Shown: positions 1 to 47,656 of the stretch, piece by piece
Layout of the letters: the number at the start of each line of letters is the position of its first letter
How positions within the stretch are numbered: the stretch's first letter is position 1
Position numbers and translations under genes: made by a program
Notes under the pieces: model-generated
What the model was told of the DNA's origin: nothing
The model's database searches: none
The model's input: only the letters and a program-made list of their open reading frames with translations
Virus record (IMG/VR): IMGVR_UViG_3300013104_000715
Span: 1-47,656 of that record
Source of the DNA: a virus
Reading direction: 5' to 3' (one strand)
Length of the DNA: 47,656 nt

Positions 1-1284
1 TTACGAAATCTTCTTGTGGGGCATGGATGGGGCAAAGTCTCCTAATTTTTGGTTCAACATGGCTATTTGCTCGGCATTATTGTCATTCATCCAAGTTCCA
101 TATACCGAGTAAACCATTTGAGCAGAAGTGTGCCCCATTTGGCTGGCTATGAAGTTTGGGTTTGCTCCTGCTGAAAGTGACCAGCATGCATAGGTATGTC
201 TGGATTGATATGCTTTTCTGTGAGTCACTCCTGCTTTTCTCAGGGCAGCGCCCCAGGACTGTCCTATAGATGAAACTGAATAGTAGTTTCCGCTCCTGTT
301 GTTCACAGCTGAAACTTGTGGGTTGAAAACAAACGTGCAATCTTCTTTTTCAGATTTGCCGTATTCTCGTGAAACCACCTCAATCGTCGTTTTCGCGGAC
401 ATCCTTGTCATCTCGGCCTGATCGCGCAAAACATCAATTGCCGGTTGAATTAAGTGTATTTCCCTCGTGCCAGCATTGGTTTTTGGTGGTGTGAACTGAT
501 GTACCGTAGTTAGGTTTCTCTTTACCTTTATGGTTCCAGCTACTAAATCTATATCCTCCCATGCTAAGGCGCAGATCTCGCCATGCCTCATCCCCGTATA
601 AACAGCAAGTGACCATAGGTTGGCTATTTGCCTGTGGCTACATGCTGCTATTATCCTTCCAAATTCCTCTCTTGTAATCGGCTCAGGGCTTGCTTTTGCT
701 TTTCTAAGTGGTTTTATATTTCCCATTGGATTGCTCTCCAAATATCCATTATCGTGACCGAACTTCATAACCGACCCTAAATCAGACATATTTCCATTTA
801 CGGTCCTTACAGACCTTCCAACTTTAGTGGTCTTAACACCCTTTCCCGGATACTGAACGCCAGTAAGCATGGCGCTCCTAAGTCTCAACAAATCCTCTGT
901 TCTTATGGCCGAGGCTAGCACTGAACCACCCAAAATCAGAAGGATTGACTTCATCCGCGACCTATACCTTCCGGTGCTGTTTGCAGACAAATCAGTTTCT
1001 TTTAAAATCATCCATTTCTCATAAAGTTCAGAGATAGTTAGCTCTTTAGATGCCATCCCATACTTCTTTAGATTAGGCGAACAGGGAAATTGATTTTGAT
1101 AGTCGAAATTACCTGTCTTGATCGCGTATACAACCGCTCCTCGCAACTCACCAGCCATCTTCCTGTTCTTCGTCGTATCCGGCACTCCAAGCGCCTCACG
1201 AACCCGCCCACCCTTGTACATGAACCAAATTCGCAGAAACCCTCCATGGCTTTCCACTCCAGTCGGATATTTTAACTCCGCCAT
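1..1284 (-). CDS. int: Phage integrase (tyrosine recombinase)
   Basis: This is a 427-residue tyrosine recombinase that integrates and excises the phage chromosome at attP/attB. The N-terminal ~75 residues fit the DUF3596-type arm-binding domain of lambdoid integrases. The core SAM-like domain covers about 80-190 and the catalytic domain about 200-400. Visible active-site residues are R233 in TGMRHGE, K268 in PPKTN, R362 and H363 in YQSRHTY, H385 in MGHTS and the nucleophile Y395 in VYGTW. The first His of the HxxR box is Tyr (Y359), which is common in this subfamily. It sits just downstream of xis on the same strand, as in lambda. The stop codon is the first triplet of the window, so attP, expected beyond it, is not visible. 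Confidence 0.97.
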   Translation of the reverse strand: MAELKYPTGVESHGGFLRIWFMYKGGRVREALGVPDTTKNRKMAGELRGAVVYAIKTGNFDYQNQFPCSPNLKKYGMASKELTISELYEKWMILKETDLSANSTGRYRSRMKSILLILGGSVLASAIRTEDLLRLRSAMLTGVQYPGKGVKTTKVGRSVRTVNGNMSDLGSVMKFGHDNGYLESNPMGNIKPLRKAKASPEPITREEFGRIIAACSHRQIANLWSLAVYTGMRHGEICALAWEDIDLVAGTIKVKRNLTTVHQFTPPKTNAGTREIHLIQPAIDVLRDQAEMTRMSAKTTIEVVSREYGKSEKEDCTFVFNPQVSAVNNRSGNYYSVSSIGQSWGAALRKAGVTHRKAYQSRHTYACWSLSAGANPNFIASQMGHTSAQMVYSVYGTWMNDNNAEQIAMLNQKLGDFAPSMPHKKIS

Positions 1285-1314
1285 ATCTCACCTCCATATC
1301 AGTGGCCGATCAGG

Positions 1315-1572
1315 TTAATCCTTCTTTCCCTCGAAAGCATCAGGCTGAAACGCAATCTGACCATCAATCCATTTTTCTATTTCCTGATGGTTATACATGC
1401 ATTCGCTATTGGGCTTTGGTAATCCCTCTGGTGCAAAGTGCAGGTATTCGCGGCCCTGCATCCATGATTTCTCTCGGGCACGTTTAATGGTTCCAGGGCG
1501 AAGTCCGGTGATAGTGATGAGTACATCTTCGGTTACCCACTTAGCGGGGGTTAGTTGCATCGCATGTGACAT
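1315..1572 (-). CDS. xis: Excisionase (DUF1233-like)
   Basis: This 85-residue protein is a likely recombination directionality factor that bends DNA next to the attachment site and turns integrase toward excision. The sequence WVTEDVLITITGLRPGTIKRAREKSW looks like the winged-helix start of the DUF1233 putative excisionase family, and PNSECMYN followed by EIEKWID matches the C-terminal part. Position immediately upstream of int on the same strand supports the call. I found no clear CII-type TTGC-N6-TTGC pair here, so a lambda-type pI promoter is not evident. Confidence 0.85.
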   Translation of the reverse strand: MSHAMQLTPAKWVTEDVLITITGLRPGTIKRAREKSWMQGREYLHFAPEGLPKPNSECMYNHQEIEKWIDGQIAFQPDAFEGKKD

Positions 1573-1586
1573 TGTAACGTCCTCTA

Positions 1587-1790
1587 CTATTTTCCATCAG
1601 CCACTCGACGCACCCAACAGGCGAGCCACATCCATACCTGCTTACGATATCTAGCAGGGCAGAATGGGTATGCGTCTGGTGAGTGCTTGTCGAGTATTTG
1701 TCGGTAGGTGAGATTGTTGGTTTTACTGCGGCGTTCGGTGAGTATCTTTTTGGCTATTGCGCGGGATGCTATCTCCTGCTCTGGAGTCAT
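1587..1790 (-). CDS. Small phage protein, function unknown
   Basis: This 67-residue basic protein lies 14 bases upstream of xis and 3 bases downstream of the next gene, in the same operon. It has a charged N-terminal helix (EQEIASRAIAKKILTERRS) and a Trp-rich C-terminus (VWMWLACWVRR). I do not recognise a family. Tight spacing and the coherent reading frame make it likely real. Confidence 0.6.
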   Translation of the reverse strand: MTPEQEIASRAIAKKILTERRSKTNNLTYRQILDKHSPDAYPFCPARYRKQVWMWLACWVRRVADGK

Positions 1791-1793
1791 GGG

Positions 1794-2291
1794 TTACTCC
1801 ACTTTGCGGTATCCTGCTAGCACAATTGCGCCAAGCAACTCATAAGGCTGATAGCCATCTGGCATTGCTTTTTCTAATTCCTCCAATTCAGAGAAAGCCT
1901 TATCACTATCCACATCTTTAGGTGAGCGGATAGGGCGGAAGTTATTATCTTTGCTGATGTATTGCTCGTTATCCTTGCCAACCTGCTTCATCAGCATTGA
2001 ATCTTCACCATGAGCAGTAATCCGTATTGCTGCCCAGTTACCAAGCGCCGCTTGAAACTCACAAACGCACCCAACAGGCGGCAACCCCTCGCCAGACCAC
2101 TCAGTAGTCAACTGCTGGTTTACAACTGGCTCGGTGATTGGGCGGCGCTCGGATATTAGACCAAATAAGCCCAAAGCTCTTGATGTGCCATGTTTGAAAG
2201 CCCTTCCGAAATCAGACTGGTAGATGGTTAATATTCCATCCGGCGCACCCTCGAAATCCTTCTCACTACCTTTCAATATTTCCCATTTCAT
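1794..2291 (-). CDS. Phage accessory protein, function unknown
   Basis: This 165-residue protein carries a central LPPVGCVCEF segment followed by an aromatic and charged stretch, a pattern seen in many small enterobacterial phage early proteins of unknown role. There is no signal peptide or membrane segment. Its ATG overlaps the stop of the upstream NinX-family gene (ATGA), so the two are probably translationally coupled. Confidence 0.65.
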   Translation of the reverse strand: MKWEILKGSEKDFEGAPDGILTIYQSDFGRAFKHGTSRALGLFGLISERRPITEPVVNQQLTTEWSGEGLPPVGCVCEFQAALGNWAAIRITAHGEDSMLMKQVGKDNEQYISKDNNFRPIRSPKDVDSDKAFSELEELEKAMPDGYQPYELLGAIVLAGYRKVE

Positions 2292-2647
2292 ATCTTTTCT
2301 CCCTGAGCATTTAATGCATCATCTTTCATCATCAAAAATACCAACATGGCGGCACGGAGTGGGTTCTTATCTTTAGCTATAAGGCATTCTGAGCCGATTC
2401 GGCCATCATCAATAACCGAAACCCTAGCTTGACCGAGAAGTCCGTGAGGAATCATGTCAGTAAAGATGTTGATTCCGTTTTCCAAAATAATCGGCCATGC
2501 GTCGGCTGGGTTGTTGCATGGGTCGAAAATCTCCCACCTGCCAGTTTTGTTGTATAGGAGCGAGGCCGGGTTTGGTAAGTTAAATCCGCTAGCTTTTGCC
2601 ACTGCATGACTAATCTCAAAGTCACTCATCGTTGAATAATCAGTCAT
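2288..2647 (-). CDS. NinX-family protein (DUF2591)
   Basis: This 119-residue protein has hallmarks of the DUF2591/NinX family: an N-terminal LSDFEI-like segment (MSDFEISHAV), then FDPCNNPADAWPIILE in the middle and a C-terminal NPLRAAMLVFLMM helix. The family is widespread in lambdoid phages and its biochemical role is not established. It overlaps both neighbours by a few bases within the leftward early operon. Confidence 0.85.
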   Translation of the reverse strand: MTDYSTMSDFEISHAVAKASGFNLPNPASLLYNKTGRWEIFDPCNNPADAWPIILENGINIFTDMIPHGLLGQARVSVIDDGRIGSECLIAKDKNPLRAAMLVFLMMKDDALNAQGEKI

Positions 2648-2853
2648 GCCGCATACCCCCGCAGCGCTTTAATCTTCTGCTCTTTCTCCCAGTCGTCACG
2701 GCATTCAGGCGCGCAGAAATTGCCATGCTGTAACTTTTCATCGCAATAGTGACAAGCCCCAATAAATGGCAGCGTTGTTGTCTTGCGTGATGCCAGTGCT
2801 ACGCTGATTTGCAGCAGCTCTTGTTCGTTTGCTTGGTCGATGATGTCAGCCAT
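2644..2853 (-). CDS. Small zinc-ribbon protein
   Basis: This 69-residue protein has a C4-type motif near the middle: CHYC, then FCAPECRDDWE. This resembles the small DUF2116-like zinc ribbons often encoded in lambdoid early operons, and the N-terminus (MADIIDQAN) is like phage TraR/DksA-type proteins. A zinc ion is probably bound. Whether it contacts DNA or RNA polymerase is unknown. It overlaps the NinX gene by four bases. Confidence 0.7.
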   Translation of the reverse strand: MADIIDQANEQELLQISVALASRKTTTLPFIGACHYCDEKLQHGNFCAPECRDDWEKEQKIKALRGYAA

Positions 2854-3147
2854 TTATGCAGCCTCCGTAGTAAGGTCTTCAGCCGTTAACTCTGCGAAAG
2901 CTTTCTGGCATTGCAGGCTAACTCGTTCGATTTCTTTGCGCATTTCTTCGAGCGATTGCACATCAGAGGCGCGCACTTCTTTCAGGATTAACGAGGAGAT
3001 TAACTGGTCAATCTTCGGGTGGAATGTGGTGTTCTTCAGCACCGCTTGGCCTGCGTTCTTGCCTTCCTTGGCAATGCCTTTCTCCTGAAGAATGAACTGA
3101 TACTTGTCGCTGGTGATAAGCCATTTCTCGCCGATTTCAATTTTCAT
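2854..3147 (-). CDS. DUF5405-like phage protein
   Basis: This protein of about 97 residues starts MKIEIGEKWLITSD. The sequence matches what I know of the DUF5405 family found in P2-like and lambdoid phages (KIxIG-ITSD start, then FILQE and FHPKIDQLISSL). I chose the ATG at 3147, preceded by GGAGAG, over an in-frame TTG four codons upstream. The start overlaps the end of the preceding gene. Function is unknown. Confidence 0.75.
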   Translation of the reverse strand: MKIEIGEKWLITSDKYQFILQEKGIAKEGKNAGQAVLKNTTFHPKIDQLISSLILKEVRASDVQSLEEMRKEIERVSLQCQKAFAELTAEDLTTEAA

Positions 3148-3370
3148 AATTCTCTCCAATTTTCAGTATTTCGGTAACCGCGCCGATGTCACAGCCGGCC
3201 GCTAGAATCTGCGTCCCTTCATGCAATGAAACGCTCACATCTGCTGGCTCGACTCCTGTCATCTTCCATAATCCCTGTCGTAAAACTGCTGCCAGTTCAG
3301 ACGTGTCTACTCGACCCGCGTAGTAATAAGCGCGGGGTAATTTGACTGTGATCATCGGTGGATACCTCAT
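3137..3370 (-). CDS. Small phage protein, function unknown
   Basis: This 77-residue protein has a hydrophobic beta-rich start (MITVKLPRAYYYAG) and no recognised motif. It follows an intrinsic terminator and overlaps the DUF5405-like gene by 11 bases, so it is expressed in the leftward early transcript only if polymerase reads through. An internal ATG at residue 6 (MITVKL) is a possible alternative start. Confidence 0.6.
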   Translation of the reverse strand: MRYPPMITVKLPRAYYYAGRVDTSELAAVLRQGLWKMTGVEPADVSVSLHEGTQILAAGCDIGAVTEILKIGENYEN

Positions 3371-3381
3371 GTTGCAGGCGT

Positions 3382-3401
3382 AAAAAAACCGCGTTGCGCG
3401 G
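3382..3401 (-). terminator. Intrinsic terminator in the left operon
   Basis: On the minus strand CCGCG-CAA-CGCGG is followed by seven T residues. It lies between the ASCH gene and the next downstream gene. N-dependent readthrough would be needed for expression of genes closer to int. Confidence 0.8.
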
Positions 3402-3421
3402 CTATTGGGTTGTTGACGGTC

Positions 3422-3703
3422 TTAGTTAGTGATGCAGACCTTTATTGCGAAAACCTTTACTGGGTCTGGGCCGAAATGGCGATGGGTGATTGTTTTTATC
3501 TCATAGCCATCATAAGGAATCTCTATTCGCTTGTTCGCATCATCCCGCTTTGGGTAGCCGCGAGTGATAACCAGTTTTTCATAATCACGACCAAATATAC
3601 GCCTACCCCAATACGGGTTAACAAGGCGATACTCTTCGGTTTTCTCACCTCGCTTCATGGCGTCAAAGTATTCGCCATTAACAGCCAATTGTAATGTAGC
3701 CAT
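3422..3703 (-). CDS. ASCH-domain protein
   Basis: This protein of about 93 residues starts MATLQLAVNGEYFDAMKRGEKTEEYR. The EYFD-KxGxKTEEYR block and the later GYEIK and AIKVCI strands fit the ASCH (PUA-like, predicted RNA-binding) superfamily common in phages. I chose the ATG at 3703, preceded by GGTGAG, because the longer frame adds an unrelated hydrophobic leader encoded in the upstream gene. The stop of the upstream gene lies one base from this start. The substrate is unknown. Confidence 0.8.
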   Translation of the reverse strand: MATLQLAVNGEYFDAMKRGEKTEEYRLVNPYWGRRIFGRDYEKLVITRGYPKRDDANKRIEIPYDGYEIKTITHRHFGPDPVKVFAIKVCITN

Positions 3704-3704
3704 A

Positions 3705-3917
3705 TCACTCACCATCCTTAGCAACTTCTTTAGCTCGCTTTTCTGCTTCACTAAAATCCCAATCGACACGGTGAGCAATATCGATAGCAGAGCGCACGGC
3801 ATGTTCAACCATGATGTCCAGTTCCTGAATCGTCATAGCCATATCAGGATTTCTATCCAATATGGCTGAACGCTTAATCTGCCAGTGGTTGCATGTTTCA
3901 AGTAGTGAATTAGCCAT
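3705..3917 (-). CDS. Small phage protein, function unknown
   Basis: This 70-residue acidic, helical protein starts MANSLLETCNHWQ. The ATG at 3917 shares its A with the TGA of the upstream gene, so coupling is likely; a GTG one codon earlier is possible. It contains an MTIQELDIMVEHAVRSAIDIAHR helix and no recognised domain. Confidence 0.6.
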   Translation of the reverse strand: MANSLLETCNHWQIKRSAILDRNPDMAMTIQELDIMVEHAVRSAIDIAHRVDWDFSEAEKRAKEVAKDGE

Positions 3918-4873
3918 CACTCACCATCCTTAACGACGATGCCAGCGGCGCGCAGCACTAGCGTTACATCATCGCGATTCAGATAGCCGCCTTGCTCTAG
4001 GTTGTCGGGCGTCATGAATAGCTCACCACTGTTATGTATTGCTGGCATTAACGCAGCAGGCAACTTCACCACTACAGGCTTAGGCTGGCGGGTGAATTTG
4101 CTGACAATTCTGTGCAGAGAATTGAAGTTGATGAAGGGCACGCCCTGATGCCCCTTGGAGGTTGTTTCCCTCCATTCCATCGGTAAGCCACCAGACATTT
4201 CAGCCACAGCATCCCGCAAATCGTCCATCGTCACAGGCTCTTGCTCACCCCGAAGCTCGGCGAGTTCCTCACGGGCTAGGCGCATATCATCGCGCATGGC
4301 TAGTGCCGCAGCCTCTGCCGCCTCTCGCTGCTGGCGTTCTGCTTCGAGCTGGTCAATTACAGTGCTGGAGAAAGCGGCAAATGCGCTTAGCTCATCCATG
4401 CAGAAATTTAGCCGGTTGCTCTCTGTCAGGCGCTCGGTTAAATCCTTCAGCGTAAGTTCGTGCTTATCCCTCAGCGCGCCTATCGGGTTTTCAAAGGCCC
4501 ACTTCGAACCGCACGCTTTACCGACTTCGCCAACCATTAACGCAAGTGAGAGCGCTTCAGCCTGAAACTTGTGATTCTTCTCTCCCTTCTTCACCCAGTG
4601 TTTAGCCCCAGCGACCGTCAGGTCTGTGCATTCAGGGAATCCGAAAACCATTTCTACGCCGTGGCCGACCATTAATGCGATGTCAGCAGCCTGACGAATG
4701 GTTTTATCGTGCTCAAACCACGCGCCCACCTTAACCAGGTTGCCTTCACGCTTAACGCCAGGCTCATGCTGACCATCAAACAACCAGCACTCATAGCCTG
4801 CATCAAGCCAAGGCTGAGCCATCAGGCCGGTGAAATCGTAGAGGAAGATGGCCTTCTTGGTTGTGTCAGTCAT
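3917..4873 (-). CDS. Chimera: methylase-like N-terminus joined to Ead-like C-terminus
   Basis: This 318-residue protein looks composite. Residues 1-~132 resemble the first half of the short DNA methylase-like proteins of phages: LYDFTG, DAGYECWLFDG, the PCT-like loop FGFPECTDL near 78-85, and FENPIG near 127-132. After about residue 135 the sequence changes to a charged coiled coil (KDLTERLTESNR, AERQQREAAEAAALAMRDDM) and an Ead/Ea22-like C-terminus. The rest of the methylase fold is absent and the usual PPCT is PECT, so catalysis is doubtful. It overlaps both neighbours by a few bases. The fusion may be a recombination product kept for its C-terminal part. Confidence 0.7.
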   Translation of the reverse strand: MTDTTKKAIFLYDFTGLMAQPWLDAGYECWLFDGQHEPGVKREGNLVKVGAWFEHDKTIRQAADIALMVGHGVEMVFGFPECTDLTVAGAKHWVKKGEKNHKFQAEALSLALMVGEVGKACGSKWAFENPIGALRDKHELTLKDLTERLTESNRLNFCMDELSAFAAFSSTVIDQLEAERQQREAAEAAALAMRDDMRLAREELAELRGEQEPVTMDDLRDAVAEMSGGLPMEWRETTSKGHQGVPFINFNSLHRIVSKFTRQPKPVVVKLPAALMPAIHNSGELFMTPDNLEQGGYLNRDDVTLVLRAAGIVVKDGE

Positions 4874-5222
4874 GAGGTTGCTCCTTCACTGGTTCATCAG
4901 GGATGGAAGACCAGTGCGTGATCCGTACGTCTTCATTGTTGAGAGCTTCGAGTTGGAATGACCACTCCCATTCACCGGTTTCTTTCTGCCCCATCGACAT
5001 CCATACAGAGCGCCACCCAATTACCCATCCTTCGCCATTTGCATCGAATAGCAGCACGGATTCATTTGCGTGAGGAAGTTCTTCACCAACCGAAATGGCC
5101 TGCTCATTGATTAGGTCACGCCAAGCCAAGGAGACGATCTTTCCACCAAGCAGAGAAGTGCCAGCTCCGATGATTGGCTCTTTGCCATCTTCGTACTCGA
5201 ACACCAACGTTACCTTGCTCAT
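4866..5222 (-). CDS. DUF551-like phage protein
   Basis: This 118-residue protein ends with a pattern typical of DUF551 proteins: a PHANESVLLFDANGEGWVIG strand region and a closing VRITHWSSIPDEP, similar to the usual THWxPLPxPP end. The N-terminal 35 residues (YEDGKEPIIGAGTS) are not recognised. It sits between two Ead-type genes with four-base overlaps. Function is unknown. Confidence 0.65.
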   Translation of the reverse strand: MSKVTLVFEYEDGKEPIIGAGTSLLGGKIVSLAWRDLINEQAISVGEELPHANESVLLFDANGEGWVIGWRSVWMSMGQKETGEWEWSFQLEALNNEDVRITHWSSIPDEPVKEQPHD

Positions 5223-5851
5223 ACCTTCCTCCCAGCGCGCAGATTGGCGGCGATTCTAGAGCGAACTTCATCGGCATAATCTCGCTTGAACTCACCTTCA
5301 CCAGCATTTGGCAAGAACTCCAGAGCACAAAGAACAGCGCCTGAAATATCCAAAGCCATGGCCGGAGTGTCGTCTATAAACCCAGACTCCCACGCCGCAA
5401 GCATTCTGTTGGCTGTGAAAATGACGCCCTCAACTCGACCCTGCGCCTTAATCTCAGCGATAGCGGCTTCGGTGCTTGGGATTTCAAGGGGCGTTACTTC
5501 CCACTGATCTCCATACTCTGCCAACCCATCGGCGTCGTATGCTTTGCAGCATTCCTTAAGCGCCAAATTCTCCGCCACCAACCCCATCACATACTCAATA
5601 ACCAACTTACTCACTGGGCCATCACCTTTAATGCCGAGAGAGTTGATGATGTTGTCGTGTGATAGTTGGAGTGCTGATACTTGGCGGGTGAGTTCTGCGA
5701 TTTGATAGTCACGCCAGCCAAGCTCTGCCGCGATATCTGACTTGCTGTGCAGCTCTTCGCGAGTCATGTGGTCGATGTGTCGAATGTAGTGACCACCTTG
5801 CTGGTCAAGCCACATGGCGTCACGGCAGGCATATAGGTTTACATTACTCAT
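5219..5851 (-). CDS. Ead/Ea22-like phage protein
   Basis: This 210-residue protein has the mosaic composition typical of Ead/Ea22-like proteins. It shows a predicted coiled coil near 50-65 (YQIAELTRQVSALQLS), a VAENLALKECC segment and a conserved tail with EIPSTEAAIAEIKAQGRVEGV then AANxL-like motifs. These proteins vary by shuffling modules between phages and have no assigned activity. It ends by overlapping the DUF551-like gene. Confidence 0.75.
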   Translation of the reverse strand: MSNVNLYACRDAMWLDQQGGHYIRHIDHMTREELHSKSDIAAELGWRDYQIAELTRQVSALQLSHDNIINSLGIKGDGPVSKLVIEYVMGLVAENLALKECCKAYDADGLAEYGDQWEVTPLEIPSTEAAIAEIKAQGRVEGVIFTANRMLAAWESGFIDDTPAMALDISGAVLCALEFLPNAGEGEFKRDYADEVRSRIAANLRAGRKV

Positions 5852-5872
5852 AGTGTGTTCCTTGAAAGAGGG

Positions 5873-6301
5873 TTAGAACGGGATATCGTCGTCGAAGTCC
5901 ATTTCATTGGATGATTGCTGTGGCGCTTGCTGGCCCCATCCTGACTGCGGTTGCTGAGCACTCTGCGGTGCTTGCTTTGGTGAATCCGATTGGCGCGGAG
6001 GAAGGTCGATTTCATCAACGATGATGGTTGGCGTCTGGCGCTTATTCCCTGAGTTATCAGTCCACTCTTCCATGACAAACTTACCTTCGACCGTTACCTT
6101 CATTCCCTTTTTGAGGTATTGAGGGAGGGTCTCAGCCTTAGCGCCAAACATCTGACAGACAACCCAGGAAGTCTTCTCGTGCTCGCCGAATCCATGTTTT
6201 ACGGCCAAAGAAAAGGAAGCTGTTAGCTTCCCATTTGGTGTGCTGCGCGTTTCACAATCCTTTCCAAGATTACCGCTTGCGATAAATCTGTTGATGGTCA
6301 T
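5873..6301 (-). CDS. ssb: Single-stranded DNA-binding protein
   Basis: This 142-residue protein has an OB fold over about 1-105 (INRFIASGNLGKD, SFSLAVKHGF, FGAKAETLPQYLKKGMKVTVEGKF), a Gln/Pro-rich linker and the acidic DFDDDIPF tip used to recruit host replication and repair proteins. It probably protects ssDNA during phage replication and supports RecT annealing. It lies next to the Gp157 and recT genes, the usual recombination cassette. Confidence 0.96.
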   Translation of the reverse strand: MTINRFIASGNLGKDCETRSTPNGKLTASFSLAVKHGFGEHEKTSWVVCQMFGAKAETLPQYLKKGMKVTVEGKFVMEEWTDNSGNKRQTPTIIVDEIDLPPRQSDSPKQAPQSAQQPQSGWGQQAPQQSSNEMDFDDDIPF

Positions 6302-6342
6302 CTATCTCTCCGAATGGGGTGCCGATGCTGTTCTTGTTGGCA

Positions 6343-6825
6343 TTACTTAATGAGTAGTGAAGGCTTGCCTGACTTTAACTCAGTGCCCGGCACCGGCTTA
6401 TCCGCCTTTAGATGATGCTTGATGGCTGTCAGGTCGAATTTCTTAGAGGTTACGAACTCGAAGAATTCAATCGGCACCTTGCTTTCATCGACAATTTCTA
6501 CCGTTTTACTTGGGGTGCGGACGGTTACTGAGTGCAATCCTGCGCGGATGGATTTCTTGCCTGCTGTATCCATCGAGGTGGCGATGTAGGCCTTGATGTT
6601 GGCAACCTTGTTCTCGGCAACCTTGGCGCGCTCTGAGAGGTTCTTGGCCTCACCCTTGAGGGCTTCGGCATATGCAGATTCGTTTTTAATGATTGCCAGC
6701 AACTGAGTAACCTTGTCTTCGAACTCGCCTTGAATCCCTTCAAGAGTGTCAGCGATAAACTCAGGGTCTAAGTCCTGAGCTGTAAGGCTGGCGTACTCAT
6801 TGGCTATTGCGTAAAGCTGGGTCAT
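6343..6825 (-). CDS. Siphovirus Gp157 family protein
   Basis: This 160-residue protein matches the Gp157 family: an N-terminal helical half with a long coiled coil (ALKGEAKNLSERAKVAENKVANIKAY) and a C-terminal half with KSIRAGLHSVTVR, VPIEFF and a Lys-rich end. The family is associated with phage recombination cassettes and has been linked to phage resistance in Streptococcus. Its ATG overlaps the recT stop codon (ATGA), so the two are coupled. Confidence 0.9.
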   Translation of the reverse strand: MTQLYAIANEYASLTAQDLDPEFIADTLEGIQGEFEDKVTQLLAIIKNESAYAEALKGEAKNLSERAKVAENKVANIKAYIATSMDTAGKKSIRAGLHSVTVRTPSKTVEIVDESKVPIEFFEFVTSKKFDLTAIKHHLKADKPVPGTELKSGKPSLLIK

Positions 6826-7724
6826 GCGGCCTCCTCAAGCTTCGCCTTTTTCTCTGCATAGATTTGCTGAACATCCTTTTGCAGCTTCATCCCTGTGGTG
6901 GCTTTGTAAGCCTCGGCGAAGATAGCTTTTAGCGCAGGGAAATCCTCAGCAGCTTCCATCTGATCGCAAAGGTCACTTACCTTCTGGAATAGCTCTTCCT
7001 TTCTCTGAGCCTCTTGGTCTTGAATGACCTCCTCTGGCGTGTGCGCCATAATTGGCTCAATGAAGATTCCTTCCTCATCGTTTAGCACCTGAATTGCTCG
7101 GTCTAACCTTTCTGATTTGGGCCAATACTTACTGGCTCGCTTTACCACTGTTTTCTTTGCCATTTCATCCCAGAAGTTAACCCAAGGCCCAAATTTTGAC
7201 TCCCCAGCCTTGCTAATCTTCCTAATTGCCTCAACATCCGAAACACTCATTTCATCGGTTAGGTAATCACCTCCAGATGTTTTAGCTGTGCAATAGACAC
7301 CAATGGCAATCCCTCGGTCGCTAAAGGCCTTGTATTTATGGGTTGGGGCTATATCAATTCCATTTGACTCATAGGAGTCATTCTCGTAAACAATCTTTGC
7401 CTGCCCCCACTGGATGCAACCCGCAGCTTGAGCTATATGCATGAGGCCAATGTAAGAAACCTCTAAACAAACAGCACCATCTCTCGGAACTAGATAGGCC
7501 AACTTGCTTGCAGGGTTCAGACTTATGCCAATGGCGGCGACGTTGATAATGGCGTTCTGCGCGCTAATTGGATTGGATAGGGCGGTCTTTGCCAGAAAGT
7601 CATTTTTCTGGAAGGCCTGAATAGCGAACTGGCATTCCTTGCCCCACGTGACTGAGTTATCGGCCAGAGAGCCAGTGAATAGGCTCTCTTGGCTCTTTAC
7701 GAAATCAACGATACTTAGGCTCAT
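6822..7724 (-). CDS. recT: RecT-family single-strand annealing protein
   Basis: This 300-residue protein anneals complementary ssDNA during phage recombination. The RecT core is plain: SNPISAQNAIINVAAIGISLNP, YLVPRDGAVCLEVSYIGLMHIA, KFGPW, then AKKTVVKRASKYWP. I chose the ATG at 7724, eight bases after GGGAGAGG and overlapping the upstream TAA (TAATG), rather than the longer frame. The C-terminus is a Lys/Glu-rich helix. A partner exonuclease (RecE, YqaJ or lambda Exo type) is not seen in the window. Confidence 0.96.
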   Translation of the reverse strand: MSLSIVDFVKSQESLFTGSLADNSVTWGKECQFAIQAFQKNDFLAKTALSNPISAQNAIINVAAIGISLNPASKLAYLVPRDGAVCLEVSYIGLMHIAQAAGCIQWGQAKIVYENDSYESNGIDIAPTHKYKAFSDRGIAIGVYCTAKTSGGDYLTDEMSVSDVEAIRKISKAGESKFGPWVNFWDEMAKKTVVKRASKYWPKSERLDRAIQVLNDEEGIFIEPIMAHTPEEVIQDQEAQRKEELFQKVSDLCDQMEAAEDFPALKAIFAEAYKATTGMKLQKDVQQIYAEKKAKLEEAA

Positions 7725-8011
7725 TACGCTACCTCTCCCATCATGTAGGCCACTCCCCACTGATAATTAGCCTCGACAAGGCAAAGCTCCCACACCAAGC
7801 TCTCGTACGCCTGAGTTGCTTCTGGGGAAGCCTCTGCGCGTGACATGAATGTCATGCGAACAAATGGACTCCTGTAGTCACCTAGCGTCTTGGGGAACTT
7901 CTCCGACAGCTCATTGGCCTTGCTGGTGATCCATTCCTCCTTCTCGGCCTGAGCCTGCTGCTTATCGCCACGGCGCTCTTCTAATTCGTCTTGAATCCGG
8001 TATGCGTTCAT
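7724..8011 (-). CDS. Phage protein upstream of recT, function unknown
   Basis: This 95-residue protein starts MNAYRIQDELEERRGDKQQAQAEKE (helical, charged), followed by FPKTLGDYRSPFVRM and a hydrophobic Trp-containing C-terminus. It occupies the place where many recT cassettes carry an exonuclease but shows no nuclease motif and is too short. It is coupled to kil-like upstream (ATGA) and recT downstream (TAATG). Confidence 0.65.
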   Translation of the reverse strand: MNAYRIQDELEERRGDKQQAQAEKEEWITSKANELSEKFPKTLGDYRSPFVRMTFMSRAEASPEATQAYESLVWELCLVEANYQWGVAYMMGEVA

Positions 8012-8121
8012 TTAAATGCCCTCCGAAGAAGTTTCATTGCTACTCGCCACATCTTTGAGTTGCCAGTGAGTTGAGCTAAGCGTGATAGCTCCTGCGCCTT
8101 GTTAAAGTGCGAAAGCTTCAT
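8008..8121 (-). CDS. kil: Kil-like small protein
   Basis: This 37-residue ORF starts MKLSHFNKAQELSRL and is preceded by GGGAG. The segment LTGNSKMWRVAMKLLRRA resembles FIGDEKMFREAVDAYKKW in lambda Kil, the peptide that inhibits host FtsZ. The strongest support is position: it overlaps the 3' end of cIII in another frame, as kil overlaps cIII in lambda. It is shorter than lambda Kil (47 residues), so activity is inferred. Confidence 0.55.
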   Translation of the reverse strand: MKLSHFNKAQELSRLAQLTGNSKMWRVAMKLLRRAFK

Positions 8122-8251
8122 GAGGAACTCCCGGCTGGTTAAGGATTTCGATTAAGCGGCGAGCGCCGTTCTTAACGTTTCGAAAAATACGGTCGAGAAG
8201 AGATTCAGAGCAGCCCACATAAGGCCACCCCGATACTTGATAGGTATGCAT
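8102..8251 (-). CDS. cIII: CIII, protector of CII
   Basis: This 49-residue protein closely resembles lambda CIII: VSGWPYVGC then SESLLDRIFRNVKNGARRL and IEILNQPGVP, against AGWPVAGC, SESLLERI and IDILNQPGVP in lambda. The central amphipathic helix is the part of lambda CIII that inhibits the FtsH protease and so stabilises CII, favouring lysogeny. It overlaps the kil-like ORF by 20 bases. It is short enough to be missed by length-filtered gene calling. Confidence 0.93.
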   Translation of the reverse strand: MHTYQVSGWPYVGCSESLLDRIFRNVKNGARRLIEILNQPGVPHEAFAL

Positions 8252-8321
8252 GGGATACTCCGGTTTATTGGTTGGTTAATTGATGTAGGAGCCAGCTCTT
8301 GAACTGGCTTTTACATCCATT

Positions 8322-8342
8322 AAAAAAGCCGCACTAGGCGGC
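8322..8342 (-). terminator. Intrinsic terminator before cIII
   Basis: On the minus strand GCCGC-CTAGT-GCGGC is followed by six T residues. It overlaps the end of the gene upstream of cIII. Expression of cIII and recT would depend on N-modified polymerase. Confidence 0.8.
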
Positions 8343-8561
8343 CTCATCATTACTGGTAACTGTGTATCCATTCTCTTCAAGCCAAGTAATTACGTCGCTC
8401 TCTCCAACCGAATCCAGTGCGGCATCCAACTCGCCTCCGGCCTTTATTTGCGACATCAAATCATCTACATCCACGCTGTCGGCTACCACGCGCGTTGTGC
8501 CATAACGAATGCCTTCAATGGCAAGGCTTGAACAGTCGAAAGTTAGCTCTGCTAATGACAT
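8334..8561 (-). CDS. Small acidic phage protein
   Basis: This 75-residue protein starts MSLAELTFDCSSLAIEG and is preceded by GGAGAG. It is acidic, with DSVDVDDLMSQI, GELDAALDSVG and VITWLEENGY helices. I do not recognise a family. I prefer the ATG at 8561 to a longer frame because of the strong ribosome binding site and because the longer frame crosses a terminator hairpin. Confidence 0.65.
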   Translation of the reverse strand: MSLAELTFDCSSLAIEGIRYGTTRVVADSVDVDDLMSQIKAGGELDAALDSVGESDVITWLEENGYTVTSNDEAA

Positions 8562-8576
8562 AAATTCTCTCCAGTT

Positions 8577-8602
8577 AAAAAAATGGCCCACCGAAGTGAG
8601 CC
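8577..8602 (-). terminator. Intrinsic terminator in the pL operon
   Basis: The minus strand reads GGCTCAC-TTCG-GTGGGCC, then A and seven T residues. The same hairpin sequence recurs on the plus strand after hicB near 22506. Confidence 0.85.
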
Positions 8603-8676
8603 TAATAATTACAAGTTGAGGGAGATAAGGGGCGCTTATCACGATGCGCACTCAGTGAATGCGCATAGGGAAGGGG

Positions 8677-8919
8677 CTACTTGTTGCGAGCTTCGAGCAT
8701 TGCATCCGCTATGAGATAGGCATCTTTTGCAACTGATTGCGCATGCCGTTCATTGATCAAATCCCACATGCCCGGGTTAGCTACCATTCCTTGCGCTGCC
8801 TTTGCCGCGAGGTAGTCACGAAGCGTCATCCCTTCTTCCTGATATTGAAGGACGTTATTTTGCCCATCGTATTCCCACTGCTGTCGCGGGAATGCCTGAC
8901 CGCCCGTTTCTTTGCTCAT
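8677..8919 (-). CDS. Conserved phage protein, function unknown
   Basis: This 80-residue protein belongs to a common enterophage type: an N-terminal GGQAFPRQQWEYDG segment, the block GMTLRDYLAAKAAQGM, and a C-terminal helix (AYLIADAMLEARNK). I know no assigned function. Its start overlaps the stop of the small upstream ORF (ATGA). Confidence 0.8.
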   Translation of the reverse strand: MSKETGGQAFPRQQWEYDGQNNVLQYQEEGMTLRDYLAAKAAQGMVANPGMWDLINERHAQSVAKDAYLIADAMLEARNK

Positions 8920-9038
8920 ACTTCCTCCTCAACTCTAATCTCAGGCTTACGCAAATAAGCCGCATATTGCTCATGATTCATGCGGAATTTGTTTCGTGTG
9001 CCTATCTGTTTAATTTCATACTCGTACTGGTTAGCCAT
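8916..9038 (-). CDS. Small ORF in the pL operon
   Basis: This 40-residue ORF starts MANQYEYEIKQIGTRNKFR. The ribosome binding site is unusual: GAGG abuts the ATG with almost no spacing, so initiation may be weak or occur elsewhere. The four-base overlap with the next gene and its fit in the operon support it. No family is recognised. Confidence 0.5.
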   Translation of the reverse strand: MANQYEYEIKQIGTRNKFRMNHEQYAAYLRKPEIRVEEEV

Positions 9039-9076
9039 CCTCGATACGAGAAATGTCTCACCGGTTAAAGTGTTTG

Positions 9077-9307
9077 TTAATCGCATGGGGGATGGTTGGG
9101 TTCTTTGCAGATTTCTACGCCTTCAGGAAGGGCCAGAAGATGCCATTTCATTTCGTACTTGAATCCATTGTCATAATCACCGCCGACCACTTCCATCTGA
9201 CCTTCAAAAATCTCACCAGCATCTGTCAGAAGCGTGGTGAGCATCTTCATTTCTGAGTTGACGTTATCACCCGTAGCTGTCTGCAAAACCTGAATAACCT
9301 TGCTCAT
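9077..9307 (-). CDS. Phage protein, function unknown
   Basis: This 76-residue protein starts MSKVIQVLQTATGDN, behind GAGAGGTAGG. It has an EMKMLTTLLTDAG helix and a C-terminal strand-rich part with FKYEMKWHLLALPEG. A longer frame exists but this ATG has the best ribosome binding site and lies after the terminator hairpin. Function is unknown. Confidence 0.65.
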   Translation of the reverse strand: MSKVIQVLQTATGDNVNSEMKMLTTLLTDAGEIFEGQMEVVGGDYDNGFKYEMKWHLLALPEGVEICKEPNHPPCD

Positions 9308-9329
9308 ACCTACCTCTCTAATGGGCAAT

Positions 9330-9352
9330 AAAAAAGGCCACCTAAGTGACCT
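9330..9352 (-). terminator. Intrinsic terminator in the pL operon
   Basis: On the minus strand AGGTCAC-TTAG-GTGGCCT is followed by a run of T residues. It sits at the stop codon of the gene just downstream of N. Confidence 0.85.
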
Positions 9353-9627
9353 CAAAATAAATGAGTTAAATTACCCGTCTTGCATGGGTATTCGACGTCT
9401 TTGCCGTAATCAATGTTAAGATTTGCATCAAATTTAAAACCGCGACCATACATATGTTCATGCCTTGTTAAGTAGCTATGCCCATATTCAACAAGGTCAT
9501 CCATGTACATTTTAACTATTCGTTTCGAATAATCCTTACCCCAGAACTTGTCCTCGTTTCTACCCTCAAACCGCGAGTGCAGACGGTGTAATTTAATGAA
9601 TTCGTAAAGTTCATCGAAAGAAACCAT
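9352..9627 (-). CDS. Phage protein downstream of N, function unknown
   Basis: This 91-residue protein starts MVSFDELYEFIKLHRLHSR. It is rich in aromatic and charged residues (FWGKDYSKRIVKMYMDDL). The ATG at 9627 has AGGTGAG six bases upstream, inside the end of N. The region is more AT-rich than its neighbours. The position after N matches accessory genes such as ral or sieB in other lambdoids, but no similarity to those is visible. Confidence 0.6.
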   Translation of the reverse strand: MVSFDELYEFIKLHRLHSRFEGRNEDKFWGKDYSKRIVKMYMDDLVEYGHSYLTRHEHMYGRGFKFDANLNIDYGKDVEYPCKTGNLTHLF

Positions 9628-9630
9628 CAC

Positions 9631-9912
9631 TCACCTCGCCGTAACTGCTTCAACTGATTTACGATACCCAGCGTTGAAAATTGCCACATCTGCGAGGCAA
9701 ATATTGTCAGCGCTTGGATAGTGCTTCGTGGTCTGTACTGATAAAGCCTTATCAACACGACTCACAGCCTTCCTGTTAAGCGACAAGGTAGGGCGGTCAC
9801 TCACACAAGACTCTTTCTCTTCAATGCCGTGAGATGCGTTGTAAGCTGCCGTTAGTGCCTTGCGCTTATCGTTGCGACGCTGACGAGCGTTGTCATAACC
9901 TTGATGAGCCAT
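9631..9912 (-). CDS. N: Transcription antitermination protein N
   Basis: This 93-residue protein is an N homologue. The N-terminus has the arginine-rich boxB RNA-binding motif (residues 7-20, DNARQRRNDKRKAL), close to NAKTRRHERRRKL of P22 N. The C-terminus (AIFNAGYRKSVEAVTAR) resembles the end of P22 N (ALYAAGHRKSKQITAR). N binds boxB in nascent RNA and, with host Nus factors, lets polymerase pass terminators. It is preceded by GGAG, lies about 180 bases downstream of nutL, and the operon beyond is full of terminators. Confidence 0.9.
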   Translation of the reverse strand: MAHQGYDNARQRRNDKRKALTAAYNASHGIEEKESCVSDRPTLSLNRKAVSRVDKALSVQTTKHYPSADNICLADVAIFNAGYRKSVEAVTAR

Positions 9913-10095
9913 GTTGGTATCTCCTGTTAGAAAGTTTTGTTATGTGGTGGCTGGCGGCTACCTTCCAGCGCGTGCAATGGTTCATTTGCGCCTAACGTAG
10001 ATGTGATATTGTCTATCAAGAGTCCATCGTGACGATCACGCCGCGCATTACGTTGCGCATTCACCACATACCAAAACTCACTGTTCCGAGTTTGT

Positions 10096-10124
10096 GCGCT
10101 TTTCAGCGCCATCTGTTAAAGAGC
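10096..10124 (-). promoter_or_regulatory. nutL: nutL site (boxA and boxB)
   Basis: On the minus strand boxA GCTCTTTAACA (10114-10124) is followed by the boxB hairpin GCGCTGAAAAGCGC (10096-10109). The boxA matches the strong ribosomal-type boxA. The boxB is identical to that at nutR. It lies between pL and N as in lambda. Confidence 0.9.
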
Positions 10125-10184
10125 TAATCCCTTACATACTGCTTGGCTTCATGCCGGTATTCCGTTTCGTTGAAATGAATATTG

Positions 10185-10250
10185 AACCAATAGTACGCAT
10201 TAATCAAGAACCATAAGTACGAAATTGAGTTGTAAAATCGTACTTCTGGT
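10185..10250 (-). promoter_or_regulatory. pL promoter and OL operator region
   Basis: GTAC-centred elements recur at 10193, 10217 and 10240, spaced 24 and 23 bases. Two form an inverted pair, AAGTACGA and TCGTACTT. The motif AGTACGAAAT also occurs in the cI-cro intergenic region at 12968, so these are likely repressor/Cro operators. A leftward promoter is expected here; TTTACA with a TATGGT 15 bases on is a weak candidate. Confidence 0.55.
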
Positions 10251-10366
10251 TTATCTTGTTGATAATATTATTAATTTATTTTCTAAATATTTTTATGAAA
10301 GCTTTATTACCTATAAAATCAAAGTGGGTAGGGGTAAAATTGATCGAATTTCAAACGGAGGTTGAT

Positions 10367-10753
10367 ATGGATTTGCAGGAATGGCGGGATAAGCTGTCAT
10401 GGATGTCTAACGAGCAGCTGATACAGGCTCATTTAAGCTTGCAGGAGCAGATCAAGAAGCATTACAAGCTGCGGGATGTGGGCAATAACCTAAAAAAAGC
10501 CATCAGTCTTTGCGAGCAACAAATAGCATTATCGCCGATGGTTATGAAAGCCATGAAAGAGCAGCATCGAGCAGATTGGGAGGCGGTTAGTGAAGTGAAT
10601 AGGGCGGTGGGTCGGCAAACTTCCATGCCGGAATTTTATGCGCCATCACATCATGGTTATCGCCAACTATGCGTGATTCTCACGAAGCAAAAGAAACCAG
10701 AAGAAGCTACGAAGCTTGAATTGCAGAGGGATAGTGAGGGTTGGGCAAGATAA
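10367..10753 (+). CDS. Rightward small protein in the immunity region
   Basis: This 128-residue protein starts MDLQEWRDKLSWMSNEQL behind GGAGG. It is helical, with a coiled-coil-like part (LQEQIKKHYKLRD) and a TPR-like end (HHGYRQLCVILTKQKKPEEATKLE). It lies to the right of pL/OL and points away from it, so it is outside the N operon and probably transcribed on its own from the AT-rich region upstream. It ends at a strong terminator. Function is unknown; position suggests a lysogenic or accessory gene. Confidence 0.65.
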   Translation: MDLQEWRDKLSWMSNEQLIQAHLSLQEQIKKHYKLRDVGNNLKKAISLCEQQIALSPMVMKAMKEQHRADWEAVSEVNRAVGRQTSMPEFYAPSHHGYRQLCVILTKQKKPEEATKLELQRDSEGWAR

Positions 10754-10763
10754 GGGTAACAAA

Positions 10764-10792
10764 AAACCCAGCTCGATGGCTGGGTTTATTTT
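10764..10792. terminator. Bidirectional intrinsic terminator
   Basis: AAACCCAGC-TCGATG-GCTGGGTTT is followed by TATTTTT on the plus strand and by a T run on the minus strand. It separates two convergent genes. Confidence 0.85.
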
Positions 10793-10952
10793 TCTTTAAC
10801 TACTTCTTGTTTCCAGCAAGCTTTTTTCATTACTAAATCCAATAATATTGCTTTGTATTTTATTGGAAAAAGCTGTTGTATTTAAAGGTTTAACTGCTGA
10901 TGTCGGGGCTTGGCGATTAAAATTTATGTACGTTCCAGCTGTCATTTTGTTG

Positions 10953-11948
10953 TTAGTCATAACGTTTCCATCCATCGTTGAGAATCATATTATTTGCTAC
11001 GAACTGAGGGATGTTTGGGGCTACCTGTTGCTTATGTAGCAATCCACTGGTTCGATATTGATATGAGTGCGTATCTGCTGATTCTATCAAGCCCCTAATC
11101 GATTCGTAGGGAGCTTGATCGTTCCCTGCCAGAATTTTGCTTGGATCGAATGGTTCTGACAGCTTAAGTTCTTCTTTGATATCACTGTAGATCAGTTTTA
11201 TCAGTTCGTATAGTTCTTGGTCTGGGGCTTCAATATTTAATCCAAGGTCGCGCATGGCTTCTGTACGGTTTATTGTGTAGTCATGACTGCCAGACTCACT
11301 ACAAAGGAAGCTTATTATTTTCTCTGCACTGTTTTGATCATTAACCTGATTCGTTAGTAGCTTCCTAGCTAGCATCTGAATCTGTGATTGAGCCCTATAT
11401 ACATTACCCAGCACTAATGGGTGGACCTTTTCACTAAGCGACTGAAGTATTTGTGATAATCCGACACCATCGTTTATGCCGAACTCTTCCTTAGCTACAG
11501 CAATGTATCCTTTTACGTCCTCAACACTTACAGAATATGACTGCGGTTGATTATTAACCATAACCTGAGGATTCAACGGTCCATTTAGGCTTGGATCTAT
11601 CGGTCCAAGCGTGGCTTGTTTGGTCATAACAATCTTATTGGCACCAAGAGACATAAGGGTGCCTGAACTATGACACTTTGAGGGGATGATGATCTCCAAT
11701 TCCTTGCAGAACATTCTTACAAGATTGATTAGACTCCATGCAGCCAATGTGTCCCCGCCACGTGTATAAATAAAGAGGCTTATTTTAGGCACATCACCGA
11801 TTAGGTCAAGTTGGTTTACAAAAAGATCGAATGCCTCAGAGGATATTTGGGTTTCAAGCCCCGGTCGATCACCAGTGACATAAGTCAAAACCTTAGAGTC
11901 ACGCATCTCCTCTAAGTTTCTATATAGAGCCTTCCTTTGTTCGTACAT
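10953..11948 (-). CDS. SDH-family Clp-fold serine protease
   Basis: This 331-residue protein has the Clp/crotonase-fold core of the SDH (serine dehydrogenase proteinase) family: FIYTRGGDTLAAWSLI near 59-74, then a serine-nucleophile block KCHSSGTLMSLGANKIVM at 91-108 (S94 or S95), then the family hallmark LGPIDP at 114-119. There is no signal peptide or membrane anchor, so it should act in the cytoplasm. The C-terminal ~150 residues are helical. It lies downstream of cI on the same strand, where lambda carries rexAB, but a terminator separates it from cI. A role in phage exclusion or lysogen physiology is inferred, not shown. Confidence 0.85.
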   Translation of the reverse strand: MYEQRKALYRNLEEMRDSKVLTYVTGDRPGLETQISSEAFDLFVNQLDLIGDVPKISLFIYTRGGDTLAAWSLINLVRMFCKELEIIIPSKCHSSGTLMSLGANKIVMTKQATLGPIDPSLNGPLNPQVMVNNQPQSYSVSVEDVKGYIAVAKEEFGINDGVGLSQILQSLSEKVHPLVLGNVYRAQSQIQMLARKLLTNQVNDQNSAEKIISFLCSESGSHDYTINRTEAMRDLGLNIEAPDQELYELIKLIYSDIKEELKLSEPFDPSKILAGNDQAPYESIRGLIESADTHSYQYRTSGLLHKQQVAPNIPQFVANNMILNDGWKRYD

Positions 11949-12052
11949 GTTTTATATCTCCGTTTGCTTCATAGCGGGCTAAGCCCCAATCCGTTATCCT
12001 GGAAAAAGAAAAAAATAATTATTATTCGTTATCGGCTTGCTAAGGAAATACT

Positions 12053-12080
12053 TAAATAATTGTAAAGAATTTTCTTTCAA
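12053..12080 (-). promoter_or_regulatory. Candidate promoter of the protease gene
   Basis: On the minus strand TTGAAA (12075-12080) and TATTTA (12053-12058) are separated by 16 bases in AT-rich DNA. The terminator after cI suggests the protease needs its own promoter. The match is moderate. Confidence 0.35.
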
Positions 12081-12135
12081 ATAGTAATGAAAATGAGATA
12101 TTTCTTACATTCTGTAAATTTACGCAGTAATGCGT

Positions 12136-12161
12136 AAAAAAAAGGCCGCATTTCTGCGACC
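12136..12161 (-). terminator. Terminator after cI
   Basis: On the minus strand GGTCGCA-GAAA-TGCGGCC is followed by eight T residues, 30 bases past the cI stop. Confidence 0.9.
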
Positions 12162-12190
12162 TCACCCGAACGTCTCTTCAGGCCACAGGG

Positions 12191-12910
12191 CTAACGCTTA
12201 GGTGCTTGTCTGTACTTCCTATGCTCAACCATCACACCAATCACTCTTATCTTCTCTACATCAGAACGGTGAAGGGCGTGCACGTTATTGAGCGGGAAAA
12301 GCTCGAAGACTGGCTCGACGCCAGCTGCGCTGATTAGACGATAGCGTCTAAAGATGGTTTCCTCTGATCCACCCACCTGAGCCATAACAAAGTCGCCAGG
12401 AATTGGCTTAACTTTTGGATCGCAGATCACTATATCGCCAACGCTGAACTCGCTAACCATAGATTCATCTTCAATTATGAAGGCAAACGACGCACCAGAG
12501 GACTTAATGCTCGTCTGAAGGAAATCGACGCCTGCATCTACAGAGCTAATGCGAGAGTGCTCATCCCAATTGATAAGATGCCCGTTCGCAAGGATCGGCA
12601 CGGTCCTAAATTCTGGCTTCTTCTTCCCACTTTTTATACCTGAAGAAGAATCTATTCCTGAAACAGTCCCTGCATTCACTTCCCCGTGTTGCAGCCAAAG
12701 CCTATCCGTCTGAAGATAATCAGCAAGTTCGTTAAGCTTATCCTGACGTGGTATGGATTCTGCGTTGAGCCATTTACTTACAGCTCTAGATGTAACGCCT
12801 AACGCACGAGAAATCGCCATCCCGCGCCCATGAACATCCAACCCGTAATCCTTGCATGCCTGCGCTAGCCGCTGGGAGAATTCTTCGCGCAATTTATCTT
12901 TATGAACCAT
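12191..12910 (-). CDS. cI: CI-type prophage repressor (HTH plus S24 domain)
   Basis: This 239-residue repressor has an N-terminal XRE helix-turn-helix (MAISRALGVTSRAVSKWLN, 31-49), a Ser/Lys-rich linker (78-100) and a C-terminal S24/LexA-like domain. The catalytic serine is present (S150 in DESM). The catalytic lysine position, TFK in lambda CI, reads IFR (R188). The cleavage segment VPILANGHLINW has Leu-Ile where Ala-Gly is expected. RecA-stimulated self-cleavage is therefore doubtful. No Shine-Dalgarno precedes the ATG and a -10 box lies seven bases upstream, as for leaderless lambda cI mRNA from pRM. Confidence 0.95.
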   Translation of the reverse strand: MVHKDKLREEFSQRLAQACKDYGLDVHGRGMAISRALGVTSRAVSKWLNAESIPRQDKLNELADYLQTDRLWLQHGEVNAGTVSGIDSSSGIKSGKKKPEFRTVPILANGHLINWDEHSRISSVDAGVDFLQTSIKSSGASFAFIIEDESMVSEFSVGDIVICDPKVKPIPGDFVMAQVGGSEETIFRRYRLISAAGVEPVFELFPLNNVHALHRSDVEKIRVIGVMVEHRKYRQAPKR

Positions 12911-12975
12911 AAGTTCGATTGTAAACCACTTGCAAAAACTTTCAGTTCAATCATAATCTGTACTGAAAGTACGAA
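12911..12975. promoter_or_regulatory. OR operator region with pRM
   Basis: The intergenic DNA holds a dyad GTACT-GAA-AGTAC at 12960-12972, inverted copies TTTCAGT/ACTGAAA, and AGTACGAAAT shared with OL. On the minus strand TACAAT (12918-12923) lies seven bases from the cI ATG and is the likely pRM -10, with a poor -35 as is usual for activator-dependent pRM. Confidence 0.65.
12930..12957 (+). promoter_or_regulatory. pR promoter
   Basis: TTGCAA (12930-12935), a 16-base spacer and CATAAT (12952-12957) form a good rightward promoter upstream of cro. The operator elements overlap it. Confidence 0.65.
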
Positions 12976-12988
12976 ATGAGGAACTCCC

Positions 12989-13216
12989 ATGGAAATTCTG
13001 GAAGTAGCAATTAAAGGCGTAGGGATTCCCGAAGTAGCTAAGGCTTGTGGCGTAAGTGAGAGAGCTGTTTATAAATGGCTCAAAAACGGATTTCTGCCCA
13101 AGACTGAATTTTTCGGAAAGACAAGCTACGCAAGCACCATTGAAGAAATCTCTGGTGGTAAGTATCACGCAATGGACCTGCTCGACTTAAGTAAGAAAAA
13201 CCTTCTCGCAGCATAA
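12989..13216 (+). CDS. cro: Cro-like repressor
   Basis: This 75-residue protein is divergent from cI and first in the rightward operon. A helix-turn-helix is visible at VGIPEVAKACGVSERAVYKWLKNGFLP (about 11-37), typical of Cro/YdaS-type regulators. It should bind OR/OL and shut down early transcription and cI synthesis. It is preceded by GAGGAA. Confidence 0.88.
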   Translation: MEILEVAIKGVGIPEVAKACGVSERAVYKWLKNGFLPKTEFFGKTSYASTIEEISGGKYHAMDLLDLSKKNLLAA

Positions 13217-13224
13217 GCAACACC

Positions 13225-13255
13225 CGCTCCTTAACACCTCTGCGCTGAAAAGCGC
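13225..13255 (+). promoter_or_regulatory. nutR: nutR site (boxA and boxB)
   Basis: boxA CGCTCCTTAACA (13225-13236) and boxB GCGCTGAAAAGCGC (13242-13255) lie between cro and cII. The boxB is identical to nutL. Confidence 0.9.
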
Positions 13256-13358
13256 GCAATTACCTAAACCCCAACGTCATAGGGAATTAATCGTAATTTT
13301 CGAACTGTGGTCAATCCCACGGATAAACCACGCACCCAACTAATTATTCAACACTGGA

Positions 13359-13391
13359 AGTATTACGCATGGACATTGCAAGCACTCGCAA
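13359..13391 (-). promoter_or_regulatory. pRE, CII-activated promoter for cI
   Basis: On the minus strand TTGC-GAGTGC-TTGC (13378-13391) is an exact CII recognition pattern, TTGC-N6-TTGC, flanking the -35 position. AATACT (13359-13364) follows with a 17-base spacer. It overlaps the start of cII and points toward cI as in lambda. Confidence 0.85.
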
Positions 13392-13647
13392 TAAAGCGAA
13401 TGAAATTACAAGCAAGATTATGAATGGCATCGCCATTCGTGGTCAGCGCGCTGTAGCCAAAGCTGTAGGCGTTAATGAGTCACAAATTACACGCTGGAAA
13501 GAAACGATGATCCCCAAGATGGGAATGCTACTGGCAGTTCTGGAATGGGGAGTAGAGGACGAGGAATTGTCGAAGCTGGCTAAGTCAGTGGCGCGGTTAC
13601 TCACAAAAGAAAACGCCCCGGAATGTATCGAGCATTTCGAGGCGTAG
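13369..13647 (+). CDS. cII: CII transcription activator
   Basis: This 92-residue protein is a clear CII homologue: AVAKAVGVNESQITRWKETMIPKMGMLLAVLEWGVEDEE against KTAEAVGVDKSQISRWKRDWIPKFSMLLAVLEWGVVDDD in lambda. It activates pRE and, here, probably paQ. The C-terminus is short, as in the degradation-tag end of lambda CII. Its 3' end is overlapped by antisense oop RNA. Confidence 0.96.
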   Translation: MDIASTRNKANEITSKIMNGIAIRGQRAVAKAVGVNESQITRWKETMIPKMGMLLAVLEWGVEDEELSKLAKSVARLLTKENAPECIEHFEA

Positions 13648-13673
13648 TTGCAAATTAACTGGATCAATTCACA
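13604..13673 (-). ncRNA. oop: oop antisense RNA
   Basis: A short leftward transcript is predicted from pO to a terminator on the minus strand: CGCCTCG ... CGGGGCG (stem 13614-13644) followed by TTTTCTTTT. The length, about 70 nt, and the overlap with the 3' end of cII match lambda oop (77 nt), which lowers cII mRNA. Confidence 0.75.
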
Positions 13674-13679
13674 GGAGTA

Positions 13680-13707
13680 ATTATATGCGAAAGCGTAAAA
13701 ACATCAA
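13680..13707 (-). promoter_or_regulatory. pO promoter of oop RNA
   Basis: On the minus strand TTGATG (13702-13707), a 16-base spacer and a perfect TATAAT (13680-13685) lie upstream of the predicted oop start. Confidence 0.7.
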
Positions 13708-13846
13708 GCAAGAAGAGGAGCGGCGTTACCCGGATTCACCCGATCCAATCTTGATGGCAGCCGCCACAAACAAGCCGTTCGCTGAGCGGTTTATTGGTTG
13801 TTTCAGACTGGCGAAAGCAGGGGTGAAGAATGGGCAACGCAGCTAG
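13685..13846 (+). CDS. Small basic protein between cII and O
   Basis: This 53-residue ORF starts MRKRKNIKQEEERRYPDSPD behind GGAG and ends 17 bases inside the O gene. A small ORF at this site is usual in P22-like phages. It is rich in Arg/Lys at the start and has an AERFIGCFRLAKAG segment. No function is assigned. Confidence 0.65.
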   Translation: MRKRKNIKQEEERRYPDSPDPILMAAATNKPFAERFIGCFRLAKAGVKNGQRS

Positions 13847-14984
13847 ACACTTACAGCTGGTAGAAACCTCACCAGAGGTTCTGGAGCGGCGCGTGGCAGA
13901 TACCGATGATGGTTACACGCGAATAGCTAATGAGTTGCTTGAGGCCGTTGTTAGTAACGACCTTACAGCACGTCAAATCAAAGTCGTTTTAGCCGTGATC
14001 AGAAAAACATATGGATTTGGCAAGAAAACCGATTGGATCAGTGGAGAGCAACTTTCCAATCTTACAGGCCTCTCCAGACCACGATGCAGCACGACTAAAA
14101 ACGAGCTCATTAATATGCGCGTTTTGATTACAGAAGGTAAAAAGTTTGGCGTAAACAAAGTTTTATCTGAGTGGGAAATAGGAAAGCCAGCACGAAGGAG
14201 AGAATACGGCGCAACCAAGCATAAGGCAGGTCATATTTATGTCTTTGCGGCATCCGAGAACGGTCCGGTAAAAATCGGATTTACCACTCGAGATGCAGAA
14301 GAGCGCCTGCGTGAAGTCAATGGCTCCCGTTACTTCGGGGAATCAATTGCCAAATGCTTCTACATCAGTCAATTCAACCTTAATGCTGGAGCAATAGAGC
14401 CATCAGTTCATGAGCGTTTATCCAGCAAAATCATAAAAGGTGAGCTATTCGACATCCCTGTTGATGAAGCCATTAGCGTGATTTCACACGTGAGTAAAAC
14501 ATTTCTACCGTCAGTAACACCTAGTGTTACGCCATCGGTAACAGATGATTTCTCCCGTATGGAACACACAAAAGAAACTATTCAAAAGAAAAAAGAAACT
14601 ACCCCTAAATCCCCAGAGGGGAGCTTGGTTGAGCAGGAAGAAACCAAACCAGCCAAACCAGCAGCTACCAAGTTCACGTTCAACCGAGAACGATTCAAAG
14701 ACACTTGGAACTGCAAAGCCAGTAAGCATGGATTGCCACGTATCGTTAGCATCAGCACCACTACCGAGAAAGGCATTAAGCGACTGTACGAGTCCCACCT
14801 GAAGCACTGCAAAGAAACCAAACGCAACCCTGTAGACATCGACACTTTCATCAACGGCTACATCGAGTTTGGATACACGCCGACGCCTTTCGCTATGGGA
14901 GAGAATCCTGCCGGCAAGAAGTACGGCATCGACACCGCGCTAACCCAAAGAATCATCGACCAAGTAATCAGTCAGGAGGTTTGA
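13830..14984 (+). CDS. O: Replication initiator O with inserted GIY-YIG domain
   Basis: This 384-residue protein starts like phage O proteins. Residues 20-118 (RVADTDDGYTRIANELLEA, IRKTYGFGKKTDWIS, LTGLSRPRCSTTKNELI) are the winged-helix origin-binding domain. Residues ~133-219 are an insert resembling the T5orf172/MUG113 GIY-YIG family: GHIYVFA, GPVKIGFTTRDAEERLREVN, AIEPSVHERL, KGELFDIP. Then come a repeat SVTPSVTPSVT encoded by iteron-like DNA, a charged linker and a C-terminal domain (~275-384) that should contact the helicase. Lambda O has no such insert. The helicase gene starts one base after the stop. Confidence 0.88.
   Translation: MGNAARHLQLVETSPEVLERRVADTDDGYTRIANELLEAVVSNDLTARQIKVVLAVIRKTYGFGKKTDWISGEQLSNLTGLSRPRCSTTKNELINMRVLITEGKKFGVNKVLSEWEIGKPARRREYGATKHKAGHIYVFAASENGPVKIGFTTRDAEERLREVNGSRYFGESIAKCFYISQFNLNAGAIEPSVHERLSSKIIKGELFDIPVDEAISVISHVSKTFLPSVTPSVTPSVTDDFSRMEHTKETIQKKKETTPKSPEGSLVEQEETKPAKPAATKFTFNRERFKDTWNCKASKHGLPRIVSISTTTEKGIKRLYESHLKHCKETKRNPVDIDTFINGYIEFGYTPTPFAMGENPAGKKYGIDTALTQRIIDQVISQEV
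14505..14605 (+). other. Predicted replication origin inside O
   Basis: Three repeats occur between 14508 and 14545: TCAGTAACACC, AGTGTTACGCC (inverted core) and TCGGTAACAGA. The first two form a perfect dyad GTAACAC-CTA-GTGTTAC at 14514-14530. A purine/AT-rich tract follows at about 14562-14605. Iterons in the middle of O next to an AT-rich stretch are the layout of lambda ori. Confidence 0.6.
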
Positions 14985-14985
14985 A

Positions 14986-16338
14986 ATGGAGAGTTATGAA
15001 TTTGAGGAGCTTCTGGTTGGTTCGATGATTGTGAAAGGCGATCACATCGACTGCCGAGACATTGCTAACAAGCTACCTGCTGAAGCCTTTGAGAACTTCC
15101 ACCTACGCCGCATGTACACCGTCATCGTAGCGCTGCTGAACAAGGCAGAGCCTACCGACATGTTCACCGTGCAGAACAGTGTGCCGGAAGAGACCAAGAA
15201 CTTCGTGCTTGAGGTGGCAACCCGTTGCCGTTCCGCGGCAAACATCAAGGCGTGGGCCAAGCGAGTTCGCCAGTGCTGGATGCTGCGACAGGGAGAGTCT
15301 GAATTACTCAAAGCTGCTGAGTTGCTCCGCGGTGCATCTACGCATGATTTGGGCGAGAGACTGGCCGAAGTTTCCGGGATGCTTTCCAAGCTTCAGTTCG
15401 AAACCAATGACCGCTTACCGCGGCGAATTGGCGACATGCTGGATGACTACATGGAAGTGCTGGAGAAGCGCATGAAAGGCGCAGAGTCAGGCATGTACCT
15501 GAAGACCGGCATTGATGCCATGGACGATGAGTATGGTGGATTTGACCGAACGGACTTGATCATCATCGCCGGGCGCCCGGGCATGGGTAAGACAGAGCTG
15601 GCAATTAACATCGCAAACTCAATCGGACGGCAGAAGGGGAAGGGTCTGCTTGTATCGATGGAAATGTCTGACATGCAGGTCGTTGAGCGCCACGTTGCTG
15701 ACCGAGCTGGCCTGTCAGTAGGTGCGCTGCGTAACCCACTGAACATGATTGATGAGCAATACACGCGACTCACCGCGGCTACTGGCATGTTGATCGAAGA
15801 AGAAAACTACGTTATCGACGGCTCTTTCACAGTGGACGAAATCATTAGCCACGCAGAGCGTATGAATATGGACGGCGGTCTTAGCTTCCTGACTATCGAC
15901 TACCTCGGCCTGATGAAGAAATCTAAAGCGGAACGTAACGATATCGCCATCGGTGAAATCACCAGCAAGCTTAAGCAGTTCTGCCTTCGCAACAAAGTCC
16001 CTGTAATCCTCCTTTCCCAGCTTAACCGCGGCGTTGAATCTCGCATTGATAAGCGGCCGGGTCTTGGCGACCTGAAGGACTCAAGCTCAATCGAGCAGGA
16101 TGCGGATGTGATTATCTTCCCTTATCGAGACGAAGTTTACGACGAGCAAAGCGACATGAAAGGCATTGCTGAAATCATCGTTGGCAAATATCGGTCTGGC
16201 AAGCCCGGCACCTTCTACATGGGCTGGAAGAACGGTCACTTTGTGAATATCGACCAAGCGGATGCCGCGAAGAAGTACGCAGAGAACACCAACAAGAAGT
16301 CAGCAGCGGATAACAACGCATGGCGAGGGGCCGCATGA
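14986..16338 (+). CDS. DnaB-type replicative helicase
   Basis: This 450-residue protein has an N-terminal DnaB-N domain (~1-100), a linker, and a RecA-like helicase domain. Walker A is GRPGMGKT (196-203). Walker B is in FLTIDYLGLM near 302-311, and LLSQLNRGVESR and SSSIEQDADVIIFPYR are typical DnaB motifs. It replaces lambda P: the phage brings its own helicase, loaded at the origin by O. The ATG lies one base past the O stop behind CAGGAGG. Confidence 0.97.
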   Translation: MESYEFEELLVGSMIVKGDHIDCRDIANKLPAEAFENFHLRRMYTVIVALLNKAEPTDMFTVQNSVPEETKNFVLEVATRCRSAANIKAWAKRVRQCWMLRQGESELLKAAELLRGASTHDLGERLAEVSGMLSKLQFETNDRLPRRIGDMLDDYMEVLEKRMKGAESGMYLKTGIDAMDDEYGGFDRTDLIIIAGRPGMGKTELAINIANSIGRQKGKGLLVSMEMSDMQVVERHVADRAGLSVGALRNPLNMIDEQYTRLTAATGMLIEEENYVIDGSFTVDEIISHAERMNMDGGLSFLTIDYLGLMKKSKAERNDIAIGEITSKLKQFCLRNKVPVILLSQLNRGVESRIDKRPGLGDLKDSSSIEQDADVIIFPYRDEVYDEQSDMKGIAEIIVGKYRSGKPGTFYMGWKNGHFVNIDQADAAKKYAENTNKKSAADNNAWRGAA

Positions 16339-16568
16339 TGCTAGGTGAATGGATAAAAGACCAAGTATTTAAAGCAGAACGCGCCGAATCCGACCGTAAA
16401 TTTACCCTCTTGTGCAAACTCCCTGAAAACACCTTTGCCGCCATCTACGCAGATTGCGCGAAGGATGACGTCTGGGCTGGATCTTTGTACAACGGTGAAT
16501 ACTTTCACGAAGGTTTGATTTATTCGGCATCACTAACAAGAAACGAAGGCTACGAAGCCTTTCTTTAG
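16335..16568 (+). CDS. Small nin-region protein
   Basis: This 77-residue protein starts MMLGEWIKDQVFKAERAESD, its ATG overlapping the helicase stop. It has a mixed fold with FAAIYADCAKDDVWAG and a C-terminal LTRNEGYEAFL. No family is recognised. Confidence 0.65.
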   Translation: MMLGEWIKDQVFKAERAESDRKFTLLCKLPENTFAAIYADCAKDDVWAGSLYNGEYFHEGLIYSASLTRNEGYEAFL

Positions 16569-16577
16569 GAGAAGAAT

Positions 16578-16745
16578 ATGAGCAAAACAAAGGTTCACGT
16601 GATTATCCCTTATCAATCTGAATCAGCATGCGGCATCAAAAATCCACACAGGAACGCCATGTATAGAGATATGGTCACATGCCCAAGCTGCAAGAAAACA
16701 GAGCATTACAAAAACCTTTCGAGAGTCAAAAAGGTGAAATCATGA
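16578..16745 (+). CDS. Small CxxC protein
   Basis: This 55-residue ORF starts MSKTKVHVIIPYQSESACG behind AGGAGAAG. It has a VTCPSCKKTEHYKN segment that may form half a zinc site. Its stop overlaps the next start (ATGA). Function is unknown. Confidence 0.6.
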   Translation: MSKTKVHVIIPYQSESACGIKNPHRNAMYRDMVTCPSCKKTEHYKNLSRVKKVKS

Positions 16746-16975
16746 TGGACAAAAACCGAGAAGCGTTTGAAGCGTGGTTTAACGACCCTGAAAAGGTTGA
16801 TATTCGTGAAGCCTACGCATGGAAAGTATGGCAGGCATCCCGACAGGCGCTTGAGGTTGACCTAGAAAACGTCAACCACGTTCAAGTTGTAGAGGGCACT
16901 TTTTACCTCAGCGAGATCGAGGTTAACGAGCACCTGACATCTCTCGGAATTCGAGTAAATGGGAATGAAGAATGA
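16742..16975 (+). CDS. Small phage protein, function unknown
   Basis: This 77-residue protein starts MMDKNREAFEAWFNDPEKV. The pattern of AFEAWF followed by YAWKVWQASRQA is frequent at the start of enterophage proteins of unknown role. It has AAAGGTGA as ribosome binding site and overlaps both neighbours by four bases. Confidence 0.7.
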   Translation: MMDKNREAFEAWFNDPEKVDIREAYAWKVWQASRQALEVDLENVNHVQVVEGTFYLSEIEVNEHLTSLGIRVNGNEE

Positions 16976-17148
16976 GCACCAATATAAAAGCAACGTGCAG
17001 CAAATGCGGAAATGAATTATTGATTGACCCGACAGTTATTCTAACCTCTCTGCCTCCTTCCCCCTCTTTTTATTGCAAGGTTTGCAACCCGAATCAGCAC
17101 GAGCGTATAACAAATTCACAACGATATTTAAGGGGATGGAAGCCATGA
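16972..17148 (+). CDS. Small zinc-finger-like protein
   Basis: This 58-residue ORF starts MSTNIKATCSKCGNELLID and has a second pair CKVCN about 25 residues later, so a four-cysteine zinc ribbon is likely. The pyrimidine-rich CCTCCTTCCCCCTC stretch in its middle encodes LPPSPS. It overlaps the genes on both sides by four bases. Confidence 0.65.
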   Translation: MSTNIKATCSKCGNELLIDPTVILTSLPPSPSFYCKVCNPNQHERITNSQRYLRGWKP

Positions 17149-17636
17149 AAGAGCTTAAAGAATTTACCGTAGAGCGGCTGGAGCAAATGGTTTCATCAAT
17201 TAAGGCAGAGTGGCATGAGTACGCCGAGGTTTACGACAACATAAGCCATCGTGAGATTGCTGCACTAGCCAAAATAGCGCTGGCAGCTAAGCGTGTTGAG
17301 CCAGTCGGCGAGGTCAGGCTGAGTGAATATGATAGCGATGGCTGTAGGCAAGGAAGCATTACGTGCCTTCACGACCAAGCAGACTGGGATAACTTTCCCA
17401 ATGGAACGAAGCTCTACACCTCACCACCACTTAACCATACCGAGCAGGATGGTTGGATTAAGTGCAGCGAGCGGACGCCAGAGGATTCTCAATGGTGTGC
17501 CGTGAGAGCGGAGTATGGCTACTACATCCAATGCTGGGGTAGCGAGCAGGGATGGCTTGGTGACGAGATTAGCATACCAAACTGCGACGTCACCCACTGG
17601 GTTCCACTCCCCGCCGCCCCTAAACCGGAGATGTGA
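17145..17636 (+). CDS. DUF551-domain protein
   Basis: This 163-residue protein starts MKELKEFTVERLEQMVSSI, an Ead-like helix. The C-terminal half is a clear DUF551 domain: GWIKCSERTPEDSQWCAVR, YYIQCW and the closing CDVTHWVPLPAAP. Function is unknown. I chose the ATG at 17145, which overlaps the upstream stop and lies eight bases from AAGGGG. Confidence 0.8.
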   Translation: MKELKEFTVERLEQMVSSIKAEWHEYAEVYDNISHREIAALAKIALAAKRVEPVGEVRLSEYDSDGCRQGSITCLHDQADWDNFPNGTKLYTSPPLNHTEQDGWIKCSERTPEDSQWCAVRAEYGYYIQCWGSEQGWLGDEISIPNCDVTHWVPLPAAPKPEM

Positions 17637-17846
17637 ATGATGAGTACTGCAGCGCAACTTCTCAGCTCAGACTTAACTGAGGGCTACCATCGTCGACTAC
17701 GATTCAGGCGAGCATCATCACTACCGAATATTGAGAAGATGAAGCTGCAACCGGCCGGAAAGCCTTATCGCCGCGACAGGGTTCTCAGGAGAATAATCCA
17801 GATGAACCTAGATGCAGCAGTGGCAAGAATAGGGGGCAGGCAGTGA
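17637..17846 (+). CDS. Small basic nin-region protein
   Basis: This 69-residue, Arg-rich protein (YHRRLRFRRASSLP, KPYRRDRVLRRIIQ) starts directly after the DUF551 gene stop and overlaps the ninB GTG start. A role in nucleic-acid binding is possible from charge alone. No family is recognised. Confidence 0.55.
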   Translation: MMSTAAQLLSSDLTEGYHRRLRFRRASSLPNIEKMKLQPAGKPYRRDRVLRRIIQMNLDAAVARIGGRQ

Positions 17847-18286
17847 CCAAACAAACCTACCAACTACGAAACCAACAAATCCTCAATAACGCAATAAACC
17901 ACCTCCGCAACACTCCGCTTAATCCAGATAAACCTTACTTCGTGACCATACAGGAAGCCACTCGCTCTCTATCTCAGAACGCGAAGCTTTGGGCCTGCCT
18001 GTCTGATATCAGCGGGCAGGTTGTTTGGTATGGGCAGAAGCTAAGCACGGAGGACTGGAAGCACATGCTCACAGCATCACTGAAAGGCCAGCGTTCCGCG
18101 CCGGGCATCAATGGCGGCTTTGTGGTTCTGGGGCAGTCAACCAGTCGCATGACCGTTGGTGAGATGAGTGAGCTTATTGAGCTGATGAGTGCATTCGGTA
18201 CTGAGCATGGCGTCAGATGGTCTGAAGAATCCCGATTAGCAATTGAATGGTCAGCCAGATATGGCGACAACAAGAGGGCAGCATAA
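17843..18286 (+). CDS. ninB: NinB recombination protein
   Basis: This 147-residue protein matches NinB (lambda Orf), which binds ssDNA and helps RecF-type functions in phage recombination. Diagnostic parts are SLSQNAKLWACLSDISGQV, WYGQKLSTEDWKHMLTASLK, VVLGQSTSRM and MSELIELMSAFG. It starts with GTG, overlapping the previous TGA. Confidence 0.95.
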   Translation: MTKQTYQLRNQQILNNAINHLRNTPLNPDKPYFVTIQEATRSLSQNAKLWACLSDISGQVVWYGQKLSTEDWKHMLTASLKGQRSAPGINGGFVVLGQSTSRMTVGEMSELIELMSAFGTEHGVRWSEESRLAIEWSARYGDNKRAA

Positions 18287-18729
18287 TGGTATCTAGAATC
18301 CAATTCGCAAGAAACGATGAAAGAAGGAAGACCATTCAGCAGTTCATCGCAGAGAATCCAGCATCACAAACCAAGGCCATATGCGAGCTGATATTTATAG
18401 GTCACCGCCGCGCCAGTCACATCCTCAACATGATGGCTAATGTTGGTGAGATTTACAGAGCAGGCGACCACAACACCACGCGTTACTGGATTAACGAAGA
18501 AGCATTTAACCAATGGATGGAGACCGCCTCACCACCTAAAGCACGGAAAGTTTTCAGGGATGAGGAGTCATATCGCTGCTCTGAGTTTCATCGGAACTTC
18601 CTGAGCGGAATGGTATTCCTCAGCAAGAAACGCCCATCAGGCACCAATACGATATTCGAAGAGTGCAAGCAGAACAGCGCAATGCTCCTTCCTGTGCTGC
18701 AAGTTATGGCGAGGCGACTCTATGGCTAA
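18286..18729 (+). CDS. Nin-region protein with predicted winged helix
   Basis: This 147-residue protein starts MVSRIQFARNDERRKTIQQFI, overlapping the ninB stop (TAATG). Residues ~18-65 (ENPASQTKAICELIFIGHRRASHILNMMANVGEI) look like a winged-helix DNA-binding domain with a YWI wing strand after it. The C-terminal half is unrecognised. The target is unknown. Confidence 0.65.
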   Translation: MVSRIQFARNDERRKTIQQFIAENPASQTKAICELIFIGHRRASHILNMMANVGEIYRAGDHNTTRYWINEEAFNQWMETASPPKARKVFRDEESYRCSEFHRNFLSGMVFLSKKRPSGTNTIFEECKQNSAMLLPVLQVMARRLYG

Positions 18730-18922
18730 AACTTGGTTTACTCACGAAGTAATGACCACCCAGCAAGCCGAAGACCTCATCAACCGCTACACCCTCCGAA
18801 ACATCCAAACCTCAAAGCAACTCTCAGCTGATTACAAAGGCTGGTATGTCTCTGCTTTGTTACCTGAATACAACAATGAACCACGATCCAGTCGAGCGTG
18901 GCAGAACCCTATGTGGAGATGA
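18722..18922 (+). CDS. Small nin-region protein
   Basis: This 66-residue protein starts MAKTWFTHEVMTTQQAEDL, overlaps the previous gene by 8 bases and ends just before the next. It is rich in Trp, Tyr and Asn. No family is recognised. Confidence 0.6.
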   Translation: MAKTWFTHEVMTTQQAEDLINRYTLRNIQTSKQLSADYKGWYVSALLPEYNNEPRSSRAWQNPMWR

Positions 18923-18924
18923 AA

Positions 18925-19161
18925 ATGAGCAAGACGGATTATTCAGTTATTGATGGCCTGATTATTCAAAAGATTAGCAAAGGCGCGAACACTTTCATGA
19001 AAATTGATAATGGCGATGTTTATCGAGAGGCGCATCGATTACAGGACGAAACAAAATCCCCTGCGTTCAGGATTATCGACCGGCGACTCCAGTCACTTAG
19101 AAAGCGCGGGCTTATCTCGTACACCACCAAAGATAAGTGGACTACCCATGATCAGCCATAA
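18925..19161 (+). CDS. Small predicted winged-helix protein
   Basis: This 78-residue protein starts MSKTDYSVIDGLIIQKISK, behind GGAG. The segment FRIIDRRLQSLRKRGLISYTTKDKW near the C-terminus looks like the recognition helix and wing of a small winged-helix domain. Related short proteins are common in lambdoid nin regions. Function is unknown. Confidence 0.65.
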   Translation: MSKTDYSVIDGLIIQKISKGANTFMKIDNGDVYREAHRLQDETKSPAFRIIDRRLQSLRKRGLISYTTKDKWTTHDQP

Positions 19162-19306
19162 CGATGAAACATCATGCGCAGGCTGCGGCATCCCACTAAG
19201 CCCAGATGAGTGCTACGCATGCAGTGACTGTAGCGACTGGTGGGCTATGAATGGGGTTGAGATTTCCGATCAAATAAGGAGTGAGAGAGATGGCGAATCT
19301 GCGTAA
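19148..19306 (+). CDS. Small four-cysteine protein
   Basis: This 52-residue ORF starts MISHNDETSCAGCGIPLSPDE and contains CAGC and CSDC pairs plus another Cys, so it is probably a small zinc ribbon. It overlaps the genes on both sides. Confidence 0.55.
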   Translation: MISHNDETSCAGCGIPLSPDECYACSDCSDWWAMNGVEISDQIRSERDGESA

Positions 19307-19580
19307 AGAAGCGCGTGGCCGTGATTGTCAGGTCAGGCTGTCAGGCATCTGCAATGGAAATAGCGAAACCGTAGTTCTGGCTCATTACCGAATGGCTGGG
19401 ATATGCGGAACAGGAATGAAACCTGCCGACCTATTCGGTGCGTGGTGCTGCTCTAGCTGTCACGATGAGATAGACAGGCGAACAAGACTAACCGACGCAG
19501 GAGAGGCTCACATGGCCCATCTAGAAGGAGTCATACGCACACAGGCTGTGCTTCTGTCAGAAGGAAGGCTGAAAGCATGA
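19290..19580 (+). CDS. DUF1364-domain protein
   Basis: This 96-residue protein has the DUF1364 pattern: MANLRKEARGRDCQVRLSG, CNGN, VLAHYR, GTGMKPADL and CSSCHDEIDRRT. The His/Cys arrangement resembles a zinc-bound HNH-like fold, but catalysis is not established. It stands directly before rusA, the usual place in lambdoid nin regions. Confidence 0.92.
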   Translation: MANLRKEARGRDCQVRLSGICNGNSETVVLAHYRMAGICGTGMKPADLFGAWCCSSCHDEIDRRTRLTDAGEAHMAHLEGVIRTQAVLLSEGRLKA

Positions 19581-19939
19581 GTGAATATCGAATAGAGCTT
19601 CCATGGCCGCCCGGTAATAACCACCTCTTCTCAGTATTCCGAGGGCGAAAGATAAAGAGCAAGAAGGGAAGGGAATACACAGCAGCAGTAATCAAGCAGA
19701 TCACCGAAGCAAATCAGCAGTACAACCTCGCCGGCAAGCTCAAAGTAAAAATCTCAGCATACCCGCCAACACGCGCTCGTCGTGACCTAGACAACCTATT
19801 CAAAGCGCCACTCGACTCACTCACACAGGCCTGCGTAATTGCAGATGACAGCCTGATTGATGACGTGCGCATGGTCCGCTGCGAAGTGGTGAAGGGCGGT
19901 AGGTTGGAAATATTAATTACAGAATTGGAGGTTTCGTGA
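19577..19939 (+). CDS. rusA: RusA Holliday-junction resolvase
   Basis: This 120-residue endonuclease cleaves four-way junctions made during replication and recombination. Family motifs are visible: LPWPPGNNHLF at the start, then RARRDLDNLFKAPLDSL with the acidic residues that bind metal, and ADDSLIDDVRM. It is near the usual length of 120 residues. It ends overlapping the methyltransferase start. Confidence 0.96.
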   Translation: MSEYRIELPWPPGNNHLFSVFRGRKIKSKKGREYTAAVIKQITEANQQYNLAGKLKVKISAYPPTRARRDLDNLFKAPLDSLTQACVIADDSLIDDVRMVRCEVVKGGRLEILITELEVS

Positions 19940-20652
19940 ATGAGTTGGCTCTTTTCGCAGGCGCTGGCGGAGGAATACTCGGCGGCCACCTGCTCGGATG
20001 GAACACAGTATGCGCAGTTGAACGTGATGCCTACGCCGCACAAGTTTTGGCGCAACGACAAAACGATAGAATTCTCAAACCTTTCCCGATTTGGTCTGAC
20101 GTGTGCAGTTTTGACGGAAAGCCATGGAGAGGAGTTGTTGATGTCATTTCTGGCGGCTTCCCATGTCAAGACATTAGTTCGGCCGGTCGAGGAGCTGGGA
20201 TCGAGGGAGAGAAATCAGGGCTGTGGAGCGAGATGGCAAGAATCAGCGATGAAGTACGACCTCAATTCGTCTTCGTGGAAAACTCACCACTCCTTGTGGG
20301 AAGAGGGCTTGCCAGAGTCGTCGGTGACCTTGCCGAAATTGGGTTTGATTGTCGATGGAGTCGTGTGGCAGCAAAAGAATGTGGCGCGCCTCATAAGCGA
20401 GACCGTTTGTGGCTGGTCGGGAGAAATGTTCGCGACACCTCAAGCGAGGGATTACCGGTCTGGTTCTCTGGACAGGTGGAACGACCCGAGGAGGTCACGG
20501 AACCTGAACGACCAAATTGGTGGCCTTCTGAACCCGGAATTCGTCGAGTGGATGATGGGATGGCCCATCGGGTGGACAGAATTAAAGCCCTTGGCAATGG
20601 ACAAGTTCCAAGAGTGGCGGCAGCAGCATTCAGCATGCTTGGAAAAAAATAA
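19936..20652 (+). CDS. C5-type DNA cytosine methyltransferase
   Basis: This 238-residue protein has the ordered motifs of C5 methyltransferases: FAGAGGG (7-13, AdoMet site), GGFPCQDIS with nucleophile C77, FVENSP (113-118, usually ENV), RDRLW (155-159) and GNGQVPR (220-226). The target-recognition part between 160 and 205 is very short, typical of phage stand-alone enzymes. It starts with GTG, four bases from GGAGG. A second frame, 19940-20665, covers the entire gene. It may protect phage DNA from host restriction. Confidence 0.93.
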   Translation: MNELALFAGAGGGILGGHLLGWNTVCAVERDAYAAQVLAQRQNDRILKPFPIWSDVCSFDGKPWRGVVDVISGGFPCQDISSAGRGAGIEGEKSGLWSEMARISDEVRPQFVFVENSPLLVGRGLARVVGDLAEIGFDCRWSRVAAKECGAPHKRDRLWLVGRNVRDTSSEGLPVWFSGQVERPEEVTEPERPNWWPSEPGIRRVDDGMAHRVDRIKALGNGQVPRVAAAAFSMLGKK

Positions 20653-20665
20653 GGAGGCAGCATGA
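19940..20665 (+). CDS. Overlapping ORF in another frame of the methyltransferase gene
   Basis: This 241-codon frame is shifted +1 from the methyltransferase and covers its length. It begins MSWLFSQALAEEYSAATCSDG and contains SSSWKTHHSLWEEGLPES, LPKLGLIVDGVVW and FVEWMMGWPIGWTELKPL. From memory these resemble motifs of a phage protein family usually labelled hypothetical (SWKTxQ, WGMxxDG, WLMGWPIGWT). Its ATG is eight bases from GGAGG, better than the methyltransferase GTG, and its TGA overlaps the next ATG. No known function; dual coding is inferred. Confidence 0.6.
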   Translation: MSWLFSQALAEEYSAATCSDGTQYAQLNVMPTPHKFWRNDKTIEFSNLSRFGLTCAVLTESHGEELLMSFLAASHVKTLVRPVEELGSRERNQGCGARWQESAMKYDLNSSSWKTHHSLWEEGLPESSVTLPKLGLIVDGVVWQQKNVARLISETVCGWSGEMFATPQARDYRSGSLDRWNDPRRSRNLNDQIGGLLNPEFVEWMMGWPIGWTELKPLAMDKFQEWRQQHSACLEKNKEAA

Positions 20666-20775
20666 AGGAATTAATCACCAAACTCCTATTTCTATTCACT
20701 CCAATCAATCCTGAAATAGCGCCAGTTAACGGCATCCCGTCATGGGATACAAATCCTAGAAGGAGAAAGTCATGA
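20662..20775 (+). CDS. Small ORF between methyltransferase and Q
   Basis: This 37-residue ORF starts MKELITKLLFLFTPINPEI behind AAGGAGG. Both ends overlap neighbours by four bases (ATGA), which is good evidence for translation. The first half is hydrophobic and could sit in a membrane. No family is recognised. Confidence 0.55.
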   Translation: MKELITKLLFLFTPINPEIAPVNGIPSWDTNPRRRKS

Positions 20776-21584
20776 AGCTTGAGTCCATATCGAAATATTT
20801 CTTCGCAAAGACCACAACCATCTCTGACTCACCTCGCGCTACCGCATCAGACTCCCTCACTGGAACAGATATCATGGCCGCATTAGGGTTGGCAGACCTT
20901 AAAAGCGGCTATGGGTTGGATTTGTTCTTGGCGAAACAGGGGATTAGCAAACCAGACAAGGCCGTGGAAAGTCTCTACCAGTTTGCTGTTAAGCAGTCAC
21001 ACAAGCACAAAGCGGTGTCACAACTCGAAGATGATATTAAGCATGGTCTCCTGCAAATGCTCGCAACTTTTGCATATCAGGATTATTCACGCAGCGCCGC
21101 CAGCGTTCGTGAGTGCGATTGCTGCAAGGGCGAGGGGTTCACCGAGGCGGAAGTATTTACAATGAAATCGGCATTTGGAGCGGCACGCACTGAAGATTTC
21201 ACCGGCATCAAAAGATTGGAAGTCCAGTTGCCATGTAATGTGACAAATCAGAAGCGCGAGGTCGTTAAGGCGATCTGCAAACCATGTGGTGGCAAGGGAG
21301 TTATAAGCAATGCCTGCCGGTGCCATGGTAAGGGGCTGGTTCTGGACAAGGAGCAGACTCAATTGCAAGGCGTTCCGGTTCAGAAAGAGTGCCCGAAGTG
21401 CTCAGGGCGTGGTTATGCCAGACTGCCAGCGGAGAATGTACGCAGGGCCATCTGCTTGGAGGTTATGGAATTATCAGAGCCAACTTGGCGCAGGAACTTC
21501 AAACCTCTGTATGAGGAGATGATAACGCGATGCCACGTAGAAGAGTCAGAGGCTGAAATTATGCTGTCAAAAGTCACCATGTGA
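20772..21584 (+). CDS. Q: Late antiterminator Q (phage 82 type)
   Basis: This 270-residue protein fits the 82-type Antiterm/Q family. It has repeated zinc-binding cysteine motifs resembling those of DnaJ: CDCCKGEG near 114, CKPCGGKG, CRCHGKG and CPKCSGRG in the second half, followed by a helical end (VRRAICLEVMELSEPTWRRNFKPLYEEM). Q loads on polymerase paused near pR' and allows late transcription through tR'. pR' and tR' lie directly downstream. Confidence 0.92.
   Translation: MKLESISKYFFAKTTTISDSPRATASDSLTGTDIMAALGLADLKSGYGLDLFLAKQGISKPDKAVESLYQFAVKQSHKHKAVSQLEDDIKHGLLQMLATFAYQDYSRSAASVRECDCCKGEGFTEAEVFTMKSAFGAARTEDFTGIKRLEVQLPCNVTNQKREVVKAICKPCGGKGVISNACRCHGKGLVLDKEQTQLQGVPVQKECPKCSGRGYARLPAENVRRAICLEVMELSEPTWRRNFKPLYEEMITRCHVEESEAEIMLSKVTM
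21034..21066 (-). promoter_or_regulatory. paQ, CII-type antisense promoter in Q
   Basis: On the minus strand TTGC-GAGCAT-TTGC (21053-21066) has the exact CII spacing. A 17-base spacer after the -35 position leads to TAATAT (21034-21039). This matches lambda paQ, which makes RNA antisense to Q and delays lysis. Confidence 0.75.
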
Positions 21585-21626
21585 GAATTAATTTCTACTT
21601 ATTTCTTTATTGGTAGAAAAATCGGG

Positions 21627-21656
21627 TTGACACTTTGACGAAAGTAGCCCAATATT
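21627..21656 (+). promoter_or_regulatory. Late promoter pR'
   Basis: A perfect TTGACA (21627-21632) with an 18-base spacer to AATATT (21651-21656) lies just after Q and before a terminator, the position of pR'. The Q binding site is expected to overlap it. Confidence 0.7.
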
Positions 21657-21708
21657 CACTCTAACACTACAAATCCGTGAATCTGTTACGGGAGTGAGAA
21701 GCACAATG

Positions 21709-21738
21709 AAAGCCCTTGCACAGATGTGAGGGCTTTTT
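21709..21738 (+). terminator. tR' terminator
   Basis: AAAGCCCT and AGGGCTTT form a stem around a 12-base loop, ending in TTTTT. It would stop pR' transcripts in the absence of Q. Confidence 0.85.
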
Positions 21739-21764
21739 GCATTTCAGATTTCGCCTCCTGAATT

Positions 21765-21819
21765 TATAAACAAAAATGTTTATATTTAGCTTGTGAGTAT
21801 AAACAAAAATGTTTATAAT
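21765..21819 (+). promoter_or_regulatory. hicAB promoter with twin operators
   Basis: Two identical 20-base elements TATAAACAAAAATGTTTATA lie at 21765-21784 and 21798-21817, 33 bases apart. Each is a TATAAACA/TGTTTATA dyad with an AAAA centre. A promoter TTGTGA (21791-21796), 17 bases, TATAAT (21814-21819) overlaps the second copy. HicB or HicAB is the likely repressor. Confidence 0.85.
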
Positions 21820-21849
21820 GATCTCAAGTTAAACAAACAGGAGGAGGCG

Positions 21850-22026
21850 GTGAAGCAGAGCGAGTTCAGGCGGTGGCTTGAGTCGCAGGGGGTTGAAGTT
21901 TCAAACGGTACTAACCACTTGAAGCTGAGATTTAACGGGAAGCGAAGCGTAATGCCAAGGCATCCCAGCTCTGAGATAAAAGAACCATTGCGAAAGGCCA
22001 TACTCAAGCAGTTAGGTCTAAATTAA
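21850..22026 (+). CDS. hicA: HicA-type mRNA interferase toxin
   Basis: This 58-residue protein starts with GTG at 21850 behind GGAGGAGG. It shows the HicA double-stranded-RNA-binding-like fold: EFRRWLESQGVEVSNGTNHLKLRFNG with the catalytic His in TNHLKL, then PRHPSSEI. HicA cleaves mRNA and is neutralised by HicB. An in-frame GTG at 21793 would add residues encoded by the operator, so I reject it. Order toxin-antitoxin is usual for hicAB. Confidence 0.92.
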   Translation: MKQSEFRRWLESQGVEVSNGTNHLKLRFNGKRSVMPRHPSSEIKEPLRKAILKQLGLN

Positions 22027-22076
22027 CAAACCGGCCCTTCGGGGCTGGTTACTCGCAAAGATTCATCGTGTTAAAT

Positions 22077-22484
22077 ATGAGATATCCAGTAAAGCTACAG
22101 AAAGACGGTGACGGGTACTTTGTAAGTTTCCCTGATATACCTGAAGCGCTAACACAGGGCGATACCAGAGAAGAAGCGTTAGATATGGCGCGTGACGCTC
22201 TGGTGACTGCGTTTGAGTTTTACTTCGAAGACAACCAGCCTGTCCCACTCCCTAGTGAGTCAGGCGAAGACTTCGTGTCGGTACCGGCTAGCGTGTGGGC
22301 CAAGGTTCTTTTGCTTAACGCAATGCTTGAGACTGGAACTTCAAACGCAGAGTTAGCCCGGCGCATGAAAATCAAGCCGCAAGAGGCTCAGCGCATAGTA
22401 ACGCTAGGCCATAGCACTAAAATAGATACGACCGAAGCGGCTCTGGCTGCTCTCGGTAAGCGGCTGGATATTCTGGTCCGCTAA
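22077..22484 (+). CDS. hicB: HicB-type antitoxin
   Basis: This protein of about 135 residues starts MRYPVKLQKDGDGYFVSFPDIPEALTQG, the partial RNase-H-like HicB fold, and ends with a helix-turn-helix (GTSNAELARRMKIKPQEAQRIV) for DNA binding. It binds HicA and probably represses the promoter at 21791. An in-frame GTG at 22068 is an alternative start. The ribosome binding site is weak, which could set the antitoxin level. Confidence 0.94.
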   Translation: MRYPVKLQKDGDGYFVSFPDIPEALTQGDTREEALDMARDALVTAFEFYFEDNQPVPLPSESGEDFVSVPASVWAKVLLLNAMLETGTSNAELARRMKIKPQEAQRIVTLGHSTKIDTTEAALAALGKRLDILVR

Positions 22485-22505
22485 ATAAAACCGCGCATCA
22501 CTTTC

Positions 22506-22532
22506 AAGGCTCACTTCGGTGGGCCTTTTTTA
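22506..22532 (+). terminator. Terminator after hicB
   Basis: AAGGCTCAC-TTCG-GTGGGCCTT is followed by a T run. The GGCTCAC/GTGGGCC hairpin is the same as the minus-strand terminator near 8577. Confidence 0.9.
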
Positions 22533-22645
22533 TTGCCAAAATTTAGAGCCACGCCAATCAGCGACCCTTAAACCCTTTCTCCATGTGGCGTCGGCTCTAT
22601 TCCCTATGACTAAACACACGGCCTGCCACTACGAGAGGTTACCGG

Positions 22646-23008
22646 ATGAAGAATATGCCAGATAGACCCGACACATGGGCGGCCATGATCGCCTGGCTGG
22701 CAAATCATCGTAATGAGGCTGGTTACTCCATTCTGGCATTCGTTATGTCGATACTAGCCACATCAAGAAACAAAAAGACCGTATGGCGTGACCGCATGAC
22801 AGGCGCGGTGATGTGCGGAATTCTGTGCTTCTTCGCTCAGCCTACTCTTACGGCCTTATGCGCAATATTCGGATGGACGTTCCCGCCTGAGCTCTGTTGG
22901 CCTTTCTCAGCTTTCGTTGGCTACATCGGCGTTGATGCATTGTTCTCTTCAGTGAGAAAGCGTGTCGGCATGGAAGGAAGTGACGGAGGCGCAAATGCTG
23001 ACAGTTAA
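22646..23008 (+). CDS. Phage holin (lambda family)
   Basis: This 120-residue inner-membrane protein has an N-terminal polar segment and three hydrophobic stretches: EAGYSILAFVMSILAT, TGAVMCGILCFFAQPTLTALCAIFGW and PFSAFVGYIGVDALFSSV. The block FVGYIGVDAL followed by a charged tail is typical of the lambda-type holin family. It forms the membrane hole that triggers lysis. A second ATG at 22655 is a possible dual start. It overlaps the endolysin start. Confidence 0.88.
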   Translation: MKNMPDRPDTWAAMIAWLANHRNEAGYSILAFVMSILATSRNKKTVWRDRMTGAVMCGILCFFAQPTLTALCAIFGWTFPPELCWPFSAFVGYIGVDALFSSVRKRVGMEGSDGGANADS

Positions 23009-23627
23009 GCAGTTCCAACAGGCTGCCAGCCTGAATGATGCACTGGCGAATAAGTGGTATCAGCCAGTAGTGAGCGCAATGACGAAGTACGGAATCAACA
23101 CCTCGCTGCGCATGGCCCACTTCATTGCACAGACGGGACATGAGTCATCAGGCTTCGCGACTGTTGAAGAAAGCCTGAATTACAAATCCACCGCATTAAC
23201 TGCGATGTTCCCGAAAAGAATCACACCGGCAGAAGCCGAGAAATACGGGCGGACTGATTCACACCCCGCAGACCAGAAGATGATCGGAAGCATTATCTAC
23301 GCTAACCGAAACGGAAACGGCGATGTGAAATCTGGTGAGGGCTACAAATATCGGGGGCGGGGATTAATTCAGATCACCGGTCGCGGAAATTACTCGGCGC
23401 TGGTTAATCAGCTGCGCGTGGATATCGTCAACAATCCTGAAAAGCTGACAGAGCCAAATCTTGCCGCAGAATCAGCAGCTGCATGGTGGAAGAATAACGG
23501 TTTAAACGAGGTTGCCGACTCGGATGATGTTGACCGCATCACCCGTATCATTAACGGCGGAACGAATGGAATGGAAGACAGGAAATCCCGGCTAAACAAA
23601 GCTAAGGGGATTCTATGCTCAACGTAA
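22995..23627 (+). CDS. Endolysin, GH19 family
   Basis: This 210-residue muramidase-type enzyme belongs to glycoside hydrolase family 19. Characteristic parts are RMAHFIAQTGHESSGFATVEESLNY (catalytic Glu), YKYRGRGLIQITGRGNY and ITRIINGGTNGMEDRKSRL. There is no signal peptide, so export depends on the holin. I chose the ATG at 22995, preceded by GGAGG and overlapping the holin stop. Confidence 0.95.
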   Translation: MLTVKQFQQAASLNDALANKWYQPVVSAMTKYGINTSLRMAHFIAQTGHESSGFATVEESLNYKSTALTAMFPKRITPAEAEKYGRTDSHPADQKMIGSIIYANRNGNGDVKSGEGYKYRGRGLIQITGRGNYSALVNQLRVDIVNNPEKLTEPNLAAESAAAWWKNNGLNEVADSDDVDRITRIINGGTNGMEDRKSRLNKAKGILCST

Positions 23628-24055
23628 TAAGTTTTATCCGAAACAACATTGGCATCTTCATTGTGGCGCTGTTCTGCCTTGCGCTATGGGGATTGAACAC
23701 GCGTAACTCACAGCTTACCGCCACTAACCAGCGTCTTGAGCAGATGAACGACGCCAAAGACACTCAAATAGCAACTCTCCACAGCAAGAACGACGGCTTG
23801 GCAGAATCAGTCAAAAGCTTGACCGATGCTGTTCGAAGTCAAAACGAAGTGGTTAGTCAAGTAGCAGAACAACGGGCGGTTACAGCACAGCAAAACAGGA
23901 AACTACAGGATGAAATCAAGAAGTATCTGGCGGCAGACAAATGCGCTTTTGCTCCTGTTCCCGCTGATGCTGTTAACAGGCTGCGTGAGAACGCAGACAG
24001 AATACGAAGCGGTAAAGATACCAAGCCTGCCATTGCCGGAAAGCCTGCTGGCTGA
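23615..24055 (+). CDS. Rz: Rz-like inner-membrane spanin
   Basis: This 146-residue protein has an N-terminal transmembrane helix (NIGIFIVALFCLALWGL) and a long periplasmic coiled coil (QLTATNQRLEQMNDAKDTQIATL). It is the i-spanin that with Rz1 fuses the inner and outer membranes at the end of lysis. It overlaps the endolysin and fully or partly embeds the Rz1 start in another frame. Confidence 0.93.
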   Translation: MLNVISFIRNNIGIFIVALFCLALWGLNTRNSQLTATNQRLEQMNDAKDTQIATLHSKNDGLAESVKSLTDAVRSQNEVVSQVAEQRAVTAQQNRKLQDEIKKYLAADKCAFAPVPADAVNRLRENADRIRSGKDTKPAIAGKPAG

Positions 24056-24197
24056 CTGCCGGATTCCAGATATCCCTGATGAGATGACCTACGCAGACAG
24101 TGTGGTGCTCAACTTACTGATGCAGGGTGCTCTGGAAGATTGCAGTAATCAGCTCAGGGCAATTAAAAATCTCGACACAGCAAAAGCCATTCCATAG
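23910..24197 (+). CDS. Rz1: Rz1-like outer-membrane spanin lipoprotein
   Basis: This 95-residue protein has a signal peptide with lipobox LLTGC (Cys ~25) and a short Pro-containing periplasmic part (VKIPSLPLPESLL). It starts inside Rz in the +1 frame and runs 142 bases beyond its end. It is the o-spanin partner of Rz. Confidence 0.9.
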   Translation: MKSRSIWRQTNALLLLFPLMLLTGCVRTQTEYEAVKIPSLPLPESLLADCRIPDIPDEMTYADSVVLNLLMQGALEDCSNQLRAIKNLDTAKAIP

Positions 24198-24403
24198 CCC
24201 ATTTACGAGTGGGCTAGATAATGCCAAGAGAGTGAAGCGTTCTTACAAGGCTATCAACTGCCGTTATCAGCAACGTCAAATCATTCATAAAGCAAATTAC
24301 AATTTTCAAAAGCGACATGGTTGCACTCCTCAGTAGGTTGTTTATCTATTGAGAGGGCTAATAAATCCCTCCCTCCTTTGAGTGCAATTCTAAGGACCCG
24401 CCA

Positions 24404-24640
24404 ATGACTCAGAAGTGGAATATCACAGTAACAACAGACTCAGGTGAAACCTTCGCAGGCGCGATGACAAGACAAAAACCTGTGCTTATTCATGAATCCG
24501 TTGTTGTAGCCACGCCAGATGGCGAAGGATATTCTATGCTCAACGTCATATTAAAGACCCTTATAGGCAATCTGGGCAAGATTACGTCCAATTTTCGACA
24601 AAGCTGTTTGATCAGCCCACCGATAAATCAACCCCAATGA
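24404..24640 (+). CDS. Small ORF, probably truncated at its 3' end
   Basis: This 78-residue frame starts MTQKWNITVTTDSGETFAG. The first ~48 residues look like a compact phage protein ending near the DNA break at about 24540. Beyond that the frame runs into DNA antisense to the leftward gene and the composition changes. I infer that insertion of the leftward gene removed its original end. Whether a product is made is unclear. Confidence 0.45.
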   Translation: MTQKWNITVTTDSGETFAGAMTRQKPVLIHESVVVATPDGEGYSMLNVILKTLIGNLGKITSNFRQSCLISPPINQPQ

Positions 24641-25162
24641 ATTCAGCATGCTATGCTCGCCATCTTTATCCGTATCCTCAAGTAATGTTGTGGGTATATA
24701 TTTCCCGCCTTGTAACTTGATATAAAATTTTGGTAACGACTTCAACGCCGGTAGGGATGCATTAAGAACAAGCAAATTCAAATCATTTGCCTCTTCATAA
24801 GTTAATATTCCACGCGATAAAGCGTTTGTAATATTTGACACCATCACAGCTTTATAAGGTTTTTCTGAGTCAATTAGGACTTGCACTAAGGTATCTACAA
24901 ATTCATCAGCATCTTTTGTTGTAGCAAATTTTGTTCGGAATTCCTCCGCATCCCCTATGGCGGATGCTTGCCAGAAGGATTTCACATTTCTGTAAAGCTT
25001 ATGCTCTTGATATGTATTTTTTACATTCCATAGCTTCAGCGCCCAACCTAAAAAAGGAACGGACTCTGCCGCTTCAAGGCCCGCATCACAAGCCTCAGCA
25101 ATAACCTCTTTATTTTGCTTCATTGTATTAATGAGAGACTCAAATCCTGTGTTTCTATCCAT
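24551..25162 (-). CDS. Leftward accessory gene before terS, function unknown
   Basis: This 203-residue protein starts MDRNTGFESLINTMKQNKEVI. Residues ~28-45 (AAESVPFLGWALKLWNVKN) form a hydrophobic, possibly membrane-associated segment, followed by a charged helical body (NVKSFWQASAIGDAEEFR, EANDLNLLVLNASLPALKSLPK). This layout recalls bacterial proteins of unknown role found near defence loci, but I cannot name a family. It is AT-rich and opposite to all late genes, as for a moron expressed in the lysogen. Its start lies 22 bases from that of terS. Confidence 0.7.
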   Translation of the reverse strand: MDRNTGFESLINTMKQNKEVIAEACDAGLEAAESVPFLGWALKLWNVKNTYQEHKLYRNVKSFWQASAIGDAEEFRTKFATTKDADEFVDTLVQVLIDSEKPYKAVMVSNITNALSRGILTYEEANDLNLLVLNASLPALKSLPKFYIKLQGGKYIPTTLLEDTDKDGEHSMLNSLGLIYRWADQTALSKIGRNLAQIAYKGL

Positions 25163-25183
25163 AGCATCACCATAGGCATCTAA

Positions 25184-25765
25184 ATGGCACTCACCGACAA
25201 GCAAGATATGTTCTGTCGCGAGTACCTCATCGATTTGAACGCCACGCAAGCGGCAATTCGGGCGGGGTACAGCGAAAACACCGCCCGGAAGATTGGTAGT
25301 GAGAACCTCACAAAACCAGACGTCCAGAACAGGATCGCCGAACTTAAGGCTAATCGCAATGAGCAGCTTAATATTGATGCGGCTTATGTGTTGAGACGCC
25401 TAGTTGAAATCGACCAAATGGATGTCCTTGATATCGTAAAGGATGACCTGTCTCTCAAGCCTGTTAGCGAATGGCCTCCTACGTGGCGGCGCTACATCTC
25501 AGGGTTTGATGTCGCTGAGATGTTCGAAAATTCAGGCGAGGGCGGCGCACGTGAGCTGGCTGGTATCCTCAAAAAGATTAAGTGGCCTGACAAGGTCAAG
25601 AATCTAGAGTTGCTTGGCAAGCACATCTCCGTGATGGCATTCAAAGAGCAGGTCGAGCAATCAGGCTCAGTAACGCACAACATCATGCCAGTGCCATCAT
25701 GCAGCAGCGCTGAAGAGTGGGAGGCAGCCGCACAGCAACAGCAGAGCGAGGTATTAGGCAAATGA
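25184..25765 (+). CDS. terS: Terminase small subunit
   Basis: This 193-residue protein starts [30 protein letters not shown], the helix-turn-helix of the Terminase_2 family that binds the packaging site. Middle parts ([37 protein letters not shown]) are typical of that family. The C-terminus is Gln-rich. It is coupled to terL by an ATGA overlap. Confidence 0.94.
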
Positions 25766-27324
25766 GCTACAACGTAGTTTGGAAGCCTTTGCCGGGCTCG
25801 CAGTCGCTTTCTTTGAGCTGCCCATGCGATGAGATATTGTTTGAAGGTACTCGCGGCCCCGGAAAGACTGCCGCACAACTGGCCCGCTTTCGCCGAAAGG
25901 TAGGATTAGGCTACGGCACGTTCTGGCGCGGCGTCATCTTCGACACTGAATACAAAAACCTTGCCGACATCATCACCCAGTCAAAGCGTATGTATCGAAT
26001 GTTTGGCGATGGTGCTAGGTTTCTTAACTCAGCTTCAGAGCTTCGGTGGGTATGGCCTACTGGCGAGGAATTGCTGTTTCGCTTTGGCAAGGAAGAGAAT
26101 GACTACTGGGACTATCACGGTCAGGAATTCCCTTTCATTGGCTTTAACGAACTGACCAAGCAGCCTAACTCTGATTTCTACGAGTCGATGTTCTCATGCC
26201 GACGCTCATCATTCAGGCCGCAGGATTACCCGCTGGCCGATGGCTCAGTGCTGCCGAATATCCCTCTTGAGACGTTCAACACGACCAACCCATTCGGCAT
26301 AGGCCACACATGGGTGAAGAAGCGCTTCATTGAGCCAGCACCGCGTGGAACGATTATCCGCGATAAGCAGATGGTTCCTAACCCGCAGACGCAGCAGGAA
26401 GAAGAGATAACTCTGACTCGTGTAGCCATACACGGCTCATTCAAAGAGAACCCGTATCTCGACCCCGTTTACATTGCCACGCTGATGAACATTAAGGACC
26501 CAAATAAGCGCAAAGCTTGGGTTGAGGGCTCATGGGATGTGACTAGCGGCGGTAGATTCGACCACCTCTGGAATGATTCTCTGCACGTCATCAAGCCTTT
26601 CCGCATACCAAGTAGCTGGACGGTCGATCGCTCACACGACTGGGGTGAGTCAAAGCCATTCTCTAATCTGTGGTGGGCTCAGGCAGATGGCACGGAGGCA
26701 ATTCTTGCAGATGGCTCTAAATTCTGCCCGCCTTCAGGCTCCCTGATTCTTATCGGTGAGTGGTACGGCTGCCCGCCTGATGAGCTGAACAAGGGGCTGA
26801 ATATGTCGTCTACCAACGTCGCTAAGGGCGTTGCTTGGATTGATAAGCGCCTTGTTGGTGAAGAGATGGATGAGCCAGAGGAAAGCAAAGGGCAGGGCCA
26901 GATGCACATAATGCCGGGCATCTGCTCGAAGGTTATCCCCGGCCCAGCTGATAGCGCCATTTACAACACTGCTGACAACGAGCTTTCCATCGGACAGAAG
27001 ATGGAGAAGCAAGGCGTCAAGTGGCTTGAGTCGAACAAGAAGCCCGGCTCACGTATCAACGGCGCGTCACTCTTTGCTGACATGCTAGAGGCCGTAGTCG
27101 AAGGCAAGAAGACAGAGTCAGGTATGCCAGAGAAACCAGCCTTCTATGTATTCGATTATTGCCGTGGCTGGATAAGCCGAGTTCCCGTTTTAGTTCGTGA
27201 TGAAAAGAACCCTGATGACGTGGACACCATTCAGGAAGACCACGATTGGGACGGCACCCGTTATCGCGTTCTGCACAATCCGCGCCGTGAGGCATTCAGC
27301 ATAACTATGAGAACCACATATTAA
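25762..27324 (+). CDS. terL: Terminase large subunit
   Basis: This 520-residue protein is the packaging motor and nuclease. The ATPase part has Walker [13 protein letters not shown] near 29-40 and a Walker-B-like FIGFNEL near 127. The C-terminal nuclease contains [12 protein letters not shown] near 291 and later acidic residues ([10 protein letters not shown]). It starts [14 protein letters not shown] at 25762 and ends overlapping the portal ATG (TAATG). Confidence 0.95.
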
Positions 27325-28712
27325 TGGCAAACAACGACATCACATTTATCCGGCCCGAGCATGTGGCCGCAAGCCGCGTTTGGGAAATGGTGCGAGATGT
27401 TTGCCGTGGGCCTGATGCGGTCAAATACAAGAAGCACAAATACCTACCCAAGCTTGACCCCACGAATAACTCAGAAGAAAACAACCGACGCAATGATGAC
27501 TACATTAAGCGCGCTGTTTTTTATGCAATAACAGGACATACCAAAAATGGCCTTATTGGCATGGCTTTTCGTCGCGACCCAACGGTTACCATTGAAGGAA
27601 AAATGGAGTACCTGAAGACGAATGCTGACGGCGCAGGAATAAGCATCTATCAACAGGCTCAGTCTGTACTTGAATCTGTTCTTGAGGTGGCGCGTGATGG
27701 CCTGTACGTCGATTACAGCAGTGACATGAGCGGGGCGATAATCCTTCATTACTTGGCTGAGAACATCATTAACTGGCGGACAGAGCGCATTAACGGGCGC
27801 GATAAGCTAGTTCTAGTTGTTCTGAGGGAGTGCGTTGAGGAGCCAGACGGTTACGGTTATAAGGACCGAATCCAGTATCGAGAGCTTGCCATTGAAGAAG
27901 GGCGCTTCGTTTGCCGGGTTTGGCGCAACTCTGGAGCCGGTAAGAACGGGGTCTATGAGGTTGATAGCGAATACACGCCAGTCGTTCAGTTTGGCGGGAC
28001 ATGGGATGAAATTCCATTCACCTTTGTTGGCGCTCAGAACAATGACCCATCTATCGATGAGTCTCCGCTTCTTGCGCTGACAGAAATTAACCTTGGTCAC
28101 TATCGAAACTCCGCAGATTACGAAGATAGCCTTTTCTTTTGTGGGCAGGTTCAGCCATGGATAAGCGGCCTTGACACTGAGTGGCGTGACCACCTTGAAA
28201 AAGCAGGAATAGCATTTGGTTCGCGCTCCCCTCTGCTTTTGCCGAAAGATGGTCAGGCCGGATTCAATCAGGCCGAGCCGAACATGCTTGCCAAGGAGGG
28301 CATGGATACCAAGCGCGATTACATGGTCTCCCTTGGGGCCAGACTGGTAGAGCAAAATAGCGCCGTAAAAACCGCCACACAGGCGGCTGGTGACCAAACA
28401 TCATCAACATCAGTACTAGGCATCTGTTGCTCTAACGTGTCTGAGGCTTACACGCAGGCCCTTATTTGGTGTGCCAAATATATGGGCATTCCGAACAGTG
28501 ATGTTGGTTATCAAATCAGCCAGGAGTTCATTCAGCGCGTTGCCGATTCAGGCATGTTAACGGCAATAGTTGCTGCTTGGCAGGGCGGAGCAATTCGAGA
28601 CTCCGATATGGTTCGCGCATTGCAGAAGCTAGACCTTATAGACCCTGAATCAAATCCGAATGATGTATTGGATGAGCTGAAAAATAAGGGCCCAAACTTA
28701 ATAGGCGCGTAA
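27324..28712 (+). CDS. Portal protein (DUF4055)
   Basis: This 462-residue protein forms the portal ring at the DNA-packaging vertex. It fits the DUF4055 portal family: VRDVCRGPDAVKYKKHKYLPKL near the start, AVFYAITGHTKNGLIGMAFRR, then ARDGLYVDYS and the long helical C-terminal half. It directly follows terL, the usual order. Confidence 0.92.
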   Translation: MANNDITFIRPEHVAASRVWEMVRDVCRGPDAVKYKKHKYLPKLDPTNNSEENNRRNDDYIKRAVFYAITGHTKNGLIGMAFRRDPTVTIEGKMEYLKTNADGAGISIYQQAQSVLESVLEVARDGLYVDYSSDMSGAIILHYLAENIINWRTERINGRDKLVLVVLRECVEEPDGYGYKDRIQYRELAIEEGRFVCRVWRNSGAGKNGVYEVDSEYTPVVQFGGTWDEIPFTFVGAQNNDPSIDESPLLALTEINLGHYRNSADYEDSLFFCGQVQPWISGLDTEWRDHLEKAGIAFGSRSPLLLPKDGQAGFNQAEPNMLAKEGMDTKRDYMVSLGARLVEQNSAVKTATQAAGDQTSSTSVLGICCSNVSEAYTQALIWCAKYMGIPNSDVGYQISQEFIQRVADSGMLTAIVAAWQGGAIRDSDMVRALQKLDLIDPESNPNDVLDELKNKGPNLIGA

Positions 28713-29825
28713 ATGACTACCATTAACGAAAGGCTTCTAGATGAGGCGATTGCTCGCAGCTTGTTTCAGTCTCGGTACGGTGCTGGCGTGGCCGATAAGA
28801 TGGTCAAGGTGCTTAATAAAAGTGATGCTGAGCTTTCCGCAAGGCTAATTGTCGCACTAGATAATTTTGACCCGAACAGCTTCACGGTTAGGCGCATTGA
28901 AAGTTTGCTGGGTAGTGTTCGAGAAATAAACAAGCAGGCCGTCCAATCAACCTTTACAACACTTGCAGATGAGTTGCTGGAATTTGCTCGGCACGATGCC
29001 GGGTATCAGTTAAGCCTATTTGACTCGCTAATTCCTGATGTCGTGTTGCGCCACTACCCGATGATGGGTGTTACGGCAGAGCAAATTTACTCTGTCGCTG
29101 TGGCTAAGCCATTCCAAGGTCGATTGCTAAGCGAGTGGGCTGAGAACATCGAAGCAGACCGAATGACACGCATCATCAATGCGGTGAAAAGTGGTTATTT
29201 AGCTGGTGACCCAGTTGAACAAATTGCACGTAAAGTTAGGGGTACCAAGGCTAGGGGTTATCAGGATGGCGCAATCGAAGCGGGCAGGGCAAATGTCACC
29301 GCTGTAGTTAAAACCGCAGTGACGCACTTGGCATCTGTAGCACGAGATAAGTTTGCAGAGAATAACGCTGACATCCTTGATAGCAAACAATGGCGATCCA
29401 CTTTAGACAACAAGACTTCACCACCTTGCATAATCCGTGACGGGCTAAAATACACACTTGATGGCAAGCCCGTCGGTCATAAAGTGCCATATCTTCAGGG
29501 GCCGGGGCGATTGCATTTCTGCTGCCGCTCCACTGAAAACCTCCTCACTAAATCTTGGCGTGAGCTCGGAATCGACATTGATGAAATGGATGAAGGTACG
29601 CGTGCCAGCATGGATGGACAGGTGCCAGCTGGTACAAATTTCAGTGAGTGGATTCAGCGGCAATCATTCCAGCGACAAGTGCAGGTTTTCGGAGAAACCC
29701 GAGCAAGGCTTTTGCAAGAAGGAGGCATGCGAGTTGATGAGTTATTTAGCGACAAAGGCGAAAAGATATCTCTCAATGAGTTGAGAGAAATCTACTCTAG
29801 AGAGTTCCAAGAGGCTGGCATTTAA
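28713..29825 (+). CDS. Minor head (MuF/SPP1 gp7-like) protein
   Basis: This 370-residue protein is a head-morphogenesis protein of the MuF/gp7 type. The helical N-terminal half is followed by the usual C-terminal block: GRANVTAVVKTAVTHLASVARDKF, WRSTLDNKTSPPCIIRDGLKY, PYLQGPGRLHFCCRS. It begins right after the portal gene and ends before a double terminator. Confidence 0.92.
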   Translation: MTTINERLLDEAIARSLFQSRYGAGVADKMVKVLNKSDAELSARLIVALDNFDPNSFTVRRIESLLGSVREINKQAVQSTFTTLADELLEFARHDAGYQLSLFDSLIPDVVLRHYPMMGVTAEQIYSVAVAKPFQGRLLSEWAENIEADRMTRIINAVKSGYLAGDPVEQIARKVRGTKARGYQDGAIEAGRANVTAVVKTAVTHLASVARDKFAENNADILDSKQWRSTLDNKTSPPCIIRDGLKYTLDGKPVGHKVPYLQGPGRLHFCCRSTENLLTKSWRELGIDIDEMDEGTRASMDGQVPAGTNFSEWIQRQSFQRQVQVFGETRARLLQEGGMRVDELFSDKGEKISLNELREIYSREFQEAGI

Positions 29826-29838
29826 AATCATTCTCACG

Positions 29839-29904
29839 AGGTCGCTAAGGCGGCCTTTTTCACATCAAAAATCTGAGCCTCGCCATCGTGCGGGGCTTTT
29901 TTTA
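29839..29904 (+). terminator. Tandem terminators after the minor head gene
   Basis: Two hairpins follow each other: AGGTCGC-TAAG-GCGGCCT with TTTT (29839-29860) and AGCCTCGC-CATCGT-GCGGGGCT with seven T residues (29876-29904). Confidence 0.85.
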
Positions 29905-29940
29905 TGGGCTAGGCCCGGCAACAAATCCCAAGGGGACAGC

Positions 29941-30714
29941 ATGCTACTCCGAAATATCGAACGTAAGTACTACTCAGCAACCGTTGAAGACGGCGAGGGT
30001 GGCGGTGGTTCTGCGCCAGAAATCACTCCAGAAATTCAAGCCATCATTGATGCGCGAGTCAATGAGTCCGTAACCGGCCTGAAAACTAAAAATAGCGAAC
30101 TACTCGGCAAGCTCAAAGAGCAGGGCGACAGTTTGAAACGCTATGACGGTATCGACCCTGACGCCGTTAAATCAATTCTGCAACGCTTCTCAAACGACGA
30201 AGAGGCAAAGCTAATTGCCGCTGGGAAAATCGATGAGGTGCTTGATAAGCGCACCGAGCGACTGCGTGCAGATGTCGATAAGAAGCTGAAAAACGCTAAT
30301 GAGCGCGCAGAAAAAGCCGAGTCATTTAGTAAGAAATTCAGCGACCGCGTTCTTGGTGATGCCATCCGTTCCGCTGCGTTAAAAACCGGCGCTTTGCCGG
30401 GTGCTGCTGAGGACATCATCCTCCGTGCAAAAGGCGTTTTCATACTCAACGAGGAAGGCGAGGCCGTAGCCGTTGATAAAGATGGGGCTGCGCTTCTAGG
30501 CAAGGATGGCAAGACGCCATTAACACCTCAGGAGTGGGCTGAGTCCCTTAAAGATGCCGCCCCTCACCTTTGGCCTCACGCCGAAGGAACAAATGCAGGC
30601 GGTCATAAACCCGCTGGCGGGGCATTAAAGCGATCTGCAATGACTGCGGCACAGAAGTCGGATTACATCCGCGCTCACGGCCAGCAAGCATTCTTAAAAC
30701 TTCCGAAAGAATAA
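29941..30714 (+). CDS. Scaffold-like protein (DUF6651 type)
   Basis: This 257-residue protein is mostly charged coiled coil (GLKTKNSELLGKLKEQGDSLK, KKLKNANERAEKAESFSKKF), with a C-terminal basic tip (AAQKSDYIRAHGQQAFLKL). Such proteins precede the capsid gene and act as internal scaffold. An Ala/Gly-rich linker lies near 195-235. Confidence 0.85.
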   Translation: MLLRNIERKYYSATVEDGEGGGGSAPEITPEIQAIIDARVNESVTGLKTKNSELLGKLKEQGDSLKRYDGIDPDAVKSILQRFSNDEEAKLIAAGKIDEVLDKRTERLRADVDKKLKNANERAEKAESFSKKFSDRVLGDAIRSAALKTGALPGAAEDIILRAKGVFILNEEGEAVAVDKDGAALLGKDGKTPLTPQEWAESLKDAAPHLWPHAEGTNAGGHKPAGGALKRSAMTAAQKSDYIRAHGQQAFLKLPKE

Positions 30715-30727
30715 GGATTAATCAAAT

Positions 30728-31936
30728 ATGTCTACAACTGTTAACTCTGACCTGATTATTTATAACGATCTGGCTCAGACCGCATACCTCGAACGCCGAC
30801 AGGATAACCTCGACGTGTTCAATGCTTCATCCAATGGTGCAATCGTGCTCGATAACGCTCTCATTGAGGGTGATTTCCGCAAGCGTGCGTTCTATCAGCT
30901 GGGCGGCAGCATCGAATATCGCGATGTAAACTCAACGAACAAGGTAACAGGCAAGAAAATCGGTGCCGGTGAGTCCGTTGGGGTTAAAGCGCCGTGGAAA
31001 TACGGCCCATACGAAACCACTGAAGAGGCTTTCAAGCGTCGTGGTCGCGACGTGTCAGAGTTCTCAGAGGTAGTTGGTGTTGATGTTGCTGACGCCACTC
31101 TCGAAGGATTCATCAAGTACAGCATTCAAGCCCTGACTGCTGCGATTGGCGCGAATACTGACATGGTTGTCACCGCCGACATCGCCACTGACGGCAAGAA
31201 GACGCTGACAAAGGGCATGCGTAAGTATGGTGATAAGTTTGGTCGTATCAGTCTGTTTGTCATGCACTCCGCGACGTATTTCGACATCGTTGATGAAGCT
31301 ATCAGCAACAAGATTTACGAAGAAGCCGGTGTTGTGGTCTATGGCGGGCTGCCTGGCACGTTGGGCAAGCCGGTTCTGGTTACTGACACAGCACCGATTG
31401 ATGTGATCCTCGGCCTGCTTCCAAACGCTGTTTCAATCACTGAGTCACAGGCTCCTGGCTTCCGTTCCTACGATGTGAATGACCAAGAGAACCTTGCAAT
31501 TGGTTATCGCTCAGAAGGCACGGTTAACATCGATATGCTGGGCTACAGCTGGAACGAGACGGCAGGTGGTGCAAACCCAGACTTAACCAAGATTGGCGCT
31601 GCGGCCAACTGGAAGAAGCACGCCACAAGCAACAAAGTGACTGCTGGTGTGATGATTAAGCTCACCGTTCCGCCTGTCGCTGTAACCGGTGTAACTCTTG
31701 ACCAATCAACCGCATCGGTTGTTGTTGGCTCGACGATTTCTCTGGTTGCTACAGTTGCACCAGTTGATGCAACGAACAAAGCGGTTAAGTTCTCATCCTC
31801 CGCTGTGAGCAAGGCAACAGTAGATGCTGACACCGGTGTTGTAACTGGCGTTGCTGCTGGTACTTCTACCATCACCGCTACAAGCGTCGATGGCAGCAAG
31901 ACCGCAACATGCGCTGTAACTGTTACCGCTGCCTAA
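30728..31936 (+). CDS. Major capsid protein with C-terminal Ig-like domain
   Basis: This 402-residue protein is the major capsid subunit. Residues 1-~310 are an HK97-like shell protein (NDLAQTAYLERRQDNLDVF, FGRISLFVMHSATYFDIV, ENLAIGYRSEGTVNIDMLGYSW). Residues ~316-402 are a Big_2-type Ig-like domain (VTGVTLDQSTASVVVGS ... SKTATCAVTV), probably exposed on the capsid. A similar domain ends the tail tube protein at 33861. Confidence 0.93.
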   Translation: MSTTVNSDLIIYNDLAQTAYLERRQDNLDVFNASSNGAIVLDNALIEGDFRKRAFYQLGGSIEYRDVNSTNKVTGKKIGAGESVGVKAPWKYGPYETTEEAFKRRGRDVSEFSEVVGVDVADATLEGFIKYSIQALTAAIGANTDMVVTADIATDGKKTLTKGMRKYGDKFGRISLFVMHSATYFDIVDEAISNKIYEEAGVVVYGGLPGTLGKPVLVTDTAPIDVILGLLPNAVSITESQAPGFRSYDVNDQENLAIGYRSEGTVNIDMLGYSWNETAGGANPDLTKIGAAANWKKHATSNKVTAGVMIKLTVPPVAVTGVTLDQSTASVVVGSTISLVATVAPVDATNKAVKFSSSAVSKATVDADTGVVTGVAAGTSTITATSVDGSKTATCAVTVTAA

Positions 31937-31946
31937 CATCCAAATT

Positions 31947-31966
31947 AAGGGGCTTCGGCCCCTTTC
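31947..31966 (+). terminator. Weak hairpin terminator after the capsid gene
   Basis: AAGGGGC-TTCG-GCCCCTT is followed by TCCTT, a strong stem with a short T run. It may lower expression of genes after the capsid rather than end transcription. Confidence 0.55.
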
Positions 31967-31978
31967 CTTGGGGGATGA

Positions 31979-32461
31979 ATGTTAATCACCGACCCACAAT
32001 CACCAGATTTTAATAGTTACGCTTCTGTGGATGATCTGAATAAGTTCTCACTAGCACGAGAGCTTGCTTTGCCTGACAACCCTGAGTCGATTCTGATTAA
32101 GGCCATGGACTACCTGAATGGATTGTCATGGTATGGCTCAAGAGTTTCGGTTTCACAACCGCTACCGTGGCCTCGCTCTGGTGTGGTTTTTGATGGGGTA
32201 AAATTGCCAGTTGATGTAATCCCTAGCCAATTGAAAACTGCACAATGCATGCTTGCAATCGAAGCAATTGGCGGTGACTTGCTAGCATCCAGTCGTGAGG
32301 CTGCGGTGAAGTCGGAGAGAGTTGAGGGTGCAATAACAACGGTCTTCGCAATTGCTGACGGCGAGGCTTTTTCTGCATCCTACCCGATGGTCGATGGTGT
32401 GCTAAACGGGCTGGTATCAGGCAAAGGGTTTGCTATCAACGCTATCGCGAGGCGAACATAA
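31979..32461 (+). CDS. Head-tail connector (DnaT-like family)
   Basis: This 160-residue protein resembles the so-called DnaT-like family found between capsid and neck genes: NSYASVDDLNKFSLARELALP, the central helix AMDYLNGLSWYG, and PWPRSGVVFDG. The DnaT name in databases is structural; at this locus a head-completion role is likely. Confidence 0.82.
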   Translation: MLITDPQSPDFNSYASVDDLNKFSLARELALPDNPESILIKAMDYLNGLSWYGSRVSVSQPLPWPRSGVVFDGVKLPVDVIPSQLKTAQCMLAIEAIGGDLLASSREAAVKSERVEGAITTVFAIADGEAFSASYPMVDGVLNGLVSGKGFAINAIARRT

Positions 32462-32805
32462 TGGATTACGCCAAAACTCGCGACAGAGCCACCAAGCAAA
32501 TCACTAAATTCGGTCGAGAGCTTCCATTAACACGTGGGGGCACAAAGCAGGTGGTCGGCGGCAAGGAGGTCACGACGCCCTTAGAAAAGCACACCGTTAT
32601 TGGCGTTGTCACATCCTATAAGCCAAGTGAGATTGATGGCTCCCGTATCCTGACCGGAGATGTCAAGCTGGCCGCTACTGCTGAGACAGAAATCAGGGTT
32701 GGTGACAGCTTGATGATTGATGGCAAGAAATATCGCGTCGTTTTGCCGGGGCCAGTAAAGCCCGCCGATATCCTTATCTCATACATCGCACAATTGAGGG
32801 CTTAA
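32461..32805 (+). CDS. Probable head-closure/neck protein
   Basis: This 114-residue protein is beta-rich (HTVIGVVTSYKPSEIDG, IRVGDSLMIDGKKYRVV), as expected for a head-closure or tail-attachment protein. Its stop-to-start spacing with neighbours is near zero, within the neck gene block. The assignment is from position and fold type, not from a motif. Confidence 0.75.
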   Translation: MDYAKTRDRATKQITKFGRELPLTRGGTKQVVGGKEVTTPLEKHTVIGVVTSYKPSEIDGSRILTGDVKLAATAETEIRVGDSLMIDGKKYRVVLPGPVKPADILISYIAQLRA

Positions 32806-32806
32806 C

Positions 32807-33391
32807 ATGGCTGATAACGATTCGTTCATGGTCTCAATCAATGCATTTGTTGATAAGGCTAAGGTCAATCAAGAACAGGCTGTCAGGGTGGCAGGGTTCA
32901 AGATTCTGGCAAAGCTTGTCGATATGTCTCCCGTAGGTAACCCTGAGCTATGGGCTTCGAACCGTACAGCCGTTGCTTACAATAAAGCCGTGTTTGACCA
33001 TAACGAAGATCAGCGCCAAAACTCGAAAAACCTGACGAAAACAGGAAGACTAAAAATGTCTGCCAAAGTTATTGATGGCATGGATGTAAAAGGTCCTGCC
33101 GGATACACCGGTGGTCGTTTTAAGGGCAACTGGCAGGTTTCATTTGAGTCTCCCGCAGACGGCGAGACAGGACGCATTGATAAAAGCGGGAATCCAACCA
33201 AACTTGCTGGAAACGCAGTTATCGAATCGTTCCGAGTTGGCACCAAAGCCATCTATTTCACTAACAACGTTCCTTATGCATATCGCCTTGAGTTCGGGCA
33301 TTCGAAGCAGGCACCAAATGGCATGATAAGAATAACGGCTGAGGAAGCTGCTCGCTACTTCACCGAGTCAGCACAGGAGCTAGATAAATGA
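32807..33391 (+). CDS. HK97 gp10-like neck protein
   Basis: This 194-residue protein fits the HK97 gp10-like tail-component family: helical start (VNQEQAVRVAGFKILAKLVDMSPVG), GYTGGRFKGNWQVSF, and FTNNVPYAYRLEFGHSKQAPNGM. It should help join head and tail. It overlaps the next gene by four bases. Confidence 0.87.
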   Translation: MADNDSFMVSINAFVDKAKVNQEQAVRVAGFKILAKLVDMSPVGNPELWASNRTAVAYNKAVFDHNEDQRQNSKNLTKTGRLKMSAKVIDGMDVKGPAGYTGGRFKGNWQVSFESPADGETGRIDKSGNPTKLAGNAVIESFRVGTKAIYFTNNVPYAYRLEFGHSKQAPNGMIRITAEEAARYFTESAQELDK

Positions 33392-33795
33392 GCCAGTTAA
33401 TAATCGCTGAGCTGCTTGAATCAAGACTCGCTTTGTGGGCTGAAGCTCAGGGCTTGCCTGTTGCATATGAGAACATTGCCTTTAATCCATCTGATGGCCC
33501 ATACCTTGAGTCACACGTTATGCCTGCCACAACTGAGGCTATCGATTTGTCGCGCCAAGCTAAGGTAATGAGGGGCGTGTATCAGGTGAATGTCGTTGTT
33601 CCAGCTGGTGACGGAAAGTCTGATGCTGGACGCATCGCTGACGGAATAATTGAAACTTTCCCTGAGGGGCAAGAGATGAGTGATGGTGAGCTCACCTGTT
33701 ATATAAACAGTGTGCCGTCCGCATTTCCTGCCATTACCAGCGACATCAACTACACGGTCCCCGTTAGCATGTCCTACCGGGCTGACATCAGTTAG
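33388..33795 (+). CDS. Tail terminator protein (DUF4128-like)
   Basis: This 135-residue protein matches the DUF4128 family: SRLALWAEAQGLPVAYENIAF at the start, YLESHVMPA and a GVYQVNVVVPAGDG strand region. In lambda-like tails the terminator (gpU analogue) caps the tube when the proper length is reached. Confidence 0.87.
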   Translation: MSQLIIAELLESRLALWAEAQGLPVAYENIAFNPSDGPYLESHVMPATTEAIDLSRQAKVMRGVYQVNVVVPAGDGKSDAGRIADGIIETFPEGQEMSDGELTCYINSVPSAFPAITSDINYTVPVSMSYRADIS

Positions 33796-33814
33796 CCAAA
33801 TCCAATCCCAATAT

Positions 33815-33836
33815 ACCGGCTCTTGCCGGTTTTTTT
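33815..33836 (+). terminator. Terminator before the tail tube gene
   Basis: ACCGGC-TCTT-GCCGGT is followed by a long T run. Confidence 0.88.
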
Positions 33837-33860
33837 ATATTCAAAAATCGGAGAGTTACC

Positions 33861-34778
33861 ATGGGCTTTGCACTCCCTAATGGCGCGCACGTCTACCTTG
33901 CGTCGTCTTATGATTCAGAAGTAACTGTTACTGCCGCATCAAACTCAATTGATGCTGTGCTTACCGTGGCGACGGGCCATGGCATTGTAGCCAATGACGT
34001 TGTACAGATTTCTTCCGGCTGGGCTGATTTGAATGATTTGGTGGCTAAGGTCACTGACGTTTCACCAACCTCTATCACGCTGGGAACAATCGATACTTCT
34101 GATGCTGACCGCTTCGCTGCTGGCAGCGGCATTGGCTCGGTTAAGAAGGTCCTAACATGGATTGAAGTTCCGCAGATCACCGAGGTAGCGAACAGTGGTG
34201 GTGATCAGCAGAAAATTCAGCTTCAATTCCTGTCAGATGACCGACAGCGCGAACTCAACACCTTCAAAGCTGCAATGTCACAAACGTATACCATTGCCCA
34301 CGACTCCACCTTGCAGGTTTATCCTGTGCTGAAGGCTGCTGACTACAGTCAGAACACCTTGGCCGCTTACATGTATGTGCCAAAGGCTAAAGAAAATCGC
34401 TACTGGTCTGTGAAGGTATCGTTTAACGCCATCCCAACCACAGCCATTAACGCCGTGGAAACGGTTTCAGTGGTGTTTAACCTGCAATCTCAGGCCATGA
34501 CGTTCTACAAGTCATCCGCTCCGGTAGCAGTCTCTGGAGTAACGCTAAATAAAACCACATTATCTCTGGCCGTCGACGCAACAGAAACCTTAGTGGCAAC
34601 TATTGCACCAGCGAATGCGACGAACAAGTCCGGCGCTTGGTCATCCTCAGTGCCAACAAAAGCCACCGTAGACGCAGCAACAGGTTTAGTTACAGGTAAG
34701 TCAGCAGGTACCGCAAACATCATCTTCACGACCGCTGATGGCAATAAAACTGCCACTTGCGCTGTGACAATCGCATAA
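33861..34778 (+). CDS. Tail tube protein with C-terminal Ig-like domain
   Basis: This 305-residue protein is the major tail tube subunit, like lambda gpV. Residues 1-~220 form the tube domain (MGFALPNGAHVYLASS, VEVPQITEVANSGGD-like core, WSVKVSFNAIPTTAIN). Residues ~223-305 are a Big_2 Ig-like domain (VSGVTLNKTTLSLAVDA ... KTATCAVTIA), as in gpV. That domain resembles the capsid's. Confidence 0.93.
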   Translation: MGFALPNGAHVYLASSYDSEVTVTAASNSIDAVLTVATGHGIVANDVVQISSGWADLNDLVAKVTDVSPTSITLGTIDTSDADRFAAGSGIGSVKKVLTWIEVPQITEVANSGGDQQKIQLQFLSDDRQRELNTFKAAMSQTYTIAHDSTLQVYPVLKAADYSQNTLAAYMYVPKAKENRYWSVKVSFNAIPTTAINAVETVSVVFNLQSQAMTFYKSSAPVAVSGVTLNKTTLSLAVDATETLVATIAPANATNKSGAWSSSVPTKATVDAATGLVTGKSAGTANIIFTTADGNKTATCAVTIA

Positions 34779-34790
34779 AGGGAATACACG

Positions 34791-35102
34791 ATGAAGGCGC
34801 AATTCAAATTAGTCCCAGCACCAACCTTTAAGGTAAATGTCACCATCCCTGTGCCCGGCGCAGAGGATGGTCAATTAACCATTACCTTCAAGCATCGCCC
34901 ATTGAAAGAGCTAACCAGCTTAGAGCAGGAAGAGGGCAAGACAATCCCTTCTTTGTTGGAAGATTTGATTGAAAGCTGGGCGCTTCCAGAACCATTCAAC
35001 GCTGAGAATTTGGATATTCTTCTGAATAACTATCCTCAAGCTGGCTCTTCAATCATGAAGGCGTATTACAGCGAGCTGGTTGGTGCGCGAGAAAAAAACT
35101 AA
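34791..35102 (+). CDS. Tail assembly chaperone (G-type)
   Basis: This 103-residue protein has a beta-rich N-terminal part (FKVNVTIPVPGAEDG, LTITFKHRPLKEL) and a helical C-terminal part, like phage tail assembly chaperones. Its last codons are GAA AAA AAC TAA and hold a slippery heptamer, so part of ribosomes should shift -1 and make the longer G-T product with the next ORF. It lies just before the tape measure gene. Confidence 0.9.
   Translation: MKAQFKLVPAPTFKVNVTIPVPGAEDGQLTITFKHRPLKELTSLEQEEGKTIPSLLEDLIESWALPEPFNAENLDILLNNYPQAGSSIMKAYYSELVGAREKN
35093..35099 (+). promoter_or_regulatory. Programmed -1 frameshift site A-AAA-AAC
   Basis: The heptamer A AAA AAC is in the correct zero-frame phase and lies directly before the TAA at 35100. 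After a -1 slip the reading frame continues LIAVASAFYTPDPTAEELAG into the DUF1799 ORF. Confidence 0.88.
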
Positions 35103-35407
35103 TAGCGGTTGCATCGGCATTCTATACGCCTGATCCGACAGCAGAAGAATTGGCCGGAGTGGGGCTAACACCTGATGATTTCGAAGATGAAATTATTGAG
35201 GTGTGGCCTGATGTCTGGCCTTCTTTTTGCGTATTTCGGTCAGCCAGTACGCAGTGGAGAACGGGCATGAGTGGTGCGACTGGCCTTGATTACAACTGCC
35301 TTCCATGGCTGATGAAAATAGGCGAGATAGAAGACGAAGCAACCGCGCTCGGTGATATTCGCGTAATGGAACGTGCGGCACTAACAATCATGCACAAGGG
35401 GGCGTAA
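35099..35407 (+). CDS. Tail assembly chaperone, frameshifted T part (DUF1799)
   Basis: This 102-residue extension is read in the -1 frame after slippage at 35093-35099, giving a fusion of about 205 residues with the G-type chaperone. It starts LIAVASAFYTPDPTAEELAG and matches the DUF1799 type (GLTPDDFEDEIIEVWPDVWPSF, MSGATGLDYNCLPWLM). In lambda the T part recruits the tube protein to the tape measure. It has no good start of its own, and the frame ends at the start of the tape measure gene. Confidence 0.88.
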   Translation, partial: LIAVASAFYTPDPTAEELAGVGLTPDDFEDEIIEVWPDVWPSFCVFRSASTQWRTGMSGATGLDYNCLPWLMKIGEIEDEATALGDIRVMERAALTIMHKGA

Positions 35408-38400
35408 TGACTGATGTAGCATCCATTTCACTAAAAGTTAATACGTCCGAGTTGGAGCGTGGTAGTCAGGAGCTAGACAAGTTTCAAAGAGCCTCAATAG
35501 GCGTAGCAACGGCAACAGGACGCCTGACAGAGGCGCAGAAAGCAGGTCTAAGAACCACGCTCGAAATGGGCATGGAAGTAATAAAGACCGAGCGTTACAT
35601 CCAGGAATACAAAGATAAGCTTGACCGCCAGAACATCTCCGCAAAAGAAGCCGCTGCCGTAACAAAGCAGCAGAGAGGAGAGTTGGCGGCGCTGTTGGCG
35701 CAAATTAGCCCAGCAACCGCCGCACTTAACAAGCTGGATGACATACAAACTAAGCTCGCGGGTCATCGCAAATCTGGCGCTCTGGATGATGATGACTTTT
35801 CTCGCTACAACGCCATTCTTGAGCAAACAAGATTAAAGCTGAGTGCTGTTGAAGAATCACAAACAGCAGAGGGAAAGGCCGCCGCAGAAGCCGCTGCGCA
35901 AGACAAGGCGGCAACTGCCGCAAAAGAGAGCTTTCTAGCCAAGCTCAGAGAACAGAATGCGCTTTATAAGGCATCTTCCTCTGATTCGGCAGCCTACCGC
36001 GCAGAGCAGCTTGGGCTAACAAAAGAGGCTGCACCATTAATCGCGTCCCTTCGTGAGCAGGAAGATGCCACCAAGCGTGCTGCTGAGCAGAAAAAACTTG
36101 CAGCAATATCGGCGCGTAGCCTGAAAGAGTCGATAAAGCAGCTGGAGGCAGGAGAGCGGGCAGCAGCGTTAGCCACTAAGGCGCAAGAAGCCGCTGATAG
36201 GTCTGCTACTTCAGCCAAAGAGGCATTCCTTCGGAAGCTTAAAGAGCAGGTGGCAACTCAGAACCTGACCAAGCAAGAGCTGCTTCAATACAAGGCCGCT
36301 CAGCTTGGCGTTGGCTCAGCTGCTGACGTCTACATCAAGAAAATTAACGCTGCAGAAGGTGCTGTACACTCCTTTAGTCTGCAAAGCTCTGCCGCTAGAC
36401 GTGAACTAGGCGTAATGCTTGGTGAGCTGGCCCGAGGCAACCTTGGCGCATTGCGCGGATCGTCCATTACTCTGGCTAACCGTTCTGGTCTGATAGACCA
36501 GCTTATGACATTTCGCGGTGCCGCCATTGCAGGCGGCATTGGTCTTGTGGCGGCTAGTATCTATACGGTTGGCAAGGCTGCTTACGATGGTTCGCAAGAA
36601 ATCGTCGAATTTGGTAAGGCATTAGCATTAACTGGCGGATACGCTGGATTATCTAAAGATGGTCTTGCATCGCTTGCCAAGCAAATGAGTAGCGGTAACA
36701 CGACTACCCGGGAGTCTGCTGAAGCTATTGCAGCGGTCGCGCGTAGTGGTAAGTTCTCCGTTGAGCAGATTGGCAATGCCAGCAAGGGAGTCTTGGCATT
36801 CCAGAAGGCCACTGGAGAGGCGGCATCAGCAGCAGTTTCTGCATTCGAAAAGATTGCATCCGATCCAGTTAAGGGGCTTTTGTCACTTAACGACACCTAT
36901 CATTTTCTTACCGCCAGTACATATCAGCAGGTTGAGGCCCTCGTAAAACAAGGCGACACTCAGGCTGCAGTTACTCTTGGCGTCCACGCTTTCTCGGATG
37001 CAATGGAGAGTAGGGAGAAAGGTGTAAAGGATAGCCTCGGTTCAATCGAAAGGGGATGGAATTCTCTATCAAATGCCGCATCCTCTGCTTGGGATGCAAT
37101 GCTGGGCATAGGCAGAGAAAGGACCTTAGATGACCAACTTAAGGAAGCCTTATCGCGTGCAAGGGCATCAGCTGCCGGGGTTACAGCGAATGCATTGGGC
37201 GGGATTGATGTTAATTCTGGGTTATCTGATGCAGCAAGAATACGCGGTGAAATGCTTTTGGGGGACGTCAAAGCCGCAGTGGGGGCGGCTGAGACTAAAA
37301 CAAGAGAGGAAAACCTAGCTCTTGCTCAAAAAATTAATGCCATCGATACAACGACAGAAACCAATGCCCAGAAGCGCAAAAAGGACATTGATTTAATCAA
37401 CAAGGGTCTAAAAGAAGGGTTAATTACACAGCAAAAAGCCGATGAGCTTACTGCAAATATTAACGCTAAGTACAAAGACCCGAAAACCGCAAAAACACCC
37501 TCATACCGTGACGATGCAGGAACGCGTGAGCTTTTAGCTAGCCAGCAGCGCGTGGCCGCGCTGAAAGATCAGGTGTCATCATCAGTAACCCTGACAGACC
37601 AAGAGAAGCAACTCTCAAAGTTCACGCAGGAGATTGCTGACCTAAAGACCAAATCCATACTGACAGCAGACCAAAAGTCACTGGTAGCCAGGTCAGGTGA
37701 GATTACGGCTAGTTTGCAGTTGGAGGCGCAGCTTTCCCGCGAGAACGTTCAGCGAGCTAAAGGTGTTGCCGCACTCAAGCAGATGTCGGATTACACCACG
37801 TCTATTGCCAGCAAAAATGCTCAGGAGCAGGCTAAGTTTGGACTGACATCCCGCCAGTCAGGCCGAGTTGATCAGGATACTCAGCTCGATAACACTTTCC
37901 GTAAACAGAAAGAAAGTATTAAGAGTGCTGATGGACTCACCGACCCCGCAGCGCTATCGAAAATCACAGCTGAGTACAACCGGGCCAAGTTAAAGCTTCA
38001 AGATGGCTGGTCGCAGGAGGACAAAAATCAGGGTAACTGGCTAGCTGGCATGAATCAGGGTATTGCACAGTTTGGTGAGAATGCTAGTGACGTGTTTACC
38101 GCAACAAGCCAGCTAGCGAATACAACCCTGAGCAATATGTCCTCCATGATGACTCAGCTTGTAACCACAGGTAACGCCAGCGTGAAGCAATTCGCTAAAA
38201 CCTTCCTGACGAGCATTGTGGATATCATTAACAAGCTGCTAATTGCTCAGGCAATTCAAGCCTCGATGGGATGGATAAGCGCAGGCTCTGGCGCTGGTAG
38301 CGCAACTGCGGGGGCTGGAAGCACTCCCGGTGGCGCGAATGCCGGAGCGATGGGCCTATCTACCAACTTCCGGGCTTATGATGTTGGTGGCTACACTGGC

Positions 38401-38787
38401 GATGGCGGCAAATTCGAGCCGAAAGGCGTTGTTCATGGCGGTGAGTTTGTTTTCACTAAAAAGGCAACCCAGAAAATCGGCGTAGAAAACCTGTCAGCAC
38501 TAATGAAAAACGCTCAGGGGTATGCTGACGGCGGTTATGTCGGGAATGGCAAAGCTGCGATGCTAGGAATGCAGCCAAGTAGCGCTGGCGGAATAAGCGT
38601 TGATCTTAGTGGCATGACTGTAGTGACCCAAGGAAATCAGCAGCAATCTCGCAGTTCTCAACAAAATGAGCTAATTAGTAAAGCTGTCAGAAATGAAGTT
38701 ATTGGTGTTGTTTCAGAGCAACTTGATAAAGCGCTTGGACAATCAGGAAGAATAACGAACTTCGTAAACAACAAAATGGGGCGCTAA
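35407..38787 (+). CDS. Tail tape measure protein
   Basis: This 1126-residue protein sets tail length, which by the usual rule of about 1.5 Å per residue suggests a tail near 170 nm. It is largely Ala/Lys/Glu-rich coiled coil (35400-36400 and 37300-38100), with a hydrophobic segment near 376-400 (RGAAIAGGIGLVAASIYTVG) and a Gly-rich stretch near 960-990. C-terminal GGYTGDGGKFEPKGVVHGGEFVF is typical of lambda-family tape measures. It starts one base inside the previous stop. Confidence 0.95.
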   Translation: MTDVASISLKVNTSELERGSQELDKFQRASIGVATATGRLTEAQKAGLRTTLEMGMEVIKTERYIQEYKDKLDRQNISAKEAAAVTKQQRGELAALLAQISPATAALNKLDDIQTKLAGHRKSGALDDDDFSRYNAILEQTRLKLSAVEESQTAEGKAAAEAAAQDKAATAAKESFLAKLREQNALYKASSSDSAAYRAEQLGLTKEAAPLIASLREQEDATKRAAEQKKLAAISARSLKESIKQLEAGERAAALATKAQEAADRSATSAKEAFLRKLKEQVATQNLTKQELLQYKAAQLGVGSAADVYIKKINAAEGAVHSFSLQSSAARRELGVMLGELARGNLGALRGSSITLANRSGLIDQLMTFRGAAIAGGIGLVAASIYTVGKAAYDGSQEIVEFGKALALTGGYAGLSKDGLASLAKQMSSGNTTTRESAEAIAAVARSGKFSVEQIGNASKGVLAFQKATGEAASAAVSAFEKIASDPVKGLLSLNDTYHFLTASTYQQVEALVKQGDTQAAVTLGVHAFSDAMESREKGVKDSLGSIERGWNSLSNAASSAWDAMLGIGRERTLDDQLKEALSRARASAAGVTANALGGIDVNSGLSDAARIRGEMLLGDVKAAVGAAETKTREENLALAQKINAIDTTTETNAQKRKKDIDLINKGLKEGLITQQKADELTANINAKYKDPKTAKTPSYRDDAGTRELLASQQRVAALKDQVSSSVTLTDQEKQLSKFTQEIADLKTKSILTADQKSLVARSGEITASLQLEAQLSRENVQRAKGVAALKQMSDYTTSIASKNAQEQAKFGLTSRQSGRVDQDTQLDNTFRKQKESIKSADGLTDPAALSKITAEYNRAKLKLQDGWSQEDKNQGNWLAGMNQGIAQFGENASDVFTATSQLANTTLSNMSSMMTQLVTTGNASVKQFAKTFLTSIVDIINKLLIAQAIQASMGWISAGSGAGSATAGAGSTPGGANAGAMGLSTNFRAYDVGGYTGDGGKFEPKGVVHGGEFVFTKKATQKIGVENLSALMKNAQGYADGGYVGNGKAAMLGMQPSSAGGISVDLSGMTVVTQGNQQQSRSSQQNELISKAVRNEVIGVVSEQLDKALGQSGRITNFVNNKMGR

Positions 38788-38803
38788 AGCTCATGGTGAA
38801 AGT

Positions 38804-39016
38804 ATGGAATTAAAAATAAATTCAATTAGATATATTGATAATGGTAATGGTAAAGAAATTGGTGTTGTAGTGGACATCATCGGTGATGATCGTATCGGCC
38901 TTGCGCAGACATGGGTTGAAATTCCCTATGATGAAAAGATAACAGCTGGGGAAATTCAGGATTTATCTTTCAACCTTGCTAAAGACAAGTTGAAATTGAT
39001 CGTGAAGGATTTCTGA
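38804..39016 (+). CDS. Small protein between tape measure and M
   Basis: This 70-residue protein starts MELKINSIRYIDNGNGKEIG. It is beta-rich and acidic and followed by its own terminator, so it looks like a small accessory gene set into the tail operon. Its DNA is more AT-rich than neighbours. No family is recognised. Confidence 0.65.
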   Translation: MELKINSIRYIDNGNGKEIGVVVDIIGDDRIGLAQTWVEIPYDEKITAGEIQDLSFNLAKDKLKLIVKDF

Positions 39017-39034
39017 CAAACCAATTTCAGCGAT

Positions 39035-39058
39035 AGCCCGCTAAATGCGGGCTTTTTT
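39035..39058 (+). terminator. Terminator before M
   Basis: AGCCCGC-TAAAT-GCGGGCT is followed by six T residues. Confidence 0.88.
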
Positions 39059-39069
39059 ATGGGTGAAAT

Positions 39070-39411
39070 ATGGCACTAGAAACATTCAAATGGCGAACGC
39101 AGGGGACGCCGGAGGGTAGTTATAACTGGCGGGTGCGAGAAGCTCAGTTTGGTGATGGCTACAAGCAGGTTGCAGGTGATGGAATCAATCCTGAGACGCA
39201 AAGCTGGCCCCTGTCATTCCAAGGTCTTGAAAAAGACATGATCCCACTTCTGGCATTCGTTAGACGCCATGTCACCAAGTCATGCGTATGGACGCCTCCT
39301 TACGGTGTTACCGGTCTTTACCGAGTGGTTAAAGATTCAATCAAGGCGACACCGGTCGGCGGAAAGACCATGAGTGTGTCTTTCACCTTCGAACAGGCGT
39401 TCTCCGCTTAA
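39070..39411 (+). CDS. Minor tail protein M
   Basis: This 113-residue protein matches the lambda M family: TFKWRTQGTPEGSYNWRVREAQFGDGYKQ, WPLSFQG and VWTPPYGVTGLYRVV. In lambda, M lies at the distal tail end below the tube. It directly precedes L, as in lambda. Confidence 0.92.
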   Translation: MALETFKWRTQGTPEGSYNWRVREAQFGDGYKQVAGDGINPETQSWPLSFQGLEKDMIPLLAFVRRHVTKSCVWTPPYGVTGLYRVVKDSIKATPVGGKTMSVSFTFEQAFSA

Positions 39412-39426
39412 TCAGGGCTAATAAAC

Positions 39427-40179
39427 ATGGTTATGAATACCGATCTCCAAAAGTTGGAGCCCGGCAATCTTGTACGCCTGTATGAAATTGACGGGTCTGC
39501 ATTTGGCGCTGAAATTCTCCGATTCCACAGCGATACCCTGGCGCATACACCCGAAGAGATAGCGGCAGCAGGAGGTGACGAGTCCAAGCTTCCGCCTAAA
39601 TCAATATGGTGGCAGGGCATCGAATACTCCGCGTGGCCGAGCCAAAATGAAGGTATTGAAACATCCACGGATGGTTCGTCGGCACAGCCAAAGCTAAGCG
39701 TGGCAAACCTGAATGGCAGTATCACAGCGCTCTGCTTGGCCTATGACGACATGCTTCAGGCGAGGGTTACGATTCACGATACCTTCGCTCATTATCTTGA
39801 TGCGCGAAACTTCTCGGGTGGTAACCCATCGGCAGATCCGACGCAAGAGAAGCTTCAGGTTTACTACATCGATAGCAAGAGCGCTGAAACCAATCAGACG
39901 GTGGAATTCAAACTCAGCAGCCCAATGGACTTGCAGGGCATTCAGCTACCGCGCCGCCAACTGCATGCTATCTGTACTTGGGCAATGAACGGTTGGTATC
40001 GAACAGGTAATGGCTGCTCATACTCTGGCACGGCGTACTTCGATAAATTTAACAATCCCGTTGATGACTCAAGCAAAGATGTTTGCCCCGGAACACTATC
40101 AGGTTGCAAGTGCCGGTTCGGCGCGAATAACGAGCTCGACCACGGCGGATTCCCCGGAACATCTCTGCTGAAAAGGTGA
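39427..40179 (+). CDS. Minor tail protein L
   Basis: This 250-residue protein is like lambda L: LQKLEPGNLVRLYEIDG, WWQGIEYSAWPSQNEGIE, PRRQLHAICTW, then C-terminal cysteines in GNGCSYSG and VCPGTLSGCKCRFG. Lambda L binds a 4Fe-4S cluster through its C-terminal cysteines, and the same pattern is visible here. It joins the tail tip assembly. A second ATG at 39433 is possible. Confidence 0.94.
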   Translation: MVMNTDLQKLEPGNLVRLYEIDGSAFGAEILRFHSDTLAHTPEEIAAAGGDESKLPPKSIWWQGIEYSAWPSQNEGIETSTDGSSAQPKLSVANLNGSITALCLAYDDMLQARVTIHDTFAHYLDARNFSGGNPSADPTQEKLQVYYIDSKSAETNQTVEFKLSSPMDLQGIQLPRRQLHAICTWAMNGWYRTGNGCSYSGTAYFDKFNNPVDDSSKDVCPGTLSGCKCRFGANNELDHGGFPGTSLLKR

Positions 40180-40183
40180 TGCC

Positions 40184-40891
40184 ATGAATGACAAGATTTT
40201 AGAGGCAGTAATGGCCCACGCCGAGGCAGAGTATCCGAAAGAGGCTTGTGGTGTTATCGCTCAGAAATCTCGCGTTCAGCGTTACTTTCCGTGCAATAAC
40301 TTGGCACTAGACCAAAACGAGCAGTTCCATCTTGACCCGCAAGGCTATGCTGACGCAGAGGAGTGGGGAACGGTGACAGCAATCGTTCATAGCCACCCTG
40401 ACGCGACCACGCACCCTAGCGAGCTTGATTTGGCGCAGTGCGATGCTACTGAACTGCCTTGGCACATTGTTAGTTGGCCTGATGGCGACTTGCGAACCAT
40501 TCATCCTCGCGGAGAGCTGCCTCTCATCGGCCGAGCTTTCGTGCTAGGTCACACTGACTGCTGGGGACTAGTAATGTCCTACTTCAAGCAGAAGCATGGC
40601 ATTGAGCTAAAGGACTACCGCGTTGATTATCCGTGGTGGGAGAGCGGGGAAGAGAGCCTATATCTCGATAACTGGTACGAATGCGGGTTTCGAGAATTCG
40701 ATGGCCCGGCTCAGCCTGGTGATATGGTTATCATGCAAGTCTCAGCACCAGTGGCGAATCATGCAGGCATCTTGCTTGAGGGAAATATGCTGCTTCACCA
40801 TCTTTATGGAAAGCTCAGCCAGAGCGTTCCATATGGCGGATATTGGCGAGAAAGGTCTATTAAAACGCTACGCCACATGGACCTACTCTAG
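40184..40891 (+). CDS. Tail assembly protein K (JAB/MPN plus NlpC/P60)
   Basis: This 235-residue protein has two domains. The N-terminal JAMM/MPN domain shows HSHPDATTHPSELD (metal ligands His, His and Asp). The C-terminal NlpC/P60-like domain shows HTDCWGLVMSYF with the catalytic Cys and ANHAGILL with the His. In lambda K is needed for tail tip assembly and may cut peptidoglycan on entry. In lambda K is followed at once by I; here I lies 4.6 kb away. Confidence 0.94.
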   Translation: MNDKILEAVMAHAEAEYPKEACGVIAQKSRVQRYFPCNNLALDQNEQFHLDPQGYADAEEWGTVTAIVHSHPDATTHPSELDLAQCDATELPWHIVSWPDGDLRTIHPRGELPLIGRAFVLGHTDCWGLVMSYFKQKHGIELKDYRVDYPWWESGEESLYLDNWYECGFREFDGPAQPGDMVIMQVSAPVANHAGILLEGNMLLHHLYGKLSQSVPYGGYWRERSIKTLRHMDLL

Positions 40892-41027
40892 TTCCGTGGA
40901 GGCCTTCCTTTTCGATGGGCAGATGACGCTGCTTTATGCTTCTATGTAAATTAAGGTAATTCATCTCTAGAAAGATATTAATCCTGTCGATATCACTTCA
41001 AATAAGAAGCAGATGAGAGGCTATAGG

Positions 41028-41315
41028 ATGAGTGTTAGAGGGCGGATAATTATCTGGGTAATTGGACTAGTTTTAGGCGTACCAACATCGCTTTACGGTT
41101 TGCAGTGGATGCAGTTCAAGTATTTAAAGCAAGAGGTCGACTGTATAACTGATGTGAACAATGCGACGATTACTTGGTTAGCCAACGTTGAGCCAAATTC
41201 AGCAGGCAGTCAGTTTGATGTTATAAACAGCAATTTTAAGTCTTGCGTCAAAGAAATAGATGCCAGCAAGGGGACCATTAAATTTGCTGAGGAACAGTAC
41301 AAAAGATATCACTAG
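41028..41315 (+). CDS. Small membrane protein, accessory
   Basis: This 95-residue protein starts MSVRGRIIIWVIGLVLGVPTSL, a single N-terminal membrane helix, followed by a polar domain with two Cys (DCITDVNN, FKSCVKEID). The ATG at 41028 has GAGAGG seven bases upstream. Its place right after K marks the start of the inserted accessory block. Superinfection exclusion is one possibility. Confidence 0.65.
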   Translation: MSVRGRIIIWVIGLVLGVPTSLYGLQWMQFKYLKQEVDCITDVNNATITWLANVEPNSAGSQFDVINSNFKSCVKEIDASKGTIKFAEEQYKRYH

Positions 41316-41398
41316 CCTGAATCCAGCCCACTCAATATTTTTCGCCTTGTGTTTCTATTTCAAGGTGATAGATTTTAAATTTCACTTAAGGATATTCA

Positions 41399-41821
41399 AT
41401 GGCTACCACATCTAAACTTCAGGAATTTCTTGCGGAAAAATTAGCAGAAAGGGAGGATCTCAACGATTTTATTTCGGCTGGCATTGAAAAACTCGTCAGT
41501 CGCTATGCCGAGCACGTAGGGGCAGATGAGGCCGATTTCAGCGTTCTTCAGAATGGCACCAAGTTCGGCTTCAAGTCTCTAACTCTCAGCGGCACGGTTA
41601 TTGACTTCACGCTTCGGTATTCAGCTTCTATTGATGATCAAAAGTATCAACTCTCAGTAGACCTTTGCGCTACCAGGCTGGTTTACATGGATGGTGATGC
41701 TGAGGTTCAACTTAGCTTAAGAGGCGGCTCAGAATTGCTGACTGACCCCGACGAGATTAATAACTTGCTGGATTCCAGATTTTTGGCTGACATAGAAAGC
41801 CAGGTATTCCCGGTGATTTGA
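41399..41821 (+). CDS. Accessory protein, function unknown
   Basis: This 140-residue acidic protein starts MATTSKLQEFLAEKLAERED behind AAGGATA. A helical N-terminus is followed by a beta-rich half (FKSLTLSGTVIDFTLRYSASID, VYMDGDAEVQLSLRGG). No signal peptide or known domain is seen. It ends before a strong terminator. Confidence 0.65.
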   Translation: MATTSKLQEFLAEKLAEREDLNDFISAGIEKLVSRYAEHVGADEADFSVLQNGTKFGFKSLTLSGTVIDFTLRYSASIDDQKYQLSVDLCATRLVYMDGDAEVQLSLRGGSELLTDPDEINNLLDSRFLADIESQVFPVI

Positions 41822-41853
41822 TGCCGCTAGCTTTGCCGCTCATCAATTTAACC

Positions 41854-41876
41854 AACCCACCTAATGGTGGGTTTTT
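41854..41876 (+). terminator. Terminator ending the K-proximal accessory genes
   Basis: AACCCACC-TAAT-GGTGGGTT is followed by TTT. It separates the rightward genes from the leftward genes of the immI module. Confidence 0.85.
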
Positions 41877-41906
41877 GCTTTGTGGGGGTTATTGAAAACC
41901 CACGTC

Positions 41907-42074
41907 TCATTTCATCTCGCTAAGCACTTTGCAGCTAAGGTCGCGTTCTTTTTGAGCCTCCTGAGCAAGCGCATTTTGAGCAAGTTTTGTTAACTCACCT
42001 TCAGAGACCCTCTCCGAGAGATAACGAGAGCCTGGGTTTAAAGGTTTTCCATCGATGGTCAATTTAGTATTCAT
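41907..42074 (-). CDS. Small leftward protein next to mnt
   Basis: This 55-residue ORF starts MNTKLTIDGKPLNPGSRYLSE behind GGAG and has a helical charged C-terminus (ELTKLAQNALAQEAQKERD). It lies downstream of the Mnt-like gene on the same strand and may be cotranscribed with it. Similar short ORFs occur beside Mnt in other phages, but I know no function. Confidence 0.6.
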   Translation of the reverse strand: MNTKLTIDGKPLNPGSRYLSERVSEGELTKLAQNALAQEAQKERDLSCKVLSEMK

Positions 42075-42140
42075 TGGTAAGTGCTCCTTTATTTGATTTC
42101 AAAACCCTCTTTGGGGGGGGTTGCTTTGCGGATTTGAAAT

Positions 42141-42599
42141 TTATTTTTTTGACTGTGTCTCTGCCATCGCTGAAGGTATCTCAATTAGAAACCCAGTTAC
42201 ATCCCATGTATTTTCGCAAACTACGTATCCCAACCCTTCCAAGCGAGAAAAAGTTGGTTCAAACACTGAAGCAAAGTCATCCTCATTGAGGCCCTCAAGA
42301 TCTAGGTCGCTTAGCTCGACGCTAAAGCTTGTGTGTCCGATTCGGATCTTTTTATTAATTTCGGCAAAAGTTCTCTTAAATATGATGTTAGAAAGCTCTT
42401 CTTTGGCTTTATTGACAATGTGAAGAGCATCTGTAGCAGAAATTAGCTCGTCTATAGGCATGTCACCAAAGAAGCTTCCCTCTAATCTCTGAACAATTTC
42501 AGCATTCATCGAGCGATTGTTTGCCCTTGCTGCTTCTTCTACTTTTTCTTTTAATTCAATAGGAAGCCTGATTCTTAATTGCGGGTCTTCTCTGCTCAT
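42141..42599 (-). CDS. mnt: Mnt-like ribbon-helix-helix repressor
   Basis: This 152-residue protein starts MSREDPQLRIRLPIELKEK and continues VEEAARANNRSMNAEIVQRLE, closely matching P22 Mnt (ARDDPHFNFRMPMEVREKL, ANGRSMNSELLQ). It is a ribbon-helix-helix protein with a longer C-terminal domain than Mnt (82 residues). It should keep ant silent in the lysogen. I chose the ATG at 42599; the longer frame reads through the operators. Confidence 0.9.
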   Translation of the reverse strand: MSREDPQLRIRLPIELKEKVEEAARANNRSMNAEIVQRLEGSFFGDMPIDELISATDALHIVNKAKEELSNIIFKRTFAEINKKIRIGHTSFSVELSDLDLEGLNEDDFASVFEPTFSRLEGLGYVVCENTWDVTGFLIEIPSAMAETQSKK

Positions 42600-42642
42600 G
42601 GCGATTCCAGTTCTGTGTATGGTCATATCTTTCAAAATTATG

Positions 42643-42704
42643 CCCCACGGTGGGGTTGACTTCAATGACGCACGGTGTGACACTTGAATTGCCCCACGGT
42701 GAGG
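42643..42704. promoter_or_regulatory. Three Mnt-type operators between mnt and arc
   Basis: CCCCACGGTGGGG (42643-42655), CGCACGGTGTG (42669-42679) and CCCCACGGTGAGG (42692-42704) share the CCACGGTGG core of the P22 mnt operator and are spaced about 25 and 24 bases apart. Pmnt (leftward) and Pant (rightward) must lie here. Confidence 0.82.
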
Positions 42705-42721
42705 CCTTAAGGAAATTTCAA

Positions 42722-42889
42722 ATGCAAAAAGCAAAAGATATGTTTCAGAAAAAGATTCGGTTCCCTGAAGAATTGTGCCAGGCGATCCAGAGCAATGGTC
42801 AGGCGCAGAGTCGTCAGTTTACGACCGAGGTGATTTATCAGTTGAGAAAGGCGTATGGCCTGATAGGGCAGAGAAAAGATGTGGCCTAA
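42722..42889 (+). CDS. arc: Arc-like ribbon-helix-helix repressor
   Basis: This 55-residue protein starts MQKAKDMFQKKIRFPEELCQ. The FQKKIRFPEEL strand and QSRQFTTEVIYQLRKAYGL helix correspond to FNLRWPREV and GRSVNSEIYQRVMES of P22 Arc (53 residues). It should moderate Pant after infection. It is first in the rightward arc-ant transcript. The ATG follows AAGGAAATTTC. Confidence 0.85.
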   Translation: MQKAKDMFQKKIRFPEELCQAIQSNGQAQSRQFTTEVIYQLRKAYGLIGQRKDVA

Positions 42890-42894
42890 GAAAT

Positions 42895-42959
42895 GCGAAA
42901 CCCCGAAGTGCTTGAACACGTCCGGGGCCTCTGTGTCAGTAACCTTGCGAGAAACCAAC
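42895..42959 (-). ncRNA. sar: sar-like antisense RNA of ant
   Basis: A leftward RNA of about 65 nt is predicted from the promoter at 42966-42994 to the hairpin CCCCG ... CGGGG (42901-42927) followed by TTTCGC. It would cover the ribosome binding site of ant up to the ATG. P22 sar is a 68-69 nt RNA in the same place that blocks ant translation. Confidence 0.6.
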
Positions 42960-43682
42960 ATGAAAAGTATAGCGAATAAAGAGTTAGCTTTCCACAGCAC
43001 AGTTTTTACACCTGTTGTCCATAACAAGCAGGTCTGGTTGACGGCAAGCGAGTTGGCTAAGGCGCTGGAATACAAGAAGGCGGATGCTGTTACCCAGCTC
43101 TACTCGCGTAATTCTGATGAGTTTTCAGATGCGATGACAACGACACTCAAGCTGAGGGTCGTTAGAAAAACGGGTGATGTGGACATGATGGTTCGCTGCT
43201 TCTCTTTACGTGGTGCCCATCTGGTGGCGATGTTTGCTGATACCCAAGTTGCTAAAGAATTCCGTCGCTGGGCTTTAGATGTGATGGATAAAGAAGTTGG
43301 CAAGTCTCCAATCAAACGAAGGGCAAACTATAACTACCCAATTGAAACAGCCAGTCCCAAAGGGCGCGCTGGTGCAAATGATTGGATGACCCCTCGTAAA
43401 ATGTTAGACGAAAACAATCGAGCGCCTGACTTAGAGCTAATTGAGCAGCTTGAGAAGGATGGTTATGACGTCTCAGGTGTGAAGGTAAGAGTGCACGCGC
43501 TATACGAGATAGCCCAAGAGCACCTTTACGCTCAAAGAGATCTCCATGAAATTAGAAGAATGATGTCAAAAATAGATGGAGATTTAAGGAATATGACGAG
43601 CGAAAGGGGGATGAATGTAACTTTTGTTGGATCACAAAAAGGAGGGGTTTTAGGCAATGACATCAAATTATTGCAAAGATAA
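42960..43682 (+). CDS. ant: Antirepressor Ant (BRO-N domain)
   Basis: This 240-residue protein starts MKSIANKELAFHSTVFTPV. Residues ~8-110 are a BRO-N domain (KQVWLTASELAKALEYKKADAV, CFSLRGAHLVAMFADTQVAKEFRRWALDVM). The C-terminal half is less conserved, with a coiled stretch near 190-215. Ant proteins inactivate prophage repressors by direct binding. The ATG at 42960 agrees with a sar-covered ribosome binding site; an in-frame ATG at 42879 lies inside arc. Given the unusual CI, this may be the induction route. Confidence 0.88.
   Translation: MKSIANKELAFHSTVFTPVVHNKQVWLTASELAKALEYKKADAVTQLYSRNSDEFSDAMTTTLKLRVVRKTGDVDMMVRCFSLRGAHLVAMFADTQVAKEFRRWALDVMDKEVGKSPIKRRANYNYPIETASPKGRAGANDWMTPRKMLDENNRAPDLELIEQLEKDGYDVSGVKVRVHALYEIAQEHLYAQRDLHEIRRMMSKIDGDLRNMTSERGMNVTFVGSQKGGVLGNDIKLLQR
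42966..42994 (-). promoter_or_regulatory. Candidate sar promoter
   Basis: On the minus strand TGGAAA (42989-42994), a 17-base spacer and TATACT (42966-42971) lie inside the start of ant and point toward arc. Confidence 0.5.
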
Positions 43683-43690
43683 TTTTGCTC

Positions 43691-43740
43691 TGACATACGG
43701 CAATAAAAAAGCCAGCAGTTACAGCTGCTGGCGTATGTCA
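43691..43740. repeat. Nested inverted repeat between the two antirepressor genes
   Basis: Outer arms TGACATACG (43691-43699) and CGTATGTCA (43732-43740) are perfect and enclose a second hairpin GCCAGCAG-TTACAG-CTGCTGGC. On the minus strand the inner hairpin is followed by six T residues and could terminate leftward RNA. On the plus strand no T run follows. Confidence 0.75.
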
Positions 43741-43771
43741 CATACCCTAACTTTCAAATAAGGAATGTCGA

Positions 43772-44503
43772 ATGACTGCATTGAAGATAGCAAATGGTAG
43801 ATCTAATGTCACTAAAATGTCTCACCGAGAAATTGCCAAGCTCACAGAAAAAAAAACTGAGCATGTGGCAAGAGACATCATTGCAATGCTTGAGGCTTTA
43901 GGAAAACATTATCCAGAAATGGATGATTATGATTCTAAAGAGTTTTCTATCAAGCGTAAGGTTTACAACGGTCGCGTAGTTATTGACGAAATTAGTTTAG
44001 ACCAAGATCTTACTATGACTTTGATTACCGGTTACAGCGTTCCACTTCGACACAAGGTATCTACTCGCTGGCGTCAACTTGAATCGGGAGAGATTCCTTC
44101 AAAGAAATCTAAGTCACATCTGCCAGAGTACCGTCGCGCTCGAGCCATTAAAATGGAAGTTGAGGCAATGAGTTTGGCCCTCTCTTTTATGCCCAAACTG
44201 AGTGATGTCGCAAAGCAGACGGCTATGGTACGCGCTGTAAATGACGCAGCTGGTATCGAATTGCTCCCATTACCTAAAGTTGAGGAACATTTCTTTACGG
44301 CGGGGGATATTGCCGAAATGCTTGATGTTACTCCTCAGAAAATTGGTCGAATTTCCAATAAGCATGGGCTGAAAAAGGAAGAATATGGAATGTTTGTTTG
44401 GGATAAGTCGAAGTATTCAGACAAGCAGGTTGAGGCGTTCCGCTATAATGCCAACGGTGTGGAAGCATTGCGCCACCTGATTCACGGCGCTGACGTAGCT
44501 TAA
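43772..44503 (+). CDS. Second antirepressor (Rha/ANT-like)
   Basis: This 243-residue protein begins with a Rha-type domain (MSHREIAKLTEKKTEHVARDIIAMLEALG, 16-44) and a GYSVPLRHKVSTRWRQLE helix. The C-terminal ~70 residues (FFTAGDIAEMLDVTPQKIGRISNKHGLKKEEYGMFVWD) resemble the ANT/KilA-C DNA-binding domain. It may act as another antirepressor or transcription factor. It follows ant after 90 bases with a nested inverted repeat between them. Confidence 0.85.
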   Translation: MTALKIANGRSNVTKMSHREIAKLTEKKTEHVARDIIAMLEALGKHYPEMDDYDSKEFSIKRKVYNGRVVIDEISLDQDLTMTLITGYSVPLRHKVSTRWRQLESGEIPSKKSKSHLPEYRRARAIKMEVEAMSLALSFMPKLSDVAKQTAMVRAVNDAAGIELLPLPKVEEHFFTAGDIAEMLDVTPQKIGRISNKHGLKKEEYGMFVWDKSKYSDKQVEAFRYNANGVEALRHLIHGADVA

Positions 44504-44537
44504 TCAGCGGAGGTTTCTGCCACTAGATTCAATTATC

Positions 44538-44561
44538 AAACCCGCTTAACTGCGGGTTTTT
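44538..44561 (+). terminator. Terminator after the antirepressor genes
   Basis: AAACCCGC-TTAACT-GCGGGTTT is followed by TT. Confidence 0.85.
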
Positions 44562-44564
44562 GCA

Positions 44565-44592
44565 TTGCCTTGCGCCTCCCTAGTGGTACGAT
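44565..44592 (+). promoter_or_regulatory. Candidate promoter for the lipoprotein genes
   Basis: TTGCCT (44565-44570), a 16-base spacer and TACGAT (44587-44592) lie just after the terminator and before the first lipoprotein gene. It would allow lysogenic expression. Confidence 0.4.
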
Positions 44593-44622
44593 GTTGCTAC
44601 TTGTAACGGATGAGGTGAGTAA

Positions 44623-45030
44623 ATGAAATATCTGCGGTATTTCATGGGGGTTTTAGCTGTTCTGGCTATTGCTGGATGCGACCCAAGCGACAAAAAAATA
44701 ATAGATTATGGCAAAGATGAGGTTGCTCAATCCTTGAAAGACCCGACGAGCGCTATGTTCCGCGATGTCTATTTTAAAAAAGATGAAAAGCAACTTAAGA
44801 GCGGAACGAGTGGTTATGTCTGCGGGCAGTTAAATGCAAAGAATTCCTTTGGTGCATATGTTGGCTATGGTCCGTTTTATATCCATGTTTACTTGGAGCC
44901 AAGATGGGTGCTCCCAGTGTTTGGGGTCTTAAAGGGTGCCTCTGATTTGCAGGTTCTTAGTGGTGCCGGAAGCAAGGATGAGCAACTAGCCGAATTACTC
45001 AAATATAATGAGATTTGCGGGCAGCACTAA
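44623..45030 (+). CDS. Lipoprotein, accessory
   Basis: This 135-residue protein starts MKYLRYFMGVLAVLAIAGC, a signal peptide with lipobox AIAGC (Cys 19). The Asp after Cys (CDPS) is a signal for retention in the inner membrane under the +2 rule. The mature part has VAQSLKDPTSAMFRDVYFKK and SGYVCGQLNAKNSFGAYVGYGPFYIHV. It lies behind its own terminator and candidate promoter. A role in blocking DNA entry of related phages is possible but unproven. Confidence 0.75.
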   Translation: MKYLRYFMGVLAVLAIAGCDPSDKKIIDYGKDEVAQSLKDPTSAMFRDVYFKKDEKQLKSGTSGYVCGQLNAKNSFGAYVGYGPFYIHVYLEPRWVLPVFGVLKGASDLQVLSGAGSKDEQLAELLKYNEICGQH

Positions 45031-45049
45031 AAATTGAACGGAGTTAGCC

Positions 45050-45472
45050 ATGAAAAAATTCATCATAGTTCTGCTGGCGATTGGGTTAGTTGGATGCTCG
45101 ACAAAAGTTGTCCCCCCAAGCTTGGCAAAGCAGGCACCAAATGACCGAGTATTTAAATACCAAGAATCTGGTGATCACAAATCGATAATCACTGTTATTA
45201 GAGATAGTGGATTTGGTGGTTCTGGATGTTTCGCTTCGGTCTACATTGATGGGGAGATGGTTGCAAAGCTTGATCCAAGCGAGAAGGCTACATTTTATGT
45301 CAATGACGGTGATAGAGCTGTTGGGGCCGCACTTGAGGGGCGTGGCCTATGCAACATCAATGGTGAGAGGCAAGAGAGATATATTAGGATTGCACCCGAT
45401 GAGCACAAATACTTAAGGGTGTTTATAAGCGCAAGCGGCGATATGGATATTCGACCAACAACTTTAAAGTAA
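45050..45472 (+). CDS. Second lipoprotein, accessory
   Basis: This 140-residue protein starts MKKFIIVLLAIGLVGCSTK, a signal peptide with lipobox LVGC (Cys 16), and Ser at +2, which favours the outer membrane. The mature domain is beta-rich (SIITVIRDSGFGGSGCFASVYIDG, NDGDRAVGAALEGRG). It forms a pair with the previous lipoprotein and ends at a terminator. Phage outer-membrane lipoproteins often alter receptors; this is an inference. Confidence 0.75.
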   Translation: MKKFIIVLLAIGLVGCSTKVVPPSLAKQAPNDRVFKYQESGDHKSIITVIRDSGFGGSGCFASVYIDGEMVAKLDPSEKATFYVNDGDRAVGAALEGRGLCNINGERQERYIRIAPDEHKYLRVFISASGDMDIRPTTLK

Positions 45473-45480
45473 ATTTCAAA

Positions 45481-45505
45481 GGCCACCATAAGGTGGCTTT
45501 TTTAT
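45481..45505 (+). terminator. Terminator after the lipoproteins
   Basis: GCCACC-ATAA-GGTGGC is followed by six T residues, just before gene I. Confidence 0.88.
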
Positions 45506-45518
45506 TTGGAGCAATAAA

Positions 45519-46127
45519 ATGCAAGCAGCTTTAAATGATGAACCAATGCGAACCATTCGTTTATATGGCCAACTAGGAACCTTTTTTGGTCGAGAATTTA
45601 AGATGGCGGTAAAAACTCCAAAGGAGGCAATAAAGGCTTTAAGCGTTGTTGTTCCGGGCTTTGAAATGTTCATGAATAACAGTAAAAAAAAAGGGCTTAC
45701 ATATGCCGTATTCAGCGGAAAGCGCAATATAAGCATTGATGAGCTTGAGATGGATAAGGGTACAGAAGATATCCGCATTGCCCCGATGATTATGGGAAGC
45801 AAGAGGGCGGGTATGTTTCAAACGATACTTGGCGTTGCCATTATTGCTGCGTCAGCTATTGGATCTTACTTCGCCCCAGGGAACCCGTTTTCGGCTTATG
45901 GATTCCAAGTGGGGGCTGCAATGGCCCTCGGTGGCATTATCCAAACGCTATCCCCTCAAACACGCGGCCTAGCCAACTCACAAGACGCAGACAACAAACC
46001 GTCTTATGCATTCGGTGGCCCGGTAAACACGAATGCTCAGGGTTACCCTGTAGCGTGGTTATACGGACGTCGACGAATCGGTGGTGCGGTAGTTTCAGGA
46101 GGAATTTATGCTGAAGACCAGCAGTAA
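45519..46127 (+). CDS. Tail assembly protein I
   Basis: This 202-residue protein is like lambda I: RTIRLYGQLGTFFGREFKMAVKTPKEAIKAL (a ubiquitin-like beta-grasp part), two hydrophobic segments near 100-145 (TILGVAIIAASAIGSYFA, GAAMALGGIIQTL) and the end SYAFGGPVNTNAQGYPVAWLYGRRRIGGAVVSGGI. It helps J assemble into the tail tip and is not thought to stay in the virion. It is cut off from K by the accessory block. Confidence 0.92.
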   Translation: MQAALNDEPMRTIRLYGQLGTFFGREFKMAVKTPKEAIKALSVVVPGFEMFMNNSKKKGLTYAVFSGKRNISIDELEMDKGTEDIRIAPMIMGSKRAGMFQTILGVAIIAASAIGSYFAPGNPFSAYGFQVGAAMALGGIIQTLSPQTRGLANSQDADNKPSYAFGGPVNTNAQGYPVAWLYGRRRIGGAVVSGGIYAEDQQ

Positions 46128-46157
46128 TCAACTTAAGTCGATATGTAGGAGAGAATT

Positions 46158-46355
46158 ATGACATTAGAACAACGCGTTGAAGCGATAGAAGGGAAATTAA
46201 GAACCCTAGTTGGTGGCAGTAATATTGCCAACAATATATATAGAAATGCGGCCTATAATAAGGCCGCGATAAACAACAGCATTGATGCAATCATATCAAA
46301 TGCTATTAAGAACGATTCTGACACCCTGCAACATGCAGCGCATATTCTCGGGTAA
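46158..46355 (+). CDS. Small ORF between I and J
   Basis: This 65-residue ORF starts MTLEQRVEAIEGKLRTLVGG behind AGGAGAG. It has a short coiled-coil N-terminus and an Asn/Ala-rich body. It converges with the next leftward gene, overlapping by 50 bases at the 3' ends. No family is recognised. Confidence 0.55.
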   Translation: MTLEQRVEAIEGKLRTLVGGSNIANNIYRNAAYNKAAINNSIDAIISNAIKNDSDTLQHAAHILG

Positions 46356-46542
46356 TTTCAATTTTCTCTGCCACATTATCAGGTGCTTTTGCTGCCGCAC
46401 CTTTCCAAGCGCTAACCAAATTAAATTGGAACTGACTTCTTTGCTCATCGGTCATTACACCGATCATTTTGGCTATAACACTTTCAATAGCGTCTACTCG
46501 AGTAGCAGTCTTTTCTATAATTTCTAGTTCATTAATTTTCAT
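46306..46542 (-). CDS. Leftward small protein before J
   Basis: This 78-residue protein starts MKINELEIIEKTATRVDAIES, behind GGGAT. It is helical, with VIAKMIGVMTDEQRSQFQFNLVSAWKG. It is opposite to the tail genes, with its own upstream palindrome, so it looks like a moron expressed on its own. Function is unknown. Confidence 0.6.
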   Translation of the reverse strand: MKINELEIIEKTATRVDAIESVIAKMIGVMTDEQRSQFQFNLVSAWKGAAAKAPDNVAEKIEITREYALHVAGCQNRS

Positions 46543-46645
46543 TATTATCCCTACCCAGAGTTAATCAGCCATCCCTCCAGTGAATGACGGTCATGCCCAA
46601 ACATGGCCGGGCTGAACCCTAACCATAACCTGTAGTTACATTTTG

Positions 46646-46661
46646 AAATATCCTGATATTT
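46646..46661. promoter_or_regulatory. Palindrome upstream of the leftward gene
   Basis: AAATATC-CT-GATATTT is a perfect 16-base palindrome about 105 bases upstream of the leftward ORF and just before the J terminator. It could be an operator. Confidence 0.4.
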
Positions 46662-46676
46662 GATCAGTTATCAATC

Positions 46677-46700
46677 AAGCTCGCTTCGGCGGGCTTTTTT
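46677..46700 (+). terminator. Terminator just before J
   Basis: AAGCTCGC-TTCG-GCGGGCTT is followed by a T run, ending 15 bases before the J ATG. Q-modified polymerase is expected to read through. Confidence 0.85.
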
Positions 46701-46714
46701 TATGGGCGCAATTC

Positions 46715-47656
46715 ATGACAGCGACATTAATAAAAGGCAGTAAAGGGGGAAGCTCAAACCCCAGAACTCCCACAGAGGCACCTGATGACCTGCAATCCGT
46801 AGCCAAAGCAAAAGTGTTAATTGCACTAGGGGAAGGTGAGTTCGGCGGAGAATTAGATGGGACGCGTATCTTCCTAAACGGAACGCCCATCACCAATCCA
46901 GATGGTACGAGCAACTTCAGCGGTGTTGTTTGGGAGTTTCGCCCGGGAACGCAGTCCCAGTCATATATTCAAGGCATGCCGGGTACGGAAAACGAAGTGG
47001 CGGTGAGTACGCCGCTGACTACGGATAAGCCTTGGGTCCACTCCTTCAATAACTCTCAGCTCTCTGCGGTTCGTTTGCGCCTAAAGTGGCCTTCTCTCTT
47101 CCAGCAAGCCAGTAACGGCGATATCAACGGCTATAGCGTTAATTATGCTCTGGACTTGCAGACAAATGGCGGCACATGGCAAGAGGTAATAAACGAGTCG
47201 GTTAACGGCAAGACGACTACCGGTTATGAGCGAAGTCGCCGCATTGACTTGCCTCAGGGGGCATCAAGTTGGACGCTAAGAGCAAGACGGATCACGCCAG
47301 ATTCAACCAGCTCCCTGATTGGCGACAAGATGACAATCGAGAGCTATACCGAGGTCATTGATGCCAAGCTTCGTTATCCAAACACAGCCCTGCTTTATAT
47401 CGAATTCGATTCTAGCCAGTTCAATGGCTCAATTCCCCAAATATCCTGCGAACCGAAAGGGCGCGTTGTGCGTGTGCCGACCACATACGACCCGATCACT
47501 CGTTCGTACACGGGCACTTGGGATGGCTCGTTTAAATGGGCGTGGACTGATAACCCTGCTTGGGTTTTTTACGACATTGTTATCAATGACCGCTTCGGCT
47601 TAGGGCAGCGGCTAACTCAGGACAATATCGACAAATGGGAACTGTATCGCGTTGCT
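46715..47656 (+). CDS. J: Host-specificity/tail-tip protein J (partial)
   Basis: The frame is open for 314 codons from ATG 46715 to the window edge, so only the N-terminus is present. It starts MTATLIKGSKGGSSNPRTP, then DDLQSVAKAKVLIALGEGEF, DGTRIFLNGTPITNPDGT and YTEVIDAKLRYPNTALLYIEFDSSQF, ending VFYDIVINDRFGLGQRL. This matches the start of lambda J (IDAISEGPIEG, TALVGVQVDSEQFG, LTHPRYGMGKRLG). J forms the tail tip and carries the receptor-binding part at its missing C-terminus. The ribosome binding site is weak and lies in the terminator tail. Confidence 0.93.
   Translation, partial: MTATLIKGSKGGSSNPRTPTEAPDDLQSVAKAKVLIALGEGEFGGELDGTRIFLNGTPITNPDGTSNFSGVVWEFRPGTQSQSYIQGMPGTENEVAVSTPLTTDKPWVHSFNNSQLSAVRLRLKWPSLFQQASNGDINGYSVNYALDLQTNGGTWQEVINESVNGKTTTGYERSRRIDLPQGASSWTLRARRITPDSTSSLIGDKMTIESYTEVIDAKLRYPNTALLYIEFDSSQFNGSIPQISCEPKGRVVRVPTTYDPITRSYTGTWDGSFKWAWTDNPAWVFYDIVINDRFGLGQRLTQDNIDKWELYRVA

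Follow-up and report, generated by a model that had tools for sequence, protein, structure and literature searches.

A T5orf172/MUG113-like GIY-YIG domain within the lambda O-type replication initiator of a phage

The closest characterised relative in kind of the protein described here is ICP1 Odn (Gp88), an origin-directed nuclease that keeps the catalytic Arg and Glu and requires iterons for cutting (PMC8263062). Odn cuts iteron DNA despite lacking the His or Tyr that helix 1 usually carries, and its E180A form is catalytically inactive (PMC8263062). According to Barth and colleagues, homing genes of the T5orf172 type lie close to essential phage genes, and Odn and Odn-like proteins join T5orf172 to RepA_N domains whose relatives occur in satellites (PMC10448857). 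Proteins of the Odn type show how phages can make a weapon of origin recognition, by joining it to a GIY-YIG nuclease.

Within the limited collection of literature searched, a GIY-YIG domain is not described for any phage O protein or other complete initiator. Profile matches, a fold prediction, the catalytic residues and a survey of relatives support such a domain inside the O initiator encoded in a 47,656-base stretch of phage DNA from IMG/VR (hereafter the window, meaning the whole stretch analysed). With a putative nuclease inside the phage's own intact initiator, the same protein would have to start replication yet spare its own origin.

The initiator gene and its origin

The ORF at 13830-14984 encodes an O replication initiator, as the initial annotation had proposed. 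Residues 21-115 match Phage_rep_O (Pfam) at 126.6 bits (cut-off 28.7; E 5.4e-37), and by sequence the protein is a genuine Phage_rep_O (lambda O-type) initiator. It is the sole replication initiator detected in this phage. The C-terminal domain of lambda O recruits helicase, and by analogy the C-terminal domain here, modelled by AlphaFold2 in the full-length protein with pLDDT of about 87-94 over residues 281-370, is expected to contact the helicase. The early region of the window is lambda-type, with cI, a cro-like gene and cII, then O and the DnaB-type helicase (Table 1).

Two other features of the window were recorded. A gene for a 331-aa ClpP-like SDH-type serine protease (10953-11948, minus strand) adjoins cI, an unusual cargo for that place. 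At 19936-20665, ORFs of 238 and 241 aa in different frames overlap almost completely; one matches the N-terminal part of DNA_methylase, and the annotation of Salmonella phage S9-5 has two genes at the counterpart of this region.

As in lambda O-type initiators, iterons lie within the O gene between the coding regions of the two O domains. The four-iteron array scores 76 against a control maximum of 57, and none of 58 control windows scores as high, so the iteron-coding linker noted at the outset is real. The spacing of 20, 24 and 23 is identical in the window and in the insertless relatives L002, L398 and L399; the iterons themselves differ in sequence from those of relatives. Because the spacing is intact and the same as in relatives, O should still work. 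The A-rich stretch that follows is the probable unwinding region, by analogy with lambda ori. In relatives, the four iterons begin directly 3' of the O-N coding region, right after SEW/SDW. In the window, the insert takes up exactly the stretch from the end of the origin-binding domain to iteron 1, which it directly adjoins.

Table 1. Coordinates of the O gene, its domains, the origin elements and the insert in the window
Feature	Position	Strand	Detail or basis
O ORF	13830-14984	+	384 aa, open throughout
O N-terminal domain (winged-helix, origin-binding), residues 1-117	13830-14180	+	Pfam Phage_rep_O and NCBIfam TIGR01610
In-frame insertion of ~99 codons, residues about 119-217	about 14184-14479	+	Alignment with insertless O proteins
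GIY-YIG domain core, residues 134-217	14229-14480	+	T5orf172/MUG113 profiles, AlphaFold2, nearest structures Slx1 and I-TevI
Y137 codon, Tyr of GIY motif	14238-14240	+	Invariant with Odn and Mx8 p19; near-invariant against 29 relatives
R159 codon, catalytic Arg position	14304-14306	+	Invariant in both alignments
E190 codon, catalytic Glu position	14397-14399	+	Aligns with Odn E180
Origin iteron 1	14480-14499	+	Iteron scoring
Origin iteron 2	14500-14519	+	Iteron scoring
Origin iteron 3	14524-14543	+	Iteron scoring
Origin iteron 4	14547-14566	+	Iteron scoring
A-rich stretch after iterons	14567-14610	+	Kept in relatives, sequence comparison
O C-terminal domain, residues 279-384	14664-14981	+	Kept in relatives
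DnaB-family replicative helicase gene, directly 3' of O	14986-16338	+	Pfam DnaB_C, E 2.6e-66

Profile, residues and predicted fold of the insert

The initial annotation had placed a GIY-YIG (T5orf172/MUG113-like) domain between the origin-binding domain and the iteron-coding linker, and both the identification and the position held, with the bounds now refined (Table 1). T5orf172 and MUG113 are both GIY-YIG families. When the insert was scanned alone, both profiles scored above their gathering cut-offs (T5orf172, 39.2 bits, E 1.1e-9, cut-off 20; MUG113, 35.8 bits, cut-off 22.3). In the full-length protein, MUG113 matches residues 147-220 at 33.1 bits (cut-off 22.3, E 8e-8). All five motifs named in the initial annotation are present in the family order: GHIYVF (134-139), VKIGFTT (147-153), ERLREVN (158-164), VHERL within EPSVHERL (190-197) and GELFDIP (204-210).

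Individual residues were compared in two alignments, one with 29 relatives and one with Odn and p19 of Myxococcus phage Mx8. The catalytic Tyr, Arg and Glu of the GIY-YIG superfamily are all kept (Y137, R159 and E190), and these three, like K148, G150, H194, E205 and F207, fall at positions where Odn, Mx8 p19 and other family members do not vary. Departures from the consensus are I201, where most relatives have a near-invariant Arg, and L206, which replaces the Trp of the GEWF form.

The fold is probably of the GIY-YIG kind, and structure prediction did not refute the initial annotation on this point. An AlphaFold2 model of the insert alone (pLDDT 80, pTM 0.70) has the expected strand-strand-helix-strand-helix-helix order. 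The nearest solved structures by VIA-align, at modest scores, are the GIY-YIG endonuclease Slx1, within the first seven rows at Z 5.6-6.8, and I-TevI at Z 4.5. Because a Foldseek search of the PDB, taken alone, returned nothing at E <= 0.001 (best Slx1, E 0.29), this structural evidence is supportive rather than decisive. No GIY relatives of the insert were found in the PDB by sequence. The full-length AlphaFold2 model has low confidence over the insert because stand-alone GIY sequences were misaligned, and the insert-only model was used in its place.

Distribution in relatives and in other phages

We collected 80 IMG/VR loci with related O proteins, encoded by ORFs mostly of 270-380 aa. The window is the only one of these loci with the GIY and O profiles in a single ORF, and none of about 75 IMG/VR O relatives has the insert. 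The closest relatives are 60-70% identical to O before residue 117 (68% for the N-terminal domain against insertless relatives) and 66-83% identical from about residue 217 onwards (60-83% for the C-terminal domain, residues 279-384), and they have no sequence between these flanks. O relatives occur in 59 of 392 genomes of the host-side family. No alignment among those listed for these genomes crosses residues 129-216; the GIY profile was run on the unusually long O matches, and no O+GIY fusion was found among the O matches. L398 and L399, the nearest O relatives in these genomes, are insertless with the same flanks, and the O proteins of Yersinia phages vB_YenM_21.09 and 06.16-1 also lack the insert.

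Wider searches gave the same picture. No O+GIY fusion was found when GIY-bearing loci of 395 genomes sampled from the order were searched, or by megablast in E. coli genomes. A phage and plasmid search with O gave no match covering at least 80%, and a first profile search of genome contigs with the GIY alignment gave no match. The insert is a singleton across all data searched, from which entries for this genome or one very close to it may have been left out; a singleton gives no measure of selection on the active site, and this weighs against the active-nuclease reading. The initial annotation knew of no nuclease-like module at this site in classical O proteins, and its alternative of an ordinary linker common to all O proteins of the clade did not hold, as relatives lack the segment. 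Alignment identifies it as a clean in-frame insertion absent from close relatives, and insertless alleles exist at the same site in O genes 65-70% identical.

A different insert was seen in a 501-aa Phage_rep_O protein of genome G591 (L386:627-2129, minus strand), in the linker past the iteron region. It carries a PD-(D/E)XK-like pattern (GRIDLLASN...GIEIDR...DKSAVKLK) and has no Pfam match. The O protein of another phage, Providencia phage PSTCR7lys (L403), has a copy 52% identical to it, and Fels-1 and Klebsiella phages have weaker ones. The L386 protein is possibly a second kind of nuclease-bearing initiator.

Fusions similar to that in the window were found only in unrelated phages. In Mx8 p19 an initiator domain (1-118) is followed by a MUG113 domain (141-204) and then a C-terminal part, and the gene lies directly 5' of a DnaC-like gene. 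This protein is the only complete member of phrog_8130 found in this analysis, and the window insert in turn has phrog_8130 as its top match among PHROGs. The layout is that of O here, but the initiator family is unrelated, the GIY domains are only about 30% identical and no comparable iteron array was found in the p19 gene. A tree of 59 GIY domains does not place the insert and has Mx8 p19 in a different part, so the initiator-GIY fusions here and in Mx8 are likely independent. Descent of the insert from an initiator-linked T5orf172 clade is unsupported, as the tree does not place it. Within the 59-domain set the highest identity to the insert is 39%, with Acinetobacter phage protein P0002, encoded just 5' of a primosomal gene; an initiator-type winged helix at the N-terminus of P0002 was considered and not established.

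Stand-alone T5orf172 genes lie directly 5' of initiators in several unrelated phages, among them Salmonella phage S107, E. coli phage Bas106 and Acinetobacter phage BUCT628. They share the domain superfamily and neighbourhood of the insert but are separate genes, and most belong to a clade with the signature MPGIYKIG...REFF, whereas the insert reads ENGPVKIG...GELF. This clade (L250-L329, e.g. L308:3444-4088) is labelled 'unknown function' in PHROGs. The clade was chosen since early examples were initiator-linked. Its IMG/VR set comprises 58 distinct genes; a downstream ORF could be read for 56 of them, and in 55 cases the two genes abut or overlap, with gaps of -74 to +12 bases. Scans of 26 of the downstream proteins gave 23 matches to the initiator family phrog_270 and three to Phage_rep_O. 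The broader idea that GIY genes in general adjoin initiators was rejected: of 36 small GIY ORFs in a chromosomal sample taken without selection, only 1 was so linked, and initiator linkage is therefore a trait of one phage clade. The slot 5' of initiators was also found with HNH or antirepressor genes. The BUCT628 protein (L095:1180-1797; 205 aa) has a C-terminal T5orf172 domain after an N-terminal half that matches no assigned domain, and is encoded just 5' of a primosomal gene that contains three repeats of 23 bp; it is a possible Odn-like protein. Repeated coupling of T5orf172 genes to initiators in unrelated phages is a testable wider link.

Possible roles and comparison with known systems

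The initial annotation had offered a domesticated homing-type domain, origin nicking or non-catalytic DNA binding as possible roles. The catalytic residue set and the precedent of Odn favour, but do not establish, an active, origin-tethered nuclease. On our preferred reading, to which we assign a probability of roughly 0.4, the T5orf172/MUG113-type domain inserted in O would be an active iteron-tethered nuclease that acts mainly against rival replicons and is self-protected by the insert. The O N-domain would carry the GIY-YIG domain to iterons, and the tethered domain would cut or nick the DNA flanking iterons to which O is bound, in the way that Odn acts on the origins of satellites. The main targets would be satellites, co-infecting phages and insertless alleles with matching iterons. 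Because the insert sits between O-N and iteron 1, the sequence found next to iteron 1 in genes lacking the insert is moved away from the origin of this phage; by inference, this could move the flanking cleavage site away from its own iteron 1 and protect it in the manner of a homing endonuclease.

Three further points weigh against a tethered nuclease. It would damage its own iterons unless cleavage needs a separate site, the domain departs from the family consensus at I201 and L206, and no candidate target replicon was found. A further step, which we consider possible but doubtful, is that O represents a dual-function initiator in which one iteron-binding domain would both start the phage's own replication and cut competing origins while the insert protects its own; this would be a new class that arose at least twice, here and in Mx8 p19. 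If active, the protein would offer a simple system for studying the use of one DNA-binding domain by both an initiator and a nuclease, and the ways in which replication modules turn into weapons between phages and satellites.

Alternatively, the GIY-YIG fold may have been kept as a DNA-binding, dimerising or regulatory unit of O that does not cleave. The location within an essential initiator, beside the phage's own origin, fits such a role, as do the I201 and L206 deviations, and initiators with a fusion must tolerate the domain. Yet every residue usually required for catalysis is present, and neither the reading frame nor the domain order shows decay; we regard this alternative as unlikely.

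Less probable still, the domain could nick near iteron 1 of its own origin, and the nick could either release torsion or begin a second mode of replication of the rolling-circle type. Its coding region is directly beside iteron 1 and near the A-rich region, and T5orf172 genes are linked to initiators of several families. However, close relatives without the domain have identical iteron spacing, and no new need for nicking is apparent because the O protein of the Yersinia phage, which lacks the insert, is partnered by the same DnaB-type helicase.

Equally improbable is a selfish homing endonuclease, recently captured in-frame and tolerated by O, which would spread by cleaving O genes that lack it and bring the phage no advantage: its clean presence or absence against 65-70% identical O genes, the slot 5' of initiators that can carry GIY, HNH or antirepressor genes, and the frequent location of homing genes near or within essential phage genes (PMC10448857) are set against the lack of an Rfam intron match (E <= 1, 12000-17000), of a Pfam intein domain in O and of an ATG-type internal start near the GIY domain, against a base composition like that of the remainder of O, and against the failure to find a ready target allele, since insertless relatives have different iterons.

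Returning to the tethered nuclease and its precedent, Odn and O each combine a T5orf172 GIY-YIG domain with an origin-binding domain in one protein, Odn E180 aligns with E190, and both Odn and the insert lack the usual helix-1 His/Tyr. The origin-binding domain of Odn is RepA_N-type (Pfam DUF6945), whereas that of O is Phage_rep_O, and the nuclease is C-terminal in Odn but lies inside a complete lambda-type O here. Odn has no initiator C-terminal half and attacks a satellite; O keeps the conserved C-terminal domain and seems to be the phage's own initiator. PD-lambda-1, annotated in E. coli phage PhiR26_1, shares with the insert a T5orf172 domain joined to another domain, but it is about 500 aa long and not an initiator, and its record names it after a defence system. 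Lambda-type O proteins such as those of vB_YenM_21.09, L002, L398 and L399 have the same N- and C-domains but no insert. Of these, vB_YenM_21.09 has a DnaB-type helicase 3' of O, as here, and the other three have four iterons with the spacing seen in the window.

Follow-up and report, generated by a model that had tools for sequence, protein, structure and literature searches.

Split C5-cytosine DNA methyltransferases (MTases) are known in themselves, and two of them are the closest described counterparts of the phage locus analysed here. In M.EcoHK31I, the reading frame of the small subunit (beta) lies inside the gene of the large subunit (alpha) in a different frame and begins within it. As summarized in PMC3404938, M.EcoHK31I, a C5 MTase of the sequence YGGCCR (Lee, Kam & Shaw 1995), has motifs I-VIII and X in its large subunit and motif IX in its small subunit, while M.AquI alpha and beta represent another natural two-subunit C5 MTase. 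The split in M.AquI falls within the variable region, and both motif IX and motif X belong to its small subunit. Literature searches retrieved no report of the phage family described here. The locus described below very probably encodes the subunits of one heterodimeric split C5-cytosine MTase of the M.EcoHK31I type, both started from a single Shine-Dalgarno sequence.

The window, i.e. the whole stretch of 47,656 nucleotides that was analysed (IMG/VR record IMGVR_UViG_3300013104_000715), derives from a temperate lambdoid phage encoding an integrase, a cI-like repressor, an O-like protein, a DnaB-like helicase, RusA, Q, an endolysin, terminase and tail genes; the similarity of this phage to its nearest phages is limited to short stretches. 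Between rusA and Q, two frames of the plus strand occupy common DNA of about 720 bases: alpha (19936..20652; 238 amino acids, GTG start, frame 0), the catalytic subunit of a C5-cytosine DNA MTase, and beta (19940..20665; 241 amino acids, ATG start, frame +1), the proposed small subunit with a TRD-like segment and motif IX. The initial annotation had pointed out two long overlapping frames of 238 and 241 codons, and both are present. Its reading of the start and stop signals is likewise borne out by the sequence. A common Shine-Dalgarno sequence, GGAGG (19927..19931), precedes the GTG of alpha by 4 nt and the ATG of beta by 8 nt; the double start GTGAATG (19936..19942) packs the alpha start, the rusA stop TGA and the beta start into 7 bases; and the beta stop, 13 nt past the end of alpha, overlaps as ATGA the start of a 37-codon ORF (20662..20775), the stop of which overlaps in turn the Q antiterminator start. 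At positions 20650-20775 of the window, the beta tail GGAGGCAGCATGA comprises the last beta residues together with the Shine-Dalgarno sequence and the start of the 37-residue ORF leading into Q.

As far as motif layouts have been summarized, the locus is similar to M.EcoHK31I in that there are two polypeptides, the larger with motifs I-VIII and X and the smaller with motif IX, and in that the gene of the small subunit is read from that of the large one in a different frame. Unlike the M.EcoHK31I small subunit, which is shorter, phage beta starts only 4 nt after alpha, ends beyond it and has an extra N-terminal segment. The M.AquI arrangement, in which motifs IX and X are both in the small subunit, is not that of the phage locus, which keeps motif X in alpha; the tandem-split mycobacteriophage pairs among the loci read (L247, L249, L250 and L252) are closer to M.AquI than the nested locus is. 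In Paenibacillus phage Likha, genes 51/52 are both annotated as 'DNA cytosine methyltransferase' and are nested in +1, and gene 52 harbours the PTP element and LNPDWVECLMGFPIGWTD; unlike in the window, however, the Likha beta begins well inside alpha and is devoid of the MSWLFSQAL extension. Gp72 of mycobacteriophage Tweety has the same catalytic core and motif IX, but with all motifs in one chain.

Alpha is matched by PF00145 (2e-30) over residues 4-165 only and by phrog_363 (5e-62), and its AlphaFold model (pLDDT 57) was related by Foldseek to M.HaeIII and M.HhaI (E 6e-10). It contains motifs I-VIII (GGFPCQ, ENS and the RxR region among them) and X (ALGNGQVP), and displays the catalytic and AdoMet-binding features of PF00145; GGFPCQ (motif IV, 20152..20169), with the catalytic Cys77, is invariant in the alpha alignment A2, where ENS is conserved as well. 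Alpha has no normal target-recognition domain and shows a short variable region. The initial annotation had credited this frame with all key C5 motifs, which was one too many. Motif IX is absent from alpha, the PF00145 match stopping at residue 165 and the motif being read in +1, and the ten motifs of C5 MTases are thus not assembled in one chain. Among 102 representatives, ATG, GTG or TTG is found four bases ahead of the beta ATG in 90, and 12 have no usual start codon at this position; in L046, L047, L049, L069 and L076, several of them Acinetobacter-like, TTA stands in its place. Four genomic copies (L093, L106, L123 and L130) have isolated stops that interrupt alpha but leave beta open; the one in L123 takes the place of the Gln that follows the catalytic Cys (PC*).

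The missing motif is encoded by beta. Its C-terminal element LNPEFVEWMMGWPIGWT (20528..20578) was matched by profile and by hhalign to motif IX of single-chain phage C5 MTases (probability 96.7%, E 4.3e-10, 20 columns), the same enzymes to which the alpha profile aligns over motifs I-VIII with an E of 9e-50. Motif X of alpha (KALGNGQVP, 20584..20610, alignment A2) follows just past the beta element in the other frame. In hmmsearch, the single-chain element was collinear with residues 273-309 of M.HhaI, covering motifs IX-X (MGYP...GNSVV), the local segment being weak when taken alone. A motif IX profile built from beta sequences only detected the element in frame with the catalytic core at 29 loci, in +1 as a tandem gene at 18 and in +1 nested at 87. 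Upstream of it, ATPQARD of beta (20432..20452, alignment A1) is the 'PTP.A.D' element, which is also seen in single-chain and tandem relatives and in the former is located between motifs VIII and IX. The initial suggestion that the second protein may be a partner of the methyltransferase gains support from motif IX in +1. The family phrog_1008, labelled 'DNA methyltransferase', matches the beta of the window (9e-17) and 40 of 40 aligned members, and corresponds to beta as phrog_363 does to alpha; the PHROG labels are silent on these being overlapping frames of one locus. No match to beta was obtained in Pfam, NCBIfam or the PDB, searches of the latter giving chance hits only, and AlphaFold with 40 sequences yielded a pLDDT of 52 and a pTM of 0.24; alignment depth is probably what limits model quality, as also for alpha. 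Firm in-frame homology between beta and MTases extends over about 20 residues only.

Selection on the two proteins was assessed at conserved four-fold degenerate alpha codons, in which the third base is silent in alpha but serves beta as the second base of a codon. Column-wise entropy of this base replaced a crude count of differences by codon position, which, at the third position, gave nearly the same values for the dual set as for the control within the first 130 codons (0.55-0.58 vs 0.58-0.61). Third-base entropy was 1.06 bits for alpha residues 1-70, 1.68 for 71-115, 1.31 for 116-170 and 0.65 for 195-238, against a shuffled null of about 1.87 throughout; as the shuffles ignore kinship, the z-scores are not probabilities and are calibrated by the single-chain and tandem control. 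In this control, the matching N-terminal, non-overlapped part of related single-chain and tandem MTases, the entropy was 1.81 against a null of 1.90, and the constraint is therefore not intrinsic to the methyltransferase. The profile tracks beta, tight at its N-terminus, loose in its variable middle and tightest at motif IX. In the codon for alpha Leu4, the first base, silent in both frames, is free (46 T/54 C), whereas the third base is G in 91%, which keeps TGG for beta Trp3; this pattern points to constraint at the protein level rather than at the RNA level. The substitution analysis proposed in the initial annotation reveals constrained, not neutral, third bases and, judged from these patterns, both alpha and beta are under purifying selection.

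Selection on beta could also be expected if the protein were made but acted alone, perhaps in host takeover or as a modulator, its likeness to motif IX being a relic. The N-terminal extension, which is clade-specific, strongly constrained and without known homologues, is compatible with such a role. Nevertheless, alpha lacks the motif IX that C5 MTases have while beta retains it, third-base entropy reaches its minimum for the locus in precisely this region, the same element is in frame in single-chain relatives, and none of the loci read had a beta lacking an alpha partner; an independent beta is accordingly improbable.

Relatives of the pair occur in three layouts: one chain, as in Tweety 72 and Fitzgerald 4; a tandem split; and a nested +1 split, as in Likha 51/52. 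Tandem pairs have been annotated as two DNA methyltransferase genes in the phages Happiness (78/77), Euratis (33/34), Wildflower (6/5) and EricB (87/86). The homologues of the second frame looked for at the outset were thus recovered beyond passive overlap, the beta C-terminus being encoded by a gene of its own in tandem pairs and lying in frame with the rest of the chain in single-chain enzymes. In the alpha-core tree, the fully nested form, with beta starting 4 nt after alpha, constitutes one clade (SH-aLRT 100), and single, tandem and nested layouts switch several times, with 15 changes overall. Matches of the beta HMM in other nested or tandem relatives begin at position 61-70. The beta segment before about residue 65 (19940..20134) is limited to the fully nested clade, and was therefore probably added by overprinting motifs I-III of alpha. 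It is conceivable, though slightly short of an even chance, that the small subunit in this way acquired a new N-terminal domain, some 65 residues long, over the best-conserved stretch of its partner's gene, motifs I-III, and that the stoichiometry of the heterodimer, both subunits of which are encoded almost wholly by common DNA, is set by a single ribosome-binding site serving two starts 4 bases apart.

Some loci depart from these layouts. In L073 (2001-2893, on the same contig as L156), beta is truncated by a one-base frameshift that places motif IX DWVEWLMGWPIGWTDLKPLAMGKFQKW in frame with alpha; this could be a natural fusion or a sequencing error. In L074 (2001-2696), the middle of alpha is swapped for a divergent MTase segment, over which beta is unrelated yet open, as if a non-dual segment had been recombined in. 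Nitrosovibrio sp. Nv4 carries a second, very distant alpha/beta +1 pair (L228, 1352-2390) in addition to an ordinary pair (L119) in the same genome, and L329 (1200-2555) is the sole locus with the motif IX ORF in +2 relative to the catalytic core.

The layouts also bear on the question of whether beta is started at its own ATG, or whether a +1 ribosomal frameshift past motif VIII fuses the C-terminal half of beta to alpha. Beta of the tandem class has PTP, IX and X in +1 directly after motif VIII, and single-chain and tandem forms interconvert, L259 and L274 representing the two with an almost identical core; both observations would suit a frameshift. In the fully nested clade, on the other hand, beta is open and constrained from an ATG placed 8 nt from the Shine-Dalgarno sequence, and the frameshift product would be without motif X, which makes this mechanism very improbable here.

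The beta frame is open far beyond chance. When the window was shuffled synonymously with the alpha protein and codon usage fixed, the +1 frame was open in none of 300 shuffles (mean 3.9 stops). Across 46 non-redundant representatives (below 80% identity), not one of the 11,905 beta codons is a stop, against about 3.6 stops per locus expected from synonymous shuffling; in the same loci, +2 has 758 stops and the antisense frames have 214-417. Because the loci were initially picked by the beta protein, the search was redone with the alpha protein alone, and 80 of 80 loci encoded a beta relative in +1. Beta covers a median of 99% of alpha (minimum 75%; 102 representatives), its ATG is at the +4 offset in nearly all relatives, and a spacing of 8 nt to the Shine-Dalgarno sequence is the family mode (40 of 61 loci with a Shine-Dalgarno sequence of 5 nt or more). 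Besides phage records and viral contigs, the pair is carried by genomes or MAGs that are labelled Pseudomonas, Acinetobacter, Enterobacterales, Burkholderiales, Rhizobiales, Verrucomicrobiota, Omnitrophota and others. The overlapping alpha and beta frames are real, and the near-complete dual coding put forward in the initial annotation is upheld by the conserved frame, the start and stop geometry and the third bases.

Part of the resemblance between frames is nonetheless passive. Over motifs VI-VIII, ordinary C5 MTases read in +1 look like beta, also in cases where no beta gene exists; HMM matches of mid-beta to single-chain MTases were accordingly rejected as homologues, being the +1 shadow of these motifs. 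Gene 51 of Streptococcus phage P0095 (L251, 1160-1579; 'DNA methyltransferase', nested +1) is probably a mere shadow too, as its alpha has motif IX in frame. For the same reason, SSSWKT-like strings, which the initial annotation had linked to phage proteins annotated as hypothetical, are in part passive and are no evidence for one per se. What does speak for the second gene is how the starts are arranged, the third-base constraint and motif IX. That the +1 ORF is nothing but an unmade by-product of conserved methyltransferase codons is strongly disfavoured, despite this shadow, by a third-base constraint missing from the matching region of related MTases, by the free variation of sites silent in both frames, by the conserved start and Shine-Dalgarno geometry and by motif IX in beta.

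For the heterodimeric MTase, we infer that both frames are translated, that the products associate and that the enzyme has an anti-restriction role, which is the usual role of phage MTases. Ribosomes at the one GGAGG would start either at the GTG, giving alpha, or 4 bases further on at the ATG, giving beta. E. coli is known to initiate ambiguously where start codons are adjacent (PMC9841429). Alpha, with motifs I-VIII and X, would provide the catalytic domain binding AdoMet and cytosine, while beta would contribute its N-terminal extension, the TRD-like segment and, upon assembly with alpha, the part of the small domain with the motif IX that alpha lacks. The assembled enzyme would then methylate the phage DNA, probably against host restriction.

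What is new is not the split enzyme but the near-complete overlap, the overprinted N-terminal extension of beta and the breadth of spread. To our knowledge, long same-strand overlaps in which both proteins are measurably selected have rarely been documented in prokaryotic viruses. The overlap has a functional logic, one enzyme in two halves on one piece of DNA, and the fused, tandem and nested natural variants form a long comparable set. Beta is a missed gene next to many annotated 'DNA cytosine methyltransferases' and is absent from most genome annotations; the annotated alpha, if cloned alone, would probably yield an inactive enzyme.
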